A program made the position numbers and the translations under genes. The notes under the pieces are model-generated. The model made no database searches and had not been told where the DNA came from. It saw only the letters and a list, made by a program, of their open reading frames with translations. A DNA stretch of 64,000 nt from Umezawaea tangerina. GTDB taxonomy: Bacteria > Actinomycetota > Actinomycetes > Mycobacteriales > Pseudonocardiaceae. The stretch is from the NCBI RefSeq assembly GCF_003002815.1, contig NZ_PVTF01000023.1:62001-126000 (forward strand), in the 5' to 3' direction. Below, piece by piece: positions 1 through 64,000 of this stretch (position 1 is its first letter; every line of letters starts with the position of its first letter).

Positions 1-1
1 G

Positions 2-196
2 CCGACGCTGTTCGGGGCGCTGATCGCCGCGGACCTGGTGGACGAGCTGTGCGTCACGGTCGCGCCCGCGCTGGTGGGCGGTGACGCGGGCCGGATCGCG
101 CACGGGGCGACGCCCGAGGTGCCGCGCGGGATGGAGCTCACCTCGGTGCTGCACTCGGAGTCGGCGCTGCTGCTGCGCTACCAACGCGTGCGCTGA
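2..196 (+). CDS. RibD C-terminal/dihydrofolate reductase-like protein, 3' end only
   Basis: Only the last 64 codons lie in the window; the reading frame is open from base 2 to a TGA at 194-196. The tail reads PTLFGALIAADLVDELCVTV then APALVGGDAGRI, the usual C-terminal pattern of the RibD_C/dihydrofolate-reductase fold (pyrimidine reductase family), including the L-x-D-E-L and P-x-L-x-G-G segments. Such proteins bind NADPH and reduce pteridine- or pyrimidine-like substrates, or are related reductases of unknown substrate. The substrate cannot be assigned from this fragment. The ligase gene follows 26 bases later on the same strand. Confidence 0.75.
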   Translation, partial: PTLFGALIAADLVDELCVTVAPALVGGDAGRIAHGATPEVPRGMELTSVLHSESALLLRYQRVR

Positions 197-222
197 CCTG
201 CCGCAAGAGGCAGGATGGCCCC

Positions 223-1305
223 GTGCCGCTACCCCTGACCTCACCGCTGCAGCCGATGCTCGCGACCGCGGTCGACGCGATCCCGTCCGGCAAGGACCTG
301 CTGTTCGAGCCGAAGTGGGACGGGTTCCGCTGCCTGGTGTTCCGCGACGGCGACGAGGTGGTGCTCCAGTCGCGCAGCGGGAAGCCGTTGAACCGGTACT
401 TCCCCGAGGTGGTCGCCGCGATGCTCCGGACGCTGCCCGACCGGGTGGTGCTCGACGGCGAGCTGGTGGTCGCGAAGGACGACAGGCTGGACTTCGACGC
501 GCTGTCGGAGCGCATCCACCCGGCCGCCAGCCGGATCGCGCTGCTGTCCGAGCAGATCCCCGCGGCCTACGTGGCGTTCGACCTGCTCGCGCTCGGCGAC
601 GAGGTGCTGCTGGAGAAGCCGTGCACCGAACGCCGGGACGCGCTGGTGGCGCTGGTGAAGCCGGGTGACGGGCTCTACCTGACGCCCGCGACCACCGACG
701 CGGGGCTGGCGGCGCAGTGGTTCGAGCTGTTCGAGGGCGCCGGGCTGGACGGCGTGATCGGCAAGCCCGCGGGCTCGGAGTACACGCCGGGCAAGCGGTC
801 GATGATCAAGGTCAAGCACGCCCGCTCGGCGGACTGCGTGGTCGCGGGGCTGCGCTGGCACAAGGACACCGACCCCGGCACGGCCGTCGGGTCGCTGCTG
901 CTGGGCCTGCACGACGACCAGGGCGTGCTGCACCACGTCGGCGTGGTCGGGTCGTTCAAGGCCGACCGCCGCCGGGAGCTGGCCGACGAGCTGCGCGAGC
1001 TGATCACCGAAGCCGGGGACCACCCGTGGCTCGGCCCGGACGCCGAGGACGGCCGCAGGCTGCCCGGCGCGATCAACCGGTGGCGCGGCGAGCACGCGTC
1101 GTGGGTCCCGCTGCGGCCCGAGCGCGTGCTGGAGATCTCCTACACCCAGACCGAGGGCGGGCACCCGGCCCGGCTGCGGCACAACGGCCAGTTCACCCGG
1201 TGGCGGCCGGACCGCGAGGCGGACTCGTGCCGCTACGACCAGCTCGACCAGCCCGCGCGCTACGACGTGGAGTCGGTGCTGCGCGGCGAGGTCAAACCGG
1301 CTTAG
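223..1305 (+). CDS. ligC: Stand-alone ATP-dependent DNA ligase (LigC type)
   Basis: 360 residues. The adenylation motif E-P-K-W-D-G-F-R puts the nucleophile lysine at residue 31. Later nucleotidyltransferase motifs follow in order: ELVV near residue 85, the V-I-G-K-P motif near 180 and K-V-K-H near 192, then a C-terminal OB-fold part. There is no polymerase or nuclease domain, so this is the short LigC form rather than the multidomain LigD. In mycobacteria LigC works with a separate primase-polymerase in excision or backup end-joining repair; a polymerase of that type is encoded at 16586-17599. The GTG start at 223 is chosen because homologues begin with a short P-L-x-x-M-L-A segment. It ends 14 bases inside the convergent transporter gene. 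Confidence 0.9.
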   Translation: MPLPLTSPLQPMLATAVDAIPSGKDLLFEPKWDGFRCLVFRDGDEVVLQSRSGKPLNRYFPEVVAAMLRTLPDRVVLDGELVVAKDDRLDFDALSERIHPAASRIALLSEQIPAAYVAFDLLALGDEVLLEKPCTERRDALVALVKPGDGLYLTPATTDAGLAAQWFELFEGAGLDGVIGKPAGSEYTPGKRSMIKVKHARSADCVVAGLRWHKDTDPGTAVGSLLLGLHDDQGVLHHVGVVGSFKADRRRELADELRELITEAGDHPWLGPDAEDGRRLPGAINRWRGEHASWVPLRPERVLEISYTQTEGGHPARLRHNGQFTRWRPDREADSCRYDQLDQPARYDVESVLRGEVKPA

Positions 1306-2194
1306 CGGTCCGGGTGGCGCCCGCGGAGGCGAGCACCACGCAGCACACCGCGACCCACTGCACGGGCCGCAGGGCCTCGCCGAGCACGACCAGGCCGACG
1401 AGCGCGGCCATCGCGGGCTCCAGGCTCATCAGGATGCCGAACACCCGCGGCGGGATGCGGCGCAGCGCCTCCAGCTCCAACGAGTGCGGCACCACCGTGG
1501 ACAGCAGCGCCACGCCGAGGCCGGAGAGCAGCACCAGCGGGTCGAGCAGCACCTGGCTGACGTCGCCGACGCCGAACGGGAGCACCACCAGCGCGGCGAA
1601 CACCATCGCCAGCGCGAGCCCCCGCCCGTCCGGGGACTGGCTGCCCAACGAGGCCGCGAGCAGGATGTAGGTCCCCCAGCACACGCCCGCGAGCAGCGCG
1701 AACACCACACCGGTCCACACCAGGCCGCCGTCGGCGCGGGTCAGCAGCAGCACGCCGCCCGCCGCCAGCAGCGCCCACAGGCCGTCGACCCACCGCCGCG
1801 ACCCGACCACGGCGACGGCCAGCGGGCCGAGGAACTCGATGGTCACCGCCGCGCCCAGCGGGATCCGTTCGATCGCCTGGTAGAAGAGCAGGTTCATCGC
1901 CCCGAGCACCGCGCCGTAGCCGACGACGGTGAGCAGCATCCGCCTGCCGATCCGCACCGAGGGCCGCCACAGGACCACCAGCACCACGGCCGCGAACGCG
2001 AGCCGCAACGCCACCGTGCCCGACGTGCCCGCGATGGCGAACAGCTGCTTCGCCAGCGCCGCGCCGACCTGGATGCTGACGATCCCCAGCAGCACCAGCG
2101 CGGGCGGAGGGACCGCGCCGAGCACGCGGGCGGCGGTCGGGAGACCACCCACCCCGTCGAACGGACGCTCCGACGCCGGTCCCGCCTGTGCCAT
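1292..2194 (-). CDS. EamA/DMT-family membrane transporter
   Basis: About 300 residues with ten predicted hydrophobic segments arranged as two EamA repeats, as in RhtA/YdcZ-type drug/metabolite exporters. The loops carry the usual family features, including PLAVAVVGSRRW after the first repeat and a basic C-terminus ending TRTAKPV. Substrate unknown; relatives export amino acids or metabolites. The frame is open upstream to 2248, but the ATG at 2194 gives a more natural start (MAQAGP). The gene converges on the ligase and overlaps its end by 14 bases. It is divergent from the lipoprotein hydrolase gene, leaving about 150 bases for both promoters. Confidence 0.85.
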   Translation of the reverse strand: MAQAGPASERPFDGVGGLPTAARVLGAVPPPALVLLGIVSIQVGAALAKQLFAIAGTSGTVALRLAFAAVVLVVLWRPSVRIGRRMLLTVVGYGAVLGAMNLLFYQAIERIPLGAAVTIEFLGPLAVAVVGSRRWVDGLWALLAAGGVLLLTRADGGLVWTGVVFALLAGVCWGTYILLAASLGSQSPDGRGLALAMVFAALVVLPFGVGDVSQVLLDPLVLLSGLGVALLSTVVPHSLELEALRRIPPRVFGILMSLEPAMAALVGLVVLGEALRPVQWVAVCCVVLASAGATRTAKPV

Positions 2195-2343
2195 CGCCAC
2201 CAGGCCATCCTGCCCGTCCGAAGAGGATCGGCGCACCCCGATACCCACAGGTCGGGCGCGCTCCGCTCACCGAAGTCTCACCTGGACCGTGCGACCCTTT
2301 CGCCCTGTCCGGTCGCATTTTCCGCCGAGAGCGAGGAACACCC

Positions 2344-3888
2344 GTGCCGCGTCGGCACCACGCCGCCCTGCTGCTGCCGCTGGTCATGATCACCGCGTTG
2401 GGCGCGTGCAGCGCCGGACCGTCGATCCGCCCGGTGATCGCCGTGCGCGGCGACAGCGGGACACCCACCGAGGCCGCCCCGTCGGGCCAGCAGCCCGTGC
2501 CGGACCTCGAGGACGGCAAGGACAGCGGCCTGAACTGGCAGGAGTGCACGGACTCCACGCTGCTCCGGCTCGGCCCGACCGCGCCGCAGGGCGGCTCGTT
2601 CCAGTGCGCGCGCATGTCGTCCACCCTGGACGCGCCGAGCAGGCCCGGCCGCGGCAGCCTCAGCGTCTCGGTGCTCAAGGCGGGCACCGGCAAGAGCCCG
2701 CTGGTCGTCGTCAGCGACGCCGACGGCGAGCCCGGCACCCTCAAGGCCGCCCGGCTCGCGTCGTCGCTGCCGCCGGAGGTGCTCAGCAGGTTCAGCCTCA
2801 TCGGCGTCGACCGCCGCGGCACCGGCAAGTCCGACGGCGTCACCTGCGTCCCCGAGTCGGCCCGGCTCGACATCGTCGAGTTCGACCCGGCGAGCACCGA
2901 CAACACCGAGCTGCGCGGCGCGATCACCACGGCCAGCCAGGAGTGCGTGCTCGACCTGGAGAACCGGCTGACCGCGATGGACTCGTGGCGCGCGGCCGCC
3001 GACCTGGAGAAGCTGCGCGAGGCGCTCGGCGTCGGCAGGCTCAACGCGGTCGGCGTCGGCGACGGCTCCAGGGTCCTCAGCCTCTACGCGAGCCGGTTCC
3101 CGAACCGCATCGGCCGGATGGTGTTCGACGGCGCCCCCGACCCCACGCTGGACGCGATCGGCGCCGCGGAGGCCAGGGCCGTCGCCGCCGAGGCCACGTT
3201 CGACGCGTTCGCCAAGGACTGCGCCGTGCGCGGCTGCGCGTTGGGCGCGAACGCGAAGCAGGAGTTCACCGCGCTGCTCGACCAGCTCCGTACCACCCCG
3301 CTGCGGGTCCTGGGCATCGCCCTGACCCCCGGCACCGCGTCGCAGGCCGTCCTGGTCGGCCTGGCCGACCGCGCCCGCTGGCCCGCGCTGGCCGACGCCA
3401 TCTCCGCCGCCAAGGCGGGTGACGGCAACGGCCTCGTCGGGTTGGTCGAACCGCTGGTCGCCGACGTCGACGAGAACCCGCCGCGCCTGGACGCCGCCCT
3501 CGTGACCGGCTGCAACGACACGTCGACCCGCATCCCGCCGGACCGCGTGACGGTGCTGACCACCGACTGGCGCGAGAAGCACCCCCTGTTCGGCGCCCTG
3601 TACGCGCAGCGCCTGCTCCTGTGCGCGTCCTTCCCGGTCCCGTCCCCGCTCAAGGTGCCCGCCCTCAACGGCGCCCCGCCGATCCTGGTCGTCAGCACCG
3701 CCACGGACCCCGTCACCCCGCAGCAGGGCACCGAACGCGCGGCCGGTCAGCTGCCCGCGGGGGTCGTGGTCGGGTGGCAGGGCGGCGGACACGGCGCGCT
3801 CGGGCTCTCGCAGTGCGCCACCACCGCCGCGAAGGACTTCCTGCTCGACGCCAAGGTCCCCGCCAACGGCACCGTCTGCCCGCCGTGA
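2344..3888 (+). CDS. Secreted lipoprotein, TAP-like alpha/beta hydrolase fold, nucleophile serine missing
   Basis: 514 residues from the GTG at 2344, preceded by GAGGAA. The N-terminus is a lipoprotein signal peptide with lipobox ALGAC, so the product should be anchored on the outer face of the membrane. The fold matches the SCO7095/tripeptidyl-aminopeptidase-like family: an oxyanion-region segment D-R-R-G-T-G-K-S, and a C-terminal TAP-like domain with ATDPVTP (acid) and GGGHGAL (histidine). The nucleophile elbow, normally G-x-S-x-G, reads G237-V-G-D-G241, so the serine position is glycine; S242 is one residue outside the motif. It is therefore either inactive or uses another residue. The frame extends upstream to 2188, but that part lacks a signal peptide. 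Confidence 0.8.
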   Translation: MPRRHHAALLLPLVMITALGACSAGPSIRPVIAVRGDSGTPTEAAPSGQQPVPDLEDGKDSGLNWQECTDSTLLRLGPTAPQGGSFQCARMSSTLDAPSRPGRGSLSVSVLKAGTGKSPLVVVSDADGEPGTLKAARLASSLPPEVLSRFSLIGVDRRGTGKSDGVTCVPESARLDIVEFDPASTDNTELRGAITTASQECVLDLENRLTAMDSWRAAADLEKLREALGVGRLNAVGVGDGSRVLSLYASRFPNRIGRMVFDGAPDPTLDAIGAAEARAVAAEATFDAFAKDCAVRGCALGANAKQEFTALLDQLRTTPLRVLGIALTPGTASQAVLVGLADRARWPALADAISAAKAGDGNGLVGLVEPLVADVDENPPRLDAALVTGCNDTSTRIPPDRVTVLTTDWREKHPLFGALYAQRLLLCASFPVPSPLKVPALNGAPPILVVSTATDPVTPQQGTERAAGQLPAGVVVGWQGGGHGALGLSQCATTAAKDFLLDAKVPANGTVCPP

Positions 3889-3916
3889 CGGTGGTCGGGC
3901 GGGTCTCGCGGCGCCG

Positions 3917-4600
3917 TCAGCAGCAGTGGTCGCCGCGCCAGGCCTCGCGGCCCTCCCGCACCGCGACGGCGGCGATCGCCAAGGCGACGACCGGGTCCGC
4001 CCACCACCAGCCGAGCAGCGAGTTCAGCAGCAGGCCGACGAGGAGCACACCGGACAGGTACGTGCACAGCATCGTCTGCTTCGAGTCCGCGACCGCGCTG
4101 GCCGACCCCAGCTCACGCCCGGCGCGGCGTTGCGCGGTGGACAGGAACGGCATGACCAGCAGCGAGACGGCGGCCAGCGCGACACCGACCGGCGAGTGCC
4201 CGGCGGCCTCCACGCCCGCCAACGAGCGGATGGCCTCGACGCCGACGTAGGCGGCCAGGGCGAAGAACGAGATCGCGATGACCTTGAGCGCGGCCCGTTC
4301 CCTTGACTTCGGATCCTGTCCGGAGAACTGCCACGCCACGGCGCAAGCCGACGCGACCTCGATCACCGAGTCCAGGCCGAACCCGACCAGGGCGGTGGAC
4401 GAGGCGGCGGTGCCCGCCGAGATCGCGATGACCGCCTCGACGACGTTGTAGGAGATGGTCGCGGCGACGAGGAGCCGCACCCGGCGCGTCAGGGCGGCGC
4501 GGCGTCCCGGCTCGACGAGCGGGGGCCGTGGGGCGCAGCACCCGTCGTGCTCCTGCGGCACCGCGACCAGCCGCAGGTCCAAGCGGCCGTCCTCGTTCAC
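3917..4600 (-). CDS. Cation diffusion facilitator-type metal efflux transporter
   Basis: 227 residues with about six transmembrane segments. Family marks are GFGLDSVIEV in the second helix region and WWADPVVAL near the C-terminus. A cytoplasmic N-terminal motif H-D-G-C-C and a C-terminal H-C-C are likely soft-metal ligands. The GTG start at 4600 overlaps the stop of the upstream cmtR-like gene (GTGA), giving translational coupling. A longer upstream reading frame is ignored because it runs through the regulator in another frame. Context and Cys/His motifs suggest export of Cd, Pb or Zn under CmtR control. Confidence 0.88.
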   Translation of the reverse strand: MNEDGRLDLRLVAVPQEHDGCCAPRPPLVEPGRRAALTRRVRLLVAATISYNVVEAVIAISAGTAASSTALVGFGLDSVIEVASACAVAWQFSGQDPKSRERAALKVIAISFFALAAYVGVEAIRSLAGVEAAGHSPVGVALAAVSLLVMPFLSTAQRRAGRELGSASAVADSKQTMLCTYLSGVLLVGLLLNSLLGWWWADPVVALAIAAVAVREGREAWRGDHCC

Positions 4601-4950
4601 CGCTCGGCTCCGCGCGCTGCCGCGGCCGGTTCCTGGTCGTCCGCGCACGGTCGCGCGGTGTCCACGGCCAGCACGACCTGCACCAGCTCGCCCAACGCTC
4701 GCGCCAGGTGCGCGTCGGCCAGGTCGTAGCGGACCTGGCGCCCCTCGTAGGTCGCCACGACCAGACCGCACCCGCGCAGGCAGGACAGGTGGTTGGACAC
4801 GTTGGAGCGGGTCAGGTCGAGCCGGGTCGCGAGCTGACCGGGGTAGCGCACCCCGTCCAGCAGCGCGACCAGGATCCGGCAGCGGGTCGGGTCGGCCAGC
4901 GCCCGGCCGAGACGGGCCAGCGCCGACTCCCGCGTCTCACAGGTCAGCAT
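4597..4950 (-). CDS. cmtR: ArsR/SmtB metal-sensing repressor, CmtR type
   Basis: 117 residues, a single winged-helix ArsR domain. The sequence closely follows mycobacterial CmtR, including the start MLTCETRESALARLGRALAD and the recognition helix TRSNVSNHL. The three cysteines known to bind Cd(II)/Pb(II) in CmtR are in the same numbered positions: C57 and C61 (in SCLRGC) and C102. It should repress its operon and release DNA on metal binding. The downstream gene, coupled by a GTGA overlap, is a diffusion-facilitator exporter; in Mycobacterium tuberculosis, to my recollection, cmtR lies near the P-type ATPase gene ctpG. A short inverted repeat sits just upstream. Confidence 0.92.
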   Translation of the reverse strand: MLTCETRESALARLGRALADPTRCRILVALLDGVRYPGQLATRLDLTRSNVSNHLSCLRGCGLVVATYEGRQVRYDLADAHLARALGELVQVVLAVDTARPCADDQEPAAAARGAER

Positions 4951-4965
4951 CCACGAAACAGTACA

Positions 4966-4977
4966 GTCAACGCTGAC
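4966..4977. promoter_or_regulatory. Candidate CmtR operator (GTCA-N4-TGAC)
   Basis: A short perfect inverted repeat, GTCA ACGC TGAC, lies 16 bases upstream of the cmtR start in the 40-base gap before the preceding gene. Its position fits autoregulation by an ArsR repressor. The repeat is short, so the assignment rests mainly on location. Confidence 0.35.
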
Positions 4978-4990
4978 GTATCACCACGGC

Positions 4991-5848
4991 TCAGCGGCCG
5001 GCGTTCGAGGAGCCGGTGGGGAACTCCTGGGTGCCCAGGACGTGCAGCAGGGCGAGGCGTTCGCGGGACTCGGCGTCGGCCGGGGTGAGCACGACGAGCT
5101 GCTGGCCCTGGTCGGGGGTGACCAGGGTTTCGCAGTCCATGACCAGGCGGCCCACCCGCGGGTGGAGGAAGGTCTTGCGGTCGGCGCGGCGGACGGCCAC
5201 CTGGTGCTCGGCCCAGTACTCGCGGAACTCGGCGCTCGCCGCCGCCAGCCGCTCGACCAGATCGGCGACCACGGGGTCACCGGGACGCCTGCCGACGACC
5301 GCGCGCAGGTCGGCCACGATGTGGCGGGTGTGCCGCTCGCGCTCCTCCGGCGGGCCGATCGAGCGGGAGTCGGGGTCGGCGAACCAGCGGTAGGCGACGT
5401 ACCGCTGGTACCCGGAGAACGCGGTGTGGTCACCCGCCAACAGCGTGGACGCCCGGTTCTGGGCGAGGACCTCACCCAGGTCGGACACGACCATGGCGGG
5501 GTTGTCACCGAGCAGGTCGAGCATGCGCAGCAGTCCGGCACGGGCCAGCTGCGCCACGCCCTCGGACGGCGGCGGCCGGTGTCCGGCCAGGTGGAACAGG
5601 TGGGCGCGCTCGTCGTCGGACAGGCGCAGCGCCCTGGCCAGCGCGCCCAGCAGCTGCGTGGACGGCTGGCTGCTGCGGCCCTGCTCCAGGCGGACGACGT
5701 AGTCGACCGACATCCCGGCGAGGGTGGCCACCTCCTCGCGGCGCAGGCCCGCGGTGCGGCGACGGGGCCCCGCGGCGATGCCGACCTCGGCCGGGCGGAT
5801 CGCCTCGCGGCGCCTGCGCAGGAAGTCGGCGAGCTGCTCGCGTTGCAT
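4991..5848 (-). CDS. XRE-family regulator with MmyB-like ligand-binding domain
   Basis: 285 residues from the ATG at 5848 (MQREQLADFL). N-terminal helix-turn-helix at about residues 10-75, with RREEVATLAGMSVDYVVRLE typical of the actinobacterial XRE/MmyB group. The rest (about 100-280) matches the MmyB-like domain, with the A-x-N-R-A and R-Y-V-A-Y-R-W-F-A-D segments. Homologues usually sit next to, and control, a short-chain or aldo/keto reductase gene. Here an aldo/keto reductase gene is divergent, 123 bases away. The long upstream extension of this frame runs antisense through that reductase gene and is not real. Confidence 0.9.
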   Translation of the reverse strand: MQREQLADFLRRRREAIRPAEVGIAAGPRRRTAGLRREEVATLAGMSVDYVVRLEQGRSSQPSTQLLGALARALRLSDDERAHLFHLAGHRPPPSEGVAQLARAGLLRMLDLLGDNPAMVVSDLGEVLAQNRASTLLAGDHTAFSGYQRYVAYRWFADPDSRSIGPPEERERHTRHIVADLRAVVGRRPGDPVVADLVERLAAASAEFREYWAEHQVAVRRADRKTFLHPRVGRLVMDCETLVTPDQGQQLVVLTPADAESRERLALLHVLGTQEFPTGSSNAGR

Positions 5849-5971
5849 GACCCCATGCTCCCCCGACGGCGGCGACCCCATCCAGGGAGCGGCGCTCCCG
5901 GGGGAAACGCTCCACTCCCGCATCCCCCGACCGGGTCGCATGGTGGTGGGGACACCGATGAAGGGGAACTG

Positions 5972-6970
5972 ATGCGCACACGAAACCTCGGCAGCACCGG
6001 ACCGGCCGTCTCGGCGCTGGGGCTGGGCTCGATGGGCATGTCGAGCGGCGCCTACGGCCTGTCCGACCGGGCCGAGAGCATCGCCACCGTGCACGCCGCG
6101 CTCGACGCGGGCGTCACGCTGGTCGACACCGCCGACTTCTACGCCATGGGCCACAACGAGCTGCTGCTCGGCGAGGCGCTGCGCGGCCGGGACCGCGACA
6201 GCTACCAGCTCAGCGTCAAGTTCGGCCAGCAGCGCGGGCCCGGCCGCGAGGCCGCCGGGCAGGACAGCAGGCCCGCGGCGGTGAAGAACTTCCTGGCCTA
6301 CTCGCTCACCCGGCTGGGCACCGACCACGTCGACGTCTACCGCCCGTCCCGGCTGGACCCGGCGGTCCCGATCGAGGACACGATCGGCGCCATCAAGGAG
6401 ATGGTCGACGCGGGCCACGTCCGCCACATCGGCCTGTCCGAGGTCGACGCCACGACGATCCGCCGCGCCCACGCCGTGCACCCGATCAGCGACCTGCAGA
6501 TCGAGTACTCGGTCCTCACCCGTTCGGTCGAGGCCGACGTCCTGCCCGTGCTCCGCGAGCTCGGCATCGGCCTCACCGCCTACGGCGTCCTGGGCCGCGG
6601 CCTCATCTCCGGCCACTGGACCCCCGACCGCGCGGGCGCCCCCGGTGACCAGCGCGGGTTCACCCCGCGCTTCTCGGCCGAGAACGTCACCCACAACCTC
6701 GCCCTCACCGACGCGCTGCGCCGGGTCGCCGAGGCCAAGGGCTGCACCGTCGCCCAGCTGGCCATCGCCTGGGTGGCCGCCCAGGGCGAGGACGTCGTGC
6801 CGCTGGTCGGCGCCCGCACCCGCGTCCGCCTGGCCGAGGCGCTGCCCGCCATCGACCTGGTGCTCACCGAGGACGACCTCGCCGAGATCGAGAAGGCCGT
6901 CCCCGCGGGCTCGGCGCGCGGCGACCGCTACCCGGCCAACCACATGGCGAGCCTCGGCGTGGGCAACTGA
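5972..6970 (+). CDS. Aldo/keto reductase
   Basis: 332 residues from the ATG at 5972, preceded by AAGGGGA. It is a TIM-barrel NADPH oxidoreductase of the YajO/Tas-like group: GLGSMGMS near the start, VDTADFYAMGHNE carrying the expected catalytic Asp and Tyr, and LSVKFG with the Lys. The fourth residue of the usual tetrad, a His in a segment like Y-x-Q-H-R-x-D-P, reads V-Y-R-P-S-R-L-D-P, so it is Ser. Several relatives seem to share this change. The cofactor-binding end, RVRLAEALPAIDLVLTEDDL, is intact. It is probably induced through the divergent MmyB-type regulator. Confidence 0.9.
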   Translation: MRTRNLGSTGPAVSALGLGSMGMSSGAYGLSDRAESIATVHAALDAGVTLVDTADFYAMGHNELLLGEALRGRDRDSYQLSVKFGQQRGPGREAAGQDSRPAAVKNFLAYSLTRLGTDHVDVYRPSRLDPAVPIEDTIGAIKEMVDAGHVRHIGLSEVDATTIRRAHAVHPISDLQIEYSVLTRSVEADVLPVLRELGIGLTAYGVLGRGLISGHWTPDRAGAPGDQRGFTPRFSAENVTHNLALTDALRRVAEAKGCTVAQLAIAWVAAQGEDVVPLVGARTRVRLAEALPAIDLVLTEDDLAEIEKAVPAGSARGDRYPANHMASLGVGN

Positions 6971-7127
6971 ACCTGGCACGTCCAGGAATTCCCAATCGGG
7001 AAAATCCCGATTCCGTCCACGGGTCCGGCAATTCCAGCCGACGAAGAACCCCGAAATAGCCGAGTTGCGCTCATATTCCGCGCGACCGGTCGGGAACGGC
7101 CATTTCCGAACCCCCGATGGACAAGGC

Positions 7128-7159
7128 GACGGCCCCGGTCCGCGAGGACCGGGGCCGTC
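7128..7159. terminator. Bidirectional-type hairpin terminator
   Basis: A 14-bp perfect stem (GACGGCCCCGGTCC, loop GCGA, and its complement) lies between the end of the aldo/keto reductase gene and the end of the convergent Cys-rich peptide gene. There is no clear T-run, as is common in actinobacterial terminators. Confidence 0.75.
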
Positions 7160-7171
7160 ACCACCGTCATG

Positions 7172-7273
7172 TCAACAGCTCGAGCAACACCCGCAACCTG
7201 GGCCGGTGCATCCACCACAGCAGTTGCAGCCCCCGAGCTGGGCCTGTTCCACCGTCGTGATCTCTACCGCCAT
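7172..7273 (-). CDS. 33-residue cysteine-rich peptide (possible modified-peptide precursor or metal-binding peptide)
   Basis: Read on the minus strand. An ATG at 7273 (a second ATG lies at 7276) follows a near-perfect ribosome site, GGGGAGG, 5 bases upstream. The N-terminal half is MAVEITTVEQAQL, acidic and leader-like. It then changes abruptly to G-G followed by CNCCGGCTGPGCGCCSSC and a stop. Eight cysteines fall in the last 18 residues, and the GG junction resembles a leader/core boundary. A terminator follows 13 bases after the stop. It is too short for automatic gene calling. It could be a RiPP precursor, a metallothionein-like peptide, or a thiol-rich structural peptide. No modification enzyme is adjacent; the nearest is the DUF692 gene at 29760. 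The strong Shine-Dalgarno and terminator make it a credible gene. Confidence 0.7.
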   Translation of the reverse strand: MAVEITTVEQAQLGGCNCCGGCTGPGCGCCSSC

Positions 7274-7387
7274 CATGGCCTCCCCGTGATCGAGCGGACC
7301 TCCAGCACCGAAGGTATTTCGACCTCACCGTCCGCCCTACCGCTAGCCAGGGGAAGTCCCTTCACTCGATCGCGAACGGTGAATCAT

Positions 7388-7405
7388 CAATACGTCGCAA
7401 TACGT
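7388..7405 (-). promoter_or_regulatory. Direct repeat in the leader/promoter region of the Cys-rich peptide gene
   Basis: On the minus strand the octamer ACGTATTG occurs twice, 10 bases apart (one helical turn), about 115-130 bases upstream of the Cys-rich peptide start and in an AT-richer patch. It may be an activator site or part of a promoter. No clear -35/-10 pair can be fixed. Confidence 0.3.
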
Positions 7406-7425
7406 GTTCACCTGCTTCGGACTTG

Positions 7426-8085
7426 TCAGCCGGACAGCTCATCCAACGCGCGCTGGGCCACTTCCAGCTCGGCCCGCAGCTGCTCCACCCTCGCGAGGTG
7501 GGTTTCGCGGGCCGCGGTGAGCACGGCGTCGACCGCGGCGGCGACCTCCGGGTGGAGGAGCTTGGCGGCCTGGGCGACGGCGCTCGGGGTGAGGGCCGCC
7601 TGCCTGAGCGTGCGCTTGACGCCGACGAGGACCTCCGCCGCCCACTCGCCCTCGATGGTCGACGTGAGCGTGATGGTGACCTCGGCGGGCTTCGCGCCCT
7701 TGCGCGCGGCCGGAGCGGGCTTGGCCGGAGCGGGCTTCGGCTTCTCCACCACCGGCGGCGGCGCGGGCGTGTAGACGTGCTCGATCTCCGCCGGCTTCTC
7801 CGGCTCGGCCTCCTTGACCGGCGGCTTGGCCGCCGGCGCCTTCTTGCGCGGAGGCTTCTCGGTGGTCAGCTCGGCCGGGGAGAACGAGATCTCGTCCCGG
7901 TCCCCCGTCGGGCGGACCTGGATGAAGTCGCCCTCCTCGGGTTCGGTGAACGAGATCACCTTCGCCGAGCGCCCGGTTTCGACCCCGACCGCGGCCGAGG
8001 TGAACCAGACAGCGGGCTGGCGCCCCTCGGCGAGCTCCGCGCGCAGGTGGTCGAGATCCTGCGGTGACAACGAGCCCTGTGCCAT
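7426..8085 (-). CDS. Conserved protein with Ala/Pro/Lys-rich linker, DUF6319-like
   Basis: 219 residues from the ATG at 8085 (MAQGSLSPQDLDHLRAELAE). An N-terminal folded part, about residues 1-75, contains PAVWFTSAAVGVE and a D-F-I-Q-V-R-P strand. A basic Lys/Pro/Ala-rich linker (about 80-130) follows. The C-terminal part (about 135-219) ends in a heptad-patterned helix with REThLARVEQLRAELEVAQ-like spacing. I believe it belongs to the actinobacterial DUF6319 family, whose function is unknown. No catalytic motif is visible. The architecture suggests a scaffold or nucleic-acid-associated protein. Confidence 0.65.
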   Translation of the reverse strand: MAQGSLSPQDLDHLRAELAEGRQPAVWFTSAAVGVETGRSAKVISFTEPEEGDFIQVRPTGDRDEISFSPAELTTEKPPRKKAPAAKPPVKEAEPEKPAEIEHVYTPAPPPVVEKPKPAPAKPAPAARKGAKPAEVTITLTSTIEGEWAAEVLVGVKRTLRQAALTPSAVAQAAKLLHPEVAAAVDAVLTAARETHLARVEQLRAELEVAQRALDELSG

Positions 8086-8134
8086 CTGCCCCTCCAAGAA
8101 CGATCTTGATTTTCCCAACCGGGTGCAGACTGCC

Positions 8135-8758
8135 TTATGGCACCGACAGTTTTGCCATCGGCATCCGCGACAGCTGCCGGTCGTGCACCCGACCCAGCGC
8201 CAACTGTGCGCTGAGGGCACCCAGTAGGGCAAGGAGCATGTCCCACTGGCTGTCCCACACATCCCCTTGCGTGCCAAGGAAGTCCTCCGCCGAGTCGCCA
8301 CCGATGACGGCCCCGGCCCACTCCAGCAGCTCGTAGGCGGCGCTGATCCCGAGGCAGGTCGCGGTGACCAGGGCGAACAACCAGCGGCCCTGGCGCAGCG
8401 GCGTCCGGCGCAGCAGCAGCTCGCGCACGACGATCGCGGGCACGAACCCCTGGACCACGTGGGCGAACCGGTCGTACGGGTTGCGCTGGAGCTCGAACAG
8501 GTCGCGCACCCGGAACCCGACGGGGACCTCGGCGTAGGTGTAGTGGCCGCCGACGGCGAGCACGACGGCGTGGCCGACGACCAGCCACCGGGCGAGCCGG
8601 GTCAGCGGGAACCGGCGGTGGGTCAGCACCAGGATCGGCAGCGCGACGAGGATCGGCGCCACCTCCAGCAGCCACGTGCCGTAGCTCTTGGGCCCGATGG
8701 CGGACACCGCCACGGCCGCCACGACGAGCGACACCTGGACGATCGGTTCGCGTTCCAT
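8135..8758 (-). CDS. DUF2238 (YjdF-like) inner membrane protein
   Basis: 207 residues from the ATG at 8758. Hydrophobic throughout, with about six membrane spans. The central segment R-N-P-Y-D-R-F-A-H-V-V-Q-G-F-V-P and the later Y-E-L-L-E-W with G-D-V-W-D-S-Q-W-D-M are the hallmark conserved motifs of the DUF2238/YjdF family. Its charged in-membrane residues suggest a transporter or enzyme-like role, but no function is established. The minus-strand neighbours lie 50 to 90 bases away and an operon is not obvious. Confidence 0.85.
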   Translation of the reverse strand: MEREPIVQVSLVVAAVAVSAIGPKSYGTWLLEVAPILVALPILVLTHRRFPLTRLARWLVVGHAVVLAVGGHYTYAEVPVGFRVRDLFELQRNPYDRFAHVVQGFVPAIVVRELLLRRTPLRQGRWLFALVTATCLGISAAYELLEWAGAVIGGDSAEDFLGTQGDVWDSQWDMLLALLGALSAQLALGRVHDRQLSRMPMAKLSVP

Positions 8759-8850
8759 GCACGGATACTGCCCGCCGGCGGCCGTCCGGACCACCATCCA
8801 CACAGGACACCGGCGGACGGCTGGGCCGTCCGCCGGCGCGCTCCCCGCGG

Positions 8851-9780
8851 TCAGGCCGGGTTGCCGTCCGTGCCGCACTTGCGGCCGGGGTTGATGCAGT
8901 TGGTCATCCGGCGCTGGAGCTCGTTCGCGTCCCAGGCGTTCATGAAGTCGCCGTGGAACGTGAAGCCGGGGGCGGTCGTCGTGTTGACCCCGTTGACCGT
9001 CCCGCCGAGCGAGAGGCCACCGCCGTTCACCGGGTAGGTGATCAGCAGTTCGAGCCGGGGCAGCACGACCGGGTGGGTGCCGGGGCAGCTGCCCGCCCAG
9101 AACACCACGTGGTCGCGGTGGTTGGCGGAGTCCAGGTTCCGGCCGTCCCAGCAGGTCGGGAAGTCCAGGTAGGTCTCCAGCTTCGTGCCCGAGGGGCAGT
9201 TCATGAAGTCCGGGCTCGACGGGCTCTGCGTCGTGCAGGACCAGCGCGCGGACGGGTTCTCGGCGGGGCTGACCGCCTTGCTGTTGCCCACCACGTACCG
9301 CAGTCCCTGCGGTGGCGCCTTGGCCTGCGCCATGTCGTGGATGCCCTGGTAGTAGACCGTCACGCTCTCCGGCGCGACCGGTTGGCCGTTCTTGTACAGC
9401 GTCGGCACCCAGTACGCCGACAGGTCGGCGACCGGGTTGCAGTTCGTCGTCGCCGCCTTCAGCGACGTGGTCGTCGAGCTCGCGTTCGTCGACCGGTTGC
9501 CGAAGAACTCGTGGACGTGCGAGACGCCGGTCTGACCGGGGAACACGATGGGGTCGTTCCCCGCCCGGTGGCTGCTGGAGCAGGCGACCCGGAACTCCGA
9601 GACGCCCTGGACTCCGACCTGGTCCGCGATGGCCCTGGCCTGCTGCTGGTCGACGGCACCGGGGTGGCTGCCGTGCTGCGGCCCCGCTCCCGCGGGCTGG
9701 TAGGACACGACCACGCCGATCACGAGCACCGCGATCGTCGTGGCCGTGGCCCCGATGACTCCTCGTAGCCTCCTGCGCAT
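8851..9780 (-). CDS. Secreted DUF1996 domain protein
   Basis: 309 residues. Signal peptide at residues 1-32 (arginine-rich start, hydrophobic core, cleavage near AGA-G). The rest is a DUF1996 domain: F-R-V-A-C, DPIVFPGQTGVSHVHEFFGN, L-S-A-Y-W-V-P, F-P-T-C-W-D-G and S-C-P-G-T-H-P-V, with several cysteines likely in disulfides. DUF1996 is common in fungi and secreted by actinomycetes; its role is unknown, though polysaccharide binding has been suggested from context. A strong site GAGGAGGAAG lies before the ATG. The gene follows the GH81 glucanase by 36 bases on the same strand, so both are probably cotranscribed from the operator-controlled promoter at 12626. Confidence 0.9.
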   Translation of the reverse strand: MRRRLRGVIGATATTIAVLVIGVVVSYQPAGAGPQHGSHPGAVDQQQARAIADQVGVQGVSEFRVACSSSHRAGNDPIVFPGQTGVSHVHEFFGNRSTNASSTTTSLKAATTNCNPVADLSAYWVPTLYKNGQPVAPESVTVYYQGIHDMAQAKAPPQGLRYVVGNSKAVSPAENPSARWSCTTQSPSSPDFMNCPSGTKLETYLDFPTCWDGRNLDSANHRDHVVFWAGSCPGTHPVVLPRLELLITYPVNGGGLSLGGTVNGVNTTTAPGFTFHGDFMNAWDANELQRRMTNCINPGRKCGTDGNPA

Positions 9781-9816
9781 GTCAGCTTCCTCCTCAAGGG
9801 GTGAAGCGGCGGCGGA

Positions 9817-12591
9817 TCACTGCCCGAACGAGAACCAGTTGACGTTGACGAAGTCGGCCGGTTGCCCGCTCGTGAAGGTCAGGTAGACGTCCTGCTTGCC
9901 GGTCAGCGGCGACATGTTCGCGGGCACCGTGCGCCAGCTCTGCCACCCGCCGGTGTTGGCCAGGGCGAAGGAACCGAGCACGGTCCCGGTCGGGCTGCCC
10001 GTGCGCACCTCGACCAGGCCGCTCACGCCGTCGGCCGCGCCGCTGGCGACCCGCGCGCTGAACTGCCGCCCGGTGGCGGAGCCGAAGTCGACCCCCCGGA
10101 ACAGCGCCCAGTCGCCGTTGCGGAGCCCGGCGATGTTCTGCCCCGCGCCGGTGTCGGTCGTGGTCTCGGTGACCACGCCGTCCTGCCCGTCGAACGACTC
10201 CGCCTGGATGGCAGCGAACGCGTTGCGACTGCCCGTCGGCGGCGGCGTGGTCGTGGTGGTCGTCGTCGTGGTCGTGGTCGGCGGGTTGCTGCTGCCGGTG
10301 CCGGAGTCGACGCCCGAGCCCGCCGGACCGCGCCACCCGGTCGAGGCCGCCGGGACGGACAGCGTCTGGCCGTCGGAGAACGCCACCGTCGCCGCGGTCG
10401 CGCCGGGGTTGTAGGCCACGTACGTCCTCGCGCCGTTCTTGTTCAGCACGGCGTAGGTCGGGACGTTCGCGGTGACCGAGTGGTCGGGCGTGCCGTAGGT
10501 GTTGAGCGAGGTGATCCAGTGGTAGGCGTGCGGCCGGGAGTCACCGGACTCCGGCTCCAGCCCACCGCCGTAGTTCGCCAGCGCCTGCGCCGGGTCGGCG
10601 ATGGCCAGGAACTCGGTGATGACGTCCTTCCACTCCACCTCGGTGCCGCCGTTGTTGGCGCGCATCTCGTTGATGTTCTGGACGATGTCGGCCTTCCAGG
10701 CCCCGTGGTAGAGCGAGCCGCCGGTGATCGGCAGCATGTTGATGCCGTGGATCTCCTCCGGGTTCGCGGTCCACCACGTGCTGTAGGCGCCGCCGTTGCC
10801 CCACACGATGCCGACCGTGCTGTGTGGGAATGCTGGCGGGAACACGGAACCCTGTGCCTGATTGCCGGCTCCGCCGTCGACGTTGAACCAGTACTGGCCA
10901 ATGGCGGACTGCTGCGTCGTGTAGAGGTAGATCCCCGCGTCGCGCAGGGCGTTGTCGCCGGTCGCCTGGCCGAACAGCACCGCGGCGGTCGCGAACATCA
11001 TCGACTCCGAGGACGACTCCTCGTTGTTGCCCGCCGCGAAGCCCTGGTGGCCGGACGCCCAGTTCTGGCCCGCGTAGGCGTCGAACGTGCGCAGGAACGG
11101 GAACCGGCTCTCGGAGCGGTCGTAGTTGTTGGCGTCCTTGACGAGCAGCTTGACCATGCCGCCGTAGCGGGCGTCCGCGGCCCACGCCGGGTCGTGCTGC
11201 GCGACGACGGCCGCGGCCAGGACGTAGTAGCCGTAGTGGAAGTGGTGGTCGTTGAGCTCGCTGTCGGAGCCGAACGACGCCGGGTAGCCGATCAGCGTGT
11301 CCCAGGTCGAGTCGTAGGCGAAGTGCCTGCCCGACTCCCCCGGCGTGGCGGTGAGCCAGTCGCTGAGCCGGTCGCGCAGCAGCGCGATCAACCGGTCGCG
11401 GCCCGCGGTGTAGCCGATCTGGTTGGCGATCCTGGCCAGGTTCGACAGCCGGTTCAGGGCCTTGCCGGTCCAGTAGGTGTCCGACGCGCCCTTCCACGGG
11501 TCCGCCGCGTTCAGCTCGGCGTCGATCTCGGTGCGCAGCCGGGCGGTGTCGGCCTGGCCGGACAGCGGCAGCGCGGGCAGCACACCGCTGAACGCCTGCC
11601 TGGTCGTGAACGAGCCGCCCTCGCGAAGCCGCATCTCACCGCGCGGCGAGGTGTAGCGGTGGGCGGTGACCGCGTCGGCGGAGTTCAGCCACTGGTGGCG
11701 GTAGAGGGCCTGGAGCGTGCCGGTCTGCGTGCCCTGCCGGGCGACCGTGGTCGCGGCGTAGGTCGCCGACGACTGCGCGGTGGCCGAGTCGTAGGACCAC
11801 GTGACCTTCGTGTCGGTGACGAAGGAGAACGCGTACTTCTGGAACAGGGGCAGCGCGTCGCGCGACGGCAGCAGCGCCACCGAGAAGAACGCCGCGGCCG
11901 AGGTCGCCTCGGACCCCGAGACCGTCCACGCGCTCGGCGAGAACGCGGCGTAGTCGTGGCCGTTGACCGTCACCCCGAGGACGCCGGGAGTCGTGCTGCT
12001 CCACACGGTCGCGGTCGCGTTGAAGCCGACGCGGGCGGTGCCGCCGGTCGCCTCCGCGAACACGTACGGCAGGCCGTGGCCGATGGTGGCGCGCAGGGTG
12101 CGCCCGCCTCCGGTCCACAGTGGACTGACGGTCCAGTCCGACCAGCCGTCGACCGCGACACCGGACGAGCTCAGGCCGGAGACGCCGACGAACAGGTCGT
12201 CGCGGTGCATCATCTCGTAGGCGGTGCCGTTGGAGACGACCGCGGCCGTGTTCGGGTACCCGACCCCGAGGCCCTGCGCCGCGGCGTGGAACGACATCGG
12301 GTGGGCGTAGAGGTTCTCGCCGTACGGGTTGCCCGCGTACCGCTGCCAGACCAGGGAGGACCACCACTCGTTCGTCGGCACCGGCTGACCGGCCATCCGC
12401 GAGGTGACCTTCGGCGTGACGGGCGCCCCGTCGGAGTTCGACGGACCCACCGTTCCCGCCGGTCTCCCGGTGGCGTAGCTCCCGGCGCCGACCGCGACCG
12501 CGTTGGCGGCGGGAGGCAGGACGACGGCTATCGCGGTGGCCGCGACCAGCGCCGCGGCGAACGCGGCCAGGCGTGGACGGGTAGAACGCAC
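9817..12591 (-). CDS. Secreted GH81 endo-beta-1,3-glucanase with C-terminal CBM6-like domain
   Basis: 924 residues from the GTG at 12591, which has GGAGG 8 bases upstream. Signal peptide at 1-32, ending in ANA-V. The GH81 catalytic region spans about 40-770: P-T-N-E-W-W-S-S-L near the start, the conserved DHHFHYGYYVLAAA segment, and N-N-E-E-S-S-S-E-S-M carrying the catalytic carboxylates. A Thr/Pro linker of about eleven threonines (near 790) leads to a CBM6-like beta-sandwich ending FVNVNWFSFG. The enzyme cuts beta-1,3-glucans such as callose, laminarin or fungal walls outside the cell. Expression is probably substrate-induced through the LacI-type operator upstream; the DUF1996 gene follows in the same operon. 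Confidence 0.93.
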   Translation of the reverse strand: MRSTRPRLAAFAAALVAATAIAVVLPPAANAVAVGAGSYATGRPAGTVGPSNSDGAPVTPKVTSRMAGQPVPTNEWWSSLVWQRYAGNPYGENLYAHPMSFHAAAQGLGVGYPNTAAVVSNGTAYEMMHRDDLFVGVSGLSSSGVAVDGWSDWTVSPLWTGGGRTLRATIGHGLPYVFAEATGGTARVGFNATATVWSSTTPGVLGVTVNGHDYAAFSPSAWTVSGSEATSAAAFFSVALLPSRDALPLFQKYAFSFVTDTKVTWSYDSATAQSSATYAATTVARQGTQTGTLQALYRHQWLNSADAVTAHRYTSPRGEMRLREGGSFTTRQAFSGVLPALPLSGQADTARLRTEIDAELNAADPWKGASDTYWTGKALNRLSNLARIANQIGYTAGRDRLIALLRDRLSDWLTATPGESGRHFAYDSTWDTLIGYPASFGSDSELNDHHFHYGYYVLAAAVVAQHDPAWAADARYGGMVKLLVKDANNYDRSESRFPFLRTFDAYAGQNWASGHQGFAAGNNEESSSESMMFATAAVLFGQATGDNALRDAGIYLYTTQQSAIGQYWFNVDGGAGNQAQGSVFPPAFPHSTVGIVWGNGGAYSTWWTANPEEIHGINMLPITGGSLYHGAWKADIVQNINEMRANNGGTEVEWKDVITEFLAIADPAQALANYGGGLEPESGDSRPHAYHWITSLNTYGTPDHSVTANVPTYAVLNKNGARTYVAYNPGATAATVAFSDGQTLSVPAASTGWRGPAGSGVDSGTGSSNPPTTTTTTTTTTTPPPTGSRNAFAAIQAESFDGQDGVVTETTTDTGAGQNIAGLRNGDWALFRGVDFGSATGRQFSARVASGAADGVSGLVEVRTGSPTGTVLGSFALANTGGWQSWRTVPANMSPLTGKQDVYLTFTSGQPADFVNVNWFSFGQ

Positions 12592-12625
12592 GGGGGACCT
12601 CCAGTGGAGTGACAGGGACTCACAC

Positions 12626-12643
12626 TGTGAGAGCGCTCTCACA
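12626..12643. promoter_or_regulatory. LacI-family operator controlling the GH81 operon
   Basis: A perfect 18-bp palindrome, TGTGAGAGC/GCTCTCACA, lies 35 bases upstream of the glucanase start, with the central CG of LacI/CebR-type sites. In actinomycetes such G-A-G-A-G-C-G-C-T-C-T-C sites control polysaccharide-degradation genes. No lacI-type gene lies in this window, so the repressor is encoded elsewhere. Confidence 0.85.
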
Positions 12644-12714
12644 TTAAAGACACGGTAAACCCCGCGTGACGGCGTGTCCACGCTTTGTTTCCGCCGCGCG
12701 TCTTGCTTGGAAAC

Positions 12715-12924
12715 TCAGTCCGCGTCTTCCCCGACATCGCGCAACCGGTACTCGCACCCGTACTCCACCGCGTACTGCAGGTCGTAGTGGTGCACGATCT
12801 TCGGCCCGCCGTGCAGGTGGACGTGCGTCAACGTCGGCTTCGGCTCCGCCTGCGGCTCCGCGAGCGAGTCCACCCGCCCGTCCAGAGGCCCACCGACGAA
12901 CCGGACCACATAGGCATGAGTCAT
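12715..12924 (-). CDS. Small conserved protein with GGPLDGR motif
   Basis: 69 residues from the ATG at 12924, with GGGAGG 6 bases upstream. The start MTHAYVVRFVGGPLDGR matches a family of short actinobacterial and phage proteins whose only recognisable feature is the F-x-G-G-P-L-D-G turn. The remainder is acidic, with a Y-D-L-Q-Y-x-V-E-Y-G-x-E-Y-R-L strand pattern at the end. Function unknown. A longer in-frame start at 12984 lacks a good ribosome site. Confidence 0.6.
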   Translation of the reverse strand: MTHAYVVRFVGGPLDGRVDSLAEPQAEPKPTLTHVHLHGGPKIVHHYDLQYAVEYGCEYRLRDVGEDAD

Positions 12925-13274
12925 CGCGACCTCCCACTCCCTCGCCTCGACCGTCCAGCCCATCGTACGAGGGCGGACGGGCATTCAGGGGAATCCGGCG
13001 GTACTTCCAGCCGGTTGGCTCAGGGGGTTCGGGGGTGGAAGCACAGGTCAGCAAGGCTGTCACCCGAACGTGCCGCCGGTGCGCGGCCAAGTGGATCTTT
13101 GTCGTATGATCGCGTCGAAAATCGACGAAAGTGGTCACCGGGGCGTCCGCTGGAAGTGCGAGGTCCGCCCCACGGCTGACGATCGGCGGAATGGCCGCAA
13201 ACCATTCCCCGCACGTGGAGCACCATCCACTCCCTCGGGTCGCACCTTTGGCCGCGGATCTCCTTGGAGGGTCC
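12925..13274. other. 350-base gap with no clear gene
   Basis: No convincing longer ORF on either strand. A TATGAT hexamer at 13105-13110 in an AT-rich patch could be a -10 box for the short ORF at 13275, without an obvious -35 partner. A small hairpin with arms GTCGA/TCGAC follows it. Otherwise I see nothing definite. Confidence 0.4.
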
Positions 13275-13328
13275 ATGCGCACCACTCACGACCGCGGCTT
13301 CTTCGGCGGCGAGAGCGGCGACAAATAG
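13275..13328 (+). CDS. Short ORF encoding a 17-residue peptide
   Basis: The ATG at 13275 has GGAGG four bases upstream and encodes MRTTHDRGFFGGESGDK, then TAG. A strong hairpin follows 31 bases later. A tight ribosome site, short ORF and terminator together suggest a real small transcript, either a leader or signal-like peptide. The frame stays open upstream to 13131, so a 65-residue form is possible, but no ribosome site supports it. No family recognised. Confidence 0.4.
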   Translation: MRTTHDRGFFGGESGDK

Positions 13329-13359
13329 CCCCCACCAGGGTTTTGTCCGCGAGTGATCA

Positions 13360-13399
13360 CGGACCCCGTTGCGCGCACGACCTGCGCGAACGGGGTCCG
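13360..13399 (+). terminator. Hairpin terminator after the short ORF
   Basis: Arms CGGACCCCGTT-G-CGCG (13360-13375) and CGCGAACGGGGTCCG (13385-13399) pair over 15 bases with one bulged G, around a 9-base loop. It separates the short ORF from the next gene. Confidence 0.7.
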
Positions 13400-13582
13400 T
13401 TCACGTTCTGGTCCGAGCAGTCCGCGGATTTCGGACCGCACAACTGCGCATTCGCGATGACCGCCCCGCGTAATGCGGTCCCGTTCATACGCGGGGTGAA
13501 TTGACCCTCCCCTCATCCGCTGTTTTAGTTCGATCAACCGCGGACCGAGTGCCGCGCGCACCCCAGCGGAAGGGGGCGGGCG

Positions 13583-14446
13583 ATGCTGACGAGCTTCATC
13601 ACGTACCTGGAGGACTACCTGGACAGGGCCGGACTCCAGGGTCTGGCCAGGGGCGCTCTCGGCATCCTCGCGTTCGCGAGCGTCCTGAGCGCGCTGTTCG
13701 GCACCAGCGCGTTCAAGGCCGCGGGGATCGTCATCTGGATCCTGGGCACGCTCGGCCTGCTGGCGGTGCAGATCGGCTCGAACACCGGACTGCGGCGCGA
13801 CAACGCCGACTACCGCAAGCTGCTGTCCGACCAGTGCAACAGGACCTACGAGGAGTCCGACCACCTGTGGCGGATCGACCGGTGGGAGGAGGCCGTCACC
13901 ATCCGGGCGAACGGCGACGCCAAGGGGACCATCGCGGTGCGGGCGATGGTGGAGACGGACGACCTGCCGTTCTTCCGGTTGCGCGTCGGCCCGAACTGGG
14001 ACCAGCCGGAGAAGGACCGGCGTCGGGTGCACGTGACCGTGAGCAGCATCAAGCGCAACGGCATCGGTGGCACGCGCTGGCCGTTGACGACGCACTGGCT
14101 GTCGGACGGCCGGTTCGAGGTGCTGGTGCACTTCGGCGCCACCGTGCCCGAGAAGGGCGAGGAGCTGACGCTGAACGTCGTCTACGACTGGCCCGGTAAG
14201 GGCTTTCCGCTGATGAGGCAGCGCAAGCCGGACGAGTTCGTCATGGCCATGGGGCGACCGCTGGCCTACTTCAGCTACGAGGTCACCCTGCCTCCCTCGA
14301 CCAAGGTGGACTGCGACCCCGTCGGCCTGGGCGAGTCGGACAGGTTCACGCTCGACCCCGCGACCGAGGCGGTCCCGGTCGTCCGGCTGGTCGTCGAGGA
14401 CATCGCGGCCGACCGGCGGATCGGGGTCAAGCTCGACCTGAAGTAG
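13583..14446 (+). CDS. Membrane-anchored protein of unknown function
   Basis: 287 residues; the ATG at 13583 has GGAAGGGGGCGG just upstream. Two hydrophobic helices (about residues 21-41 and 46-64) form an N-terminal hairpin. A large soluble region follows with alternating strands, an E-E-S-D-H-L-W-R-I-D-R-W-E-E-A-V-T-I segment and a C-terminal V-x-L-V-V-E-D-I-A-A-D-R-R-I-G-V strand. The pattern suggests a cytoplasmic beta-rich domain tethered to the membrane. I do not recognise a family or catalytic residues. It is flanked by hairpins on both sides, so it is probably monocistronic. Confidence 0.65.
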   Translation: MLTSFITYLEDYLDRAGLQGLARGALGILAFASVLSALFGTSAFKAAGIVIWILGTLGLLAVQIGSNTGLRRDNADYRKLLSDQCNRTYEESDHLWRIDRWEEAVTIRANGDAKGTIAVRAMVETDDLPFFRLRVGPNWDQPEKDRRRVHVTVSSIKRNGIGGTRWPLTTHWLSDGRFEVLVHFGATVPEKGEELTLNVVYDWPGKGFPLMRQRKPDEFVMAMGRPLAYFSYEVTLPPSTKVDCDPVGLGESDRFTLDPATEAVPVVRLVVEDIAADRRIGVKLDLK

Positions 14447-14475
14447 GTGGAGCCCCCTCGGGAGGAGGCTCCACC
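14446..14475. terminator. Hairpin terminator between convergent genes
   Basis: GGTGGAGCC and GGCTCCACC form a 9-bp perfect stem around a 12-base loop, between the end of the membrane-protein gene and the end of metG. It can serve both directions. Confidence 0.75.
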
Positions 14476-14478
14476 GCT

Positions 14479-15927
14479 TCACAGGCGGGGGAACACGGGT
14501 GCGATCGGGGCGGTGCCGTCGCATTGCGCCTGGATGCGGGCGGCCGCGGCGGGGAGGAACGGGGTGAGGTGGGTGGCGAGGGAGTGGCAGGTGGTGAGCA
14601 GTTCGCCGAGGACGGCGGGGAGGGTGGGGTCGTTCCGCTTGGCGAGTGCCCAGGGTTTGGTGGACTGGATGTAGCGGTTGGCCTCGGTGGCGATGCGGGT
14701 GACCGCCTCGACGGCGCGGCGGAAGTCGAAGTCGGCCAGGGCGTGGTCGATCGTGGCGGCGGCCTCGGCGCGGGCCGCGCGGAGGGTGGTGGCGCGGGGG
14801 TCGTCGCCGTGGGCGGGGCCGTACCTGGTGAGCATGGTGAGGGTGCGGTTGACCAGGTTGCCGATGTTGTTGGCCAGGTCCTCGTTGGCGCGGGCGACCA
14901 GGCGTTCGGGGGTGTAGTCGGTGTCGCCCGCGCGGGCGACCTCGCGGAGCAGCCACCAGCGGACGGCGTCGGTGCCGTGGGTGGCGATGACGGCGGCGGG
15001 GTCCTCGGCGTTGCCGAGGGACTTGCTGATCTTCTCGCCGCCCGCCGTCAGGTACTCGTGCACGAAGATCGTCGTCGGCTGCGCCAGCCCGGCGGACAGC
15101 AGCATCGCGGGCCAGTACACGGCGTGGAAGCGGACGATCCCCTTGCCGATCACGTGCACCCGCTCGTCGGCGCCGTCCCACCAGTGCCGGAACCCCTCGT
15201 CGTCGGTGCCGTAGCCCGGCGCGGTGAGGTAGTTGGCGAGCGCGTCGAACCAGACGTAGACGACCTGCCCCGGATCGCCGGGCACCGGGACGCCCCACCC
15301 GCGGGCGCGGGCGACGCCGCGGCTGACGCTGAAGTCCTCCAGTCCTGATCGGACGAACGCCAGCACCTCCTTCTTGCGGGACAGGGGTTCCACCCGGACC
15401 ACGTCGTCGGCGACGAGCCTCTCCACCTGGTGCTGGTACCGGCTCAACCGGAAGAACCAGTTCTCCTCGGTCACCTCCTCCGGCACGGTCCCGTGCTCCG
15501 GGCACCGCCCGTCGACCAGTTCGCCGGGCGGGTAGAACAGCTCGCACCCCACGCAGTACAGCCCGGTGTACTCGCGCCGGTAGAAGTCGTCGGCGCACGC
15601 CGCCCACAGCTCCGCCACCCCCGGCGCGTGCCGCGGGTCGGAACCCGTCCGGATGAAGTCGTCGAACCCCGTCCCCAACGCGGCCCCCAACTCGCGGAAC
15701 CGCTCCGCGACCCGTGCCACGTACACCGCGGGCGTCACCCTCGCGGCCTCGGCGCTGTGCACGTTCTTCAGCGCGTTGTCGTCGGTCCCGGTCTGCGCCC
15801 GCACCTCGTCCCCGCGCTGCCGCCGATGTCGGGCCAGCACGTCGACCTGCACCAGCTCCAACGCGTGCCCGATGTGGGGCCTGCCGTTGACGTACGGGAT
15901 GGAGGTCGTCACGTTGTAGCGGCTCAT
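14479..15927 (-). CDS. metG: Methionyl-tRNA synthetase, class I, probable paralogue
   Basis: 482 residues from the ATG at 15927; a GTG at 15930 is an alternative. The Rossmann catalytic signature HIGH is at residues 18-21 and KISKS at 299-303, and the connective-peptide cysteines are in Y-C-V-G-C-E-L-F-Y. The protein carries G-T-D-D-N-A-L-K-N where the common housekeeping enzymes have G-T-D-E-H-G, marking a distinct actinobacterial subgroup often present as a second copy. It lacks the C-terminal tRNA-binding EMAP-like extension. It charges tRNA-Met with methionine. Whether it is the only copy cannot be seen from this window. The upstream region has two hairpins and a short Met-containing ORF. 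Confidence 0.9.
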   Translation of the reverse strand: MSRYNVTTSIPYVNGRPHIGHALELVQVDVLARHRRQRGDEVRAQTGTDDNALKNVHSAEAARVTPAVYVARVAERFRELGAALGTGFDDFIRTGSDPRHAPGVAELWAACADDFYRREYTGLYCVGCELFYPPGELVDGRCPEHGTVPEEVTEENWFFRLSRYQHQVERLVADDVVRVEPLSRKKEVLAFVRSGLEDFSVSRGVARARGWGVPVPGDPGQVVYVWFDALANYLTAPGYGTDDEGFRHWWDGADERVHVIGKGIVRFHAVYWPAMLLSAGLAQPTTIFVHEYLTAGGEKISKSLGNAEDPAAVIATHGTDAVRWWLLREVARAGDTDYTPERLVARANEDLANNIGNLVNRTLTMLTRYGPAHGDDPRATTLRAARAEAAATIDHALADFDFRRAVEAVTRIATEANRYIQSTKPWALAKRNDPTLPAVLGELLTTCHSLATHLTPFLPAAAARIQAQCDGTAPIAPVFPRL

Positions 15928-16126
15928 CACTGCCTCTCCGCCCCTGACGACAGGCTCGCACGAGGTGGCCCCAGGGGCCTCCTCGTCTGCGGGTCAGGAC
16001 GTGCGGAGGAAGCCGGACGACGTCATCCGGCCGCACATGCTCGTGGCGGTGTTCCTCAACACGCCCCCGATGCTACGCGGACCCGCCCGCGCTGCGGACC
16101 CCCTTCACCGCGAAGTACGGTCCCTC

Positions 16127-16585
16127 ATGGCCGCTTACCGAGTAGTCCTGCCCGTGGGGTGCACCGAGGTCACGCTGGTCCGGCCCGAGGACGGGGCGGA
16201 GACGGTGGTGAGGTTCGATCGGGCGACGGCGAGCGGGCCGTTGTTGCGGGAGGACGTGACGCGGCGGTTGCGGGACTACCTGGCGCGCGACCCGGCCTCG
16301 ACGGCGCCGGCGTTGGTGGACCTGATGGTGCGCGACCTCGGGTTCCAGGTGGCGCCGTTGGCGGCGCGGTCGCCGATCCGGTTGACCGTCCTGGATCGAC
16401 GGGCCGTCACGTTGTGGGTGGGTGGGTCGACGTTGACGAGCACCAGCAAGCAGCAGACGCCGTTCGCGCTGACGTTGCCGGGCGCCGTGCAGAAGGACGA
16501 CGTGCGGGTCGTGTTCCGGCTCAACAGCCCCGGCACCGACGCGCCAGCGGTGGCGCGGGCGTTCCGGGACTGGGCGGCGCGGTAG
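16127..16585 (+). CDS. Conserved hypothetical protein
   Basis: 152 residues from the ATG at 16127 (MAAYRVVLPVGCTEVTLVRP). It has an alpha/beta pattern with a middle Arg/Leu-rich helix (DVTRRLRDYLARD) and a strand pair P-I-R-L-T-V-L-D and A-V-T-L-W-V-G-G. No known family or catalytic motif is recognised and no signal peptide is present. It is convergent with the LigD-type polymerase gene, the two stops being adjacent. The frame is open upstream to 15965, but codon usage and the missing ribosome site favour 16127. Confidence 0.55.
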   Translation: MAAYRVVLPVGCTEVTLVRPEDGAETVVRFDRATASGPLLREDVTRRLRDYLARDPASTAPALVDLMVRDLGFQVAPLAARSPIRLTVLDRRAVTLWVGGSTLTSTSKQQTPFALTLPGAVQKDDVRVVFRLNSPGTDAPAVARAFRDWAAR

Positions 16586-17599
16586 CTACTCGGCGGGCTT
16601 CTTCGCCTTCGACGGCTGCACGCGCATCGGTTCGCCGGGCATCTTCGGGTAGTCGGGCGGGTAGGGCATCTCGCCGCGGTCGTCCTTGGCGTACCACTCG
16701 AGCAGGGTCTCCAGGCCGAAGGCCTGCGAGTCGAGGGCGGCGTGCGGATCGCCGTGTTCGGCCAGGTAGGCCGGGACGGTGAGGACGTCGAAGTCGTCGG
16801 GGTCCACTGTGGACAGCTGGTCCCAGGTGACGGGGGTGGAGACGGTGGCGCGCGGGGTGCCGCGGACCGACCAGGCGGAGGCGATGGTGCGGTCCCTGGC
16901 GGCCTGGTTGAAGTCGATGAAGACCTTCTGGCCGCGCTCCTCCTTCCACCACGACGTGGTCGCCAGGGCGGGCATCCGGTTCTCCACCTCGCGGGCGAGG
17001 GCGATGACGGCGTGGCGGACGTCGACGAAGTCCCACTCCGGGCGGATGCGGACGGCGACGTGGACGCCGCGGCCGCCGGAGGTCTTGGGGTAGCCGGTCA
17101 TGCCCAGTTCGGACAGGACCTCGTTCAGCACGGCGGCGACCTTCACGGCGTCGCGGAAGTCCGTGCCGGGCTGGGGGTCGAGGTCGACGCGGAGCTCGTC
17201 GGGGTTGTCGACCAGCGGCCTGCGGACGGGCCAGGGGTGGAAGTCGAACGTGCCGAGGTTGGCCGCCCAGGCGATGACGGCGGGCTCGGTCGGGCAGACC
17301 TCGTCGGCGGGGCGGCCGGAGGGGAACCTGATGCGCGCGGACTCGAGCCACTCGGGCGCGTTCTTCGGCACGCGCTTCTGGTAGAACGCCTCGCCGGTCA
17401 CGCCGTCCACGAACCGCTTCAACGTGGTCGGGCGGTCGCGCAGCACGCCCAGTAGCGGCTCGGCCACGGCGAGGTAGTACTCGACCACCTGGCGCTTGGT
17501 GATGCCGCGCTCGGGGAAGTACACCTTGTCCGGATTCGACACCCGCACGGTCCGCACACCGTGCGGACCGGGGACCTCCAGCTCCAAAGCCTGCGCCAT
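16586..17599 (-). CDS. LigD-type DNA primase-polymerase (stand-alone Pol domain)
   Basis: 337 residues from the ATG at 17599. It is a complete archaeo-eukaryotic primase-like polymerase domain as in LigD: V-R-V-S-N-P-D-K-V-Y-F-P near the start, F-Y-Q-K-R, the metal-binding D-L-D-P-Q motif, S-G-G-R-G-V-H, and F-I-D-F-N-Q with the third carboxylate. It lacks ligase and phosphoesterase domains. Stand-alone polymerases of this kind pair with LigC for gap filling in excision repair or end joining. A LigC-like ligase is 15 kb away in the window; no Ku gene is visible. Confidence 0.9.
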   Translation of the reverse strand: MAQALELEVPGPHGVRTVRVSNPDKVYFPERGITKRQVVEYYLAVAEPLLGVLRDRPTTLKRFVDGVTGEAFYQKRVPKNAPEWLESARIRFPSGRPADEVCPTEPAVIAWAANLGTFDFHPWPVRRPLVDNPDELRVDLDPQPGTDFRDAVKVAAVLNEVLSELGMTGYPKTSGGRGVHVAVRIRPEWDFVDVRHAVIALAREVENRMPALATTSWWKEERGQKVFIDFNQAARDRTIASAWSVRGTPRATVSTPVTWDQLSTVDPDDFDVLTVPAYLAEHGDPHAALDSQAFGLETLLEWYAKDDRGEMPYPPDYPKMPGEPMRVQPSKAKKPAE

Positions 17600-17626
17600 C
17601 CCGGCAGGGTAAAGGACAATGGCGGC

Positions 17627-17842
17627 ATGTGCCGAAGCATCAAGACGCTCCGCCCGCCCTTCGAGGACGAGGTGACCGAAGGCGACATGCGCGCCGCCGC
17701 CCTGCAGTACGTGCGGAAGGTGTCCGGTTTCCGGTCGCCCGCCGCGCACAACGCCGAGGCGTTCGAACGAGCCGTGGACCAGATCACCGCCGCCACCGTG
17801 GAGCTACTCGCGCACCTCGAGGTCAGGGGACACGCGAAGTAG
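17627..17842 (+). CDS. DUF2277 small protein
   Basis: 71 residues starting MCRSIKTLRPPFEDEVTEGD, the characteristic start of the DUF2277 family (C2, then a basic L-R-P-P segment). The remainder is helical (AALQYVRKVSGFRSPAAHN), with a conserved A-H-N-x-x-A-F pattern. Function unknown. It starts 27 bases from the divergent polymerase gene and its 3' end overlaps the convergent TetR gene by 39 bases. Confidence 0.85.
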   Translation: MCRSIKTLRPPFEDEVTEGDMRAAALQYVRKVSGFRSPAAHNAEAFERAVDQITAATVELLAHLEVRGHAK

Positions 17843-18445
17843 CTCCAGCCCCTCCACGAAGGCCCGCAGCGCCAGCTCGAAGCTGTCCCGGTCCAGCTCC
17901 TCGGCGACCGTGGACAGCAGGTGCGCCTTGTCCAGGTGCGGGTACCGGCCCTGGTAGACCGAGGCGTCGGTGGAGAACCCGCTGGAGAACGTGCTCAGCG
18001 CTGCGCCGAACACCAGGTACATCAGCGACGCGGCGATCATCGTGGCGTGCCGCCTCGGCCACCCCGCGTCCACGAGGGCGCCGTGCATGACGTCGAGGCG
18101 CCGCAGCGACGCGTCGCGACCGGCGGGCCCGTAGGCGAGGAACGGCACGATGTTCGGGTGCTGCGACAGCGCGGCCCGGTAGGAGCGCGCGCTGACGACG
18201 AGGCCGCGCCGCCAGTTCCCGTCCTCGAAACCGGACACGTCGACCTCCTCCAGCACCTCGGCGGCGATCTCGTGCAGCAGGTCGTCCTTGGTCGCCACGT
18301 GCCCGTAGAGCGACGGCGCGCGCACGCCCAGTTCGGTGGCGAGCTTGCGCATGGAGAGCCCGTCCAGGCCGTCGCGGTCGATGATGCCGAGCGCGACCTC
18401 CCGGATGCGGTCCCCGCTGAGGATGGGGATGCTCGGTCGAGGCAT
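17804..18445 (-). CDS. TetR-family repressor
   Basis: 213 residues from the ATG at 18445. The N-terminal helix-turn-helix is at about 15-60: LSMRKLATELGVRAPSLYGHVATKDDLL. The C-terminal ligand domain resembles the tetracycline-repressor C-terminal class. The gene is divergent from an acyl-CoA dehydrogenase operon across a 73-base gap containing a 17-bp dyad, so it most likely represses that operon and responds to an acyl-CoA or acid. Confidence 0.88.
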   Translation of the reverse strand: MPRPSIPILSGDRIREVALGIIDRDGLDGLSMRKLATELGVRAPSLYGHVATKDDLLHEIAAEVLEEVDVSGFEDGNWRRGLVVSARSYRAALSQHPNIVPFLAYGPAGRDASLRRLDVMHGALVDAGWPRRHATMIAASLMYLVFGAALSTFSSGFSTDASVYQGRYPHLDKAHLLSTVAEELDRDSFELALRAFVEGLELLRVSPDLEVRE

Positions 18446-18486
18446 GACGACCCCTTGCACTGGGTTCTCCGACGCGCCTACGTTAT

Positions 18487-18503
18487 ACCTAACGCCGTTC
18501 GGT
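18487..18503. promoter_or_regulatory. Candidate TetR operator
   Basis: Dyad ACC-T-AAC-GCC-GTT-C-GGT (17 bp, two mismatched positions) lies between the TetR gene and the acyl-CoA dehydrogenase gene, directly before the latter's AGGAGG. A repressor here would block both divergent promoters. Confidence 0.6.
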
Positions 18504-18518
18504 TTAGGAGGTCGTGGC

Positions 18519-19667
18519 GTGGATCTGAGCCTGTCCGACGAGCACCGCCAGCTCCGTGAACTGGCCCGGCGCTTCACCGACGAGCGGATCGTCCCCTTCG
18601 CCCTGCAGTGGGACCGGGACGAGGCGATCGACCGCGCGCTCGTGCCGAAGCTGGGCGAGGTCGGCTTTCTCGGGCTGGGCATCGACGAGGAGTACGGCGG
18701 CTCGGGTGGCGACAACCTCGCCTACTGCCTCGTGCTCGAGGAGATCGCGCGCGGCGACTCGGCCGTGCGCGGCATCATCTCCGTCTCGCTCGGCCTGGTC
18801 GGCAAGACGATCTCCAAGCACGGCACCGAGGAGCAGCGTCGGCGGTGGCTGCCCGGGCTGTGCTCGGGCGAGCTGGTCGGCTGCTTCGGGCTCACCGAGC
18901 CGGAGACCGGCTCCGACGCCGGGTCGCTCGCCACCAGGGCCGAGCGCGACGGCGACGACTGGCTGCTCACCGGCCGGAAGGTGTTCATCACCAACGGGAC
19001 GTGGGCGGACGTCGTCCTGCTGTTCGCCCGCACCGGCGGGCCGGGACCGAGGGGCATCTCCGCGTTCCTGGTGCCGACGGACTCCGCGGGGTTCGCCGCC
19101 ACCGAGATCCACGGCAAGCTCGGCATGCGCGGCCAGGCCACCGCGGAGCTCGCCCTCGACGGCGTCCGGGTGCCCGACAGCGCCCGGATCGGCGACGAGG
19201 GCACCGGTTTCAAGATCGCCATGGCGGCGCTCGACCGCGGCCGGATGTCGGTGGCGGCGGGCTGCGTCGGCGCCGCCCGCGGCGCGTTGGAGGCCAGCCT
19301 GCGCTACGCCAAGGAGCGCGAGCAGTTCGGCAAGCCCATCGCCTCCTACCAGCTCGTCCAGGAGCTGCTGGCCGACATGGCCGTCGAGGCGGACGCGGCC
19401 AGGCTGCTCACCTGGCGGGTCGCCGACCTCGCCGACCGCGGGCTGCCGTTCGGCACCGAGGCGTCGATGGCGAAGCTCTACGCCAGCGAGGCGGCCGTGC
19501 GGGCCGCGAACAGCGCCATCCAGGTTTTCGGCGGGTACGGCTACATCGACGAGTACCCGGTCGGGAAGTACTTGCGCGACACCCGCGTGACGACCCTCTA
19601 CGAGGGCACCAGCCAGATCCAGAAACTGCTCATCGGCCGGGCGCTGACCGGCGTCAACGCATTCTGA
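18519..19667 (+). CDS. Acyl-CoA dehydrogenase
   Basis: 382 residues from the GTG at 18519, with GGAGG 7 bases upstream. All family segments are present: an N-terminal helical domain, the FAD/substrate-site G-C-F-G-L-T-E-P-E-T-G-S-D, V-F-I-T-N-G, R-E-Q-F-G-K-P-I, G-G-Y-G-Y, and the catalytic glutamate in T-L-Y-E-G-T-S-Q-I-Q. It oxidises an acyl-CoA to the 2-enoyl-CoA, passing electrons to ETF. The substrate is not deducible; short or branched chains are plausible. First gene of an operon with a second dehydrogenase 13 bases downstream and a MaoC-like hydratase, controlled by the divergent TetR. Confidence 0.92.
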   Translation: MDLSLSDEHRQLRELARRFTDERIVPFALQWDRDEAIDRALVPKLGEVGFLGLGIDEEYGGSGGDNLAYCLVLEEIARGDSAVRGIISVSLGLVGKTISKHGTEEQRRRWLPGLCSGELVGCFGLTEPETGSDAGSLATRAERDGDDWLLTGRKVFITNGTWADVVLLFARTGGPGPRGISAFLVPTDSAGFAATEIHGKLGMRGQATAELALDGVRVPDSARIGDEGTGFKIAMAALDRGRMSVAAGCVGAARGALEASLRYAKEREQFGKPIASYQLVQELLADMAVEADAARLLTWRVADLADRGLPFGTEASMAKLYASEAAVRAANSAIQVFGGYGYIDEYPVGKYLRDTRVTTLYEGTSQIQKLLIGRALTGVNAF

Positions 19668-19680
19668 AACGGGGAACACC

Positions 19681-20850
19681 ATGGACTTCGCGCTCGACGA
19701 GGAGCAGAAGGAGATCAGGGACTGGGTGCGCACGTTCGTGCGCAAGGAGATCATCCCGCTGGAGCCGGAGGTGCTCCGCCGGGAACGGGCCAACCAGCCG
19801 GGTCTGACCTCCGAAGAGCTGGACGCGTTGCAGCAGAAGGCGAAGAAGGCCGGGTTCTGGGGCGTGCAGACGCCCACGGAGTACGGCGGCATGGGCATGG
19901 GCGCGGTGATGACGGCGCTCATCGAGGCCGAGCTGGGCCGGTCGTTCGTGCAGTTCCGCTTCGGCGGCAACGCGGACAACATCCTCTACCACGGCAACGC
20001 CGAGCAGAAGGAGCGCTACTTGCTCCCGACGATCTCCGGCGAGCGCAAGTCGTGCTTCGCGATCACCGAGCCCGGTGCCGGGTCGGACGCCAAGGCGATC
20101 CGCACGTCCGCGCGCAAGGACGGCGCGGAGTGGGTGGTCAACGGCGAGAAGACGTTCATCACCGGCGGCAACGAGGCCGACTTCGTGATGGTGTTCGCCG
20201 TGACGGACAAGGAGAAGGGCGCCAACGGCGGCGTCACCTGCTTCCTCGTGGACCGCGACATGGGCTGGAAGTCCGAGCCCATCCCGACCATGGGCCAGTG
20301 GGGTCCGGCGGCGCTGGTGTTCGAGGACGTCCGGGTGCCCGAGGAGAACGTCCTCGGCGAGGTCGGGCAGGGCTTCGCCATGGCGATGCAGTGGATCGGC
20401 GCCGGCCGCTACCTGCTGCCCGCGCGGGCCATCGGCTCGGTGGAGCGCCTGGTGGACATGGCGATCGAGCAGGCCAACAGCCGCGTCACGTTCGGCCAGC
20501 CCATCGCCGAGTACCAGGCCATCCAGTGGATGATCGCCGACTCCGCGGTCGAGATCGAGGCGCTGCGCTGGCTCGTGCTGCACGCCGCGTGGCTGGTCGA
20601 CCAGGGCGCGGACTCGCGGCAGGCGCAGTCGATGGCGAAGCTCTACGGCGGTGTGAAGGCGAACGAGATCGTCGACCGCGTGCTGCAGATCCACGGCGGC
20701 ATGGGCTACACCCGCGAGCTGCCGATCGAGCGCTGGTACCGCGAGCTGCGGCTGCTGCGCATCTACGAGGGCACCGACGAGATCCAGCGCCGCACGATCG
20801 CCCGCAACCTGCTCAAGGGCCACGCCAAGGTCAGCGGATCCCTGGGGTGA
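19681..20850 (+). CDS. Acyl-CoA dehydrogenase (second copy, different subgroup)
   Basis: 389 residues. Active-site region S-C-F-A-I-T-E-P-G-A-G-S-D-A, V-F-I-T-G-G equivalent K-T-F-I-T-G-G-N, R-V-T-F-G-Q-P-I, G-G-M-G-Y-T-R, and the catalytic Glu in R-I-Y-E-G-T-D-E-I-Q. Sequence outside the motifs differs enough from the first copy to suggest another substrate or a heteromeric partner, as in actinobacterial FadE pairs. Its stop overlaps the MaoC start (GTGA). Confidence 0.92.
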   Translation: MDFALDEEQKEIRDWVRTFVRKEIIPLEPEVLRRERANQPGLTSEELDALQQKAKKAGFWGVQTPTEYGGMGMGAVMTALIEAELGRSFVQFRFGGNADNILYHGNAEQKERYLLPTISGERKSCFAITEPGAGSDAKAIRTSARKDGAEWVVNGEKTFITGGNEADFVMVFAVTDKEKGANGGVTCFLVDRDMGWKSEPIPTMGQWGPAALVFEDVRVPEENVLGEVGQGFAMAMQWIGAGRYLLPARAIGSVERLVDMAIEQANSRVTFGQPIAEYQAIQWMIADSAVEIEALRWLVLHAAWLVDQGADSRQAQSMAKLYGGVKANEIVDRVLQIHGGMGYTRELPIERWYRELRLLRIYEGTDEIQRRTIARNLLKGHAKVSGSLG

Positions 20851-21572
20851 GCACCACCGTCGTCCGGTCCTGGACCGCCGACGACGTCGAGCGCTACGCG
20901 GCCGCGGTGGGCGGGACCGGCATGCAGCCGGGGTTCGCCATCGCGGTCGCGCAGTTCGGCGGGCCGCAGTTCGGGCTGGAGGCGGACCTCACGCGGGTCC
21001 TGCACGCCGAGCAGTCGCTCACGTTGCCCGGCGAGCTGCCCGTGGCGGGCACGGTGGAGGTGACCAGGACGGTCACCGACGTGTTCGACAAGGGCTCCGG
21101 CTCGCTGGTCGTGCGCGAGTGGCACGCCGAGGGCGACGCCCGGTTCAGCACCCGCGCGTCGCTGTTCGTGCGCGGCGCGGGCGGCTTCGGCGGCCCGCGC
21201 GGCACGACCGTCCGCCACCCCGTCCCGACCCGCGCGCCGGACGTGGAGCTGGGTTTCCGCACGTCGGAGGACCAGGCCGAGCTGTACCGGCTGACCGGCG
21301 ACGACAACCCGCTGCACTGGGACCCGGCGTTCGCGCGGCGCGGCGGGTTCCCCCGCCCGATCCTGCACGGACTGGCCACCTACGGGATCACCGCGCGCCT
21401 GCTGGCCGAGTCGCTGTCCGTGGTCGCCGTCGGCGGCCGGTTCACCCACCCGGTGTACCCCGGTGACGAGCTGCAGGTCAGCGCCTGGGTGGAGGACGGG
21501 GAGGTCCGGTTCCGGACGACCGCCAACCACACGACGGTGATCGACGACGGTAGGGCTATCCCCCGTTCCTAG
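20847..21572 (+). CDS. MaoC-like hotdog-fold dehydratase
   Basis: 241 residues from the GTG at 20847, overlapping the preceding stop. Double-hotdog pattern with the catalytic hydratase motif in the C-terminal half: Y-R-L-T-G-D-D-N-P-L-H-W-D-P-A-F-A (Asp and His of the MaoC signature), then P-I-L-H-G-L-A-T-Y-G and V-Y-P-G-D-E-L. It should hydrate the 2-enoyl-CoA made by the dehydrogenases. The position as third gene of the TetR-controlled operon fits a dedicated acyl-CoA degradation route. Confidence 0.9.
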   Translation: MSTTVVRSWTADDVERYAAAVGGTGMQPGFAIAVAQFGGPQFGLEADLTRVLHAEQSLTLPGELPVAGTVEVTRTVTDVFDKGSGSLVVREWHAEGDARFSTRASLFVRGAGGFGGPRGTTVRHPVPTRAPDVELGFRTSEDQAELYRLTGDDNPLHWDPAFARRGGFPRPILHGLATYGITARLLAESLSVVAVGGRFTHPVYPGDELQVSAWVEDGEVRFRTTANHTTVIDDGRAIPRS

Positions 21573-21623
21573 GTGGTAGCCCGCCCCATCGATCATGGGT
21601 GGCCGTTCGCGCACTCTGTAGTC

Positions 21624-22508
21624 ATGCGATCACGACGCGACGTCTTCCAGCTCAGCACCGCGACCGACGCCACCGCGTTGACCCGGCTGCGGATCCCCAC
21701 CGCCGCTGGCACGTTCGACGCGGTCGCCGCCGGTCCCCTCGACGGCCGCAAGGTCCTGCTGCTGCACGGGGTGCCCGAGTGCGGCATCGAGTGGCGCCAC
21801 CAGCTGCGCGCCCTCGCCGCCGACGGCTACCGCGCCGTGGCGCCCAACCAGCGCGGCTACTCGCCGGGCGTACGGCCCAAGCGGGTCGACGACTACCGGG
21901 TCGAGAACGCCGTGGACGACGTCGCCGCCATCGCCGACCAGCTCGGCTGGCGCCGGTTCGACCTGGTCGGGCACGACTGGGGAGCCGTGGTCGGCTGGGA
22001 GGCGGCGGCCCGGCTGCCGCTGCGGGTCCGGACCCTGACCGCCGTGTCCGCGCCGCACCCCGGCGCGTTCGCCGAAGCGCTGCGCAACGACCCCGACCAG
22101 CAGCGCCGGGCGGCCCTGCTCGACTACCTGCGGCAGCCCGAGGTGCCCGAACGCGAGATGCTGGCCAACGGCGCGGCCCGGCTGCGCCAGGGCTGGCCCG
22201 CGGTGATCCCGAGGCAGCGGGTCGAGCAGTACGTGCGGCAGCTGTCGGAACCGGGAGCGCTCACGGCGGCGCTCAACTGGTACCGGGCGAACACGTTCAC
22301 CGGCGACTACCAGCCCGTGTCGGTGCCGACGATGTACCTGTGGGGGTCCGAGGACGACGCCGTGGGGCCGGAGGCGGCACAGGCGACCAGCGAGTGGGTG
22401 ACGGGCGCGTACCGGTTCGAGGTGCTGGACCAGGTGGGGCACTTCGTGCCGGAGGAGGCGGCGGAGAGGACGACGTCGTTGCTGTTGGAGCACTTGGGGA
22501 AGTTCTGA
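21624..22508 (+). CDS. Alpha/beta hydrolase, epoxide hydrolase/haloalkane dehalogenase-like
   Basis: 294 residues from the ATG at 21624. H-G-V-P-E-C forms the oxyanion-region segment. The nucleophile elbow is G-H-D-W-G-A, so the nucleophile is Asp, as in epoxide hydrolases and dehalogenases rather than serine esterases. The acid and base are in S-E-D-D-A-V-G and G-H-F-V-P-E. A lid region follows R-L-R-Q-G-W-P. Substrate unknown. The gene stands alone, about 50 bases after the MaoC gene and possibly read through from that operon. Confidence 0.88.
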   Translation: MRSRRDVFQLSTATDATALTRLRIPTAAGTFDAVAAGPLDGRKVLLLHGVPECGIEWRHQLRALAADGYRAVAPNQRGYSPGVRPKRVDDYRVENAVDDVAAIADQLGWRRFDLVGHDWGAVVGWEAAARLPLRVRTLTAVSAPHPGAFAEALRNDPDQQRRAALLDYLRQPEVPEREMLANGAARLRQGWPAVIPRQRVEQYVRQLSEPGALTAALNWYRANTFTGDYQPVSVPTMYLWGSEDDAVGPEAAQATSEWVTGAYRFEVLDQVGHFVPEEAAERTTSLLLEHLGKF

Positions 22509-22582
22509 GGAGGGCGGGGTTGTCGGACCCCGTGGGTAGGGTGGGATTCGGGGGTCCTGGGGCCATCATGGTGTGAGGTGAC

Positions 22583-23599
22583 GTGGCACGGCCGACAGCT
22601 CGGGTGCTGACGTTGCTCGAGTTGTTGCAGTCCGGTGGCACCCGCACCTCCGCCGAGCTGGCCGAGCGGCTGGACGTGGACGGGCGCACGGTGCGCCGCT
22701 ACGTGGAGCACCTGCGCGACCTCGGCATTCCGGTGGACACCGTGCGCGGCCGTTACGGCGGTTACCGGCTGGCGCGCCACTACCGGATGCCTCCGTTGAT
22801 GCTCACCGACGAGGAAGCGCTGGCGGTCGTCTGGGGGCTTCTGCTGACGGGCCGGTCGGGGTCCGGTCCGGCCTCGATCGGTGACGTGGAGGCCGCCACC
22901 TCGAAGGTGCGCCGGGTACTGCCCCCGGCCCTGGCGCGGCAGATCGACGCGGTGGTCGACACCGTGGACTTCACCGGCGGTCGGACCGGCGAGGCGGAGC
23001 GCACCGGCGGCCGCGAGGAGGCGAGCGCGAGGGTGCTCCTCGGACTGGCGAAGGCGGCAGCGGACCGGCGTCCGATCGCCTTCGACTACGTCCCGCGGCA
23101 CGGACGTGCCCGGTCGCGCACCGTTCACCCGCACGGCATCGTCGCCGTGAACGGACTGCTCTACCTCACCGGCCACGACGTCGGGCGCCAGGCGGAGCGG
23201 ACGTTCCGCCTGGACCGCATCGCCGGCCTGCGCCTGCTGGAGGGCACGTTCGAGGTGCCGGACGACCTGGACCCGGTGCAGCGCGTCGTGGGCCCGCTCG
23301 CGGCGGGTCCTGGACGACATGAGGTGTCAGTGCTCGTCGACGCTGACGCGACGCACGTGCGGGCGTTGTTCCCGGAGACGCTGGCGTCGGTCGAACCGGT
23401 GGCCGACGTCGCGGGGAACGGTCACCGGCTGAGGGTTTTCGTCCGTGCGGAACGCCTGGAATGGGTCGCGGGAAGACTGGCCGCTCTCGACCGACCGTTC
23501 GTCATCGAGCGGCCGCAAGCCCTGCACGGGGCAATCGCCGCGCTGGGGCGGAAGCTGATCGCCGCGGCGGTCGTCGATCCCGGCGGCGACTCGGGCTAG
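22583..23599 (+). CDS. WYL-domain transcriptional regulator
   Basis: 338 residues from the GTG at 22583 (preceded by GTGAGGTGAC). An N-terminal winged helix-turn-helix (residues 1-60; R-T-S-A-E-L-A-E-R-L-D-V-D-G-R-T-V-R-R) leads to a WYL-type ligand domain (about 140-205, with P-H-G-I-V-A-V-N-G-L-L-Y-L) and a C-terminal WCX extension. It is typical of the YafY/DeoR-like actinobacterial group. The next gene is a convergent VOC-fold gene with a dyad in its own promoter region; that dyad is a possible target. Confidence 0.9.
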   Translation: MARPTARVLTLLELLQSGGTRTSAELAERLDVDGRTVRRYVEHLRDLGIPVDTVRGRYGGYRLARHYRMPPLMLTDEEALAVVWGLLLTGRSGSGPASIGDVEAATSKVRRVLPPALARQIDAVVDTVDFTGGRTGEAERTGGREEASARVLLGLAKAAADRRPIAFDYVPRHGRARSRTVHPHGIVAVNGLLYLTGHDVGRQAERTFRLDRIAGLRLLEGTFEVPDDLDPVQRVVGPLAAGPGRHEVSVLVDADATHVRALFPETLASVEPVADVAGNGHRLRVFVRAERLEWVAGRLAALDRPFVIERPQALHGAIAALGRKLIAAAVVDPGGDSG

Positions 23600-23745
23600 G
23601 ACCGCGTGGCGCCCGCGCGGACTCCGACGGCACGAGGAGCGCCCGATCGTGAAGCAGGCGCCTCCAGCGGTTCCCGTTCACGTCGGGACTCCTCGTTCGA
23701 GGTCCGTCAGGTCGCGTCGTACCCGTGCTCGCCCCGCGTCCGCGG

Positions 23746-24207
23746 TCAGTCCGCCTTGGTGGTGGGCGCCAGCATCCTGGGGGTCCGGTTCTGCTGCAGC
23801 AGCAGCGCCTGCGGCGTGACCGGCGTGTAGAGGTTGATGAGCGACCCCTCGGGGTCGCGGATCAGAACGGACATGTTGCCCCAGGGCATCAACGTCGGCG
23901 CCTGCACGACGTCGAGGTCATCGCCGAGCTCGGCCTTCATGAGGGCGAGCAGGGATTCGACGTCCTCCACGAGGAACTCGACGATGGCGGTGCGGTTGGC
24001 GGCCGCTCGCAGTGGGTTGCCCGTGATGAAGGCGACCCGCTCCGGCGTGCTGAGCGCGAACGTCGCGGACGGCGTCACCAGCTCGACGAAGTCGTCGGTC
24101 AGGTACTGCGGGGTGGCGCCGGTGAGGACCTCGTAGAAGCGGACGAGCCGCGGCAGGTCGTCGGTGATCACGCGGACGGAGGCCAGTTGGACGGTGTTCG
24201 TTGTCAT
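23746..24207 (-). CDS. VOC-fold (glyoxalase/dioxygenase-like) protein
   Basis: 153 residues from the ATG at 24207 (MTTNTVQLASVRVITDDLPR). Two beta-alpha-beta-beta-beta modules with L-V-R-F-Y-E-V-L-T-G, V-E-F-L-V-E-D-V-E-S-L and I-R-D-P-E-G-S-L-I-N-L-Y, the standard VOC layout with a terminal acid region. Metal ligands are not all obvious, so it may bind rather than transform a ligand (resistance or glyoxalase-like). The frame is open upstream to 24411, but that extension translates the inverted-repeat element and is not native protein. Confidence 0.85.
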   Translation of the reverse strand: MTTNTVQLASVRVITDDLPRLVRFYEVLTGATPQYLTDDFVELVTPSATFALSTPERVAFITGNPLRAAANRTAIVEFLVEDVESLLALMKAELGDDLDVVQAPTLMPWGNMSVLIRDPEGSLINLYTPVTPQALLLQQNRTPRMLAPTTKAD

Positions 24208-24226
24208 GATCGCGACGCTAACCGGG

Positions 24227-24251
24227 ATACTGGACATAATCTGTCCGGTAT
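24227..24251. promoter_or_regulatory. Operator-like dyad upstream of the VOC gene
   Basis: ATACTGGACA-TAATC-TGTCCGGTAT: 10-base arms with one mismatch around a 5-base spacer, 20 bases upstream of the VOC gene start. The size and spacing suit a dimeric helix-turn-helix regulator such as the nearby WYL protein. Confidence 0.55.
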
Positions 24252-24295
24252 TGGGAGGTCTTTTTGGTGGAGACACGGCCGGGTTGCGTTGTGGT

Positions 24296-24411
24296 GTGGC
24301 CGATTTGACTTGGGGCCCCTTTTTTGGGCTTCGTCGGGCGAAAAAGGGCAGGTGGTAGAGCCTGCCCGCCGACTCATTGTAAGCCCAAAAACCCCAAGTC
24401 AAATCGGCCAC
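24296..24411. repeat. 116-bp MITE-like element with long inverted repeats
   Basis: GTGGCCGATTTGACTTGGGG at the left end is matched by its exact reverse complement at the right end (20/20). The pairing continues with TTTTTGGGCTT against AAGCCCAAAAA after a 5-base insertion in the left arm. Inside, GGGCAGG and CCTGCCC form a second small hairpin. It codes for nothing convincing. The base composition is lower in GC than its neighbours. It resembles a non-autonomous miniature transposable element or a mobile palindromic repeat inserted between the VOC gene and the next gene. No target-site duplication is obvious at its edges. Confidence 0.7.
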
Positions 24412-24523
24412 GTTGCGTGCTTTCGTTGCGTGCCAGCGGGTTTGCTCAGGTCAGGGATAAAGGCTCGGGCTTGGTGGGTCTGGTGGGGCTGGTTGGGCTT
24501 GGTGTTGTGCTTGGCTTGATTGG
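24412..24523. other. G/T-rich non-coding stretch
   Basis: No gene. CGTTGCGTGC is directly repeated at 24411-24420 and 24424-24433. It is followed by degenerate G-G-C-T-T-G-G/T-G-G-T-blocks running to the end of the next gene, strongly strand-asymmetric and unlike the surroundings. It may be decayed sequence linked to the inverted-repeat insertion. Confidence 0.4.
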
Positions 24524-24967
24524 TTACTGGCGGTCGAAGATCAGGTCGAAGTCCTTGCGCCAGGTTCTGCCCTGGTCGTCCGAGGCTTCCCAGCGGCCGG
24601 TGATGCGGGTGGGGGTGAGGTCGGCGGTGAAGCGCTGGTGCATGTCGGGGTCTTCGCGGAGCAGGGTCCAGCGGGAGTCGGTGAAGGTCATGGCGAAGAC
24701 GCGGCAGACGCCGCGTTCGTCGTGGTAGAGGGCGGTGTAGGTGTCCTGGGCGTCGTTGCGGCCGAGGACCAGGACCATTTCGCTGGTGGCTCCTCCGACG
24801 TCGCCCTCCATGGTCCAGCGGAAGTCGACGAAGGCGTCGCTGAGCCATTCGGCCGTGGCGGAGCCCGGTACCTCCAGGTCGGCGGGTTCCAGGAACCAGG
24901 CGTTGCGCAACGTTGTGCGCCACGAGCCCGTGAGAACGTCCAGGCGGGTCATCGCCTCGCTGCGCAT
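24524..24967 (-). CDS. Small lipocalin-like/DUF1579-like conserved protein
   Basis: 147 residues from the ATG at 24967, which has GAGGAGG 5 bases upstream. The start L-D-V-L-T-G-S-W-R-T-T and the repeating antiparallel strands (D-F-R-W-T-M-E-G, M-V-L-V-L-G-R-N-D, Y-T-A-L-Y-H-D-E-R-G-V-C-R-V-F, K-D-F-D-L-I-F) suggest a small beta-barrel of the DUF1579/nitrobindin-like sort. No catalytic motif. Neighbouring GntR gene is in the same direction, 47 bases upstream. Confidence 0.6.
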   Translation of the reverse strand: MRSEAMTRLDVLTGSWRTTLRNAWFLEPADLEVPGSATAEWLSDAFVDFRWTMEGDVGGATSEMVLVLGRNDAQDTYTALYHDERGVCRVFAMTFTDSRWTLLREDPDMHQRFTADLTPTRITGRWEASDDQGRTWRKDFDLIFDRQ

Positions 24968-25014
24968 CGGGTCCTCCTCGGAATCGGAACAGTGGGGTGG
25001 AGGGTAGTTCCGTC

Positions 25015-25665
25015 CTACGCGCTGTCCAGGCTGGTCAGCATCTGCGCGCGCACCCTGGAGAGGTGGCGGCGCATGGCGCGGTTGGCCTGGTGGGTGTCGC
25101 CGGCGGCGATGGCCGCCACCAGGGCGTCGTGGTCGTCCAGGGAGGCCTGCTGGTGCGGCGGGTCGTCCTTGAGGCCCGCGCGGAGCAGGACGACTCGTTG
25201 TTGCACCAGGCGGACCTGTTCGGCGATGCGGGGGCTTCGGGCGGCGTCGAGCAGGGCCTGGTGGAAGGCGAGGTCGAGGCGGTAGGGGAAGCGGGCGCCG
25301 GTGCGGTGGGTGTTGCGGGACTCGGCGCAGACCTCGCGCAACCGTTCGACGTCCCCGTCGGTGCGGCGGCTGGCCGCGAGCTCGGCGGCGGCGCATTCGA
25401 GGGCGGAGCGGAGCTCGAAGAGGGCGCGGACCTCGTCGGCGTCGGCCTTGGGGACGTGGGCGCCCTTGTTGGGCACGAGCACCAGCAGGCCTTCGCTGGA
25501 GAGGTGGCGGATGGCCTCGCGGAGGGGGCCTCGGCTGATGCCGAGGCGGTGGGCGAGCTCGACCTCGTTGACGCGTTCGCCCGGCGGGATCTCGCCGGTG
25601 AGCACGAGCTCGCGCAGGACGTCGACGGTCTGGCCCGCCAGGCTCAGGTGGAGCGGGGGTGTCAC
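25015..25665 (-). CDS. GntR-family regulator with FCD domain
   Basis: 216 residues from the GTG at 25665. The winged helix at 10-70 contains R-V-N-E-V-E-L-A-H-R-L-G-I-S-R-G-P-L-R-E-A-I-R-H-L. The helical FCD domain covers about 78-210: E-L-R-S-A-L-E, D-L-A-F-H-Q-A-L (metal-ligand region) and D-D-H-D-A-L-V. The ligand is usually a small organic acid. It is divergent from an asparaginase gene, with a perfect dyad of FadR-subfamily type between them, so it probably controls asparagine or dicarboxylate use. Confidence 0.9.
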   Translation of the reverse strand: MTPPLHLSLAGQTVDVLRELVLTGEIPPGERVNEVELAHRLGISRGPLREAIRHLSSEGLLVLVPNKGAHVPKADADEVRALFELRSALECAAAELAASRRTDGDVERLREVCAESRNTHRTGARFPYRLDLAFHQALLDAARSPRIAEQVRLVQQRVVLLRAGLKDDPPHQQASLDDHDALVAAIAAGDTHQANRAMRRHLSRVRAQMLTSLDSA

Positions 25666-25706
25666 GTGCGTCTCCCGGGGCTGGTCTGCGACGAGTACCT
25701 CATGTT

Positions 25707-25720
25707 AACTGTCGACAGTT
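25707..25720. promoter_or_regulatory. GntR/FadR-type operator
   Basis: Perfect 14-bp palindrome AACTGTCGACAGTT, containing T-G-T-N2-A-C-A as preferred by the FadR subfamily, in the 76-base gap between the GntR gene and the asparaginase gene. Confidence 0.7.
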
Positions 25721-25741
25721 GGCAGTACTTGAGGAGGCGGT

Positions 25742-26695
25742 GTGGTGCACGAGGTGGTGGCCGAGGTGTGGCGGGGCGAGTTCCTGGAGTCCGTGCACCA
25801 CGGCACGGTCGTGGCACTGGGCGCCGACGGGCGGGCGGTGCTGAGCGTGGGGCGGCCGGAGCTGGTGGCGTTCCCCCGCTCGTCGAACAAGCCGGTGCAG
25901 GGGCTGGCGATGGTCCGCCACGGGCTCGACCTCGACGGTGAGCTGCTGGCGCTGGCCTGCGCCAGCCACTCCGGTGAGGACTTCCACGTCGAGGGCGTGC
26001 GGCGGATCCTGGCGAAGGCGGGGCTGGGCTTCGACGCGCTGCAGTGCACGCCGGACCTGCCGATCGGGGAGGCTGCGCTGGCCGCGCACCTCAAGGCGGG
26101 CCGGGGGCGGGCACCCGAGTACATGAACTGCTCCGGCAAGCACGCCGCGATGCTGCTGACCTGCGTGCGCAACGGCTGGTCGACCGACGACTACCTGGCG
26201 TTCGAGCACCCGCTCCAGGTGGCGATCCGGGCCACCCTGGAGGAGCTGGCGGGCGAACGGGTCGGGGCGGTCGGCGTGGACGGCTGCGGGGCGCCGCTGT
26301 TCGGGATCAGCCTGAACGGGCTGGCCAGGGCGTTCGGCAGGATGGCCGGCGCGCGGGCCGGGACGGAGGAGCACCGGGTCGCGGCGGCGATGAACGCCCA
26401 CCCGGAGCACGTCGGCGGCACGGGCCGCGACGTCACGGCGCTGATGCGCGCGCTGCCGGGGGCGATGGCCAAGGACGGCGCCGAGGGCGTGTACGCGATC
26501 GGGCTGCCGGACGGGTCGGCGGTGGCGTTGAAGATCGCCGACGGGTCCAGCCGGGCGCGGGCCGTGGTGATGGTGGCGGCGCTGCGGGCGCTGGGCGTGG
26601 ACGTGGGGTCGCTGACCACGTTGGCGACGGTCCCGGTCCTGGGGCACGGGCGCGAGGTCGGCGCGGTGCGGCCGGCTTTGGCCCTGGCGGGCTGA
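25742..26695 (+). CDS. L-asparaginase II (thermolabile/AnsA-unrelated type)
   Basis: 317 residues; GTG at 25742, with GAGGAGGCG just upstream. Matches the asparaginase_II family (PF06089): F-P-R-S-S-N-K-P-V-Q, A-C-A-S-H-S-G-E, C-S-G-K-H-A-A-M-L, D-G-C-G-A-P and G-T-G-R-D. It belongs to the penicillin-binding-fold Rhizobium-type enzymes, unrelated to E. coli AnsB. It hydrolyses L-asparagine to aspartate and ammonia in the cytoplasm. Probably regulated by the divergent GntR protein. Confidence 0.9.
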   Translation: MVHEVVAEVWRGEFLESVHHGTVVALGADGRAVLSVGRPELVAFPRSSNKPVQGLAMVRHGLDLDGELLALACASHSGEDFHVEGVRRILAKAGLGFDALQCTPDLPIGEAALAAHLKAGRGRAPEYMNCSGKHAAMLLTCVRNGWSTDDYLAFEHPLQVAIRATLEELAGERVGAVGVDGCGAPLFGISLNGLARAFGRMAGARAGTEEHRVAAAMNAHPEHVGGTGRDVTALMRALPGAMAKDGAEGVYAIGLPDGSAVALKIADGSSRARAVVMVAALRALGVDVGSLTTLATVPVLGHGREVGAVRPALALAG

Positions 26696-26715
26696 GGAAC
26701 CTCTATTCTCGGGTG

Positions 26716-27030
26716 ATGGCCACCTTTCCAGGCGCGGGAAGACCGGAGGACGGACCGGAGAAGCGGTTCGCCGACGACCTCATCGGGCTTGATCCGGCGG
26801 ACCCCGAGGCCAAGGCCTTCGCGGAGCACCTGGACCGGATGGAGCGGGAACGCCCCGGTTACACCGTCGAGGGGTACCTCGCGGGGGTCGCGGACTTCGC
26901 CGACTCGGCGAACCGCGCGAGCGGTGAGCAACGTCTCGTGGCGGTGCTGGTGGTGGGGCTGATCCTGCTCGGTGTGCTGATCAGCGTGTGGTTCGGGCTC
27001 GGCGAGATCATCTCCGTGCTGTTCGGCTGA
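26716..27030 (+). CDS. Small single-pass membrane protein
   Basis: 104 residues from the ATG at 26716. A hydrophilic N-terminal 75 residues (E-H-L-D-R-M-E-R-E-R-P-G-Y-T-V-E-G-Y-L-A) is followed by one strong transmembrane helix (L-V-A-V-L-V-V-G-L-I-L-L-G-V-L-I) and a short hydrophobic end. No family recognised. It lies 20 bases after the asparaginase gene, so it may be cotranscribed. Confidence 0.6.
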   Translation: MATFPGAGRPEDGPEKRFADDLIGLDPADPEAKAFAEHLDRMERERPGYTVEGYLAGVADFADSANRASGEQRLVAVLVVGLILLGVLISVWFGLGEIISVLFG

Positions 27031-27084
27031 GCCGTAAGACACCCGCAACCCACCCCGGCCCGGAAACCGCATTAGCGTGGAGGC

Positions 27085-27513
27085 ATGGAACCTGTTGTCG
27101 GCGCCACGCCGAAGGACGTCCGTTCGGAGCAGGAGTGGCGGGAGAGCCTGACCCCGAGCGAGTACCGGGTGCTCCGCCAGGGCGGCACCGAGCCCGCCTG
27201 GGTCGGCGAGTACACGGACACCAAGACCGTCGGTGTCTACGAGTGCCGCGCGTGCGGCACGGAGCTGTTCCGCAGCGAGACCAAGTTCGACTCGCACTGC
27301 GGGTGGCCGTCGTTCTTCTCCCCGCTGGCCGCGGACCGCGTGATCCTGCGCGAGGACCGCGCCATGGGCATGGTCCGCACGGAGGTGCTTTGCGCGCATT
27401 GCCACAGCCACCTCGGGCACGTGTTCGAGGGCGAGGGTTACGAGACCCCGACCGACCAGCGCTACTGCATCAACAGCATCAGCCTGCGTTTGGTCGACGA
27501 CTCCGCGCGGTGA
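27085..27513 (+). CDS. msrB: Peptide methionine (R)-S-oxide reductase
   Basis: 142 residues, full length for the family. Four zinc-binding cysteines (C54, C57, C103, C106), H-C-G-W-P-S-F-F, and the catalytic C128 in Q-R-Y-C-I-N-S are present. It repairs oxidised methionine residues in proteins with thioredoxin as reductant. A likely -10 lies in A-T-T-A-G-C-G-T-G-G-A-G-G just before the start; the GGAGG is the ribosome site. Confidence 0.95.
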   Translation: MEPVVGATPKDVRSEQEWRESLTPSEYRVLRQGGTEPAWVGEYTDTKTVGVYECRACGTELFRSETKFDSHCGWPSFFSPLAADRVILREDRAMGMVRTEVLCAHCHSHLGHVFEGEGYETPTDQRYCINSISLRLVDDSAR

Positions 27514-27849
27514 CGTGCCCATTCCCGAATAGCGCCGCAACGCGGTCGCACGAGTGCGGAAAGCAACAGGCGACACAGCGCTCGCGGTGCAGCAGACTGG
27601 ACTTGTCGCACCGGATGGCGCCAGTCCGCGGCGCCACCCGGACTCGTCTCTGACCTGGGAGGAAGCATGCTTTCGCGCAAGGGCACCGACGGTGAGGGGT
27701 CCAGTGGGGTCGACGGGTCGTCGTCCTCCTAAGAACCGCCTAATACCAGCCTAAGTCTTGCTCAAGCCCCTTGCCGCTGTGTGTTCCGCAGCACAGTATT
27801 GCCTTTCGATTGGCGGATTCGTTCCGCCAAGAGCGGTAGGGGGTGGACC
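27514..27849. other. 336-base region before the MNIO cluster
   Basis: Non-coding apart from a short ORF at 27667. From 27733 to 27849 the composition is markedly AT-richer than the flanks and includes an inverted repeat TTGGCGGA-T-TCGTTCCGCCAA close to the first gene, a reasonable place for the promoter of the 27850-30919 operon. A second patch near 27590-27635 holds GGCGCC repeats. Confidence 0.45.
27667..27732 (+). CDS. Short ORF encoding a 21-residue Gly/Ser-rich peptide
   Basis: The ATG at 27667 follows GGGAGGAAGC, an excellent ribosome site. It encodes MLSRKGTDGEGSS, then G-V-D-G and four serines, before TAA. No family recognised. It precedes the TIGR04222 genes by 118 bases and could be a leader peptide or a small secreted-type peptide. 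Support is only the ribosome site and position. Confidence 0.35.
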   Translation: MLSRKGTDGEGSSGVDGSSSS

Positions 27850-28773
27850 GTGGACCAGCCGTGGGGGCTCTCGGGCCCGGAATTCCTGAGGATCTACTGG
27901 ATCGCGTTGGGCGTCGCCCTGCTGTTCGCGGTCTTCGTCCGGATGCGCATGCGGGCCAGTCGGGGTGACGGGCCCGCACGCGATCTCGGCATCGACGAGC
28001 TGGCGTACCTGTCCGGCGGGCCGCGCCGGGTCGTCGAGGCCTCGCTGGCCCGGCTGATCGAGGCCGAGGCCCTGCGCTCGACGCGCCGCGGCACCGTCAG
28101 CCTGATCGGCAAGCCCACCGCGGTGAACCCGGTGGACAAGGCCGTGCTGGCGGACGCCGCCCGCTACAGCAAGCGCACGCTGAACCTCCTGATGGCCACC
28201 GTCGCGCAGACCGACGCGGTGAAGTCGATCGCGACCCGCCTCGGTGAGCAGGGACTGCTCGTGGACCCCGTCGTGGCCAAGCGGCAGGCGCGGGTGGGTG
28301 TCGTGCCGATGCTGGTGCTGTTCCTGATCGGGGTCGTCCGCTGGGTCAACGGGATCGCGATCGGCGCTCCCGTCGGCTGGCTGACGCTCCAGCTGGTGGT
28401 CACCGCGCTGCTGGCGGTGCTGATGACCAGGGCGGGCCGGATCCGGCGCACGGCCAGGGGTGACCGCGCGCTGGACGGCGCCCGCACCGGTGGCACCGGG
28501 GCCGGGGTGACCGGCCCGGCCGTGGCCGTGGGCGGGGCGGTCGGCCTGGTCGCGCTCGGCGGCCTGTCGGCGCACCCTGACCTGACGCTGCGGACCGCGC
28601 TGATGACCCAGGCCTACGGGTCGGGTTCGTCCGGCGGCGGCGGCTCGACGTACGTGGGGAGCTCGTGCTCGAGCTCCAGCGGCAACTCCTGCTCCAGCTC
28701 CAGCGGCAGCAGCTGCGGCAGCGGGGGTGGCGGTTGCGGGGGTGGCGGCGGCTGCGGTGGGGGCGGCGGCTGA
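27850..28773 (+). CDS. TIGR04222-type membrane protein with Cys/Gly/Ser tail (MNIO-substrate candidate)
   Basis: 307 residues from the GTG at 27850 (V-D-Q-P-W-G-L-S-G-P-E-F-L, the usual family start). A membrane helix at 11-31, a soluble region with L-A-Y-L-S-G-G-P-R-R-V-V-E-A-S-L-A-R-L (about 50-70), two further helices at 150-166 and 172-192, a Gly-rich segment, then from about 257 a low-complexity Gly/Ser tail. All five cysteines of the protein lie in this tail (273, 281, 289, 296, 302), spaced by 6-8 residues. The DUF692 oxygenase gene downstream makes the tail a candidate for cysteine modification. The frame is open upstream to 27781, but the GTG matches family starts. Confidence 0.85.
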   Translation: MDQPWGLSGPEFLRIYWIALGVALLFAVFVRMRMRASRGDGPARDLGIDELAYLSGGPRRVVEASLARLIEAEALRSTRRGTVSLIGKPTAVNPVDKAVLADAARYSKRTLNLLMATVAQTDAVKSIATRLGEQGLLVDPVVAKRQARVGVVPMLVLFLIGVVRWVNGIAIGAPVGWLTLQLVVTALLAVLMTRAGRIRRTARGDRALDGARTGGTGAGVTGPAVAVGGAVGLVALGGLSAHPDLTLRTALMTQAYGSGSSGGGGSTYVGSSCSSSSGNSCSSSSGSSCGSGGGGCGGGGGCGGGGG

Positions 28774-28785
28774 CCGCAGGGGGGC

Positions 28786-28832
28786 GCCAAGGCCATCACC
28801 GGACGTCGTGACGTCCTCGTGATGGCCTTGGC
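28786..28832 (+). terminator. Two-part hairpin between the two TIGR04222 genes (attenuator/terminator)
   Basis: GCCAAGGCCATCAC pairs perfectly with GTGATGGCCTTGGC (14 bp), and GGACGTC pairs with GACGTCC inside it. It is very stable and lies directly after the first TIGR04222 stop. It may reduce read-through so that the first protein is made in excess over the later genes, or protect the 3' end of its mRNA. Confidence 0.7.
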
Positions 28833-28902
28833 CGCGTGACGCGGAACGAACAGGCCCGCCGCGGAGTCGGATGGCCATCGGCTTGGGTGAAAGGCGGCGG
28901 TC

Positions 28903-29760
28903 ATGACTTCCGGGACGACGATATCGGGCAGACCAGGGATCTCGGCCGAGGAGTTCGGCTACCTGGCGGGCGGTCCTGGCCGCGCCGCGGAGGTGGCGGT
29001 CGTCCGGCTCCTGGAGGGCGGGCTGCTGCGGATCTCCCGCGAGGGCGTGGTGAGCGCGGTGGCCTCGGGCGCCGCGGGCGCGGGCACGCCGCTGGAGGCG
29101 TACGCGCTGGGCGCGGCCCGCACCGGCCGGATGCTGGGCGACCTGGTCAAGTCCACGGCCACCAGCGAGGCGGCCTCGGCGCTGCGGCAGCACCTGGTCG
29201 ACCGGGGCCTGGTCGTGTCCGACGCCCGCCGCAAGACGTGGTCGACGGTCCGGGTGCTCTGCTTCGTCGCGTTCTTCGCCGCCATCGCCCTCACGATCGT
29301 GTTCCGGGTGCACTTCGGGGTCGCGATCGGCGTGGCCGTGGTGGCGCTGCTGCTGCGCTGGTTCGCGGGCCGGATGCGGCGCCCGGTGCGCCGGGCGGGC
29401 AGGCGCGAGGTCGGCCGGGTCAAGGTGGCCGCGGGCGACCGGGTGGGCATGGTCGCGCAGATGGGCCTGCTGGGCCGGGTCGGCCAGTTCCCGCGGATGT
29501 ACTACGTGTGGGAGATGCTGGGCATCGTGCCGAGCGCCGGTGCCACGCTGCGCAGGCGCAAGCCCGTCCGCAACAGCGGCGACACCGGCACGATGTACGG
29601 GAGCAGCTGCAACAGCTGCTCCAGCTGCTCCAGCGGGTGCGGTGCCGACAACAGCGGGTGCGGCAGCGGCAGCAGCTGCGGGTCGAGCGGCGACAGCGGG
29701 TCGTCGTGCAGCAGCGGCTCGTCCTGCGGGTCGTCGTGCGGTGGAGGGGGCGGGGACTGA
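28903..29760 (+). CDS. Second TIGR04222-type membrane protein with Cys-rich tail (MNIO-substrate candidate)
   Basis: 285 residues, with a shorter N-terminus than the first copy. Family segment [20 protein letters not shown] at 13-32. Hydrophobic segments at about 116-134 and 138-153, then a basic stretch. From about 230 to the end there is a tail of Ser, Gly and nine cysteines (236, 239, 242, 246, 253, 259, 269, 275, 279); only one other cysteine occurs (C120, in a membrane helix). The stop overlaps the ATG of the DUF692 gene (TGATG), so both are translated together. Confidence 0.85.
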
Positions 29761-30575
29761 TGGGCGTGCTGGACAAGCTCGGCGTCGGCATCGGCTGGCG
29801 CCCGGAGATCGACCTGACCGTGGAACGGCTGCCCGGCGTCGACTTCGTCGAGGTGGTGGCCGAGAACCTGCACGTGGAGCACCTGCCGGAGTCGATCCTG
29901 CTGCTGCGCGAACGGGGTGTCCCGGTGCTGCCGCACGCGGTGTCGCTGTCGCTGGGCAGCGCGGACCCCGTCGAGCCGGACCGCGTCGAGCACCTGGGCG
30001 CGGTCGCCGAGGCGCTGGGGGCGCCGCTGGTGAGCGACCACGTCTGCTTCGTCCGCGCGGGCGGGCTCGACTCGGGCCACCTGATGCCGGTGCCGCGCAC
30101 CCGCGACGCGCTGGACGTGCTGGTGGCCAACGTGAAGACGGCGCAGGCGAACCTGCCGGTGCCGCTGGCGCTGGAGAACATCGCCGCCCTGCTGGAGTGG
30201 CCCGACGGCGAGCTGACCGAGGGCCAGTTCCTCGCCGAGCTGGTCGAGCGCACCGACTGCCACCTGCTGATCGACGTGGCGAACCTGCACGCGAACGCGC
30301 TCAACCTGGGCACGGACCCGAACCGGTTCCTCGACGAGATCCCGTTGGAGCGGCTGGCCTACGTGCACGTGGCGGGCGGCGTCGAGCACAACGGCGTCTA
30401 CCACGACACGCACGCCCACGCGGTGCGGCCGGAGGTGCTGGAGCTGCTGGGCGAGCTGCGGTCGCGGGTGGACCCGCCGGGCGTGCTGCTGGAGCGCGAC
30501 GACAACTACCCGTCGGACACCGAGCTGGCGGGCGAGCTGGCCGCGATCCGCGGGGTGCTGGCGAGGCACGCGTGA
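29760..30575 (+). CDS. DUF692/MNIO-family multinuclear iron oxygenase-like protein
   Basis: 271 residues; TIM-barrel DUF692 domain. Start G-V-G-I-G-W-R-P-E, then [11 protein letters not shown]. Probable metal ligands: H59 ([10 protein letters not shown]), D93/H94 (S-D-H-V-C), E139 (L-A-L-E-N), D172 and H177 (I-D-V-A-N-L-H), H203 (Y-V-H-V-A-G-G), D216/H218 (H-D-T-H) and E245 (L-L-E-R-D-D-N-Y-P). MbnB and TglH of this family oxidise cysteines in peptides to oxazolone/thioamide or remove the beta carbon. Translationally coupled to the Cys-tailed protein before it and to a small partner after it (GTGA overlap). Confidence 0.92.
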
Positions 30576-30919
30576 ACGGGGACCAGCGCGAGCGGCTCGC
30601 ACGGGCGCAGGCGGAGCTGCTCGGCGCGCTGCTCGCGGGCGGCCCCTCCCCCGCCGGGTTCGACCAGCGGCTGCTGGCGGTCGAGGCGAACTCCTTGCTG
30701 GCCAAGAGGCGCGGCATCGTGGCGATGCTGAACCCCGAGGTCGCCGACGTGCTGGCCGACCGCTTCCGGCCGCTGTTCGACGAGTACGCCCGCGCGCACC
30801 CGCGCAGGACGGGCAGCCGGGCGCGGGAGGACGCGGTGGACTTCGCGGCGTGGGCGCGGGAACGCGGCGAGCTCCCCACCGAGAAACCGAATCGCTGGTG
30901 GCGGAGGAAGGCAACCTGA
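30572..30919 (+). CDS. Small MNIO partner protein (substrate-recognition candidate)
   Basis: 115 residues from the GTG at 30572, overlapping the DUF692 stop. Helical: [26 protein letters not shown], then a helix-rich [12 protein letters not shown] and [12 protein letters not shown]. The position after a DUF692 gene and the [10 protein letters not shown] segment resemble partner proteins (MbnC/TglI/HvfC-like) that bring substrate to the oxygenase. The Streptomyces SCO6045-type proteins may be close relatives; I have not been able to check this. Confidence 0.7.
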
Positions 30920-30944
30920 AGCGGTCCACCCCCGTCTGGTGGTC

Positions 30945-31427
30945 ATGAGGATCGTCGGGGTGCTGGGTTGCCTGCTGGTGCTGGGTGCGTGCGGGTCTGA
31001 GCCCGAGGTCGGCTGCACGATGATCGGGACACCGGTGGGGATCGGGCTGGACGTGGCGATGCCCGAGGTGCGGACCGCGACCATGCAGGTCTGCTGGGAC
31101 GACAAGTGCGTCGACCCCGTCGTGGAGCTGCACCCGTCGTCCTCGGCGGGCCCGCAGACGTGCACCGGCACCGCCCCGACGGACTCGTGCGGGGTGTCGG
31201 TCGTGCCGACCGGCGGCCGCAACGGCTTCGCGGACGTCCCCGACCTGCCCACCGCGCCGGTGCGGGTCACCCTGCGGCTGTCGGACGCGAACGGCGTGGT
31301 GCTCGTCGACGAGGTGCTGACCGCGACGCCGAAACCCGCCTACCCCAACGGTGTCGAGTGCGGCGGGCAGGGCCCGCAGACCGGCCTGGTGGTGTCCGCC
31401 GCGGGGGTCGTGACCGAGCGGACCTGA
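30945..31427 (+). CDS. Cysteine-containing lipoprotein of unknown function
   Basis: 160 residues from the ATG at 30945 (a GTG six bases earlier is also possible). Signal peptide with lipobox L-G-A-C-G. The mature part has C-T-M, C-W-D-D-K-C, and several more cysteines, probably disulfide-bonded outside the membrane, with a predicted beta-sandwich pattern (V-R-V-T-L-R-L-S-D). It follows the MNIO cluster in the same direction after about 25 bases, so it may be part of that operon. Confidence 0.65.
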   Translation: MRIVGVLGCLLVLGACGSEPEVGCTMIGTPVGIGLDVAMPEVRTATMQVCWDDKCVDPVVELHPSSSAGPQTCTGTAPTDSCGVSVVPTGGRNGFADVPDLPTAPVRVTLRLSDANGVVLVDEVLTATPKPAYPNGVECGGQGPQTGLVVSAAGVVTERT

Positions 31428-31501
31428 CCCGCGCAAGTCAGGGGTTCGGATCGTGGAACTTGGGCCATTGGGAGCAGCCGCGGTCGTGACGGGGTCGCTA
31501 G

Positions 31502-31543
31502 GTTCGGGGCGCTGGGGGGATTTCGTCACTTTCGGTACACCGC
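31502..31543 (+). promoter_or_regulatory. Conserved promoter/leader element of the first subtilase gene
   Basis: GTTCGGGGCGC, then GGGGGATTTCGTCACTTTCG and GTACACCGC, ends 73 bases before the TTG start. Almost the same block lies at the same distance before the second subtilase (35068-35108): G-T-T-C-G-G-A-G-C-G-C, GGGACTTTCGTCAC, C-G-G-T-G-C-A-C-C-G-C. Conservation outside coding sequence suggests a promoter or regulator site kept after duplication. Confidence 0.55.
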
Positions 31544-31616
31544 TGCCGCCGTCTGCCAGACGCCTTCCAGCAGCGCATCCGGGTGGGTGCGCGTCCCTGG
31601 AGGGGAGAGTTCGCCG

Positions 31617-34600
31617 TTGCGATCGACACGACGGCACGGCAAGCGGCTTGGCGCTTGCGTGCTCGCACTGGGACTGGTGGTCGGGGCCACGCAGGTGGCG
31701 ACGGCCGCGCCGGGCGGACCCCGGCACTTCGACACCCGTGACGTCGGTTCCGTCACGCTGATCACCGGGGACCGGGTGGTCGCGGACGCGGGGACGGGCA
31801 CGATCGTCCCCGGTCCGGGCCGCGAGAAGGTGGTCTTCTCCACCTACGCCGCGAACGGCCACCGGTACGTGCTGCCGAGCGACGCGGCGCCGCTGCTGGC
31901 CTCGGGCAAGCTGGACCGCAGGCTGTTCGACGTCACCGAGCTCATCGCGTCGCGCTACGACGACGCGCACCGCGACAGCCTGTCGCTGCTGGTCACCCGC
32001 GCGCCGGGCCGCGGCGCCGCGGCCGTCACCGGGCTGGTCCGGACCGCCGACATCCCGACGGTGGGCTCGTTCGCGGCGACCACGGCGAAGGCCACCGCGA
32101 CGACGACCTGGCAAGCGCTTGCCGGCTCACCGGACGACTACCGCAAGATCTGGCTCGACGGCCTGCGGCAACCGACCCTGGACCGCAGCGTGCCGCAGAT
32201 CGGCGCGCCGGTGGCGTGGCAGGCCGGGTACACCGGTACCGGTGTGAAGGTCGCCGTGCTCGACACCGGCGTCGACGCCACGCACCCCGACCTGGCGGGC
32301 CAGGAGCTGGTGGAGCGCAACTTCACCGAGGACCCGGACAACACCGACACGGTCGGCCACGGCACGCACGTCGCGGCGACCATCGCCAGCGACGGGCCCA
32401 AGTACCGCGGCGTGGCACCCGACGCGAAGATCCTCGACGGCAAGGTCTGCGTGACCTACGGCTGCGCGGAGTCGTGGATCCTCAACGGGATGGTGTGGGC
32501 CGCCGAGCAGGGCGCGGACGTGGCGAACCTGAGTCTGGGCGGCGGGGACACCCCGGACGTCGACCCGCTCGAAGAGGCCGTGAACACGCTTTCCGCCCAG
32601 TACGGCACGCTGTTCGTGATCGCCGCGGGCAACTCCGGCGCCGCCGAGACCGTCGGCTCCCCCGGCAGCGCGGACGCCGCGCTGACCGTCGGCGCGGTGG
32701 ACCGCGACGACAACCTCGCGGTGTTCTCCAGCCGCGGTCCGCGCACCGGCGACGGCGCGGTCAAGCCGGACATCACCGCGCCCGGCGTGGACATCGTGGC
32801 GGCGAAGTCCTCCACGGGCGTCATCGGCACCCCGGCGGGCGACGGGTACGTGTCGCTGTCGGGCACCTCGATGGCGACCCCGCACGTCGCGGGCTCGGCG
32901 GCGCTGATCAAGCAGCAACACCCCGACTGGACGGGCGCGCGGGTCAAGGCGGCGCTGGTCGCCTCCGCCAAGCCGAACCCCGCGCTGACCGCGTACGAGC
33001 AGGGCGCCGGGCGGGTGGACCTGACCAGGGCCATCACCCAGACGGTGACCAGCGACCCGGTGAGCGTCGGGCTGGGGCTCCAGCTGTGGCCGCACGACGA
33101 CGACGTGCCGGTCACGAAGGAGACCACCTACCGCAACTCCGGGACCGAGGCCGTGACGCTGGACCTGGCGCTCGACGTCAAGGGCCCGGACGGCAAGCCC
33201 GCGCCCGAGGGCGTCTTCACGGTCGACCCCAAGACGGTCACCGTCCCCGCGGGCGGCGCGGCGAAGGTCTCCGTCACCGGTGACACCAGGATCGGCACGC
33301 TGGACGGCGGCTACAGCGGCTCGATCGTCGCCACCTCCGGCACGACGACGGCGCGCACCCCGGTCGGCCTCGTGCGCGAGGTCGAGAGCTACCAGGTCAC
33401 GCTGAACTACACCGGCGACGACGGCGCGCCCTCCTCCACCTACTCGACGTTCCTGCTCGGCTTCGACAACGGCGGCCTCTACTTCCCCTACGACGAGGAC
33501 GGCAGCGTCGAGCTCCGGCTCCCCAAGGGGCACTACTACGCCTCGACGACCATCGAGACCGGGGACCGGACCGCGGTGCTGCCCTACCCCGCCTTCACCG
33601 TGTCGCGGGCGGCCACCGTCGAGCTCGACGCGCGGCTGGCGAAGCCGGTCTCCGTGACCGTGCCGGACCCGACGGCGACGCCGGACTACGCCGAGATCCT
33701 CGAGGCGCGCGTGCAGGGCGAGAGCAGCCTGCTCACCGGCACGGGCTTCCCCGGCGGCTTCGACGGCAAGGTCTCGCTCGGCAACGTCGGACCGGCGGTG
33801 GGCGCGGAGGAGTTCTACGCGCTGGTCGGCACGCACTGGACCGGGACGCCGATGGGCACCACGCCCGTCACCTACCGGACCGGCAAGCTGTTCACCGGCA
33901 AGGCGCCCACCGGGTACTCCCGCGTCCTGGCCAAGCGGGACTTCGCCGAGGTCAAGACCAGGATCGGGCCGAGCGCCGCGGACCGGGACACCCTGTTCGC
34001 GTTCGGCGCGGTCACCCCCCTCGGCGGCTCCAGCGGGTGGTTCAAGCCCGTCGCCGCGCCCGGCGAGGTGGTCGACCGGCTCGCGGGCGAGGGCGTCGAG
34101 TGGCGGCCGTCCTTCCGGGCGTACAACCCCGGCGACCCGAACTCGGCGTTCGACAGCGTCCTGAACGGCAACCCCCGCGGCTACCGGGCCGGGAAGCGCT
34201 ACTCCGAGACGGTCAACGCGGCCGTGTTCGGGCCCGCCCAGCAGGCGACCGGGTACCACCTCGCCAGGGCGGAGGACACGGTCTACGTCGACGTGGCGCT
34301 GTTCGGCGACGGCGCGGGCAACCCCGGCTACTCGGCGTTCGACTCCGCCCGCACCACGCTGTTCCGCGAGGGCACGAAGGTCGGTGAGACCGCCTTCGAC
34401 GCTTACGGGCAGTTCCCCGTGCCCGCCGCCGCGGCCTCCTACCGGCTGGAGACCGAGGCGACCCGCGCCAAGGGCGTCTCGGACGTGACGACGAAGGTGG
34501 GCGGTGCCTGGACGTTCCGCTCCGGGCACGCGGGCGCCGAGGCGCTCGAACCCCTGCCGCTGACGCTGGTCCGGTTCCAGCCCGAGCTCGACGCGGCGAA

Positions 34601-34868
34601 CTCGGCTTCCGCCGGGCGGGTGCTGCGGGTCCCGCTGGTGGTCCAGCAGAACCCCGGCGCCGACAACGGCCGGATCGGGCGGGTCGTGGTCGACGTGTCG
34701 TTCGACGACGGCAAGACCTGGCGGCGCGTGCCCGTCGTCGGTGACTCGGCGCTGGTGCCCGGCGGTCCCGCGGGCGGCTTCGCGTCGTTGCGCGCCAAGA
34801 CGACCGACAGCAAGGGCAACACGGCCGAGAACACGGTGATCCGGGCGTACAAGATCGCCGGGAGGTAG
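31617..34868 (+). CDS. Secreted S8 subtilase, 1083 residues
   Basis: TTG start at 31617 with GGAGGGGAG 8 bases upstream, matching the paralogue's start (L-R-S-T-R-R-H-G). Signal peptide at 1-31, then a propeptide (about 35-190, with S-V-T-L-I-T-G-D-R-V-V). Catalytic Asp216 (V-L-D-T-G-V-D), His248 (G-H-G-T-H-V-A), oxyanion Asn339 (A-A-G-N-S-G) and Ser418 (G-T-S-M-A-T-P-H) are all present. Beyond about 480 lie beta-rich domains to residue 1083. An extracellular protease with broad specificity is likely. Two cysteines near 278/283 may form a disulfide. Confidence 0.93.
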   Translation: MRSTRRHGKRLGACVLALGLVVGATQVATAAPGGPRHFDTRDVGSVTLITGDRVVADAGTGTIVPGPGREKVVFSTYAANGHRYVLPSDAAPLLASGKLDRRLFDVTELIASRYDDAHRDSLSLLVTRAPGRGAAAVTGLVRTADIPTVGSFAATTAKATATTTWQALAGSPDDYRKIWLDGLRQPTLDRSVPQIGAPVAWQAGYTGTGVKVAVLDTGVDATHPDLAGQELVERNFTEDPDNTDTVGHGTHVAATIASDGPKYRGVAPDAKILDGKVCVTYGCAESWILNGMVWAAEQGADVANLSLGGGDTPDVDPLEEAVNTLSAQYGTLFVIAAGNSGAAETVGSPGSADAALTVGAVDRDDNLAVFSSRGPRTGDGAVKPDITAPGVDIVAAKSSTGVIGTPAGDGYVSLSGTSMATPHVAGSAALIKQQHPDWTGARVKAALVASAKPNPALTAYEQGAGRVDLTRAITQTVTSDPVSVGLGLQLWPHDDDVPVTKETTYRNSGTEAVTLDLALDVKGPDGKPAPEGVFTVDPKTVTVPAGGAAKVSVTGDTRIGTLDGGYSGSIVATSGTTTARTPVGLVREVESYQVTLNYTGDDGAPSSTYSTFLLGFDNGGLYFPYDEDGSVELRLPKGHYYASTTIETGDRTAVLPYPAFTVSRAATVELDARLAKPVSVTVPDPTATPDYAEILEARVQGESSLLTGTGFPGGFDGKVSLGNVGPAVGAEEFYALVGTHWTGTPMGTTPVTYRTGKLFTGKAPTGYSRVLAKRDFAEVKTRIGPSAADRDTLFAFGAVTPLGGSSGWFKPVAAPGEVVDRLAGEGVEWRPSFRAYNPGDPNSAFDSVLNGNPRGYRAGKRYSETVNAAVFGPAQQATGYHLARAEDTVYVDVALFGDGAGNPGYSAFDSARTTLFREGTKVGETAFDAYGQFPVPAAAASYRLETEATRAKGVSDVTTKVGGAWTFRSGHAGAEALEPLPLTLVRFQPELDAANSASAGRVLRVPLVVQQNPGADNGRIGRVVVDVSFDDGKTWRRVPVVGDSALVPGGPAGGFASLRAKTTDSKGNTAENTVIRAYKIAGR

Positions 34869-34875
34869 TCCGCGG

Positions 34876-34909
34876 CCGGGCCCGTGGCACATCGTCGCCA
34901 CGGGCCCGG
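34876..34909 (+). terminator. Terminator after the first subtilase gene
   Basis: CCGGGCCCGTGGC and GCCACGGGCCCGG form a 13-bp perfect stem around an 8-base loop, 8 bases after the stop. The remainder of the 311-base gap up to 35180 holds the promoter-like block at 35068 and no gene. Confidence 0.8.
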
Positions 34910-35067
34910 TCAGGGCCGTGGACCGGCCCGCACGAGCCCGGCGCCGGCGTCCGACCAACGGACGCCGGTGTCCGAGCCGGGAATTCGCGGGTTGCACCGG
35001 AGCGGACCCGTGACACACATTCGCCCTCCCGCCACGGGAGGGTCGCACGACTCTTCGAGATCGATAT

Positions 35068-35108
35068 GTTCGGAGCGCCCGGGACTTTCGTCACGATCGG
35101 TGCACCGC
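35068..35108 (+). promoter_or_regulatory. Conserved promoter/leader element of the second subtilase gene
   Basis: Counterpart of the block at 31502, lying 72 bases before the TTG start at 35181. It begins after GATCGATAT, a possible -10-like AT-rich stretch, and holds GTTCGGAGCGC, GGGACTTTCGTCAC and C-G-G-T-G-C-A-C-C-G-C. Confidence 0.55.
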
Positions 35109-35180
35109 CCCCCACCGATCGGCCGACGCCCCCTGGGCTGTGCACCCCTGCACGCGCTCCACCGAATCGGGAGGTGGCTG

Positions 35181-38100
35181 TTGCGATCAACTCGACGACA
35201 CGGCGCTCTACTGGGAGTCGCCGCGCTCGCGTTCGGACTCGTGGTCGGGTCCACGGGCGTGTCGGAGGCGGAAGGGTCTCCGCCGGGCTTCAGCGCGCCG
35301 GGAGGCGCCGGTTCCGTCACGCTCATCACCGGTGACCGCGTCGTGCTCGACGGCGCGGGGGCGGGCTCGATCGTCCCCGGCTCCGGCCGGAACGGCGTCG
35401 TCTTCTCCACGTCCACGGAGGACGGTCACCTGTTCGTCGTGCCCGCCGACGCCCGGCGCGACCTCGCCTCGGGCAGGCTGGACCGGCGGCTGTTCGACGT
35501 CACCGAGCTCATCGCCTCGCGCTACGACGACGCGCACCGCGACTCGGTGCCGCTGATCATCACGACCGGCAAGGACCTGCGGGCGGCAGGCGCCCTCACG
35601 GGCACGACGGTCACCGGCGACCTGCCCACCGTGCGGTCGTTCGCGGCCAGCACGGCCAAGGCGCAGGCGACCGGGACCTGGCGCTCACTGCTGGAGGACA
35701 GCGCTTACACGAAGATCCGGCTGGACGGCCTGCGGCAGCTCAGCCTCGACCGCAGCGTGCCGCAGATCGGCGCGCCGGAGGCCTGGAAGGCCGGGTACAC
35801 CGGCACCGGAGTGAAGGTCGCCGTGCTCGACACCGGCGTCGACGCCACGCACCCGGACCTCGTGGGCCAGGAGCTGGTGGAGAAGAACTTCACCCCGGAC
35901 CCCGACAACACCGACACGGTCGGCCACGGCACGCACGTGGCGTCGACCATCGCCAGCGACGGCGCCAAGTACCGCGGTGTCGCGCCGGACGCGAAGATCA
36001 TGGACGGCAAGGTCTGCGTCAACGGCGGCTGCGCGGAGTCCTGGATCCTCGGCGGGATGACGTGGGCGGCGCAGGAGGGCGCCGACGTCGTGAACCTCAG
36101 CCTGGGCGGCGGCGACACCCCGGACATCGACCCGCTCGAAGAGGCCGTGAACACGCTTTCCGCCCAGTACGGCACGCTGTTCGTCATCGCGGCGGGCAAC
36201 GACGGCGGACCGGAGACGGTCGGCTCCCCCGGCAGCGCGGACGCCGCCCTGACCGTCGGCGCGGTGGACCGCAACGACAACATCGCCCCGTTCTCCAGCC
36301 GCGGCCCCAGGGTCGGCGACGGCGCCATCAAGCCCGACATCACCGCACCCGGCGTCGACATCGTGGCGGCGAAGTCCTCCACGGGCGTCATCGGCACCCC
36401 GGCGGGCGACGGCTACGTGTCGCTGTCCGGCACCTCGATGGCCACCCCGCACGTCGCGGGCTCGGCGGCCCTGATCAAGCAGCAGCACCCCGACTGGACC
36501 GGGTCGCGGATCAAGGCGGCACTGGTCGCCTCCGCCAAGCCCAACCCCGCGCTGACCGCGTACGACCAAGGCGCCGGGCGGGTCGACGTGGCCAAGGCGA
36601 TCACCCAGACGGTGACCGCCGAGCCCGCGAACGTCAACCTCGGTCTGCAGCAGTGGCCGCACTCCGACGACGTGCCGGTCACCAAGGAGGTCGTCTACCG
36701 CAACTCCGGCACCGAGTCGGTGTCGCTCGACGTGGCCGTGGACGTCAAGGGCCCGGACGGCAAGCCCGCACCCGCGGGGCTGCTCACCGCGAGCCCGGCG
36801 AAGGTGACCGTGCCCGCGGGCGGCGAGGCGAAGGTGACCGTCGTCGGCGACACCCGCGTCGACGCGCCCGACGGCGCCTACACCGGCGCGCTGGTCGCCA
36901 CCTCGGGCACGGGCGCGGTGCGCAGCCCGCTCGGGATCGTCCGCGAGGTCGAGAGCTACCAGGTGACCGTGAACCAGGTCGACCAGGACGGCAAGCCCGC
37001 GGCGGACGCGTACACGGTCCTCGTGTCGCTGGACGCCACGAAGGCGTACTACTTCAACAGCGGCAGCGGCACGACCGTCCGCGTGCCGAAGGGCCGCTAC
37101 TTCGGGACGAGCAGCGTCATCACCGGGGACAGGTACGCCGTCCTGACCCACCCGGAGCTGACCGTCACCGGGGACACCGCCGTCGACGTCGACGCGCGGC
37201 TGGCCAAGCCGGTCAAGGTGTCCGTCCCGGAGCCGGGCGCCGAGGGCATCCTCGCCGAGTTCAGCGTCACCAGGTGGACCGGTACCAGGAGCTTCGGCTA
37301 CGGCACGGTCTTCTTCGGCGGCTTCGGCGACTCGATGTACTCCGCCCAGATCGGCCCGGACGTCGCCGCGGACGCGCTGGCCTCGCGGGTCGGCTCCCAG
37401 TGGCGGGGCACGCCGCAGGGCGACCTGCCGATCAGCTACCGGTACACCACGTCGTGGGCGGGGAAGGTGCCCACCGGGCACGTCCGCGAGCTCGGCAAGG
37501 GCGACCTCGCCGAGGTCAGGACGACGATCGGGCCCAGCCCCGAGGGCAGGACGCACCTGCTGGGGCTCACCGCGGTGGACTCGCGCGGCGGTGGCGGGTG
37601 GTCGTGGCTCGCGCCGATGAGCCCGACCGGCACCGGGGTCGACTACATCGCCGGTGACGGCGTCAAGTGGAGCTCGATGCACCTGCAGGACGCCGGGAAC
37701 ACCAGCGAGGCGGAGCAGATCTCGTCGCCGAAGGCGTACCGGGCGGGCAAGCAGTACGAGAACAAGCTCGGCTTCGCGGTCTTCGGCCCCGGCATCGGCG
37801 GCTACGACCAGGCGCTGGCCAGGTCGGCCGACACCATCCGGGTCTCGGTGCCGCTCTTCGGCGACAGCACGGGCGGCTCGGGCTACTCGGCGGTGGACGC
37901 GGCCAGGACCACCCTGTTCCGCGACGGCGTGAAGGTCGGCGAGACCGCCTACGACGCGTACGGCCAGTTCGCCGTGCCCGCCGCGGCGGCCTCGTACCGG
38001 CTGGAGACCGAGGCGACCCGCGCCAAGGGCGTCTCGGACGTGAGCACCAAGGTCAGCGCCGTGTGGAAGTTCCGCTCGGGGCACGTGGACGCGCTGACGA

Positions 38101-38417
38101 ACCTGCCGCTGTCGGTCGTCCGGTTCCAGCCCGCGCTGGACGCGACGAACTCCGCGCCCGCCGGGCGGCTCCTGCGGGTGCCGCTCGTCGTGCAGCAGAA
38201 CCCCGGTGCCGCCAACGGCCGGGTCGGGCGGGTCTCGGTCGACGTGTCGTTCGACGACGGCAAGACCTGGCGGCACGTCCCCGTCGTCGGCGACTCGGCG
38301 CTCGTGCTCAACGCGCCGGGGTCCGACTACGCCTCGTTGCGCGCCAAGACCACCGACAGCAGGGGCAACTCGGTGGAGAACACGGTGATCAGGGCCTACA
38401 AGATCGCCAAGAAGTAG
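35181..38417 (+). CDS. Secreted S8 subtilase, 1078 residues (tandem paralogue)
   Basis: TTG start at 35181 with GGGAGG 6 bases upstream; an upstream in-frame extension to 34884 crosses the terminator and is rejected. Same order as the first copy: signal peptide, S-V-T-L-I-T-G-D propeptide, catalytic Asp217, His249, Ser419, A-A-G-N-D-G, and long beta-rich C-terminal domains. The catalytic domains are nearly identical while the C-terminal regions (about 630-900) diverge strongly, suggesting different substrate-binding. It arose by tandem duplication including upstream sequence. Confidence 0.93.
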   Translation: MRSTRRHGALLGVAALAFGLVVGSTGVSEAEGSPPGFSAPGGAGSVTLITGDRVVLDGAGAGSIVPGSGRNGVVFSTSTEDGHLFVVPADARRDLASGRLDRRLFDVTELIASRYDDAHRDSVPLIITTGKDLRAAGALTGTTVTGDLPTVRSFAASTAKAQATGTWRSLLEDSAYTKIRLDGLRQLSLDRSVPQIGAPEAWKAGYTGTGVKVAVLDTGVDATHPDLVGQELVEKNFTPDPDNTDTVGHGTHVASTIASDGAKYRGVAPDAKIMDGKVCVNGGCAESWILGGMTWAAQEGADVVNLSLGGGDTPDIDPLEEAVNTLSAQYGTLFVIAAGNDGGPETVGSPGSADAALTVGAVDRNDNIAPFSSRGPRVGDGAIKPDITAPGVDIVAAKSSTGVIGTPAGDGYVSLSGTSMATPHVAGSAALIKQQHPDWTGSRIKAALVASAKPNPALTAYDQGAGRVDVAKAITQTVTAEPANVNLGLQQWPHSDDVPVTKEVVYRNSGTESVSLDVAVDVKGPDGKPAPAGLLTASPAKVTVPAGGEAKVTVVGDTRVDAPDGAYTGALVATSGTGAVRSPLGIVREVESYQVTVNQVDQDGKPAADAYTVLVSLDATKAYYFNSGSGTTVRVPKGRYFGTSSVITGDRYAVLTHPELTVTGDTAVDVDARLAKPVKVSVPEPGAEGILAEFSVTRWTGTRSFGYGTVFFGGFGDSMYSAQIGPDVAADALASRVGSQWRGTPQGDLPISYRYTTSWAGKVPTGHVRELGKGDLAEVRTTIGPSPEGRTHLLGLTAVDSRGGGGWSWLAPMSPTGTGVDYIAGDGVKWSSMHLQDAGNTSEAEQISSPKAYRAGKQYENKLGFAVFGPGIGGYDQALARSADTIRVSVPLFGDSTGGSGYSAVDAARTTLFRDGVKVGETAYDAYGQFAVPAAAASYRLETEATRAKGVSDVSTKVSAVWKFRSGHVDALTNLPLSVVRFQPALDATNSAPAGRLLRVPLVVQQNPGAANGRVGRVSVDVSFDDGKTWRHVPVVGDSALVLNAPGSDYASLRAKTTDSRGNSVENTVIRAYKIAKK

Positions 38418-38428
38418 CGGTGGAGGAA

Positions 38429-38456
38429 GGCCCGTGGCGCACCCGCGCCACGGGCC
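38429..38456. terminator. Terminator between subtilase and chdC genes
   Basis: GGCCCGTGGCGC and GCGCCACGGGCC pair perfectly (12 bp) around ACCC. It lies between convergent genes and resembles the terminator of the first subtilase gene, another trace of the duplication. Confidence 0.8.
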
Positions 38457-38465
38457 CTCCCGCGC

Positions 38466-39158
38466 TCAGGGCAGGTTGGTGACGAGCTCGGCGGCCGGGA
38501 TCCGGGTGCCGGTGTAGAACGGGATCTCCTCGCGCACGTGCAGCCGCGCCTCGGTGCCGCGCAGGTGCCGCATGAGGTCGACGATGCGGTGCAGCTCGTC
38601 CGCCTCGAACGCCAGCATCCACTCGTAGTCGCCGAGCGCGAACGAGGACACCGTGTTCGCCCGGACGTCCGGGTAGTCCCGCGCCTCCTTGCCGTGGTCG
38701 GCCAGCATCTTGCGCCGGTCCTCCTCGGGCAGCAGGTACCACTCGTAGGAGCGCACGAACGGGTACACGCAGATGTACTTGCGCGCCTCCTCGCCCGCCA
38801 GGAACGCGGGGATGTGGCTGCGGTTGAACTCGGCGGGGCGGTGCAGCGCGACCTGGCTCCACACCGGCACGGACACCCGGCCCACGGCGGTGCGGCGGAA
38901 ACCCTGGTAGGCGGCTTGCAGCTGCTCGATCTCCTCGGCGTGCCACCAGATCATGTAGTCCGCGTCGGCCCGCAGGCCCGCCACGTCGTACACGCCGCGC
39001 ACCACGACGCCCTTGCCCTCCAAGGAGTCGAGGTAGTTCTGCGCCTCGGTGGCGGACGGGCCGCGGTCCTCGGGGAGGCGACCGGGTTCGACGCGGAACA
39101 CCGACCACATGGTGTAGCGGATGGTGTCGTTCAGCTCGGAGAAGTTGAGGCGGGCCAT
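38466..39158 (-). CDS. chdC: Coproheme decarboxylase (HemQ/ChdC)
   Basis: 230 residues from the ATG at 39158 ([21 protein letters not shown]). A ferredoxin-like chlorite-dismutase fold protein: [18 protein letters not shown], the haem-proximal region [12 protein letters not shown], and [13 protein letters not shown]. It converts iron-coproporphyrin III to haem b using hydrogen peroxide, the last step of the coproporphyrin-dependent pathway of Gram-positive bacteria. The hemG and hemE genes lie directly upstream on the same strand. Confidence 0.95.
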
Positions 39159-39171
39159 GGCACCCATCCTC

Positions 39172-40593
39172 TCACCGTCGGAGGCGGCCGAGGACGTGGG
39201 CGGCGACACGTGCGGCCGCCGAGTCCGCCGTCGCGATGCACGCGGGCACGCCGACGCCGTGCAGCGACGCCCCCGCCACCGCGACGCCGGGCAGCTCGGC
39301 CACGGCCTGCTCGATGCCCGACACCAGGTCCAGGTGGCCGACGCCGTACTGCGGCAGACCGCCGCCCCAGCGCGTGACGGCCGTGTCGATCGGCGCGGCG
39401 GTGATGCCGGTCAGCTCGGCGAGGTCCGCGCGCACGACCTTGACCAGGTCGGCGTCCGAGCGCTGGAGCAGCGCGGTCTGGCCGAAGCGGCCGACCGAGC
39501 CGCGGACCAGCAGCGGGCCGTCGTCCAGGTGCGCCCACTTGCGGCTGGAGAACGTGAAGGCCTTGGCGGTGAACGGGGTGCTGTCGGCGTACCGCTCCCC
39601 CTCGGCCAGCAGCACGCCGGAGCGCTCCGGCAGCGGGGTGCCCGGCGGGAACGCCATGGCGACCACGGCCATCGAGGCGACGTCGATCTCCGCGTACCGC
39701 TTCGCGGCGGCCGGGGCCACGTCGCCGAGCAGCTTGCGCGAGGACGGCGCGGGCACGGCCAGCACGATGCCGTCGACGTCGAGGTACTCCGGCGCGGACG
39801 CCGAGCCGATCTCCAGCCGCCAGCCGACGTCGCGCCAGATCAGCGCGCGCACCGGCAGGCCGAGGCGGATCTCGGCGGCGGACGCCTCGGCGAGGCGGTC
39901 GGTCAGCGCGGACAGGCCGCCGGAGAGCGTGCCGAACACCGGGGCGCGCTTGGCGCGGGCCTGCGGCGGGACGGGCGTGGTCGTCGCGGCGGCCGCGAGC
40001 AGCGACCCGACGCCGGAGTCCAGGGCGGCGGCCAGCTGCGGCATGGTGGCGCGCAGGCCGAGGGACTTGGGGCTGCCCGCGTACACGCCGCCGAGCAGCG
40101 GTCCGACCAGGCGGGCGCCGACCTCGGGGCCGAACCGCTCGTGCAGCAGCGTGCCGACGGCGACGTCCTTGCCGTCGAGGCGGATCGGCGGCAGCGACGG
40201 CTCGGCCTGCACGCGGTGAAAGCCCTCGGTGGTCAGCACCGGGCGCACGGCCTCGGCCGACGCGGGCACGCCCATGAAGGTGTGCGGCGGGATGGCCCGC
40301 ACCGCGCCGCCCGCGCGGATGCTCGCGGCGGCGGCGGTCGGGTGCACCACGGACCCCGCGAGGCCCAGTTCGAGGATCAGCTCCGCCGCCTCCGGCCTGC
40401 GCACCAGGAAGGCCTCGGTACCGACGTCGTAGGCGTGGCCCGCCAGCTCGACCGTGCGCAGCTTCCCGCCCAGCCGGTCGGCCTGCTCGATGACGGTGAT
40501 CAGGGCCGTCGGGCCCAGCAGGCAGCGCAGGCGGTGCGCCGCGGCCAGACCGGAGACACCGCCCCCGACGACCGCGACGTGGAGTGGCCTCAT
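39172..40593 (-). CDS. hemG: Coproporphyrinogen/protoporphyrinogen oxidase (HemG/HemY, CgoX)
   Basis: 473 residues. FAD-binding dinucleotide motif [15 protein letters not shown] at residues 7-21, with D-R-L-G-G-K-L-R, and the C-terminal [16 protein letters not shown]-binding end. In actinobacteria this enzyme oxidises coproporphyrinogen III to coproporphyrin III before iron insertion. Its ATG overlaps the hemE stop (ATGA), and chdC follows after 13 bases, so the three genes form one operon. Confidence 0.93.
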
Positions 40594-41636
40594 CTCGCGG
40601 CGTGCACCAGCTCGACGGCCTTGGTGATCATCTCCGGGTCGGTGTCCGGCAGCACGCCGTGACCGAGGTTGAAGATGTGCCCCGCGGCGGCCTTGCCCTC
40701 GCCGACGATCCGGCCGATCTCGCGCTCCAGCGCGGGCACGCCCGCGAACAGCAGCGCCGGGTCCAGGTTGCCCTGCACGACCGGCACCGGCAGCTCCGGG
40801 GCGGCCTCGCGCAGCCTGCGCACGGCCACGTCCAGCGGGATGCGCCAGTCGACGCCGACGACGTCCGCGCCCGCCTCGCGCATCGCGGGCAGCAGCTCGC
40901 CGGTACCCACGCCGAAGTGGATGCGCGGCACGCCCGAGATCGACGACAGCACGCGGGTCGAGTGCGGCAGCACGAACTCGCGGTAGTCGCGCTCGGACAG
41001 CGCGCCCGCCCACGAGTCGAACAGCTGCACGGCGGACACGCCCGCCGCGACCTGCGCCTGCAGGAACGCCGCCGTGAGGTCCGCGATCCGGCCCAGCAGC
41101 AGGTGCCACAGCTCCGGGTCGCCGTGCATGAGCGCCTTGGTGCGCTCGTGGTTGCGGCTCGGGCCGCCCTCCACGAGGTAGGACGCCAGCGTGAACGGCG
41201 CGCCCGCGAACCCGATCAGCGGGACGCCGCCGAGCTCCTTGAGCAGCAGGCCGATCGCGTCCAGCACCGGCTGCACCTGCTCGGTGCGCAGCTCCGGCAG
41301 CGCGGCCACGTCCTCGGCCGTGCGCACCGGGTTCGCGACGACGGGACCGGTGCCCGGCACGATGTCCAGGTCGACGCCCGCGGCCTTCAGCGGCACCACG
41401 ATGTCGCTGAACAGGATCGCCGCGTCCACGTCGTGCCTGCGCACCGGCTGCATGGTGATCTCGCGGACCATCTCCGGGTCCATGCACGCGTCGAGCATCG
41501 CGGTGCCCGCCCGCAGCTTGCGGTACTCCGGCAGCGAACGGCCCGCCTGGCGCATGAACCAGACCGGGGTCCGGGAAGGGGTTCCACCGCGTGCGGCGAC
41601 CAGCAGCGGAGCCTCGGAGAGTTGGGAGTTCGTCAT
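40590..41636 (-). CDS. hemE: Uroporphyrinogen decarboxylase
   Basis: 348 residues from the ATG at 41636. Signature [15 protein letters not shown] at about residue 24 and I-L-F-S-D-I, with D-S-W-A-G, F-G-V-G-T-G and N-L-G-H-G-V-L-P in the expected order. It decarboxylates uroporphyrinogen III to coproporphyrinogen III. First gene of the hemE-hemG-chdC operon; divergent from the DUF3000 gene, with about 100 bases between. Confidence 0.96.
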
Positions 41637-41738
41637 CGCCTCCCATCGTCCCACGCGACGGGAAAGCGCTTCGGCGCGGTGCCTCCGCTCGGCGTGCCGC
41701 CGTCCGGAGGGGGCGCATTTGGGCATACAGTCGGCGAC

Positions 41739-42302
41739 GTGACCGGAATCGCGGCGGAGCCCGAGTTGTTCCGGCGGGCGGTGGCGACGCTCAAGTCGGT
41801 GCGAACCCGACCAGAGCTGGAAATCACCGAAGTGCGCCCGCCGCAAAGACTCGCACCTTGGGCGTACGCAATGACGGCCGAGGTGACCGGCCCGTCCGAC
41901 GAGCTGTCCACCGGCAGGCTGGTCCTCCTGCACGACCCCGAAGGCGTCGACGCCTGGGACGGCGTCTTCCGGCTCGTGGCCTACGTGCGGGTCGAGCTGG
42001 ACCCGGAGCTGGCGGCTGATCCGCTGCTGCCGGAGGTCGGCTGGTCCTGGCTCGCCGAGTCGCTGGAGGTCTCGGGCGCGCACTTCACGGCGCTGGGCGG
42101 GACCGTCACGCAGACCTCGTCGGCCCGCTTCGGCGACATCTCCGGCCCCGCGCGGACCGACGACCTGGAGCTGCGGGCGTCGTGGACGGCCGAGGACGCC
42201 GAGCTCGCCGCCCACGGCACCGCGTTCTACGACCTGATGGCCACCGCCGTGGGCCTGCCGCCGGTCGGCGTCTCGCTCTTCGGGCAGCGTTCCGGCCACT
42301 AG
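41739..42302 (+). CDS. DUF3000 protein
   Basis: 187 residues from the GTG at 41739. The family's first lines are recognisable: [14 protein letters not shown][17 protein letters not shown], and [14 protein letters not shown]3000 is found next to hemE and rnd throughout actinobacteria; its function is unknown. A likely -10 (CATACAGT) lies just before the start. Confidence 0.9.
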
Positions 42303-42306
42303 TCCC

Positions 42307-42342
42307 CGTTTCCGGCGCATTGGCGACAACACGCCGGAAACG
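42307..42342. terminator. Hairpin after the DUF3000 gene
   Basis: CGTTTCCGGCG and CGCCGGAAACG form an 11-bp stem with a 14-base loop, 4 bases after the DUF3000 stop and before the end of the convergent dipeptidase gene. Confidence 0.7.
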
Positions 42343-42417
42343 ACCGCTTCACCACCCTCTTGTGGTAGCGAATTGCACAGTATTAATGCACGTGCAGGTG
42401 CACCGGCGGAATTCCGG

Positions 42418-43578
42418 TCAACCAGCGTCGCGCAAGACGCGCAGAATGTTGCTTCCCGCCAACTTCGCGAGGTCTTCCTCGCTCCACTTGCGGTCGAGCA
42501 GTTCCGCGAACAGATCCGGATAGGTGGACACGTCCTCCAGGCCTTCGGGGAGCGCCCTCACCCCGTCGTAGTCGCCGCCCAGCCCGATGTGGTCGATCCC
42601 GGCCACCTCGCGGGCGTGCTCCACGTGGGCCACGACGTCCTGGATGGTGACCTTCGGCGGGGGCCCGCCCGCGGTCCACGTGCGCGCGAACCGGCCGCGG
42701 ACCTCCAGGTCGTTGTGGCTCTCCCCCGCCGCGTCCATGGCGCCCTTGAGGGCGACGTCCCACTCGACGTAGCGCTGCGACACGAAGTTCGGGACGAACG
42801 TGACCATGCAGACCCCGCCGTTGTCGGCGAGCAGGCCCAGCACGTCGTCCGGCACGTTGCGGGGGTGGTCGGCGACGGCCCGACAGGACGAGTGGCTGAA
42901 GATCACCGGCTTGGCCGAGGTGGCCAGCGCGTCGCGCATGGTCGACGGCGCCACGTGGGACAGGTCGACCAGCATCCCGATCCGGTTCATCTCCCGCACG
43001 ACCTCGCGCCCGAAGCCGGTCAGGCCGCCGTGCGCGGGCTCGTCGGTGGCCGAGTCCGCCCACGGGGTGTTCTCGTTGTGCGTGAGCGTCATGTAGCGCA
43101 CCCCGAGCCTCCTGAGGGCCCGCAGGACGCCCAGCGAGGAGTTGATGCTGTGCCCGCCCTCGGCGCCCAGCAGCGACGCGATGCGGCCTCCCGCGAACGC
43201 CTCCTCGGCCTGCTCGGCCGTCGTGGCGATCGCCAGGTCGTCCGGGTACCGGGCGGCGAGCTCGTGGACGAGCTCGACCTGCTCCAGCACGGCGGTCACC
43301 GCCGCGTCACCGGCGAGCTTGCACGGGACCCAGACGGACCAGAACTGAAGACCCACCCGGCCCTCGCGCAGCCGCACCAGGTCGGTGTGGAGTGTGGGTT
43401 GCCGGACGGAGAGGTCCACCTTGGCCGCCGTGGCGTAGACGTCGTCCGTTGACTTTTCACTTTTGTCGTCGGTTTCGAAGAACTCGCGGAGGGCCCAGGG
43501 GAGGTCGTTGTGCCCGTCGGCGAGCTGGTTCCGCTCGAGAAGTACCTGCGCACGATCCCGGCTTGCGCTGCTCGCCAC
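42418..43578 (-). CDS. Membrane-dipeptidase-like (M19) peptidase
   Basis: 386 residues from the GTG at 43578, with GGAG 6 bases upstream. First zinc-ligand motif D-G-H-N-D at 21-25, the bridging glutamate in G-A-E-G-G-H, H in F-S-H-S-S-C-R-A-V and H-P-R-N, and L-G-G-D-Y-D-G near the end. M19 enzymes hydrolyse dipeptides, including L-D and dehydropeptides. No signal peptide, so it is probably cytoplasmic. Convergent with DUF3000. Confidence 0.92.
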
Positions 43579-43745
43579 TGGGAACTCCTAGATGTCGTTG
43601 TGAGTGAGACTCGCGTTACGGCCCCATCCAGTTGTCAGCCGATCGTGTGACAGAAGGGGTCACCAGTCACAACTCGATAGGGATAGATACCCGATTGATC
43701 GTCCCGTAGACCCTCTCGGGCGGCTACGCTGCCCCAGACGACACC

Positions 43746-43785
43746 ACTTTCGGTCGATCAGTGGCGCGGCTGATTGGCCGAAAGT
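43746..43785. promoter_or_regulatory. Dyad upstream of the LuxR-type regulator
   Basis: ACTTTCGG-TCG-ATCAG ... CTGAT-TGG-CCGAAAGT: arms of 16 bases with three mismatches around an 8-base loop, about 50 bases upstream of the response regulator start. It may be a binding site for the regulator itself, or a transcript hairpin. The surrounding 43579-43745 gap is relatively AT-rich and otherwise empty. Confidence 0.45.
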
Positions 43786-43832
43786 CCCGGTGCCGGTCGG
43801 GGGGGCACGACCGACTCCAGGGAGGTAGTGAC

Positions 43833-44549
43833 GTGGCTGCCGTCGGCTTAGGTCAGGCCGTTCGTACCACGCCAGCCGGCTCGTTGCCGGCGAACATGGT
43901 CCCGCACCCGCGGGAAGAGTTGTTCTCAGTGCTGGTGGTCGACGACCACCCACTGCTGAGGGAGGCGATATCGGCTCGGCTCACCCAAATGGGAGCCGGG
44001 ACAGTGCATGAGGCCGCATCGGTTGCAGAGGCTCGGGCGCGGGCTCTGGCAACCGGACCTTGCGACCTCGCGATCCTCGACTTGGGCCTGCCGGATGGCA
44101 CCGGCATCGACCTGGTCACGGAACTCCGTGCCCAGGGCTGGCCGCGAATCGTGGTCCTCGCATCCTCCGACGACCCCTATGCGGTCAGGTCGGCTTTCCA
44201 GGCGGGCGCTCAGGCGTACCTCCTGAAGTCGGCTTCGCCCATGGTGGTCACCGACGGGGTGCGCAGGGTTCTCGACGGCGGGGTCTACGCGGATCCGAGC
44301 GTGGCTCCGGTGCTCGCAGCGGGCACCAGGGTTCCGGGCACCGACAACACGCCGCGGGAGCTTTCCGCACGTGAGGTCGAGGTCCTCCAGCTGGTCGCCG
44401 ATGGCCAGAGCAACAAGGAGATCGGCGAAGCGCTCAGCCTTTCCGCACTCACGGTGAAGTCCCACCTGAGTCGGATCGGGCGCAAGCTGGGCACCGGTGA
44501 CCGGGCTCAGATGGTCGCGCTGGCCATGCGTGCCGGCGTGATCCGCTGA
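43833..44549 (+). CDS. Orphan LuxR-type response regulator
   Basis: 238 residues from the GTG at 43833 (GGGAGG 7 bases upstream). Receiver domain at about 32-150 with D37-D38 acidic pocket, phospho-acceptor D83 (A-I-L-D-L-G-L-P-D-G) and K132 (Y-L-L-K-S-A). C-terminal LuxR helix-turn-helix at about 175-235: L-S-A-R-E-V-E-V-L-Q-L-V-A-D-G-Q-S-N-K-E-I. No histidine kinase gene is nearby. This regulator sits in the hemE-DUF3000-rnd neighbourhood. It may autoregulate through the upstream dyad. Confidence 0.92.
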   Translation: MAAVGLGQAVRTTPAGSLPANMVPHPREELFSVLVVDDHPLLREAISARLTQMGAGTVHEAASVAEARARALATGPCDLAILDLGLPDGTGIDLVTELRAQGWPRIVVLASSDDPYAVRSAFQAGAQAYLLKSASPMVVTDGVRRVLDGGVYADPSVAPVLAAGTRVPGTDNTPRELSAREVEVLQLVADGQSNKEIGEALSLSALTVKSHLSRIGRKLGTGDRAQMVALAMRAGVIR

Positions 44550-44616
44550 GCTGGTCGAAGCACTGAACCGGCCTGATACACCCGCGAGCGGGGCGTTCGT
44601 CATAGGGTCATCCGTC

Positions 44617-45873
44617 GTGGACGTACCCGCCGACGAGCCAACCGAACCAACCGGAGCAGAACCGGTACCGCTGACGGAACCCGCAGAGGGGGTTCCGCCA
44701 GTGGTGTCCGACCTGTCAGCGCTCCGGCGAGCAGCTTCGGCTCTCGCCGGGGCGAAGGGTCCGGTCGCGGTGGACACCGAGCGAGCCTCGGGCTACCGCT
44801 ACTCGCAACGTGCCTACCTGGTGCAACTGCGCCGGGAAGGCGCCGGAACCGTGCTGGTCGACCCGATCGCCCTGGGCGGTCGGCTCGACCCGCTGGTCGA
44901 GGCGCTGGATGGAACCGAGTGGGTGCTGCACGCGGCGTCGCAAGACCTGCCGTGCCTCGCCGAGCTCGGCCTCCATCCGAGCGTCCTGTTCGACACCGAG
45001 CTGGCGGGCAGGCTGGCCGGTTTCGAACGGGTCGCTCTGGGCACACTTGTCGAGCGCTTGCTCGGCTACAGGCTGGAGAAGGGGCACGGCGCGGCCGACT
45101 GGTCGCGCCGCCCCCTTCCCGCCGACTGGCTGAACTACGCCGCGCTCGACGTGGAGCTCCTGGTCGAGCTGCGCGACGTGCTCGAGCAGGAGCTCAAGCA
45201 CCAGGGCAAGCTCGAATGGGCGCACGAGGAGTTCGAGGCGGCGCGCAATGCTCCGCTGAGCCGTCCTCGTGCCGAACCGTGGCGCCGCACCTCCGGTATC
45301 CACCGCATCCGCAACCCCCGGCAGCTGGCCGCGGTGCGCGCGTTGTGGGAGACCAGGGACTCGGTGGCACGGGAACGCGACATCGCGCCCGGCCGAGTGC
45401 TGCCCGATGCCGCTCTCGTCGACGCCGCCGTCCGCAACCCCGCGGACGAAGCGGCGCTTCTTGCGCTGCCCGTGTTCCGCGGGCGGGCGCAACGGCGCAT
45501 GGTGGGCACGTGGCTGGGCGCCTTGCAGCGCGCCGCCGCGCTGCCGCGCACCGAGCTGCCGGAGCCTTCTCCCCACCACGACGGTCCTCCCCCGGCGAAC
45601 CGCTGGTCCGACAAGGACCCCGCGGCGGCCGTGCGGCTGGCCGCGGTGCGGGCGGCGCTGACCGCCATCGCCGAGGCCAACACGCTCCCGGTGGAGAACC
45701 TGCTGCTGCCGGACCTGGTGCGCCGCACCTGCTGGCAACCGCCCGAGGACCTCACCCCGGCAGGGGTGGAGCGGGCGCTGCTGGACGGCGGCGCCCGGCG
45801 GTGGCAGATCGACCTGACGGTCGACGCGCTCACGGCGGCCCTCCAGCCGCCTCCGCCACCCCCTACCGAGTGA
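44617..45873 (+). CDS. rnd: Ribonuclease D-like 3'-5' exonuclease with HRDC domains
   Basis: 418 residues from the GTG at 44617. DEDD exonuclease motifs: D53-T-E55 (A-V-D-T-E-R), H-A-A-S-Q-D-L-P-C-L, and Y-A-A-L-D-V-E-L-L near residue 175. The C-terminal half (about 210-410) has HRDC-type helices. Processes the 3' ends of stable RNAs. The family usual DTE-type residue set is intact. Followed by a terminator. Confidence 0.92.
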   Translation: MDVPADEPTEPTGAEPVPLTEPAEGVPPVVSDLSALRRAASALAGAKGPVAVDTERASGYRYSQRAYLVQLRREGAGTVLVDPIALGGRLDPLVEALDGTEWVLHAASQDLPCLAELGLHPSVLFDTELAGRLAGFERVALGTLVERLLGYRLEKGHGAADWSRRPLPADWLNYAALDVELLVELRDVLEQELKHQGKLEWAHEEFEAARNAPLSRPRAEPWRRTSGIHRIRNPRQLAAVRALWETRDSVARERDIAPGRVLPDAALVDAAVRNPADEAALLALPVFRGRAQRRMVGTWLGALQRAAALPRTELPEPSPHHDGPPPANRWSDKDPAAAVRLAAVRAALTAIAEANTLPVENLLLPDLVRRTCWQPPEDLTPAGVERALLDGGARRWQIDLTVDALTAALQPPPPPPTE

Positions 45874-45884
45874 CCCCGCTACCC

Positions 45885-45926
45885 CTACCCCTGATCTGAC
45901 CGGACCAACGCCCAGGTCAGGGGTAG
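45885..45926 (+). terminator. Hairpin terminator after rnd
   Basis: CTACCCCTGA and TCAGGGGTAG form a 10-bp perfect stem around a 22-base loop, 11 bases after the rnd stop. Confidence 0.65.
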
Positions 45927-45989
45927 TGGAAGCGGTTGCATGCCGTTTGACTTGGCGGTAGTCGGCCACCACGGCACTGCGAGGTCGGA

Positions 45990-46247
45990 ATGCGGCACAA
46001 GATCGTCCGATGGCGTACCCCGCTGATGCCGGTGGTGCTGGCCCCGCTCGCCCTGGTCGCGGTCACCGGTCTCGGTGTCGTCGCCCACGGCCGGGTGCCG
46101 GTCCGCGTCGAGTCGGGGCCGTTCACGATCCCGCCCGTCCTCGGGCACGCCCGGCCGCTCGTGATCCGCGGCGACCGCCCGCAGCGACCGCCCGCGTCCA
46201 CTTCCGGAGCCAGGGCACGCGGTGCCCGTTCGTCCCGTGCGGCCTGA
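45990..46247 (+). CDS. Small hypothetical membrane/secreted protein
   Basis: 85 residues; ATG at 45990 with GAGG upstream. Hydrophobic segment at about 12-33 (L-M-P-V-V-L-A-P-L-A-L-V-A-V-T) after a basic start, then a short basic, Arg/Pro/Ser-rich tail. It could be a single-pass membrane protein or an uncleaved signal. No family known. Convergent with the MerR gene; codon bias supports it only moderately. Confidence 0.45.
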   Translation: MRHKIVRWRTPLMPVVLAPLALVAVTGLGVVAHGRVPVRVESGPFTIPPVLGHARPLVIRGDRPQRPPASTSGARARGARSSRAA

Positions 46248-46257
46248 GCGCCGGCCC

Positions 46258-46878
46258 TCACTCCTCGGCGAGGAGTCCGGCCGAGGCCTCGCGCTGGGCG
46301 AGCCTGCGCAGCGCCTTGAGCGCCGCGTCCCCCAGCACCGTGGCGACGACCATGTCCTCGACCACCTCGTCGGGCTTGGAGTTGAGCACCAGGTAGTCGA
46401 GGTCCCGCCGGGCGATGGCCACGTTCGCCTCGGCGTACCCGTCGAGCAGGTCGGCGAACCGGTGGTGGCCCAGCCTGTTGGCCGTCGCCACGACGCCCAC
46501 GAGCGCGAGCACCGACGGGTCGCGTGCCATGTGCGCCCAGCCGCGGCGGGCCAGGAAGGCGGCCACCTCGGCGTCCGCGTCGCGGTCGTCGACGGGCGGG
46601 GTGACCGGTGCGATGCTGCGCTGCACGACGCCGAGCACGTGGTGGGTGACCTCAGCGGAGGCGTCGAGGGTGGCGACGATCTCGCCGACCACCGCGATCG
46701 ACAGCCCGCCCACCTCGACGAGCGCGCGCACGAGCTTGAGCCTGCGCAGGTGCTCCTCGCCGTAGACGGCCTGGTTGCGGCCGGTCGGCTCGCCGGAGGG
46801 CAGCAGGCCCTCGCGCAGGTAGTACTTGATCGTCGGCACGGGGACCCCGCTGGTCGAGCTCAGCTCCGCGATGCGCAC
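46258..46878 (-). CDS. MerR-family regulator
   Basis: 206 residues from the GTG at 46878 (R-I-A-E-L-S-S-T-S-G-V-P-V-P-T-I-K-Y-Y-L-R-E-G-L-L), with GGAGGG 6 bases upstream. Helix-turn-helix at 1-25, wing and dimer helix to about 110, then an effector domain with no cysteine cluster, so an organic ligand rather than metal is likely. A GTG two codons earlier is possible. Divergent from the ABA4-like membrane protein across a region with a large dyad. Confidence 0.9.
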   Translation of the reverse strand: MRIAELSSTSGVPVPTIKYYLREGLLPSGEPTGRNQAVYGEEHLRRLKLVRALVEVGGLSIAVVGEIVATLDASAEVTHHVLGVVQRSIAPVTPPVDDRDADAEVAAFLARRGWAHMARDPSVLALVGVVATANRLGHHRFADLLDGYAEANVAIARRDLDYLVLNSKPDEVVEDMVVATVLGDAALKALRRLAQREASAGLLAEE

Positions 46879-46909
46879 GGACACCCCTCCCTCCTGGTGG
46901 CCACCGAAT

Positions 46910-46949
46910 GGATAGTCTACCTTTCCATTATTGGAGAGTGTCACTATCC
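46910..46949. promoter_or_regulatory. Divergent MerR-type operator/promoter
   Basis: One 40-bp dyad: outer arms GGATAGT/ACTATCC and inner arms CTTTCCA/TGGAGAG share the same centre (46929.5). It lies between the MerR start (46878) and the membrane-protein gene (47011). The inner arms could sit in a long promoter spacer, as in MerR-activated promoters. Confidence 0.65.
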
Positions 46950-46963
46950 GAATGGAGCCGACC

Positions 46964-47014
46964 ATGACCCGCGCAGTTCCCGGCACGACCACCACCCCGG
47001 CGGTGGCGGCATGA
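46964..47014 (+). CDS. Possible 16-residue upstream ORF overlapping the ABA4-like gene
   Basis: ATG at 46964, preceded by GGAGCC, encodes MTRAVPGTTTTPAVAA; its TGA overlaps the ABA4-like start (ATGA at 47011-47014). This would couple translation. It could also be chance. Confidence 0.3.
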   Translation: MTRAVPGTTTTPAVAA

Positions 47015-47451
47015 GCGAAACGCTGTTCTCGATCACGTTCCTGCCCGCGGCGCCGTTCTGGCTGCTGATGATCCTGGCGCCGAAGTGGCGGGTGACCGAG
47101 CGGGCCGTCGCGTCGCCGCTGATCGTCGTGCCGCCCGCGCTGATCTACCTCGTGCTGCTGGTGCCGGACTTCACGACGGTCCTGCCGCTGGTCTCACGAC
47201 CCGAGCTGGCACCGCTGGCCGAGTACCTGGGCACGCCCGCGGGCACGGCGATCGCCTGGGCGCACTTCATCGCCTTCGACCTGTTCGTCGGCCGGTGGAT
47301 GTACCGGCAGAGCCGTGAGCTGGACATCCACCCCCTGCTGATGGCGCCGATCCTGGTGGTCACGATCATGGTGGCCCCCGTCGGACTCCTGCTGTTCCTG
47401 CCCGTTCGAGCACTGCGGACGCGCAAGGAGGAGCCCGCACCTGCGGTGTGA
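47011..47451 (+). CDS. ABA4-like (DUF4281) membrane protein
   Basis: 146 residues from the ATG at 47011. Start L-F-S-I-T-F-L-P-A-A-P-F-W-L-L-M-I-L-A-P, four membrane helices, and the conserved A-H-F-I-A-F-D-L-F-V-G-R-W loop; this is the ABA4-like family related to plant neoxanthin-synthesis proteins. Bacterial function is unknown. Controlled probably by the divergent MerR protein. Confidence 0.85.
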   Translation: MSETLFSITFLPAAPFWLLMILAPKWRVTERAVASPLIVVPPALIYLVLLVPDFTTVLPLVSRPELAPLAEYLGTPAGTAIAWAHFIAFDLFVGRWMYRQSRELDIHPLLMAPILVVTIMVAPVGLLLFLPVRALRTRKEEPAPAV

Positions 47452-47590
47452 CGCAGTCGACAGTGCCACCACGGTGGTTACTGACGAGTAACGAGGTCTA
47501 AAGTCAGTGTTACCGACCGGTAGCGGCTCGCCTCGCGACGCCGCCGACCGGGCGGACTTCCCAACATCGGTTCAACGTGGAGGAGACGCC

Positions 47591-48835
47591 GTGGCCGCAC
47601 CAGCAGCGCCGGCACCGAGCGGACACGACGTGGCTCGTGGCGTTCGGAACGTGGTCTTCGTCGAAGGCGTCCGCACGCCGTTCGGCAAGGCCGGACCCAA
47701 GGGGATCTTCGCGGAGACCCGCGCCGACGACTTGGTGGTCAAGGTGATCCGCGAACTGCTCCGCCGCCACCCCGAGCTGCCGCCGGAGCGCGTCGACGAG
47801 GTGGCCATCGCCGCCACGACGCAGATCGGCGACCAGGGCCTGACCCTGGGCCGCACCGCCGCGCTGCTGGCGGGGCTGCCGAAGTCGGTGCCCGGCTACT
47901 CCGTGGACCGCATGTGCGCGGGCGCCATGACGGCCGTGACGACCGCCGCGGGCGGCATCGCGTTCGGCGCCTACGACGTGGTGATCGCGGGCGGTGTCGA
48001 GCACATGGGCCGCCACCCGATGGGCGAGGGCGTCGACCCGAACCCGCGCTTCATCTCCGACCGGATCGTGGACACCTCGGCGCTGGTCATGGGACAGACC
48101 GCGGAGAACCTGCACGACCGGTACCCGGAGATCACCAAGGACCGCACCGACGCGTACGCGGTGGCCTCGCAGGCCAAGTACGCCGAGGCCGTGGCGGCGG
48201 GCAAGATCGGCCCCGAGCTCGTCCCGGTGGCCACCCGCTCCGCGGACAAGGGCTGGGGACTGGCGACGGCCGACGAGCCGCCGCGCCCCGGCACGTCCCT
48301 GGAGGACCTCGGCAAGCTCAAGACCCCGTTCCGCCCGCACGGCCGGATCACCGCGGGCAACGCGGCCGGTCTCAACGACGGCGCGACCGGCTGCATCCTG
48401 GCCGAGGAGGAGACCGCGCGCGAGCTCGGCCTGCCCATCGGCATGCGGCTGGTCGGCTACTCGTTCCTGGGTGTCGAGCCCGAGGTCATGGGCATCGGCC
48501 CGGTGCCCGCGACGGAGAAGGCGCTCAAGCGCGCCGGGCTCACCATCGACGACATCGGCCTGTTCGAGATCAACGAGGCCTTCGCCGTGCAGGTGCTGGC
48601 CTTCCTCGACCACTTCGACATCAAGCAGGACGACCCCAGGGTCAACCAGTGGGGCGGCGCGATCGCCACCGGCCACCCGCTGGCCTCCTCGGGCGTGCGG
48701 CTCATGACGCAGCTGTCCCGGCAGTTCGCCGAGCGCCCCGACGTGCGCTACGGCATCACCACCATGTGCATCGGCATCGGCATGGGTGGCACCGTGATCT
48801 GGGAGAACCCCCTCTGGACGGGAGAGACGAAGTGA
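47591..48835 (+). CDS. fadA: Acetyl-CoA C-acyltransferase (thiolase)
   Basis: 414 residues from the GTG at 47591 with GGAGGAG upstream. Catalytic C109 (R-M-C-A-G-A-M), H362 (G-H-P-L-A-S-S-G) and C393 (T-M-C-I-G-I-G-M-G) are in place. It performs the thiolytic step of fatty-acid beta-oxidation. Its stop overlaps the fadB start (GTGA). Confidence 0.94.
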   Translation: MAAPAAPAPSGHDVARGVRNVVFVEGVRTPFGKAGPKGIFAETRADDLVVKVIRELLRRHPELPPERVDEVAIAATTQIGDQGLTLGRTAALLAGLPKSVPGYSVDRMCAGAMTAVTTAAGGIAFGAYDVVIAGGVEHMGRHPMGEGVDPNPRFISDRIVDTSALVMGQTAENLHDRYPEITKDRTDAYAVASQAKYAEAVAAGKIGPELVPVATRSADKGWGLATADEPPRPGTSLEDLGKLKTPFRPHGRITAGNAAGLNDGATGCILAEEETARELGLPIGMRLVGYSFLGVEPEVMGIGPVPATEKALKRAGLTIDDIGLFEINEAFAVQVLAFLDHFDIKQDDPRVNQWGGAIATGHPLASSGVRLMTQLSRQFAERPDVRYGITTMCIGIGMGGTVIWENPLWTGETK

Positions 48836-50940
48836 GCACGCTGTCCCCTGAAGAGGCGAAGGCGAAGTACGCCAAGGAGGTCGTGACCACCGCGACCACC
48901 CGCCTGGTCGACGTGCCCGGTGTCGACGGCCGGGTCGCCGTGATCACCATCGACAACGGCCTCGACCACACCCGCCCGTCGACGTTCGGCCCGCAGGGCC
49001 TGCTGAGCCTGAGCGCGGCCTACGACGAGGCCGCCGCGGCCGGTCCGGCGGCGATCGTGGTGACCGGCAAGCCGTTCATCTTCGCGGTGGGCGCCGACCT
49101 CGGCGCGGTCGAGGGCGACCAGCGCGACGAGGCCATGATGATCGGCGAGCTGGGGCACGGCACGTTCCGCAAGTTCACCGACTCGACCATCCCGACCTTC
49201 GCGTTCGTCAACGGCGCGGCGCTCGGCGGCGGCCTGGAGCTGGCGCTGTCGTGCCAGTACCGGACGCTGTCGGCCAGCGCGGGCGCGATCGCGCTGCCCG
49301 AGCTGTTCCTGGGCATGTTCCCCGGCTGGGGCGGCACGCAGCTGCTGCCGAACCTGGTCGGCGCGGACGCCGCGGTCACCGTGATCTTCGAGAACGCGTT
49401 GAACCAGAACAAGATGCTCAAGCCCGCCCAGGTGCTGGAGATGGGCATCGCGGACGTGATGTTCGAGTCCCCGGACTTCCTCGAGCAGTCGTTCGCGTGG
49501 CTGGCGAAGGTCGTCGCGGGCGAGATCACCCCGCCGCGCAAGGAGATCGACCGCGGCGAGGCGTGGGACGCCGCCGTGGCGCGGGCCAAGGCCATCGTGC
49601 ACGGCAAGACCAAGGGGGCCTCCCCCGGCGCCGGGTACGCACTGGAGCTGCTGGAGCTGGCCCGCGAGAACGACCTCGACCGCGGCTTCGCGGCCGAGAA
49701 CGAGGCCATGGCCAACGTGCTGATGAGCGACACGCTCCGGGCGAGCCTCTACTCGTTCGGCCTGGTGCAGAAGCGGGTCAAGAAGCCCGCGGGCGCGCCG
49801 GACAAGTCGCTGGCGCGGCCGGTCACCAAGGTCGGTGTCGTCGGCGCCGGTCTGATGGCGTCCCAGATGGCGCTGCTGTTCGCCCGCCGCCTGCACGTGC
49901 CGGTCGTGCTGACCGACATCGACCAGGCGCGCGTGGACAAAGGGGTCGGGTACGTGCACTCGGAGGTGGACAAGCTCCTGGGCAAGAAGCGCGTCTCGCC
50001 CGACGAGGCCAACCGGCTCAAGGCGCTCGTCACCGGCTCGCTGGACAAGGCGTCGTTCGCCGACGCCGACTTCGTCATCGAGGCCGTGTTCGAGGACCTC
50101 GCGGTGAAGCAGCAGGTGTTCGCCGAGGTCGAGGAACACGTGTCCCCGCAGGCGATCCTGGCCACCAACACCTCGTCGCTGTCCATCACGGACATGGCGT
50201 CGAAGCTCGCGCACCCGGAGCGGGTCGTCGGCTTCCACTTCTTCAACCCGGTCGCGGTCATGCCGCTGGTGGAGATCGTGCGCGCCGAGCAGACCGACGA
50301 CGAGGCGCTGGCCACCGCGTTCTCGGTCGGCAAGCAGCTCAAGAAGTCCTGCGTGCTGGTGAAGGACGCGCCGTCGTTCGTGGTGAACCGCCTCCTCACC
50401 CGCTTCATGGGCGAGGTCGTGAAGTCCATCGACGAGGGCACGCCGTTCGAGGTCGCCGACAAGGCCACCGAGTCGCTCGGCCTGCCGATGTCGCCGCTGA
50501 TCCTGCTCCAGCTCGTGGGGTCGGCGGTGGCGCTGCACGTGTCCGAGACGATGCACAACGCGTTCCCGGACCGCTTCAGCGTCAGCCCGAACATGGCGAA
50601 GTTCGTCGCCGCGGGCAAGACCGCGGTGTGGCAGTGGGACGCGCAGGGCAACCAGACCGTCGACCCCGAGGTCGCCGCGCTCTGGGAGTTCGGCGACATG
50701 CCGCTGACCGCCGACCAGGTCAAGGCGCGCGCGCTGGAGGGCATGGCCGAGGAGATCCGGCTCATGCTCGACGAGGGTGTCGTGGCCGAGGCCAAGGACA
50801 TCGACCTCTGCATGATCCTGGGCGCGGGCTGGCCGTTCTGGCTGGGCGGCATCACCCCGTACCTGGACCGCGAGGGCATCTCGGAGAAGGTGACCGGGCA
50901 GCGCTTCCTCGCCCCCGGTGTGGCCTCCCTGCCCGCCTAG
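48832..50940 (+). CDS. fadB: Trifunctional-type enoyl-CoA hydratase/3-hydroxyacyl-CoA dehydrogenase
   Basis: 702 residues. N-terminal crotonase domain (about 1-300) with G-A-A-L-G-G-G-L-E-L-A-L and P-E-L-F-L-G-M-F-P-G-W-G-G-T. NAD-binding domain from about 330 (V-G-V-V-G-A-G-L-M-A-S) with N-T-S-S-L-S and G-F-H-F-F-N-P-V, then two C-terminal dehydrogenase domains (K-D-A-P-S-F-V-V-N-R-L). Hydrates 2-enoyl-CoA and oxidises the 3-hydroxy product. Coupled to fadA; the complex is homologous to the mitochondrial trifunctional protein. Confidence 0.95.
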   Translation: MSTLSPEEAKAKYAKEVVTTATTRLVDVPGVDGRVAVITIDNGLDHTRPSTFGPQGLLSLSAAYDEAAAAGPAAIVVTGKPFIFAVGADLGAVEGDQRDEAMMIGELGHGTFRKFTDSTIPTFAFVNGAALGGGLELALSCQYRTLSASAGAIALPELFLGMFPGWGGTQLLPNLVGADAAVTVIFENALNQNKMLKPAQVLEMGIADVMFESPDFLEQSFAWLAKVVAGEITPPRKEIDRGEAWDAAVARAKAIVHGKTKGASPGAGYALELLELARENDLDRGFAAENEAMANVLMSDTLRASLYSFGLVQKRVKKPAGAPDKSLARPVTKVGVVGAGLMASQMALLFARRLHVPVVLTDIDQARVDKGVGYVHSEVDKLLGKKRVSPDEANRLKALVTGSLDKASFADADFVIEAVFEDLAVKQQVFAEVEEHVSPQAILATNTSSLSITDMASKLAHPERVVGFHFFNPVAVMPLVEIVRAEQTDDEALATAFSVGKQLKKSCVLVKDAPSFVVNRLLTRFMGEVVKSIDEGTPFEVADKATESLGLPMSPLILLQLVGSAVALHVSETMHNAFPDRFSVSPNMAKFVAAGKTAVWQWDAQGNQTVDPEVAALWEFGDMPLTADQVKARALEGMAEEIRLMLDEGVVAEAKDIDLCMILGAGWPFWLGGITPYLDREGISEKVTGQRFLAPGVASLPA

Positions 50941-50946
50941 GTCGTC

Positions 50947-51000
50947 GCACGCGACAGCGCCCGGTCCCCGTTCACCAGGGGGCCGGGCGCTGTCGCGTGC
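50947..51000. terminator. Very long terminator hairpin after fadAB
   Basis: GCACGCGACAGCGCCCGG pairs with CCGGGCGCTGTCGCGTGC without mismatch (18 bp), with further partial pairing in the loop. It lies between the fadB stop and the convergent nuclease-like gene. Confidence 0.85.
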
Positions 51001-51003
51001 CGG

Positions 51004-51630
51004 TCAGTGGTTGGCGACGCAGTCGACGCGGCCTCCCGCGCGCACCAGGAACACGTCGATCCGCATGGCGCGCAACGTCTCCGAGGTGTCGGCGAGCAGC
51101 TCGCGGTAGCAGACGAAGTCGGGAAGGCCGATGCCCACGACGTCGTCCGGGCAGTCCTGCCGCAGCCGCAGCACCTTCAGCAGCGAGTCCGCGTACCAGG
51201 CCTCGGCCTGCTCCATCGGGTGCGGCGGCTTGGAGTCCGATGTGGACCGCTTCGTCGGGAACCCCTTGGACTCGACGTGCAGCAGCCGTCCGGCTCGCTG
51301 CGCCATGATCCGGTCGCCGCGCAGGAACACCCAGCCGTCCATCTCGAAGTACCGGACGAGCTCGGCCAGCACGTTGCCCTCCCAGTACCACTCGTGGGAG
51401 GGGTTCGTCCTGATCTCGGCCCTGGGCAGCTCGGTCACCAGGCTGTTCATGATCGGACGTCCGAAGTCGTCGCGGTGCAGGATGCCCGCGTCGGCGAGCG
51501 TGCGGCAACGCGAGTTGACCTGGTCGTGGACGACCCGCAACTGCGACGCGATCTGCGCGTCGGTGAGCCCGTTGGGGAAGTGGCCCAGCAGCGCCACGAT
51601 CCTGTCCGCCAACGTGAAGCCGTCTGTCAT
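51004..51630 (-). CDS. Winged-helix protein with PD-(D/E)xK nuclease-like region
   Basis: 208 residues. Residues 1-60 form a winged helix-turn-helix (G-L-T-D-A-Q-I-A-S-Q-L). Later, about 84-200, there is a restriction-endonuclease-like pattern: L-V-R-Y-F-E-M-D-G-W then R-L-L-H-V-E120-S-K122-G, the E-x-K half of a nuclease site, followed by a helix Q-A-E-A-W-Y-A-D-S-L-L-K-V-L. A matching upstream acid is D106 or E96. No known family is recognised. Could be a stand-alone nuclease, a Vsr-like or a DNA-binding protein with a decayed site. Confidence 0.55.
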   Translation of the reverse strand: MTDGFTLADRIVALLGHFPNGLTDAQIASQLRVVHDQVNSRCRTLADAGILHRDDFGRPIMNSLVTELPRAEIRTNPSHEWYWEGNVLAELVRYFEMDGWVFLRGDRIMAQRAGRLLHVESKGFPTKRSTSDSKPPHPMEQAEAWYADSLLKVLRLRQDCPDDVVGIGLPDFVCYRELLADTSETLRAMRIDVFLVRAGGRVDCVANH

Positions 51631-51839
51631 GAAACCATTATCGACGGTGAATGATTCGCTGTTACCCCGACTTCAACCGGTCAGTGGACCCGAACCGTGC
51701 GTGACGGCCCACGTCCGGGGTAGCTGCACCACACGGTCCGGGTTCGCGGGCCGCGTGGCGTTGGTACGGGCGAGTCACAGCGCCCACGCAGCCGGGTGAG
51801 CTTGTCCGGAAAGGCCCTGGACGGCCCGATTCTCGTCAC

Positions 51840-52295
51840 ATGAACACACACCGCCGCAGGGTGCGCGACCGCAGGCCGAGGAAACCGGAGCCGGTGCGCC
51901 TGGACGAGCTCGCCGAGTTCCTCGACGGCGACACCGGGTGGCGCGACGAGGTGCGCACGAGGCTGGTCGCGCGGCTGGACCCGAGACTGGTCGAGCGCAC
52001 GTCCTGCGTGCGCGTCGCCGAACTGGCGGAGGAGCTGGACACCCAGGTCACCGTGGAGCCGCGGCCGGATGTGACGTTCGACCTCGCGAAGGCCGTGCAC
52101 TGCCGGGTGCCGTTCAAGGGGGTGACGCGGCAGCGGCACACCGCGCGCAACCTGCGGGTGCTCGGCGTCTACCTGTGCGCGGTCGCGGGCCGCGACCTCG
52201 GCGAGTGCCCGTGCGCGGCGGCGCTGGCCGCCGACCCCAGCGACGCCACCGTGCCGCACGTCATCGGCAGCGCGCTGGACCGCGCCGGGTTGTGA
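51840..52295 (+). CDS. Hypothetical protein with several conserved cysteines
   Basis: 151 residues from the ATG at 51840. Basic start, D-E-L-A-E-F-L-D-G-D-T-G-W-R-D-E-V helix, then V-H-C-R-V-P-F-K-G-V-T-R-Q-R-H-T-A-R-N-L-R-V, and C-A-V-A-G-R-D-L-G-E-C-P-C-A near the end. No recognisable family or ribosome site. Coding statistics look normal. Next gene is the convergent vapC. Confidence 0.45.
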   Translation: MNTHRRRVRDRRPRKPEPVRLDELAEFLDGDTGWRDEVRTRLVARLDPRLVERTSCVRVAELAEELDTQVTVEPRPDVTFDLAKAVHCRVPFKGVTRQRHTARNLRVLGVYLCAVAGRDLGECPCAAALAADPSDATVPHVIGSALDRAGL

Positions 52296-52299
52296 GCGG

Positions 52300-52695
52300 T
52301 CAGACCGCGATGACCTCGACGACCCGTTCCAGGCCCGTGAAGTCCTTGATGTTGCGGGTCAGCACCGGGAGGCCGTGCGCGGCGGCCGTGGCGGCGATCT
52401 GGAGGTCCATCCGGCGCGGCCGCGGGCTGCGACCGCTGCGGCGCACGAGCGCGGCGAGCGTGCCGTAGATCTTGGCGGCCGCGGTGTCGAACGGCAGCAC
52501 CTCGAACTCGTCGAGCGCCGCGTAGTACCGCTCCGTGCGCGCGGAGCGCTCCACCGGGTCGTCCACGTCGAGGCCGTAGGCCAGCTCCGCCACCGTGACC
52601 GCGCTGATCGTCGGCTCGGCGTCCACGTGCACGCCGAAGTCGATCTCCTCCAGCCTGATGACCACGCAGGTGTCGAGCAGGATCCGGTCGGTCAC
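52300..52695 (-). CDS. vapC: VapC-type PIN-domain toxin
   Basis: 131 residues from the GTG at 52695. PIN-domain acids in order: D8 (L-L-D-T-C), E37 (T-V-A-E-L-A-Y-G), D97 (R-M-D-L-Q-I-A-A-T-A) and D118 (N-I-K-D-F). A Mg-dependent ribonuclease that blocks growth unless bound by its antitoxin. Start overlaps the antitoxin stop (GTGA). Confidence 0.93.
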   Translation of the reverse strand: MTDRILLDTCVVIRLEEIDFGVHVDAEPTISAVTVAELAYGLDVDDPVERSARTERYYAALDEFEVLPFDTAAAKIYGTLAALVRRSGRSPRPRRMDLQIAATAAAHGLPVLTRNIKDFTGLERVVEVIAV

Positions 52696-52976
52696 CGGCG
52701 CCACGCGTCCTCGAGGGGGTTGTCCGCGCCGAACACGACGTCGTCGGCCAGCCGGTCGGCGTCCCACCGGTCGACGTCGACGGGCGGCAGCGTCCGGAAG
52801 TGGGCCTGCAGCTCACCGAGGGTGCGGCGGGGCCGGGCGGGCTCGGCGGCGTGCGGGACCAGGTCGGCCACCGGACGTCCGTTGCGCGTCACCACGAACC
52901 GCTCCCCCGCCTCGACGCGGCGCATGATCTCCGCGTTGTCGTTGCGCAGCTCCCGCTGCCCGATGGCCGTCGTCAT
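52692..52976 (-). CDS. vapB: Phd/YefM-type antitoxin (VapB)
   Basis: 94 residues from the ATG at 52976. The N-terminal Phd/YefM fold starts I-G-Q-R-E-L-R-N-D-N-A-E-I-M-R-R-V-E-A-G-E-R-F-V-V-T-R-N-G-R-P-V-A, with a toxin-binding C-terminal part rich in Asp and Arg. Expected to bind its own promoter: CTGTAGC/GCTACAG repeats sit just upstream. Confidence 0.92.
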   Translation of the reverse strand: MTTAIGQRELRNDNAEIMRRVEAGERFVVTRNGRPVADLVPHAAEPARPRRTLGELQAHFRTLPPVDVDRWDADRLADDVVFGADNPLEDAWRR

Positions 52977-52983
52977 ACCACCA

Positions 52984-53025
52984 CTGTAGCTCTCTCGGGG
53001 GAAAAGTGCTACAGAGGTGCTACAG
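52984..53025 (-). promoter_or_regulatory. Candidate vapBC autoregulatory operator
   Basis: CTGTAGC at 52984-52990 is matched in inverse by GCTACAG, which occurs twice downstream as GTGCTACAG at 53006-53014 and 53017-53025, 11 bases apart. Repeats upstream of the vapB start fit Phd/YefM autoregulation. Confidence 0.6.
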
Positions 53026-53359
53026 CCAGCAGCGGTGCGCCCCAGGTCCCGGCGGCCCGCTCGGCCGTGCCGATCACCGACCGGCTCACCGCCACCACCA
53101 GGTCGACCGCGGGCAGGTCCTGCACGCCACCGGCGCACGACGCCGCCGTCAGGTCCAGCACCCGGCCACCGTGCGCCCGCACGACCGCCGTGACCGCGTC
53201 CCGCGCCTCCCGGCTCGCCCGGTCGAACCCGCGCAGCACCGCCACGGTCCCGTGGGCCGCGAGCAGGTCGGGCTGGTCCGCCAGCAGCGCGGACACCTCG
53301 TCGACCAGCGCGGCGCGGTCGTCGACGAGGGTGGACGGGGAGGAGAGGGTGCTGGTCAT
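53009..53359 (-). CDS. Hypothetical protein
   Basis: 116 residues from the ATG at 53359. Alpha/beta pattern with L-A-D-Q-P-D-L-L-A-A-H-G-T-V-A-V-L-R-G-F, a buried C-A-G-G-V-Q-D-L, V-D-L-V-V-A-V-S-R-S-V-I-G-T-A and the end T-W-G-A-P-L-L-A-V-A-P-L. It resembles a Rossmann-like single domain but no family is recognised. Its end overlaps the vapB operator. Confidence 0.45.
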   Translation of the reverse strand: MTSTLSSPSTLVDDRAALVDEVSALLADQPDLLAAHGTVAVLRGFDRASREARDAVTAVVRAHGGRVLDLTAASCAGGVQDLPAVDLVVAVSRSVIGTAERAAGTWGAPLLAVAPL

Positions 53360-53463
53360 CGGGATCTCGCTTTCGCCACGGCGGTTGCTCCTTCCGTAGT
53401 ACCCCCGCCGAGGCCGCCTGCCACTGTTGTTTCGATCACTGCCGAACCGGGAACAACCGGCCG

Positions 53464-54219
53464 ATGCACGACATCAGGATCGGCACCTCGGGCTGGACCT
53501 ACCCGGAATGGCGCGACGCCTTCTACCCCAGGGGACTGCCGAGGCCCAAGGAGCTCGAACACCTGGCCGCGCGAGTCAACTCCGTGGAGGTCAACGGCAC
53601 CTTCTACTCGTTGCGCAGCCCCACCGACTACCACTCCTGGGCCACCCGCACCCCCACCGACTTCGTCCTGTCCGTCAAGGGCCCCAAGCACATCACCCAC
53701 ACCAAGCGCCTGCACGACGTCCAGTCCGACCTGACCGCCTTCTTCACCTCCGGCATTTCCGAACTCGGCGCCAAACAAGGCCCCGTCCTCTGGCAACTCC
53801 CCCCGTGGCTGCCCTTCGAAGCCTCCCGCCTCACCACCTTCCTGACCCAACTACCTCCCGGCCGCCACGCCGTCGAAGCCCGCCACTCCACCTTCGACAC
53901 CCCGGAGTTCACCGACCTGCTCCACTCCCACAACATCGCCACCGTCCTCGCCGACTCCGGTGGCAAGTACCCGGTCCTCGACACCCCCACCGCCGACTTC
54001 ATCTACATCCGCCTGCACGGGCCCGGTGAGTTGTACGTGGGGGACTACTCAGAGGCGGCGCTGGAGGGGTGGGCGGAGCGGGTGAGGGGGTGGGCGGTGG
54101 AGCGGGATGTGTTCGTGTACTTCGACAACACGATGAGCGGCGCCGCGCCCTACAACGCGATGGCGCTGTCCGAACGGCTCGGCATCCAGTCCACCCCGAT
54201 CCCGAACGGGCTCTGGTGA
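53464..54219 (+). CDS. DUF72 protein
   Basis: 251 residues; TIM-barrel DUF72 family: I-G-T-S-G-W-T-Y-P-E-W, F-Y-S-L (S-V-E-V-N-G-T-F-Y-S-L), P-T-D-F-V-L-S-V-K-G, P-V-L-W-Q-L-P-P and Y-I-R-L-H-G. The family function is unsettled; a nuclease role has been suggested. A second copy is at 58262, only about 40-45% identical by eye. Confidence 0.92.
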   Translation: MHDIRIGTSGWTYPEWRDAFYPRGLPRPKELEHLAARVNSVEVNGTFYSLRSPTDYHSWATRTPTDFVLSVKGPKHITHTKRLHDVQSDLTAFFTSGISELGAKQGPVLWQLPPWLPFEASRLTTFLTQLPPGRHAVEARHSTFDTPEFTDLLHSHNIATVLADSGGKYPVLDTPTADFIYIRLHGPGELYVGDYSEAALEGWAERVRGWAVERDVFVYFDNTMSGAAPYNAMALSERLGIQSTPIPNGLW

Positions 54220-54268
54220 CCCGCCTTCCCCGACGTCAGTTCGGCTCAACCGTCACGGTCCGGCAGGA

Positions 54269-54901
54269 TCACTTGGACCAGGCCATTTCGACGACCCCTT
54301 CGGCCACGGGCTCCCGCACGTCGTTCCGGATGAACGACACGGTTCCTTCCGCGGCCCCGTACTGACCAGTGCGAACAGCCAGCACACCGGACGCGCTCGC
54401 CACGCCTTCCACGACGTCGGGCGGCGCGGGAACCTGTTCCCACACACCGTCCGGCATCGAGCGCCACAGCTGACGTCCGCCCTCCCGGCACCGCTGACCG
54501 TCCAACCGGGTCGGCATCTGCACGGAGTAGAGCACCCACTGCGATCCTGGACGCGCCCGGCTCCTGCTCCACCTCAGCGAAAGAACTGCCCAAGCCGAGT
54601 CCGCGTCCGGCGACTTGATCTCGTACGTCGAGGAGTTCGCCGTCCGGAAGGCACGAACGTACTCGTGGTCCTGACATCCACCATTCCTCCAGCCCGTCTT
54701 CCACGCCAGGTAGTCGGCATCACCCCTGGTGGCGGGCAACATGACCGCTTTGTTGCTGCTGGTGCCGTACATCCGGACGACCGTGCCATCGGCCTTCACG
54801 GCGTAGACGTCCTCGGGACCTCCATAGGCGGCCGTTCCACCCTGGTCCGGGACGGCGAACACCATCCCGTCGGCTGTACGCCAGGAGCTCCGACTCGACA
54901 C
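54269..54901 (-). CDS. C-terminal half of a membrane protein gene split by a frame change
   Basis: Open from 54901 to the stop at 54269. Starts R-T-A-D-G-M-V-F-A-V-P-D-Q and has beta-rich repeats (V-Y-A-V-K-A-D-G-T-V-V-R-M-Y; W-V-L-Y-S-V-Q-M-P; V-L-A-V-R-T-G) of an extracellular domain. Coding character switches into this frame where the neighbour frame (54720-55310) loses it, so the two are probably one gene with a one-base slip near 54890-54900. A GTG at 54901 could also be a start of an overlapping gene. Confidence 0.55.
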   Translation of the reverse strand: MSSRSSWRTADGMVFAVPDQGGTAAYGGPEDVYAVKADGTVVRMYGTSSNKAVMLPATRGDADYLAWKTGWRNGGCQDHEYVRAFRTANSSTYEIKSPDADSAWAVLSLRWSRSRARPGSQWVLYSVQMPTRLDGQRCREGGRQLWRSMPDGVWEQVPAPPDVVEGVASASGVLAVRTGQYGAAEGTVSFIRNDVREPVAEGVVEMAWSK

Positions 54902-55310
54902 CGGGACCCGGCGGCTCGGGGTTCGAACGCGGCGGCGGCCGCTCGACGAAGCTCAACGAGCCGGCGAAGCACACCAAGGACAAGAGGAAGCTGCCCCAGG
55001 TCTGCCACCGCGGCCCCCTCTGACGAACGTTCGCCACCAGTACGCAGAGGGTTCCGAGAGCGATCATCGCGCCGGCTCGCCAATCGGGGATACCCAGAAA
55101 CCTGATCGACAGGAAGAGCGCGACCCCGGCCGCGCACGCCAAGGCAACTCGAATCAGCGTGCCGGGCAGCCGCACCGTCGAGAACGGCGCGTTGTAGACC
55201 ACGGAACCGATATCGCGCGCCTGCACGACCAAGCCGGTGGCAGTGCCGTCGAAGTCGTTGGACACACCCTCGCCCCGCGACGTTCCTCCGTGCCGTTCCC
55301 GTTCAGACAT
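54720..55310 (-). CDS. N-terminal half of a membrane protein gene split by a frame change
   Basis: From the ATG at 55310 (MSERERHGGTSRGEG). Residues about 20-35, N-D-F-D-G-T-A-T-G-L-V-V-Q-A-R-D-I-G, resemble the N-terminal segment found in various actinobacterial TM proteins. Two or three membrane helices (L-I-R-V-A-L-A-C-A-A-G-V-A-L-F-L; A-M-I-A-L-G-T-L-C-V-L-V-A-N) and a Pro-rich stretch follow. Beyond about codon 140 the frame turns Arg-rich and implausible, while another frame continues the protein (54269-54901). Sequencing error or a true disrupted gene is possible. Confidence 0.6.
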   Translation of the reverse strand: MSERERHGGTSRGEGVSNDFDGTATGLVVQARDIGSVVYNAPFSTVRLPGTLIRVALACAAGVALFLSIRFLGIPDWRAGAMIALGTLCVLVANVRQRGPRWQTWGSFLLSLVCFAGSLSFVERPPPRSNPEPPGPGVESELLAYSRRDGVRRPGPGWNGRLWRSRGRLRREGRWHGRPDVRHQQQQSGHVARHQG

Positions 55311-55360
55311 CCACACCACCGAGTGAGGAAAACGGCGCTTCCGAGCCCGACCCCACCAAG

Positions 55361-56125
55361 TCAATCAGCCCGTCGAGATGCAGGAGCAGCGCTGTCCGAA
55401 CGACCCGGCACCCGGTCCAGCTCGATCCCGAACACCTCCCGGTAAACCCCCAGCAGCTCCGCGTCCCCCACCTCCCGCTCCTCCTTCACCCCACCCACCG
55501 TCGTGATCACCCGGTGCCCGCTCACCGTCACCCTCCCCTCCCCCGTCGGCAACGTCGCCAGTGGCGCCTTCGCGAACGGCGACCCTGGGAAGTGCTGCTG
55601 GTACCAGCACATCGGGGCGAAGTCGGAGAGGGTGCGGGGGCGGAGTTCGAGCCGGTACTGGGGTTCGTCGTCCTGGTAGACGTCCAGGTCGCCGGACTCC
55701 GCCTCGACGACGCGGAACACGCCCTCGGCGTCCGGCTGGTCCGCGCGGCTGGTCAGGGAGAGGGGGCGGAGGGCGAAGTCGCCGAAGCCGACGTCGAGGA
55801 GGGTGTCGTCGACGCGGAGGGCGAGGTGTTCGAAGGGGGCGCTGAGGCGGTCGCCGAGGTAGACCCTGGCGGCGAGGTGGTGGACGGGGTGGCCGAGGGC
55901 GCGCAGCAGGACGGCGAAGGCGCCGTTGAGCTCGTAGCAGAAGCCGCCGCGGCGACCGGTGGCGATCTTGGCGACGAGCGCGTCCTCGTCGAGCACGATC
56001 GGTTCGCCCAGGTGGATGCTGAGGTTCTCGAACGGGACCGCGCGCAGGTGCAGCTCCTGCAGGTCGGCCGGTGACGTCGTCCGGGTGGCGCCGATCCGGT
56101 CCAGGTACGCGTCGATCATCTCCAT
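55361..56125 (-). CDS. Arylamine N-acetyltransferase
   Basis: 254 residues from the ATG at 56125; the ATG at 56119 is equally possible. Catalytic triad: C63 (R-R-G-G-F-C-Y-E-L-N), H100 (P-F-E-H-L-A-L) and D111 (L-L-D-V-G-F-G). N-terminal P-F-E-N-L-S-I-H matches the family. Transfers acetyl from acetyl-CoA to arylamines or similar acceptors; sometimes part of secondary metabolism. Confidence 0.95.
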   Translation of the reverse strand: MEMIDAYLDRIGATRTTSPADLQELHLRAVPFENLSIHLGEPIVLDEDALVAKIATGRRGGFCYELNGAFAVLLRALGHPVHHLAARVYLGDRLSAPFEHLALRVDDTLLDVGFGDFALRPLSLTSRADQPDAEGVFRVVEAESGDLDVYQDDEPQYRLELRPRTLSDFAPMCWYQQHFPGSPFAKAPLATLPTGEGRVTVSGHRVITTVGGVKEEREVGDAELLGVYREVFGIELDRVPGRSDSAAPASRRAD

Positions 56126-56165
56126 CCCCAGAGCTTCGCCCGAAGGGCACCGATCGGACAAACCG

Positions 56166-57389
56166 CTAAAGCTCGCGCATACCCCGCAACGGCGACAGCA
56201 CCAGCCACGCCGACGACAGCAGGACGCCGAACGCGGCGGTGGTGATGGCGCCGCGCGCGCCCAGGACGGTGGCGAGACCGCCGCCGAGGAGGCTGCCGAG
56301 CGGGATGGCGCCCCAGATCAGGACCCTCATGGTGGCGTTGACGCGGCCGAGCAGGTGCGGTGGGCAGACGGCCTGCTGGTAGCTGACCTGGAGGATGGAC
56401 AGGCAGATGATGCCGAAGCTCGCGCCGAACGTGGCCAGCACGTACCAGCCGAGCCCCCAGCCGGACGTGGTGAGCGGGTAGGCCAGGAACGCGGCGCCGC
56501 AGCCGACCCCGCCGACGACGAGCACCCTGGCGCCGCCGAACCGGCGGGTGAGCCGCCCGGTGAGCGCGGCGGCCGACAGCGCGCCCAGCAGCCCGACGCT
56601 GCCGAGCAGCCCGATCACGCCCGGCGACAGGCCGACGTCGCGGACCAGGAACACCACGACCACGGCCATGTGCGCGGACTGGAACAGCGACATCGTGGCG
56701 CCGTGACCGCCGAACGCCCGCAGCACGGGGTGGCCGGACACCGCCCCGAGGCCTTCGCGGACCTCGCGCCACATCCGCCGGTCCTCCACGTGCGGCGGCC
56801 GCGGCTCGGGCGTGCGGATGGTGCGCAGCCACAGCGCGGACCACAGGTACGTGCAGGCGTCCACGAGCAGGGCGACCGGGGCGCCGACCCACTGCACGAG
56901 CCAGCCCGCGAGGGTCGGCGCGGCCACCGCGGCGACGGACCGGTTCTGCTCCAGCCGGGTGTTGGCCTCGACGAGGTGCTCGCGGTCCACGAGCCGGGGC
57001 AGGTAGGAGGGGTGGGCGATGTCGAACACCACGGTCAGCGTGCCCGTGACCAGCACGACCGCGTAGAGCTGCCACAGCGCCAGCACGCCGAGCAGCGCCG
57101 CCACCGGCACGCTGAGCAGCGCGACCGCGCGCCCAAGGTCGGCCACGACCAGCAGGGGGCGGCAGCGCAGCCGGTCGCACCACACGCCGACCTGCAGCCC
57201 GATCACCAGGAACGCGATCATCTGGCCGACCCTCAGCAGCGACACCTCGAACGCGGACGCGTCCAGCACCGAGATCGCCAGCAGCGGCACGGCGAGCTGG
57301 CTGAGCCCGGTGCCGAGCTGGCTGATCACGTCCGCCGCCCACAGGTGGCGGAAATCCCTCACGGCGAGCAACCCCATGCCGGACATCAT
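56166..57389 (-). CDS. MFS efflux transporter
   Basis: 407 residues with 12 predicted spans. Near the N-terminus D-F-R-H-L-W-A-A-D-V-I-S-Q-L-G, then G-V-W-C-D-R-L-R-C-R-P-L-L-V-V-A-D-L-G-R (motif A-like loop), as in the MdtH/EmrB-like bacterial MFS group (DHA1 type). It could export a drug or metabolite. Several ATGs near the start; the outermost (57389) is used. Confidence 0.88.
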   Translation of the reverse strand: MMSGMGLLAVRDFRHLWAADVISQLGTGLSQLAVPLLAISVLDASAFEVSLLRVGQMIAFLVIGLQVGVWCDRLRCRPLLVVADLGRAVALLSVPVAALLGVLALWQLYAVVLVTGTLTVVFDIAHPSYLPRLVDREHLVEANTRLEQNRSVAAVAAPTLAGWLVQWVGAPVALLVDACTYLWSALWLRTIRTPEPRPPHVEDRRMWREVREGLGAVSGHPVLRAFGGHGATMSLFQSAHMAVVVVFLVRDVGLSPGVIGLLGSVGLLGALSAAALTGRLTRRFGGARVLVVGGVGCGAAFLAYPLTTSGWGLGWYVLATFGASFGIICLSILQVSYQQAVCPPHLLGRVNATMRVLIWGAIPLGSLLGGGLATVLGARGAITTAAFGVLLSSAWLVLSPLRGMREL

Positions 57390-57403
57390 GCCGGCTCGCG
57401 CAG

Positions 57404-58186
57404 CTAACCTGCGCCGGGTTCTGTCAACTTCTGGATCGCCGGGATGATCGAGGTCACGACCGTCCACGCGCCGGGGATGAGCAGCAGCGCCCCCACGGCG
57501 ACGACCGGGAACATGAACAGCGTCTCGACGGGGCCGCCGGTGCGGAACCGCAGCCACTTGGGCGGCCGCAGCTCGTACCAGGTCTCGCCCGCGATCGGCA
57601 GCGGGAACAGGAACGGGCAGCCGGACACCGTCACGGAGTCGCCGAGGCAGTGCACGAAGCAGCCGACGGCCACCGCGATGCCGAGCACGCCGGAGAGCCC
57701 GTCCAGCTGCACCAGCGCCTCGTCGAGGCCGAACTGGACGAGCCACCACACCACCGCGGCCACCGACAGCACCGCCACCCAGTCGCCCAGCGCGGCCTCG
57801 GCCAGCAGCACGGCGAACAGCGCGACGCCCAGCACGGCCCACTTGCCGCCCAGCTGCGTGGCGCCCGCGGTGAAGTAGCCGAGCAGCACGGCGAACAGCA
57901 CGGTGTGCGAGAGGTGCCGGTGCTCGCCGGTCACCGGCTCGTCGCGCGGCCCCTTGGTGATCGCGTAGACGTACCTCGACGACTTGCGCAGGATCCACGA
58001 CAGGGCGCCGGTGAGCGGGCCGAGGTAGCGCGACGCGGTCGAGTGCCGGTGGTCGAAGTCGGGCAGCAGGGCGAAGCCGGCGGTCACGAGGCCGACGAGC
58101 ACCGCCCCGGCGAGGTCGCCGTGGCCGAGCAGTGGGGCGATCCCCAGTCCCGCACACCACCCGGTGAGCGCGTGCGTTCGTCCCAT
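57404..58186 (-). CDS. YdjM-type metal-dependent membrane hydrolase
   Basis: 260 residues from the ATG at 58186. Begins M-G-R-T-H-A-L-T-G, then L-L-P-D-F-D-H-R-H-S-T and G-E-H-R-H-L-S-H-T, the His/Asp metal-site motifs of the YdjM family, followed by several membrane helices and H-C-L-G-D. Family members are membrane-associated hydrolases, some LexA-regulated. Substrate unknown. Adjacent to the MFS gene with a 14-base gap, possibly one operon. Confidence 0.9.
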   Translation of the reverse strand: MGRTHALTGWCAGLGIAPLLGHGDLAGAVLVGLVTAGFALLPDFDHRHSTASRYLGPLTGALSWILRKSSRYVYAITKGPRDEPVTGEHRHLSHTVLFAVLLGYFTAGATQLGGKWAVLGVALFAVLLAEAALGDWVAVLSVAAVVWWLVQFGLDEALVQLDGLSGVLGIAVAVGCFVHCLGDSVTVSGCPFLFPLPIAGETWYELRPPKWLRFRTGGPVETLFMFPVVAVGALLLIPGAWTVVTSIIPAIQKLTEPGAG

Positions 58187-58261
58187 CACCCCTTCGAGCA
58201 TCCGGTTCGGCCGGTTCAAGGTCAAGTTCCGCGATCGGCTCCGCTGCGGCAGCATGGCGCG

Positions 58262-59101
58262 ATGGGCCGGATCAGGGTCGGGACGTCGGGGTGGGTGTAC
58301 CCGCCGTGGCGGGGCGTCTTCTACCCGCCCGGTCTCGCGCAGAAGCGCGAGCTGGAGCACCTGTCGCGGCAGGTCACGTCGGTCGAGATCAACGGGTCGT
58401 TCTACTCGTTGCAGCGCCCGTCGAGCTACCGGAAGTGGGCCGCGCAGACCCCGGACGACTTCGTGTTCTCGCTCAAGGGCGGCCGGTTCATCACGCACCT
58501 CAAGCGCTTGCGCGACAGCGCGGACACGCTGGCGAACTTCTTCGCCTCCGGTGTCCTCGCGCTCGGCCCGAAGCTGGGCCCGGTGCTCTGGCAGCTGCCG
58601 CCGACGCTCCGGTTCGACCCCGCGCTTCTCGACGAGTTCCTGGGCGAGCTCCCCCGCACCACGACCGCCGCGGCGGAGCTCGCGGCCCGCCACGACGAGC
58701 GCGTGGACCCGGCGTGGACGACCACCGACCTCGACCGCCCGGTCCGGCACGCGCTGGAGGTCCGCCACCCGAGCTTCGTCGACCCCCGCTTCCCGGAGCT
58801 GCTGCGCGCGCACGGGGTCGCCGTCGTGGTCGCCGACTCCGCGGGCAGGTTCCCCCTCGTCGAGGACGTGACCGCCGACTTCGTCTACGTGCGCCTGCAC
58901 GGCGCCGACGAGCTGTACGTCAGCGGCTACACCGACGAGGGGCTGGACCGGTGGGCCGCGAAGGTCCGCGCGTGGTCGGCGGCGGCGGACGTGTTCGTCT
59001 ACTTCGACAACGACGCGAAGGTCATGGCCCCGCGCGACGCGATCGCGCTGCTCGCCAGGGTCGAGCAGCCGCCTCGGCGTGTCGCCCACACGATCAGGTG
59101 A
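58262..59101 (+). CDS. DUF72 protein (second copy)
   Basis: 279 residues from the ATG at 58262. Same motifs as the 53464 copy: R-V-G-T-S-G-W-V-Y-P-P-W, V-E-I-N-G-S-F-Y-S-L, F-V-F-S-L-K-G, V-L-W-Q-L-P, V-Y-V-R-L-H-G. It has a 25-residue insert after the Q-L-P-P loop (R-T-T-T-A-A-A-E-L). No strong ribosome site is seen. Confidence 0.9.
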   Translation: MGRIRVGTSGWVYPPWRGVFYPPGLAQKRELEHLSRQVTSVEINGSFYSLQRPSSYRKWAAQTPDDFVFSLKGGRFITHLKRLRDSADTLANFFASGVLALGPKLGPVLWQLPPTLRFDPALLDEFLGELPRTTTAAAELAARHDERVDPAWTTTDLDRPVRHALEVRHPSFVDPRFPELLRAHGVAVVVADSAGRFPLVEDVTADFVYVRLHGADELYVSGYTDEGLDRWAAKVRAWSAAADVFVYFDNDAKVMAPRDAIALLARVEQPPRRVAHTIR

Positions 59102-59177
59102 ATCCGACCGAACGCCCACGCGGGATTCCGCCGAACGGCTGAGTCTGAAGCGGTCCGCGAAGCCGACGGAGGTACCG

Positions 59178-59546
59178 ATGTCGACCCGAACCCTTCTGAC
59201 CGCGCTGGCCATCACGACGGGCGCACTGGTCTCCAGCGGCACCGCCTCGGCCCAGCAGTCCGGCACACCGACCTGCGACCCCGGCGAGTTCTGCCTCTGG
59301 GGCGGCCCGGACTACACCGGTCCCGCCAGGCGCCTCGACCTCGAGTCCGCCAACCCCGGCGAGTGCATCCCGCTCCCCGGCGGACTCGTGGCCCACTCGT
59401 TCGTGAACCGGCTGACCCGCGACGCCAGCGTGTACCAGGGCGAGACGTGCTCCACCGAGGCCGAGTTCACCACCTATCCGGGTCGGGGGACCTACGTGCC
59501 GAACGCGCCTTTCGTGGTCCGCGCGATCCAGGTGTGGGAGCGCTAG
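59178..59546 (+). CDS. Secreted I36 peptidase-inhibitor-like protein
   Basis: 122 residues from the ATG at 59178; GGAGG 5 bases upstream. Signal peptide with cleavage near residue 26 (T-A-S-A-Q). The mature domain reads C-D-P-G-E-F-C-L-W-G-G-P-D-Y-T-G-P, as in the SMI/I36 family of Streptomyces metalloproteinase inhibitors, with four cysteines. It may inhibit a secreted metalloprotease, including a competitor's enzyme. Confidence 0.85.
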   Translation: MSTRTLLTALAITTGALVSSGTASAQQSGTPTCDPGEFCLWGGPDYTGPARRLDLESANPGECIPLPGGLVAHSFVNRLTRDASVYQGETCSTEAEFTTYPGRGTYVPNAPFVVRAIQVWER

Positions 59547-59712
59547 GGGGACCATCCCGCCATGATCCACGGGAGTCCGGAAAAGGCGATTCCCCCGCAC
59601 CTCGAATCCCGCCCTCCGGCCCGGTGGAATTCGAGCATTCATCAGGTAGGTGACCACGGGAATTCCTCCCGACAGCGGTTACGCAGAGAGATCACACCCC
59701 CCGAATTGGATC

Positions 59713-59726
59713 CACACGATCGTGTG
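59713..59726. promoter_or_regulatory. Perfect 14-bp palindrome upstream of the ATPase operon
   Basis: CACACGATCGTGTG, about 80 bases upstream of the GTG at 59805, in a lower-GC intergenic stretch (59547-59804) with no gene. Probably a dimeric repressor or activator site for the operon. No repressor gene is next to it. Confidence 0.55.
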
Positions 59727-59804
59727 AACACCCTTCAGTAAGCACTTTCGTTGCGCCTACGTTTCCCGCCTAGCCGTGCATCAGCACGAAGAGGAGACGT
59801 AACG

Positions 59805-62258
59805 GTGGCGGTTGCCGAAACCGGATTACACGGGCTGATGCTGAGCCGGGTGGCGAGTGATCGAGAGCTGACCCCGCGTGCCGCCGAGCTCGTGGTCGCG
59901 GCCTGCCGCGGGGAGTCCGCGCTCGACCGGGTGCTGGACGGCGTGGTCGGCGACGACGCGCCGCCCGACCACCCGCGGCGCGGGCCGGGCAGCGGGATCT
60001 TCCTGTCCGGCATCAGGGTCAAGGGGTTCCGGGGGATCGGGCCGGAGGTCGACCTGCCGCTGGCGAGCGGCCCCGGCCTGACCGTGGTGACGGGGCGCAA
60101 CGGGTCGGGCAAGTCGAGCTTCGCCGAGGGCGCGGAGTTCGCGCTGACCGGTGACAACACGCGGTGGACGCGGTCGCTCAACGAGGTGTGGCGGCAGGGG
60201 TGGCGCAACCTGCACGCGCCGGGCGACACGTCCGTGGCGATCACGCTGGTGCGGGCCGGGCACGAGGGCGCGACGACGATCCGGCGGGCGTGGACGCCCG
60301 GTGACGACTTCGGCGGCGGCACGTGGACCGAGCGGCGCAGCGGCGACGAGCCGGTGCCGTTCGACGAGCCGAGGTGGCGGGCCGCGCTGGAGACCTACCG
60401 GCCGTTCCTGCCCTACAGCGAGCTGGGCAAGTCGTTGGAGGGCAAGCCGAGCGAGCTGCACGACGCCGTGCACAGCCTGCTGGGCCTGGAGACCATCACG
60501 GACGCGCAGAACCGGCTCGCCGAGCACCGCAAGCGCTTGGCGGACGTGGTCGCGCGGCCGCACGACCGGCGGGCGAAGATCCGCGCGGAGCTGGCGGCGT
60601 CACCGGACGGCCGGGCGCAGCGGGCGGCCGAGCTGCTCGGGCAGGACCACCCGGACCTGGACGCCCTGGCGGACCTGGCGCTGGGCGCCGACATGGGCGG
60701 CGGCGGGATGCCGCTGCTGCAGCAGGTGACCGAGCTGGCCCTGCCGTCGGCCGCGGACCTGGCGCACTGCCTGGAGAACCTGGACGCGGCGCTGGCGGCG
60801 GTGACCGCGGTGGCGACCGACGGGGCGCAGACGTGCCTGCGCACCAGCGAGGTGCTGCGGGTGTCGTTGGAGCTGCACGATACCAAGGGCGACCAGTCGT
60901 GCCCGGTGTGCGGCAACGGGGTGCTGGACCGGCGCTGGTACGTGGCGACCACCCGGCGGGCCGAGACCCTGGCGAACGCCGCGGCCGCGCTGCACGACGC
61001 CGGCACCCGGTTGGACACCGAGACCGCCGCCGCCCGCGCGCTGTGCCAGCCGGTGCCCGACCTGCTCAAGCAGGTCGACGGCTTCCTGGACACCGAGGCG
61101 GCGCGCGCGGCGTGGGCGTCGTGGGCGGAGTGCTCGACCTCCGAGGACCCGGTGCGGCTGCGCGGCGACCTGCCGGGTCGGCACGCCGCGGTGCTCGCGG
61201 CCGTGGACGCGCTCAGGGCCGTGGCGCAGGAGCAGATCGCGAAGCGCGACCTGGTGTGGCGACCGATGGCGCTCGCGCTGTTCGAGTGGCACTCGCAGGC
61301 CGAGCGGGCGCTGGCCGACCAGCAGGTGCTCGCCGACGTGACCGAGGCGGAGAACTGGATCCGAAGAACCGCGGCGCTGCTGAGGTCCGAGCGGATCGCG
61401 CCCTTCGCCAAGGAGTCGCAGCGGATCTGGCAGCGCCTGCGCCAGCAGAGCAACATCGACCTGGGCACCGTGCACCTGGAGGGCACCGGCCAGAACGACC
61501 GGCGGGTGGAGCTGGACGTGTCGGTCGACGGGATGCCCAACGCCGCGCTCGCCGTGATGAGCCAGGGGGAGCTGCACGCCCTCGCGCTGGCGCTGTTCCT
61601 GCCCAGGGCCGTGGTCGACGAGAGCCCGTTCCGGTTCGTGGTGATCGACGACCCGGTGCAGGCCATGGACCCGGCCAAGGTGGACGGTCTCGCCCAGGTC
61701 CTCGCCGACGTCGGTCTCACCCGCCAGGTCGTGGTCTTCACCCACGACGAGCGGCTCGTCGAGGCGGTGCGCAGGCTGCGGCTCCCGGCGACCGTGTGGG
61801 AGGTGTGCCGCGGCGAGAACTCCCTGGTGCAGGTGCGGATGTGCGACGACCCGGTCGGCCGCTACCTGGCCGACGCGCGGGCGATGCGCACCACCGACGA
61901 CCTCCCCGACGAGGCCCGCGCCGAGCTGGTCGCCGCCTGCTGCCGGGCCGCGCTGGAGTCGGCGGGCGACACCAGGTTCCGCCGGATCCGGCTGGAACGC
62001 GGCCAGTCCCACGCCGAGGTCGAGCTGGTGCTCGAGCAGGCGCTGACCACCCGCCAACGGGTGGCCCTCGCGGTCTTCGACGACCTGTCCGCGAACGGGA
62101 GCCTGCCCGCGCACCTGACCGACGTGCTCGGCCCCTGGGCCGTCGACGTGCTGCACGCGTGCCGCGAGGGCACCGGCAGGCCGTACGACGGCGACCTGCG
62201 GACGCTGATCCGCGACACCGAACGCCTCACCACCTGGCTGAGAGATGGGCTGAAGTGA
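59805..62258 (+). CDS. RecF/SbcC-like AAA ATPase with CxxC motif
   Basis: 817 residues from the GTG at 59805 (GAGGAGAC upstream). A 75-residue N-terminal extension precedes I-R-V-K-G-F-R-G-I-G-P-E-V-D-L; Walker A at 97-104 (G-R-N-G-S-G-K-S), then a helical middle with C366-P-V-C369-G-N-G, a zinc-hook-like pair. The C-terminal lobe has the signature S586-Q-G-E-L-H-A-L-A-L and Walker B F-V-V-I-D615-D-P-V-Q-A-M-D-P. It is a short-arm Rad50/SbcC relative. First of four tightly spaced genes; its stop overlaps the next start (GTGA). Confidence 0.88.
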   Translation: MAVAETGLHGLMLSRVASDRELTPRAAELVVAACRGESALDRVLDGVVGDDAPPDHPRRGPGSGIFLSGIRVKGFRGIGPEVDLPLASGPGLTVVTGRNGSGKSSFAEGAEFALTGDNTRWTRSLNEVWRQGWRNLHAPGDTSVAITLVRAGHEGATTIRRAWTPGDDFGGGTWTERRSGDEPVPFDEPRWRAALETYRPFLPYSELGKSLEGKPSELHDAVHSLLGLETITDAQNRLAEHRKRLADVVARPHDRRAKIRAELAASPDGRAQRAAELLGQDHPDLDALADLALGADMGGGGMPLLQQVTELALPSAADLAHCLENLDAALAAVTAVATDGAQTCLRTSEVLRVSLELHDTKGDQSCPVCGNGVLDRRWYVATTRRAETLANAAAALHDAGTRLDTETAAARALCQPVPDLLKQVDGFLDTEAARAAWASWAECSTSEDPVRLRGDLPGRHAAVLAAVDALRAVAQEQIAKRDLVWRPMALALFEWHSQAERALADQQVLADVTEAENWIRRTAALLRSERIAPFAKESQRIWQRLRQQSNIDLGTVHLEGTGQNDRRVELDVSVDGMPNAALAVMSQGELHALALALFLPRAVVDESPFRFVVIDDPVQAMDPAKVDGLAQVLADVGLTRQVVVFTHDERLVEAVRRLRLPATVWEVCRGENSLVQVRMCDDPVGRYLADARAMRTTDDLPDEARAELVAACCRAALESAGDTRFRRIRLERGQSHAEVELVLEQALTTRQRVALAVFDDLSANGSLPAHLTDVLGPWAVDVLHACREGTGRPYDGDLRTLIRDTERLTTWLRDGLK

Positions 62259-62665
62259 ACGACCGGAACGTGCTGGACCGGCTGGCGCACGTCGAGCGGA
62301 TGCTCTCCGACGCGCGGACCCTCGACGGCGTCCGGGTGCGGTGCGGGGCGTGGCTGCTGCGCACGACCCTGGAACGCGCCGTCGTCGCGCTGTGCGCCGC
62401 CAGGTGCGGGCCGAACGGCTCGATGCACGCGATGCTGCTGAGCCTGCCGCGGTACCTGGACGACGACGTCGCCGAGGACACCGCGCAGCTGTGGCACGCG
62501 CTGTGCCGGGCCGCGCACCACCACGACTACGAGATCGCGCCGACCGTCGACGAGCTGCGCGGCTGGCACTGCGACACCGCGCGGCTGGCCGACGCGCTGC
62601 TCGCCGAGCTGCCGGACCTGCTGCCCCGGCCGCGGGTCGAGGCCGGGTCCAGGAGGCGCGGATGA
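62255..62665 (+). CDS. Small helical protein with HEPN-like R-x4-H motif
   Basis: 136 residues from the GTG at 62255. Helical, with V-L-D-R-L-A-H-V-E-R-M, R-C-G-A-W-L-L-R-T-T-L-E-R-A and L-W-H-A-L-C-R85-A-A-H-H-H90-D-Y-E. The R-x4-H spacing matches the HEPN ribonuclease motif (R-x4-6-H), though the fold cannot be proven here. Stop and start overlap both neighbours, so it is probably a subunit of the same complex. Confidence 0.55.
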   Translation: MNDRNVLDRLAHVERMLSDARTLDGVRVRCGAWLLRTTLERAVVALCAARCGPNGSMHAMLLSLPRYLDDDVAEDTAQLWHALCRAAHHHDYEIAPTVDELRGWHCDTARLADALLAELPDLLPRPRVEAGSRRRG

Positions 62666-63762
62666 GGGTGCTGCACTTCGCCGACCTGCACCTGGACACG
62701 CCGTTCCACGGTGTGGGGCCGCGGCACGCGCGCGCCCGCCGGGCCGCGCTGCGGACGACGTTGCTGCGGATCGTCGCGCTGGCCCGCGAGCAGCGGGTGG
62801 ACGCGCTGCTGTGCGGCGGCGACCTGTACGAGCACGACCGCTTCTCCCCCGACACCGCCGCGTTCCTGCGCGACGCGTTCGAGGAGGCCGCCGTGCCGGT
62901 GCACCTGGCGCCGGGCCACCACGACCGGTACGGCCCGCGCAGCCCGTACCACCAGGTGGCGTGGTCGGGGAACGTGCACGTGTTCGCCGAGGACCGCCTG
63001 GTGGCCGAGACGCTGGCGGACGGGGTCACGTTGTGGGGCGCGGCGCACCGCGGCACCACCGACGGCGACGGGTTCCTGGAGGACTTCGCCGTGGACCGCG
63101 CGGGCGTGCACCTCGCCCTGTTCCACGGGTCCGAGCTCACCGGGCTCGCGGTGCAGGAGGGCGGCCGGATGCCGCACGCCGCGTTCACCGCGCGGCAGGT
63201 CGAGCAGGCCGGGCTGCACCACGCGTTCCTCGGGCACTTCCACGCGCCGCGCGACGCCGAGCGGCACACCTACCCCGGCAACCCCGACCCGCTGACGTTC
63301 GGCGAGCAGGGGCGGCGGGGCGCGGTCCTGCACACCGTGCACGACGACGGCCGGGTGGACCGGGTGCGCCACGACGTGGCGACGAGCCGGGTGCACGACG
63401 TCGCCGTGGAGCTGGCCGGGGCCGCGCGCACCGACCAGGTCCGGGAGCAGGTGGCCGCCGCCGTGGCCGGGCTGGAGGGCGTCGTCCGGGTGACCCTCGG
63501 CGGCGCGGTCGGCCCGGAGGCGGACCTGCGCCCCGACGACCTCGCCCGCTGCGCACCGCACCTGGAGGCGCTGGTGGTCCGCGTCGGGACCGTCCGCCCC
63601 ACCACCGACTTCGCCGCGCTCGCCGAGGAACCCACGGTGCGCGGCCGGTTCGTCCGCGACGTGCGGGCGGACGAGGACCTGGACGACGACACCCGGCGGC
63701 GGGTGCTCGTCACCGGGCTGCGCGCCTTCGACGGGCGCACCGCCGACCTTGCCGTGCTCTGA
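62662..63762 (+). CDS. SbcD/YhaO-like metallophosphoesterase nuclease
   Basis: 366 residues from the ATG at 62662, overlapping the previous stop (ATGA). Phosphoesterase motifs: F-A-D-L-H-L-D-T (D-x-H) at 7-14, C-G-G-D-L-Y-E-H-D, G85-H-H-D88 (usually G-N-H-D), A-L-F-H-G-S-E and G-H-F-H-A-P. The usual Asn of G-N-H-D is replaced by His86. A C-terminal capping region follows from about 240. Same family as SbcD/Mre11 and B. subtilis YhaO. Confidence 0.9.
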   Translation: MRVLHFADLHLDTPFHGVGPRHARARRAALRTTLLRIVALAREQRVDALLCGGDLYEHDRFSPDTAAFLRDAFEEAAVPVHLAPGHHDRYGPRSPYHQVAWSGNVHVFAEDRLVAETLADGVTLWGAAHRGTTDGDGFLEDFAVDRAGVHLALFHGSELTGLAVQEGGRMPHAAFTARQVEQAGLHHAFLGHFHAPRDAERHTYPGNPDPLTFGEQGRRGAVLHTVHDDGRVDRVRHDVATSRVHDVAVELAGAARTDQVREQVAAAVAGLEGVVRVTLGGAVGPEADLRPDDLARCAPHLEALVVRVGTVRPTTDFAALAEEPTVRGRFVRDVRADEDLDDDTRRRVLVTGLRAFDGRTADLAVL

Positions 63763-63782
63763 GGGACAAGACGGGGAAAGAC

Positions 63783-64000
63783 ATGCGAATAGAGTCCGTC
63801 ACCGCGCACGCGTTCGGCCCGCTGGCCGACCGGACCCTGGAGCTGGCGCCGGGGCTGACGGTCGTCGCGGGCGCCAACGAGTCGGCGAAGTCCTCCTGGC
63901 ACGCCGCGATCTACGCGGCGCTGTGCGGACGCCGCCGCGGCCGGGGCGCGCTGACGACACCGGAGCGCCGGTTCGCCGAGCTGCACAAGCCGTGGCACGA
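63783..64000 (+). CDS. AAA ATPase (YhaN/SbcC-like), 5' part only
   Basis: Begins M-R-I-E-S-V-T-A-H-A-F-G-P-L-A and continues to V-V-A-G-A-N-E-S-A-K-S-S-W (Walker A of G-x-N-E-x-x-K-S type), as in YhaN, which pairs with YhaO in Bacillus. The gene leaves the window. The spacing of 20 bases from the phosphoesterase gene and GGACAAGACGGGGAAAG at the ribosome site suggest cotranscription. Confidence 0.85.
   Translation, partial: MRIESVTAHAFGPLADRTLELAPGLTVVAGANESAKSSWHAAIYAALCGRRRGRGALTTPERRFAELHKPWH

Follow-up and report, generated by a model that had tools for sequence, protein, structure and literature searches.

A four-gene cassette of Umezawaea tangerina is, in a reading that we hold with moderate confidence, a protein-length and membrane-anchored relative of the cysteine-modified peptides made by MNIO (DUF692) enzymes, in which two TIGR04222 membrane proteins would carry soft-metal-binding tails in the cytosol. 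The cassette lies in the window, that is, the whole stretch of 64,000 nucleotides that was analysed, within contig C23 of a 10.7 Mb genome. The idea that such tails are substrates is not new, because Antoine et al. (2025; PMC12452194) had already proposed subsets of TIGR04222 proteins as MNIO substrates through their C-terminal Cys-rich tails, with the same TIGR04222, MNIO and PME-type 2 families and an identical substrate hypothesis, leaving the modifications and roles of these proteins for future study. What is new in this work is that the published idea was tested across many genomes, and that a cytosolic location is predicted for the tail.

Organization of the cassette

The four genes, P1, P2, the MNIO enzyme and its helical partner, follow each other on the same strand (Table 1), with overlaps of 1 base between P2 and the enzyme gene and of 4 bases between the enzyme and partner genes. 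Both P1 and P2 exceed the 43-bit cut-off of the NCBIfam TIGR04222 profile and are the sole proteins of the source genome to do so; a 706-aa frame elsewhere in the same genome (L003, C1:1214681) matches TIGR04222 weakly and lacks a Cys tail. P2 lacks TM1 and has one two-helix hairpin followed by the Cys tail. Cysteines are largely confined to the tails, with 5 out of 5 in P1 (hypergeometric p 1e-4) and 9 out of 10 in P2 (p 5e-6). Thus, the two membrane proteins with cysteines in Gly/Ser tails and the overlapping DUF692 and partner genes, as given in a preliminary description of this DNA, were both confirmed.

Table 1. Features of the TIGR04222-MNIO cassette and its flanks (positions in the window, or residues where stated).
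Feature	Position	Strand	Characteristics
MsrB gene	27085-27513		just upstream of P1
P1, TIGR04222 membrane protein	27850..28773	+	307 aa, GTG start at 27850; NCBIfam TIGR04222 139.1 bits, hydropathy, AlphaFold2 model pLDDT 80.9
P1 domains	TM1 residues 12-30; globular part ~44-145; TM2/TM3 151-193		followed by the Cys tail
P1 Gly/Ser/Cys tail	28618..28770	+	last 51 residues, 5 Cys
Intergenic hairpin P1/P2	28786..28832	+	14-bp perfect stem, arms 28786-28799/28819-28832
P2, second TIGR04222 membrane protein	28903..29760	+	285 aa; TIGR04222 78.1 bits; two hydrophobic peaks
P2 Gly/Ser/Cys tail	29575..29757	+	last 61 residues, 9 Cys
MNIO (DUF692) enzyme	29760..30575	+	271 aa; PF05114 277 bits; aligns with the solved MNIO structures 3bww, 8hci (chain of the TglH complex) and MbnB
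Helical partner, PME-type 2 like	30572..30919	+	115 aa; weak DUF2063 match; rank-1 PDB match of the model MbnC, weak score
Small lipoprotein-like gene	30945-31427		after the partner gene

The intergenic hairpin of the same description is equally real, with an RNA fold z of -4.24 against 200 shuffles. It was also present in both same-genus loci inspected (15 bp in L024; 16 bp at 88% in L052), but in six loci with other genus codes perfect stems did not exceed 8 bp, for which reason it was rejected as a general feature of the cassette.

Relatives of the upstream MsrB gene were found in 34 of 49 loci from the organism's own family and, among 118 class/phylum loci, in 2 (L133 and L141), a contrast that is rough because less flanking DNA was taken for the class loci. 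On these counts MsrB was rejected as a functional partner, and it is read as a mark of the insertion site of the cassette; in some loci, what are presumably heme-synthesis genes appear farther upstream of it. The lipoprotein-like gene after the partner has a relative in 11 of the 49 family loci, and an apparent relative adjoins a tail gene of the draft genome G095 (L075 4249-4725). By eye, no metal gene was recognised among the largest neighbour clusters, a point against the metal role proposed below.

The MNIO enzyme and its partner

With a score above the PF05114 cut-off of 25 bits, the enzyme belongs to the MNIO (DUF692) family, and its closest named relative among the 30 loci listed comes from Umezawaea endophytica (93% identity). 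BufB is the top-scoring of the five NCBIfam models that it matches, which brings it near the bufferin system (BufA/BufB/BufC), but its score of 196.8 bits, where the cut-off is 310, leaves it outside the BufB family (NF050167), and its partner, in another difference from bufferins, has no DUF2063 above cut-off. The DUF2063 match of the partner (14.8 bits, E 0.035; cut-off 27.2 bits) keeps it apart from PME-type 1 as well; this domain was matched at E<=1 by 14 of 45 partner relatives, with a best value of 2.1e-4, and neither the 23 Foldseek matches obtained with the partner model nor the VIA list contained a DUF2063 protein, although a match to one may exist outside these lists. The methanobactin pair MbnB/MbnC shows likeness on both sides, as the enzyme aligns with MbnB and the rank-1 PDB match of the partner model is MbnC, although this second similarity is weak (Foldseek E 2.3), and MbnB/MbnC act on a substrate very different from TIGR04222 tails. 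When the alignments of the partner and of TIGR04222 were used as sequence profiles against the PDB, nothing matched significantly; the rows for TIGR04222 included winged-helix regulators, with E values from 0.16 upwards.

The partner gene comes directly after the MNIO gene, and relatives of it are present in 46 of 49 TIGR04222-MNIO loci of the own family and in 68 of 69 MNIO-bearing class/phylum loci, in 40 of them within the enzyme's own frame. These shared partner/MNIO frames occur among L085-L098 and in loci within L129-L228. Partner relatives were therefore found in nearly all MNIO loci inspected, whereas Antoine et al. (PMC12452194) report PME-type 2 proteins in at least 10% of their clusters, a 115-residue Saccharothrix protein being among their PME-type 2 models. 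The alignments used comprised 60 of 99 selected proteins (A1), 45 of 58 references (A3, from which wrong-frame rows, a near copy and an incomplete row were omitted) and 23 of 26 (A4).

Co-occurrence of TIGR04222 and MNIO genes

The preliminary description had considered that TIGR04222 proteins might be found mostly without DUF692 genes, an outcome that did not occur. Among 100 genomes of the own family, TIGR04222 was above cut-off in 50 and MNIO in 49, and in all 48 genomes having both the two genes were adjacent (within 6 kb). The phylum sample (296 genomes; E<=1e-12 for TIGR04222 and E<=1e-8 for MNIO) gave 15 genomes with TIGR04222, 19 with MNIO and 14 with both, and the class sample (394 genomes) 110, 99 and 84, respectively, so that MNIO accompanied TIGR04222 in 48/50, 14/15 and 84/110 genomes of three samples that overlap. 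One of the 26 apparent misses of the class sample, G442, has an MNIO gene cut by a contig end. Regarding the 107 TIGR04222 gene groups of the class sample, with adjacency taken as about 8 kb, 20 were in MNIO genomes away from MNIO, and for another 27 the genome yielded no MNIO; regions were fetched for 100 of the 107, the seven omitted being all MNIO-adjacent. In the survey of Antoine et al. (PMC12452194), MNIO genes were lacking from about one third of the genomes with TIGR04222; the association seen here in the own-family and phylum samples, under stricter cut-offs, is tighter.

Tail cysteines and the presence of MNIO

Tails were defined with a fixed window rule as a C-terminal Gly/Ser/Cys-rich suffix. 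This rule is stricter than an initial one, whose results on 109 class proteins had already been seen and which required at least two Cys in the last 60 residues and a Gly+Ser fraction of at least 0.35. The initial rule gave Cys tails in 43 of 62 proteins near MNIO, in 9 of 20 that lie at another place in an MNIO genome and in 5 of 27 from MNIO-less genomes; under the suffix rule, three of these last five have one Cys (G418, G713 and G734), G509 has no suffix and G442 is the genome with the cut MNIO. In total, 252 TIGR04222 proteins were examined, with 179 near MNIO, 42 elsewhere in MNIO genomes and 31 from genomes where no MNIO was found, and a Gly/Ser tail was absent from 42 of the 179 first counted near MNIO and from 15 MNIO-less proteins. 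Once G442 had been moved to the former class, Gly/Ser tails carried at least two Cys in 136 of 138 cases near MNIO versus 2 of 15 without MNIO found. The two exceptions belong to the draft genome G095, and the other 13 tails have 0-1 Cys. Counted by genus, with G442 still as MNIO-less, Cys tails were found in 40 of 40 with MNIO and 2 of 6 without, and the Fisher p values of 4.5e-15 by protein and 9e-5 by genus both ignore descent. G050 (L046) stands alone among the genomes with MNIO-adjacent tailed proteins in that none of its own reaches two Cys; there the MNIO match comes in three separate pieces and the adjoining TIGR04222 tail has one Cys.

Because of shared descent, these counts are not independent and overstate the evidence. 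A tree was built from 110 of the 181 tailed proteins, taking one per genome if MNIO-adjacent and including 14 MNIO-less proteins; along it, MNIO presence changes 5 times and offers 1 well-supported independent contrast. Among 200 random pairings on this tree, the tail trait went the same way in a fraction of 0.7, the other way in 0.0 and showed no difference in 0.3.

The proposal in the preliminary description that the tail is the substrate, already in print, is thus supported by the genome comparison, but not for every genome: in 19 of the 114 with both genes near each other, all of genus g53, none of the TIGR04222 proteins at that place carries a Gly/Ser tail, and therefore the tail is not always the substrate. 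A split precursor in the g53 loci was sought and rejected; a scan of 21 loci (the 19 of g53 together with L097 and L098, where MNIO occurs without TIGR04222) returned Cys/Gly/Ser-rich frames in four of them (L090, L202 twice, L188 and L098), all of which look non-coding by eye. In one set, 17 of 19 TIGR04222 frames were used, since those at L092 (+, 4088) and L096 (-, 4198) were second readings of the same genes. Loci of genus g53 often show a TIGR04222 gene, tailed or not, and a secreted hydrolase-like gene downstream.

The g53 genomes, with their retained enzyme and TIGR04222 protein, also speak for a different explanation, in which the tail cysteines are not touched by MNIO and act unmodified, in metal binding or disulfides, while the enzyme works on the TIGR04222 domain or some other target. 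It would likewise fit the 21 of 28 tailed paralogues away from MNIO that keep at least two Cys, though their genomes have MNIO elsewhere, and G095, a draft assembly with two Cys tails and no MNIO found. We regard it as improbable, given that Gly/Ser tails are kept where no MNIO was found and yet hold no more than one Cys in 13 of 15 cases, and that MNIO-adjacent tails are devoid of the CC and CxC pairs typical of metallothioneins.

Spacing and context of the tail cysteines

In 137 MNIO-adjacent tails with 640 Cys there is not a single pair of cysteines less than 3 residues apart, against 110+-8 in 1000 shuffles, and CC is absent (58+-7 in shuffles). Moreover, Cys-Gly occurs 485 times versus 303+-11 in shuffled tails and Ser-Cys 304 versus 189+-10, Gly, Ser or Ala follows Cys in 634 of 639 cases compared with 78% after other residues, and only 2 tail cysteines have a Pro within three residues. 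The P2-type tails of L065, L010 and L047 are nearly pure Ser/Cys, with 7 to 11 Cys.

Such rules, together with a Cys content that tracks MNIO, make it very improbable that the tails are functionless low-complexity by-products of GC-rich repeats, as might be thought from their high Gly/Ser content and from the variation of length and Cys number between paralogues. Repeat expansion could nonetheless be an alternative source of the regular Cys spacing. The same tail grammar matches the preference of FonBC, the thiooxazole-forming MNIO fontiphorin synthase, which tolerates only Gly or Ala after Cys, rejects Pro at every site and took 8 Da from a two-repeat substrate (PMC13097082); the match is suggestive, as the Gly/Ser background and repeat growth could explain part of it. 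On this comparison, 5-thiooxazole would be the candidate modification of the tails. Captophorins (fontiphorin and oxazolin; Gadgil et al. 2026, PMC13097082) also have an MNIO acting on repeated and evenly spaced Cys followed by Gly, but they are peptides built on EGKCG repeats, and their partner is of the DUF2063-RRE type (PME1), whereas the carrier in the cassette is an integral membrane protein, its partner is short and the EGKCG repeat is absent from both the P1 and P2 tails.

Membrane topology and the globular domain

Charge patterns and the number of hydrophobic peaks suggest that the tails face the cytosol. In 60 relatives, K+R numbers are 0.17 before TM1, 3.83 after TM1 and 5.15 after TM3, with a similar but weaker pattern in 68 class/phylum proteins; in all 68, K+R is higher in the 20 residues that follow TM3 than in the loop, a shorter one, between TM2 and TM3. 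At a hydropathy threshold of 1.6, exactly three peaks were found in 59 of these 68 and a fourth in 9, and P2-type proteins show two peaks in 14 of 19. Antoine et al. (PMC12452194) predicted the opposite for selected TIGR04222 proteins, placing tails and large domains outside the cytoplasm, with the tails in the periplasm. P1 starts with a transmembrane peak, in the place where bufferin precursors have a cleavable Sec signal peptide. Tails that are modified but lie outside the cytoplasmic membrane, as bufferins do and as the 'display' of the preliminary description implies, would agree with P1 itself, in which TM3 is followed by a fourth segment of weaker hydrophobicity, and with four peaks in 40 of 107 own-family P1-type proteins at a threshold of 1.5, the segment after TM3 reaching 1.6 in 42% of 60 relatives. 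However, the fourth segment of P1 is only an 8-residue helix in the AlphaFold2 model, and a cytosolic enzyme would be forced to act before export, so that we consider this location fairly unlikely. An outward display of the tails is thus unsupported, and the four-peak proteins slightly lower our confidence.

As for the globular part of P1, it may be a distant relative of GPP34/GOLPH3: a profile match extends over 88 columns and GPP34 proteins are the best-ranked Foldseek matches, with weak structural scores. Neither P1 nor P2 matches GPP34 (PF05719) at E<=1; it is matched by 3 of 60 P1 relatives (best E 1.7e-5), and DUF2207_C weakly by 18 of 60. In contrast with GPP34/GOLPH3/Vps74, which are peripheral proteins, TIGR04222 adds transmembrane helices and a tail. 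The available text of Antoine et al. (PMC12452194) has no mention of GPP34, GOLPH3 or Golgi.

Proposed function and significance

In the mechanism that we favour, P1 and P2 would sit in the cytoplasmic membrane with the GPP34-like domain and a flexible tail on its cytosolic face, where the cytosolic MNIO, aided by the small partner, would oxidise the tail cysteines singly within [Ser/Gly]-Cys-Gly units, with 5-thiooxazoles as the most likely product. At the membrane, the resulting tethered chain would bind a soft metal, copper or a different one. A more specific version, which we consider doubtful, takes TIGR04222 as a membrane-embedded scaffold of the GPP34 type with an uncleaved thiooxazole polymer on the cytosolic face, a RiPP-like modification retained on an integral membrane protein, in which the GPP34-like domain would replace a leader; the partner is too short to contain a full RRE and may be unable to bind one.

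The favoured mechanism predicts that each modified Cys loses ~4 Da and that the sites are spaced Cys-Gly units facing the cytosol, and the Gly/Ser tails with 0-1 Cys in genomes where the enzyme was not found provide natural controls. It also suggests a possible fold for the TIGR04222 family of membrane proteins. If true, the chemistry of MNIO enzymes would reach membrane proteins, beyond secreted peptides.
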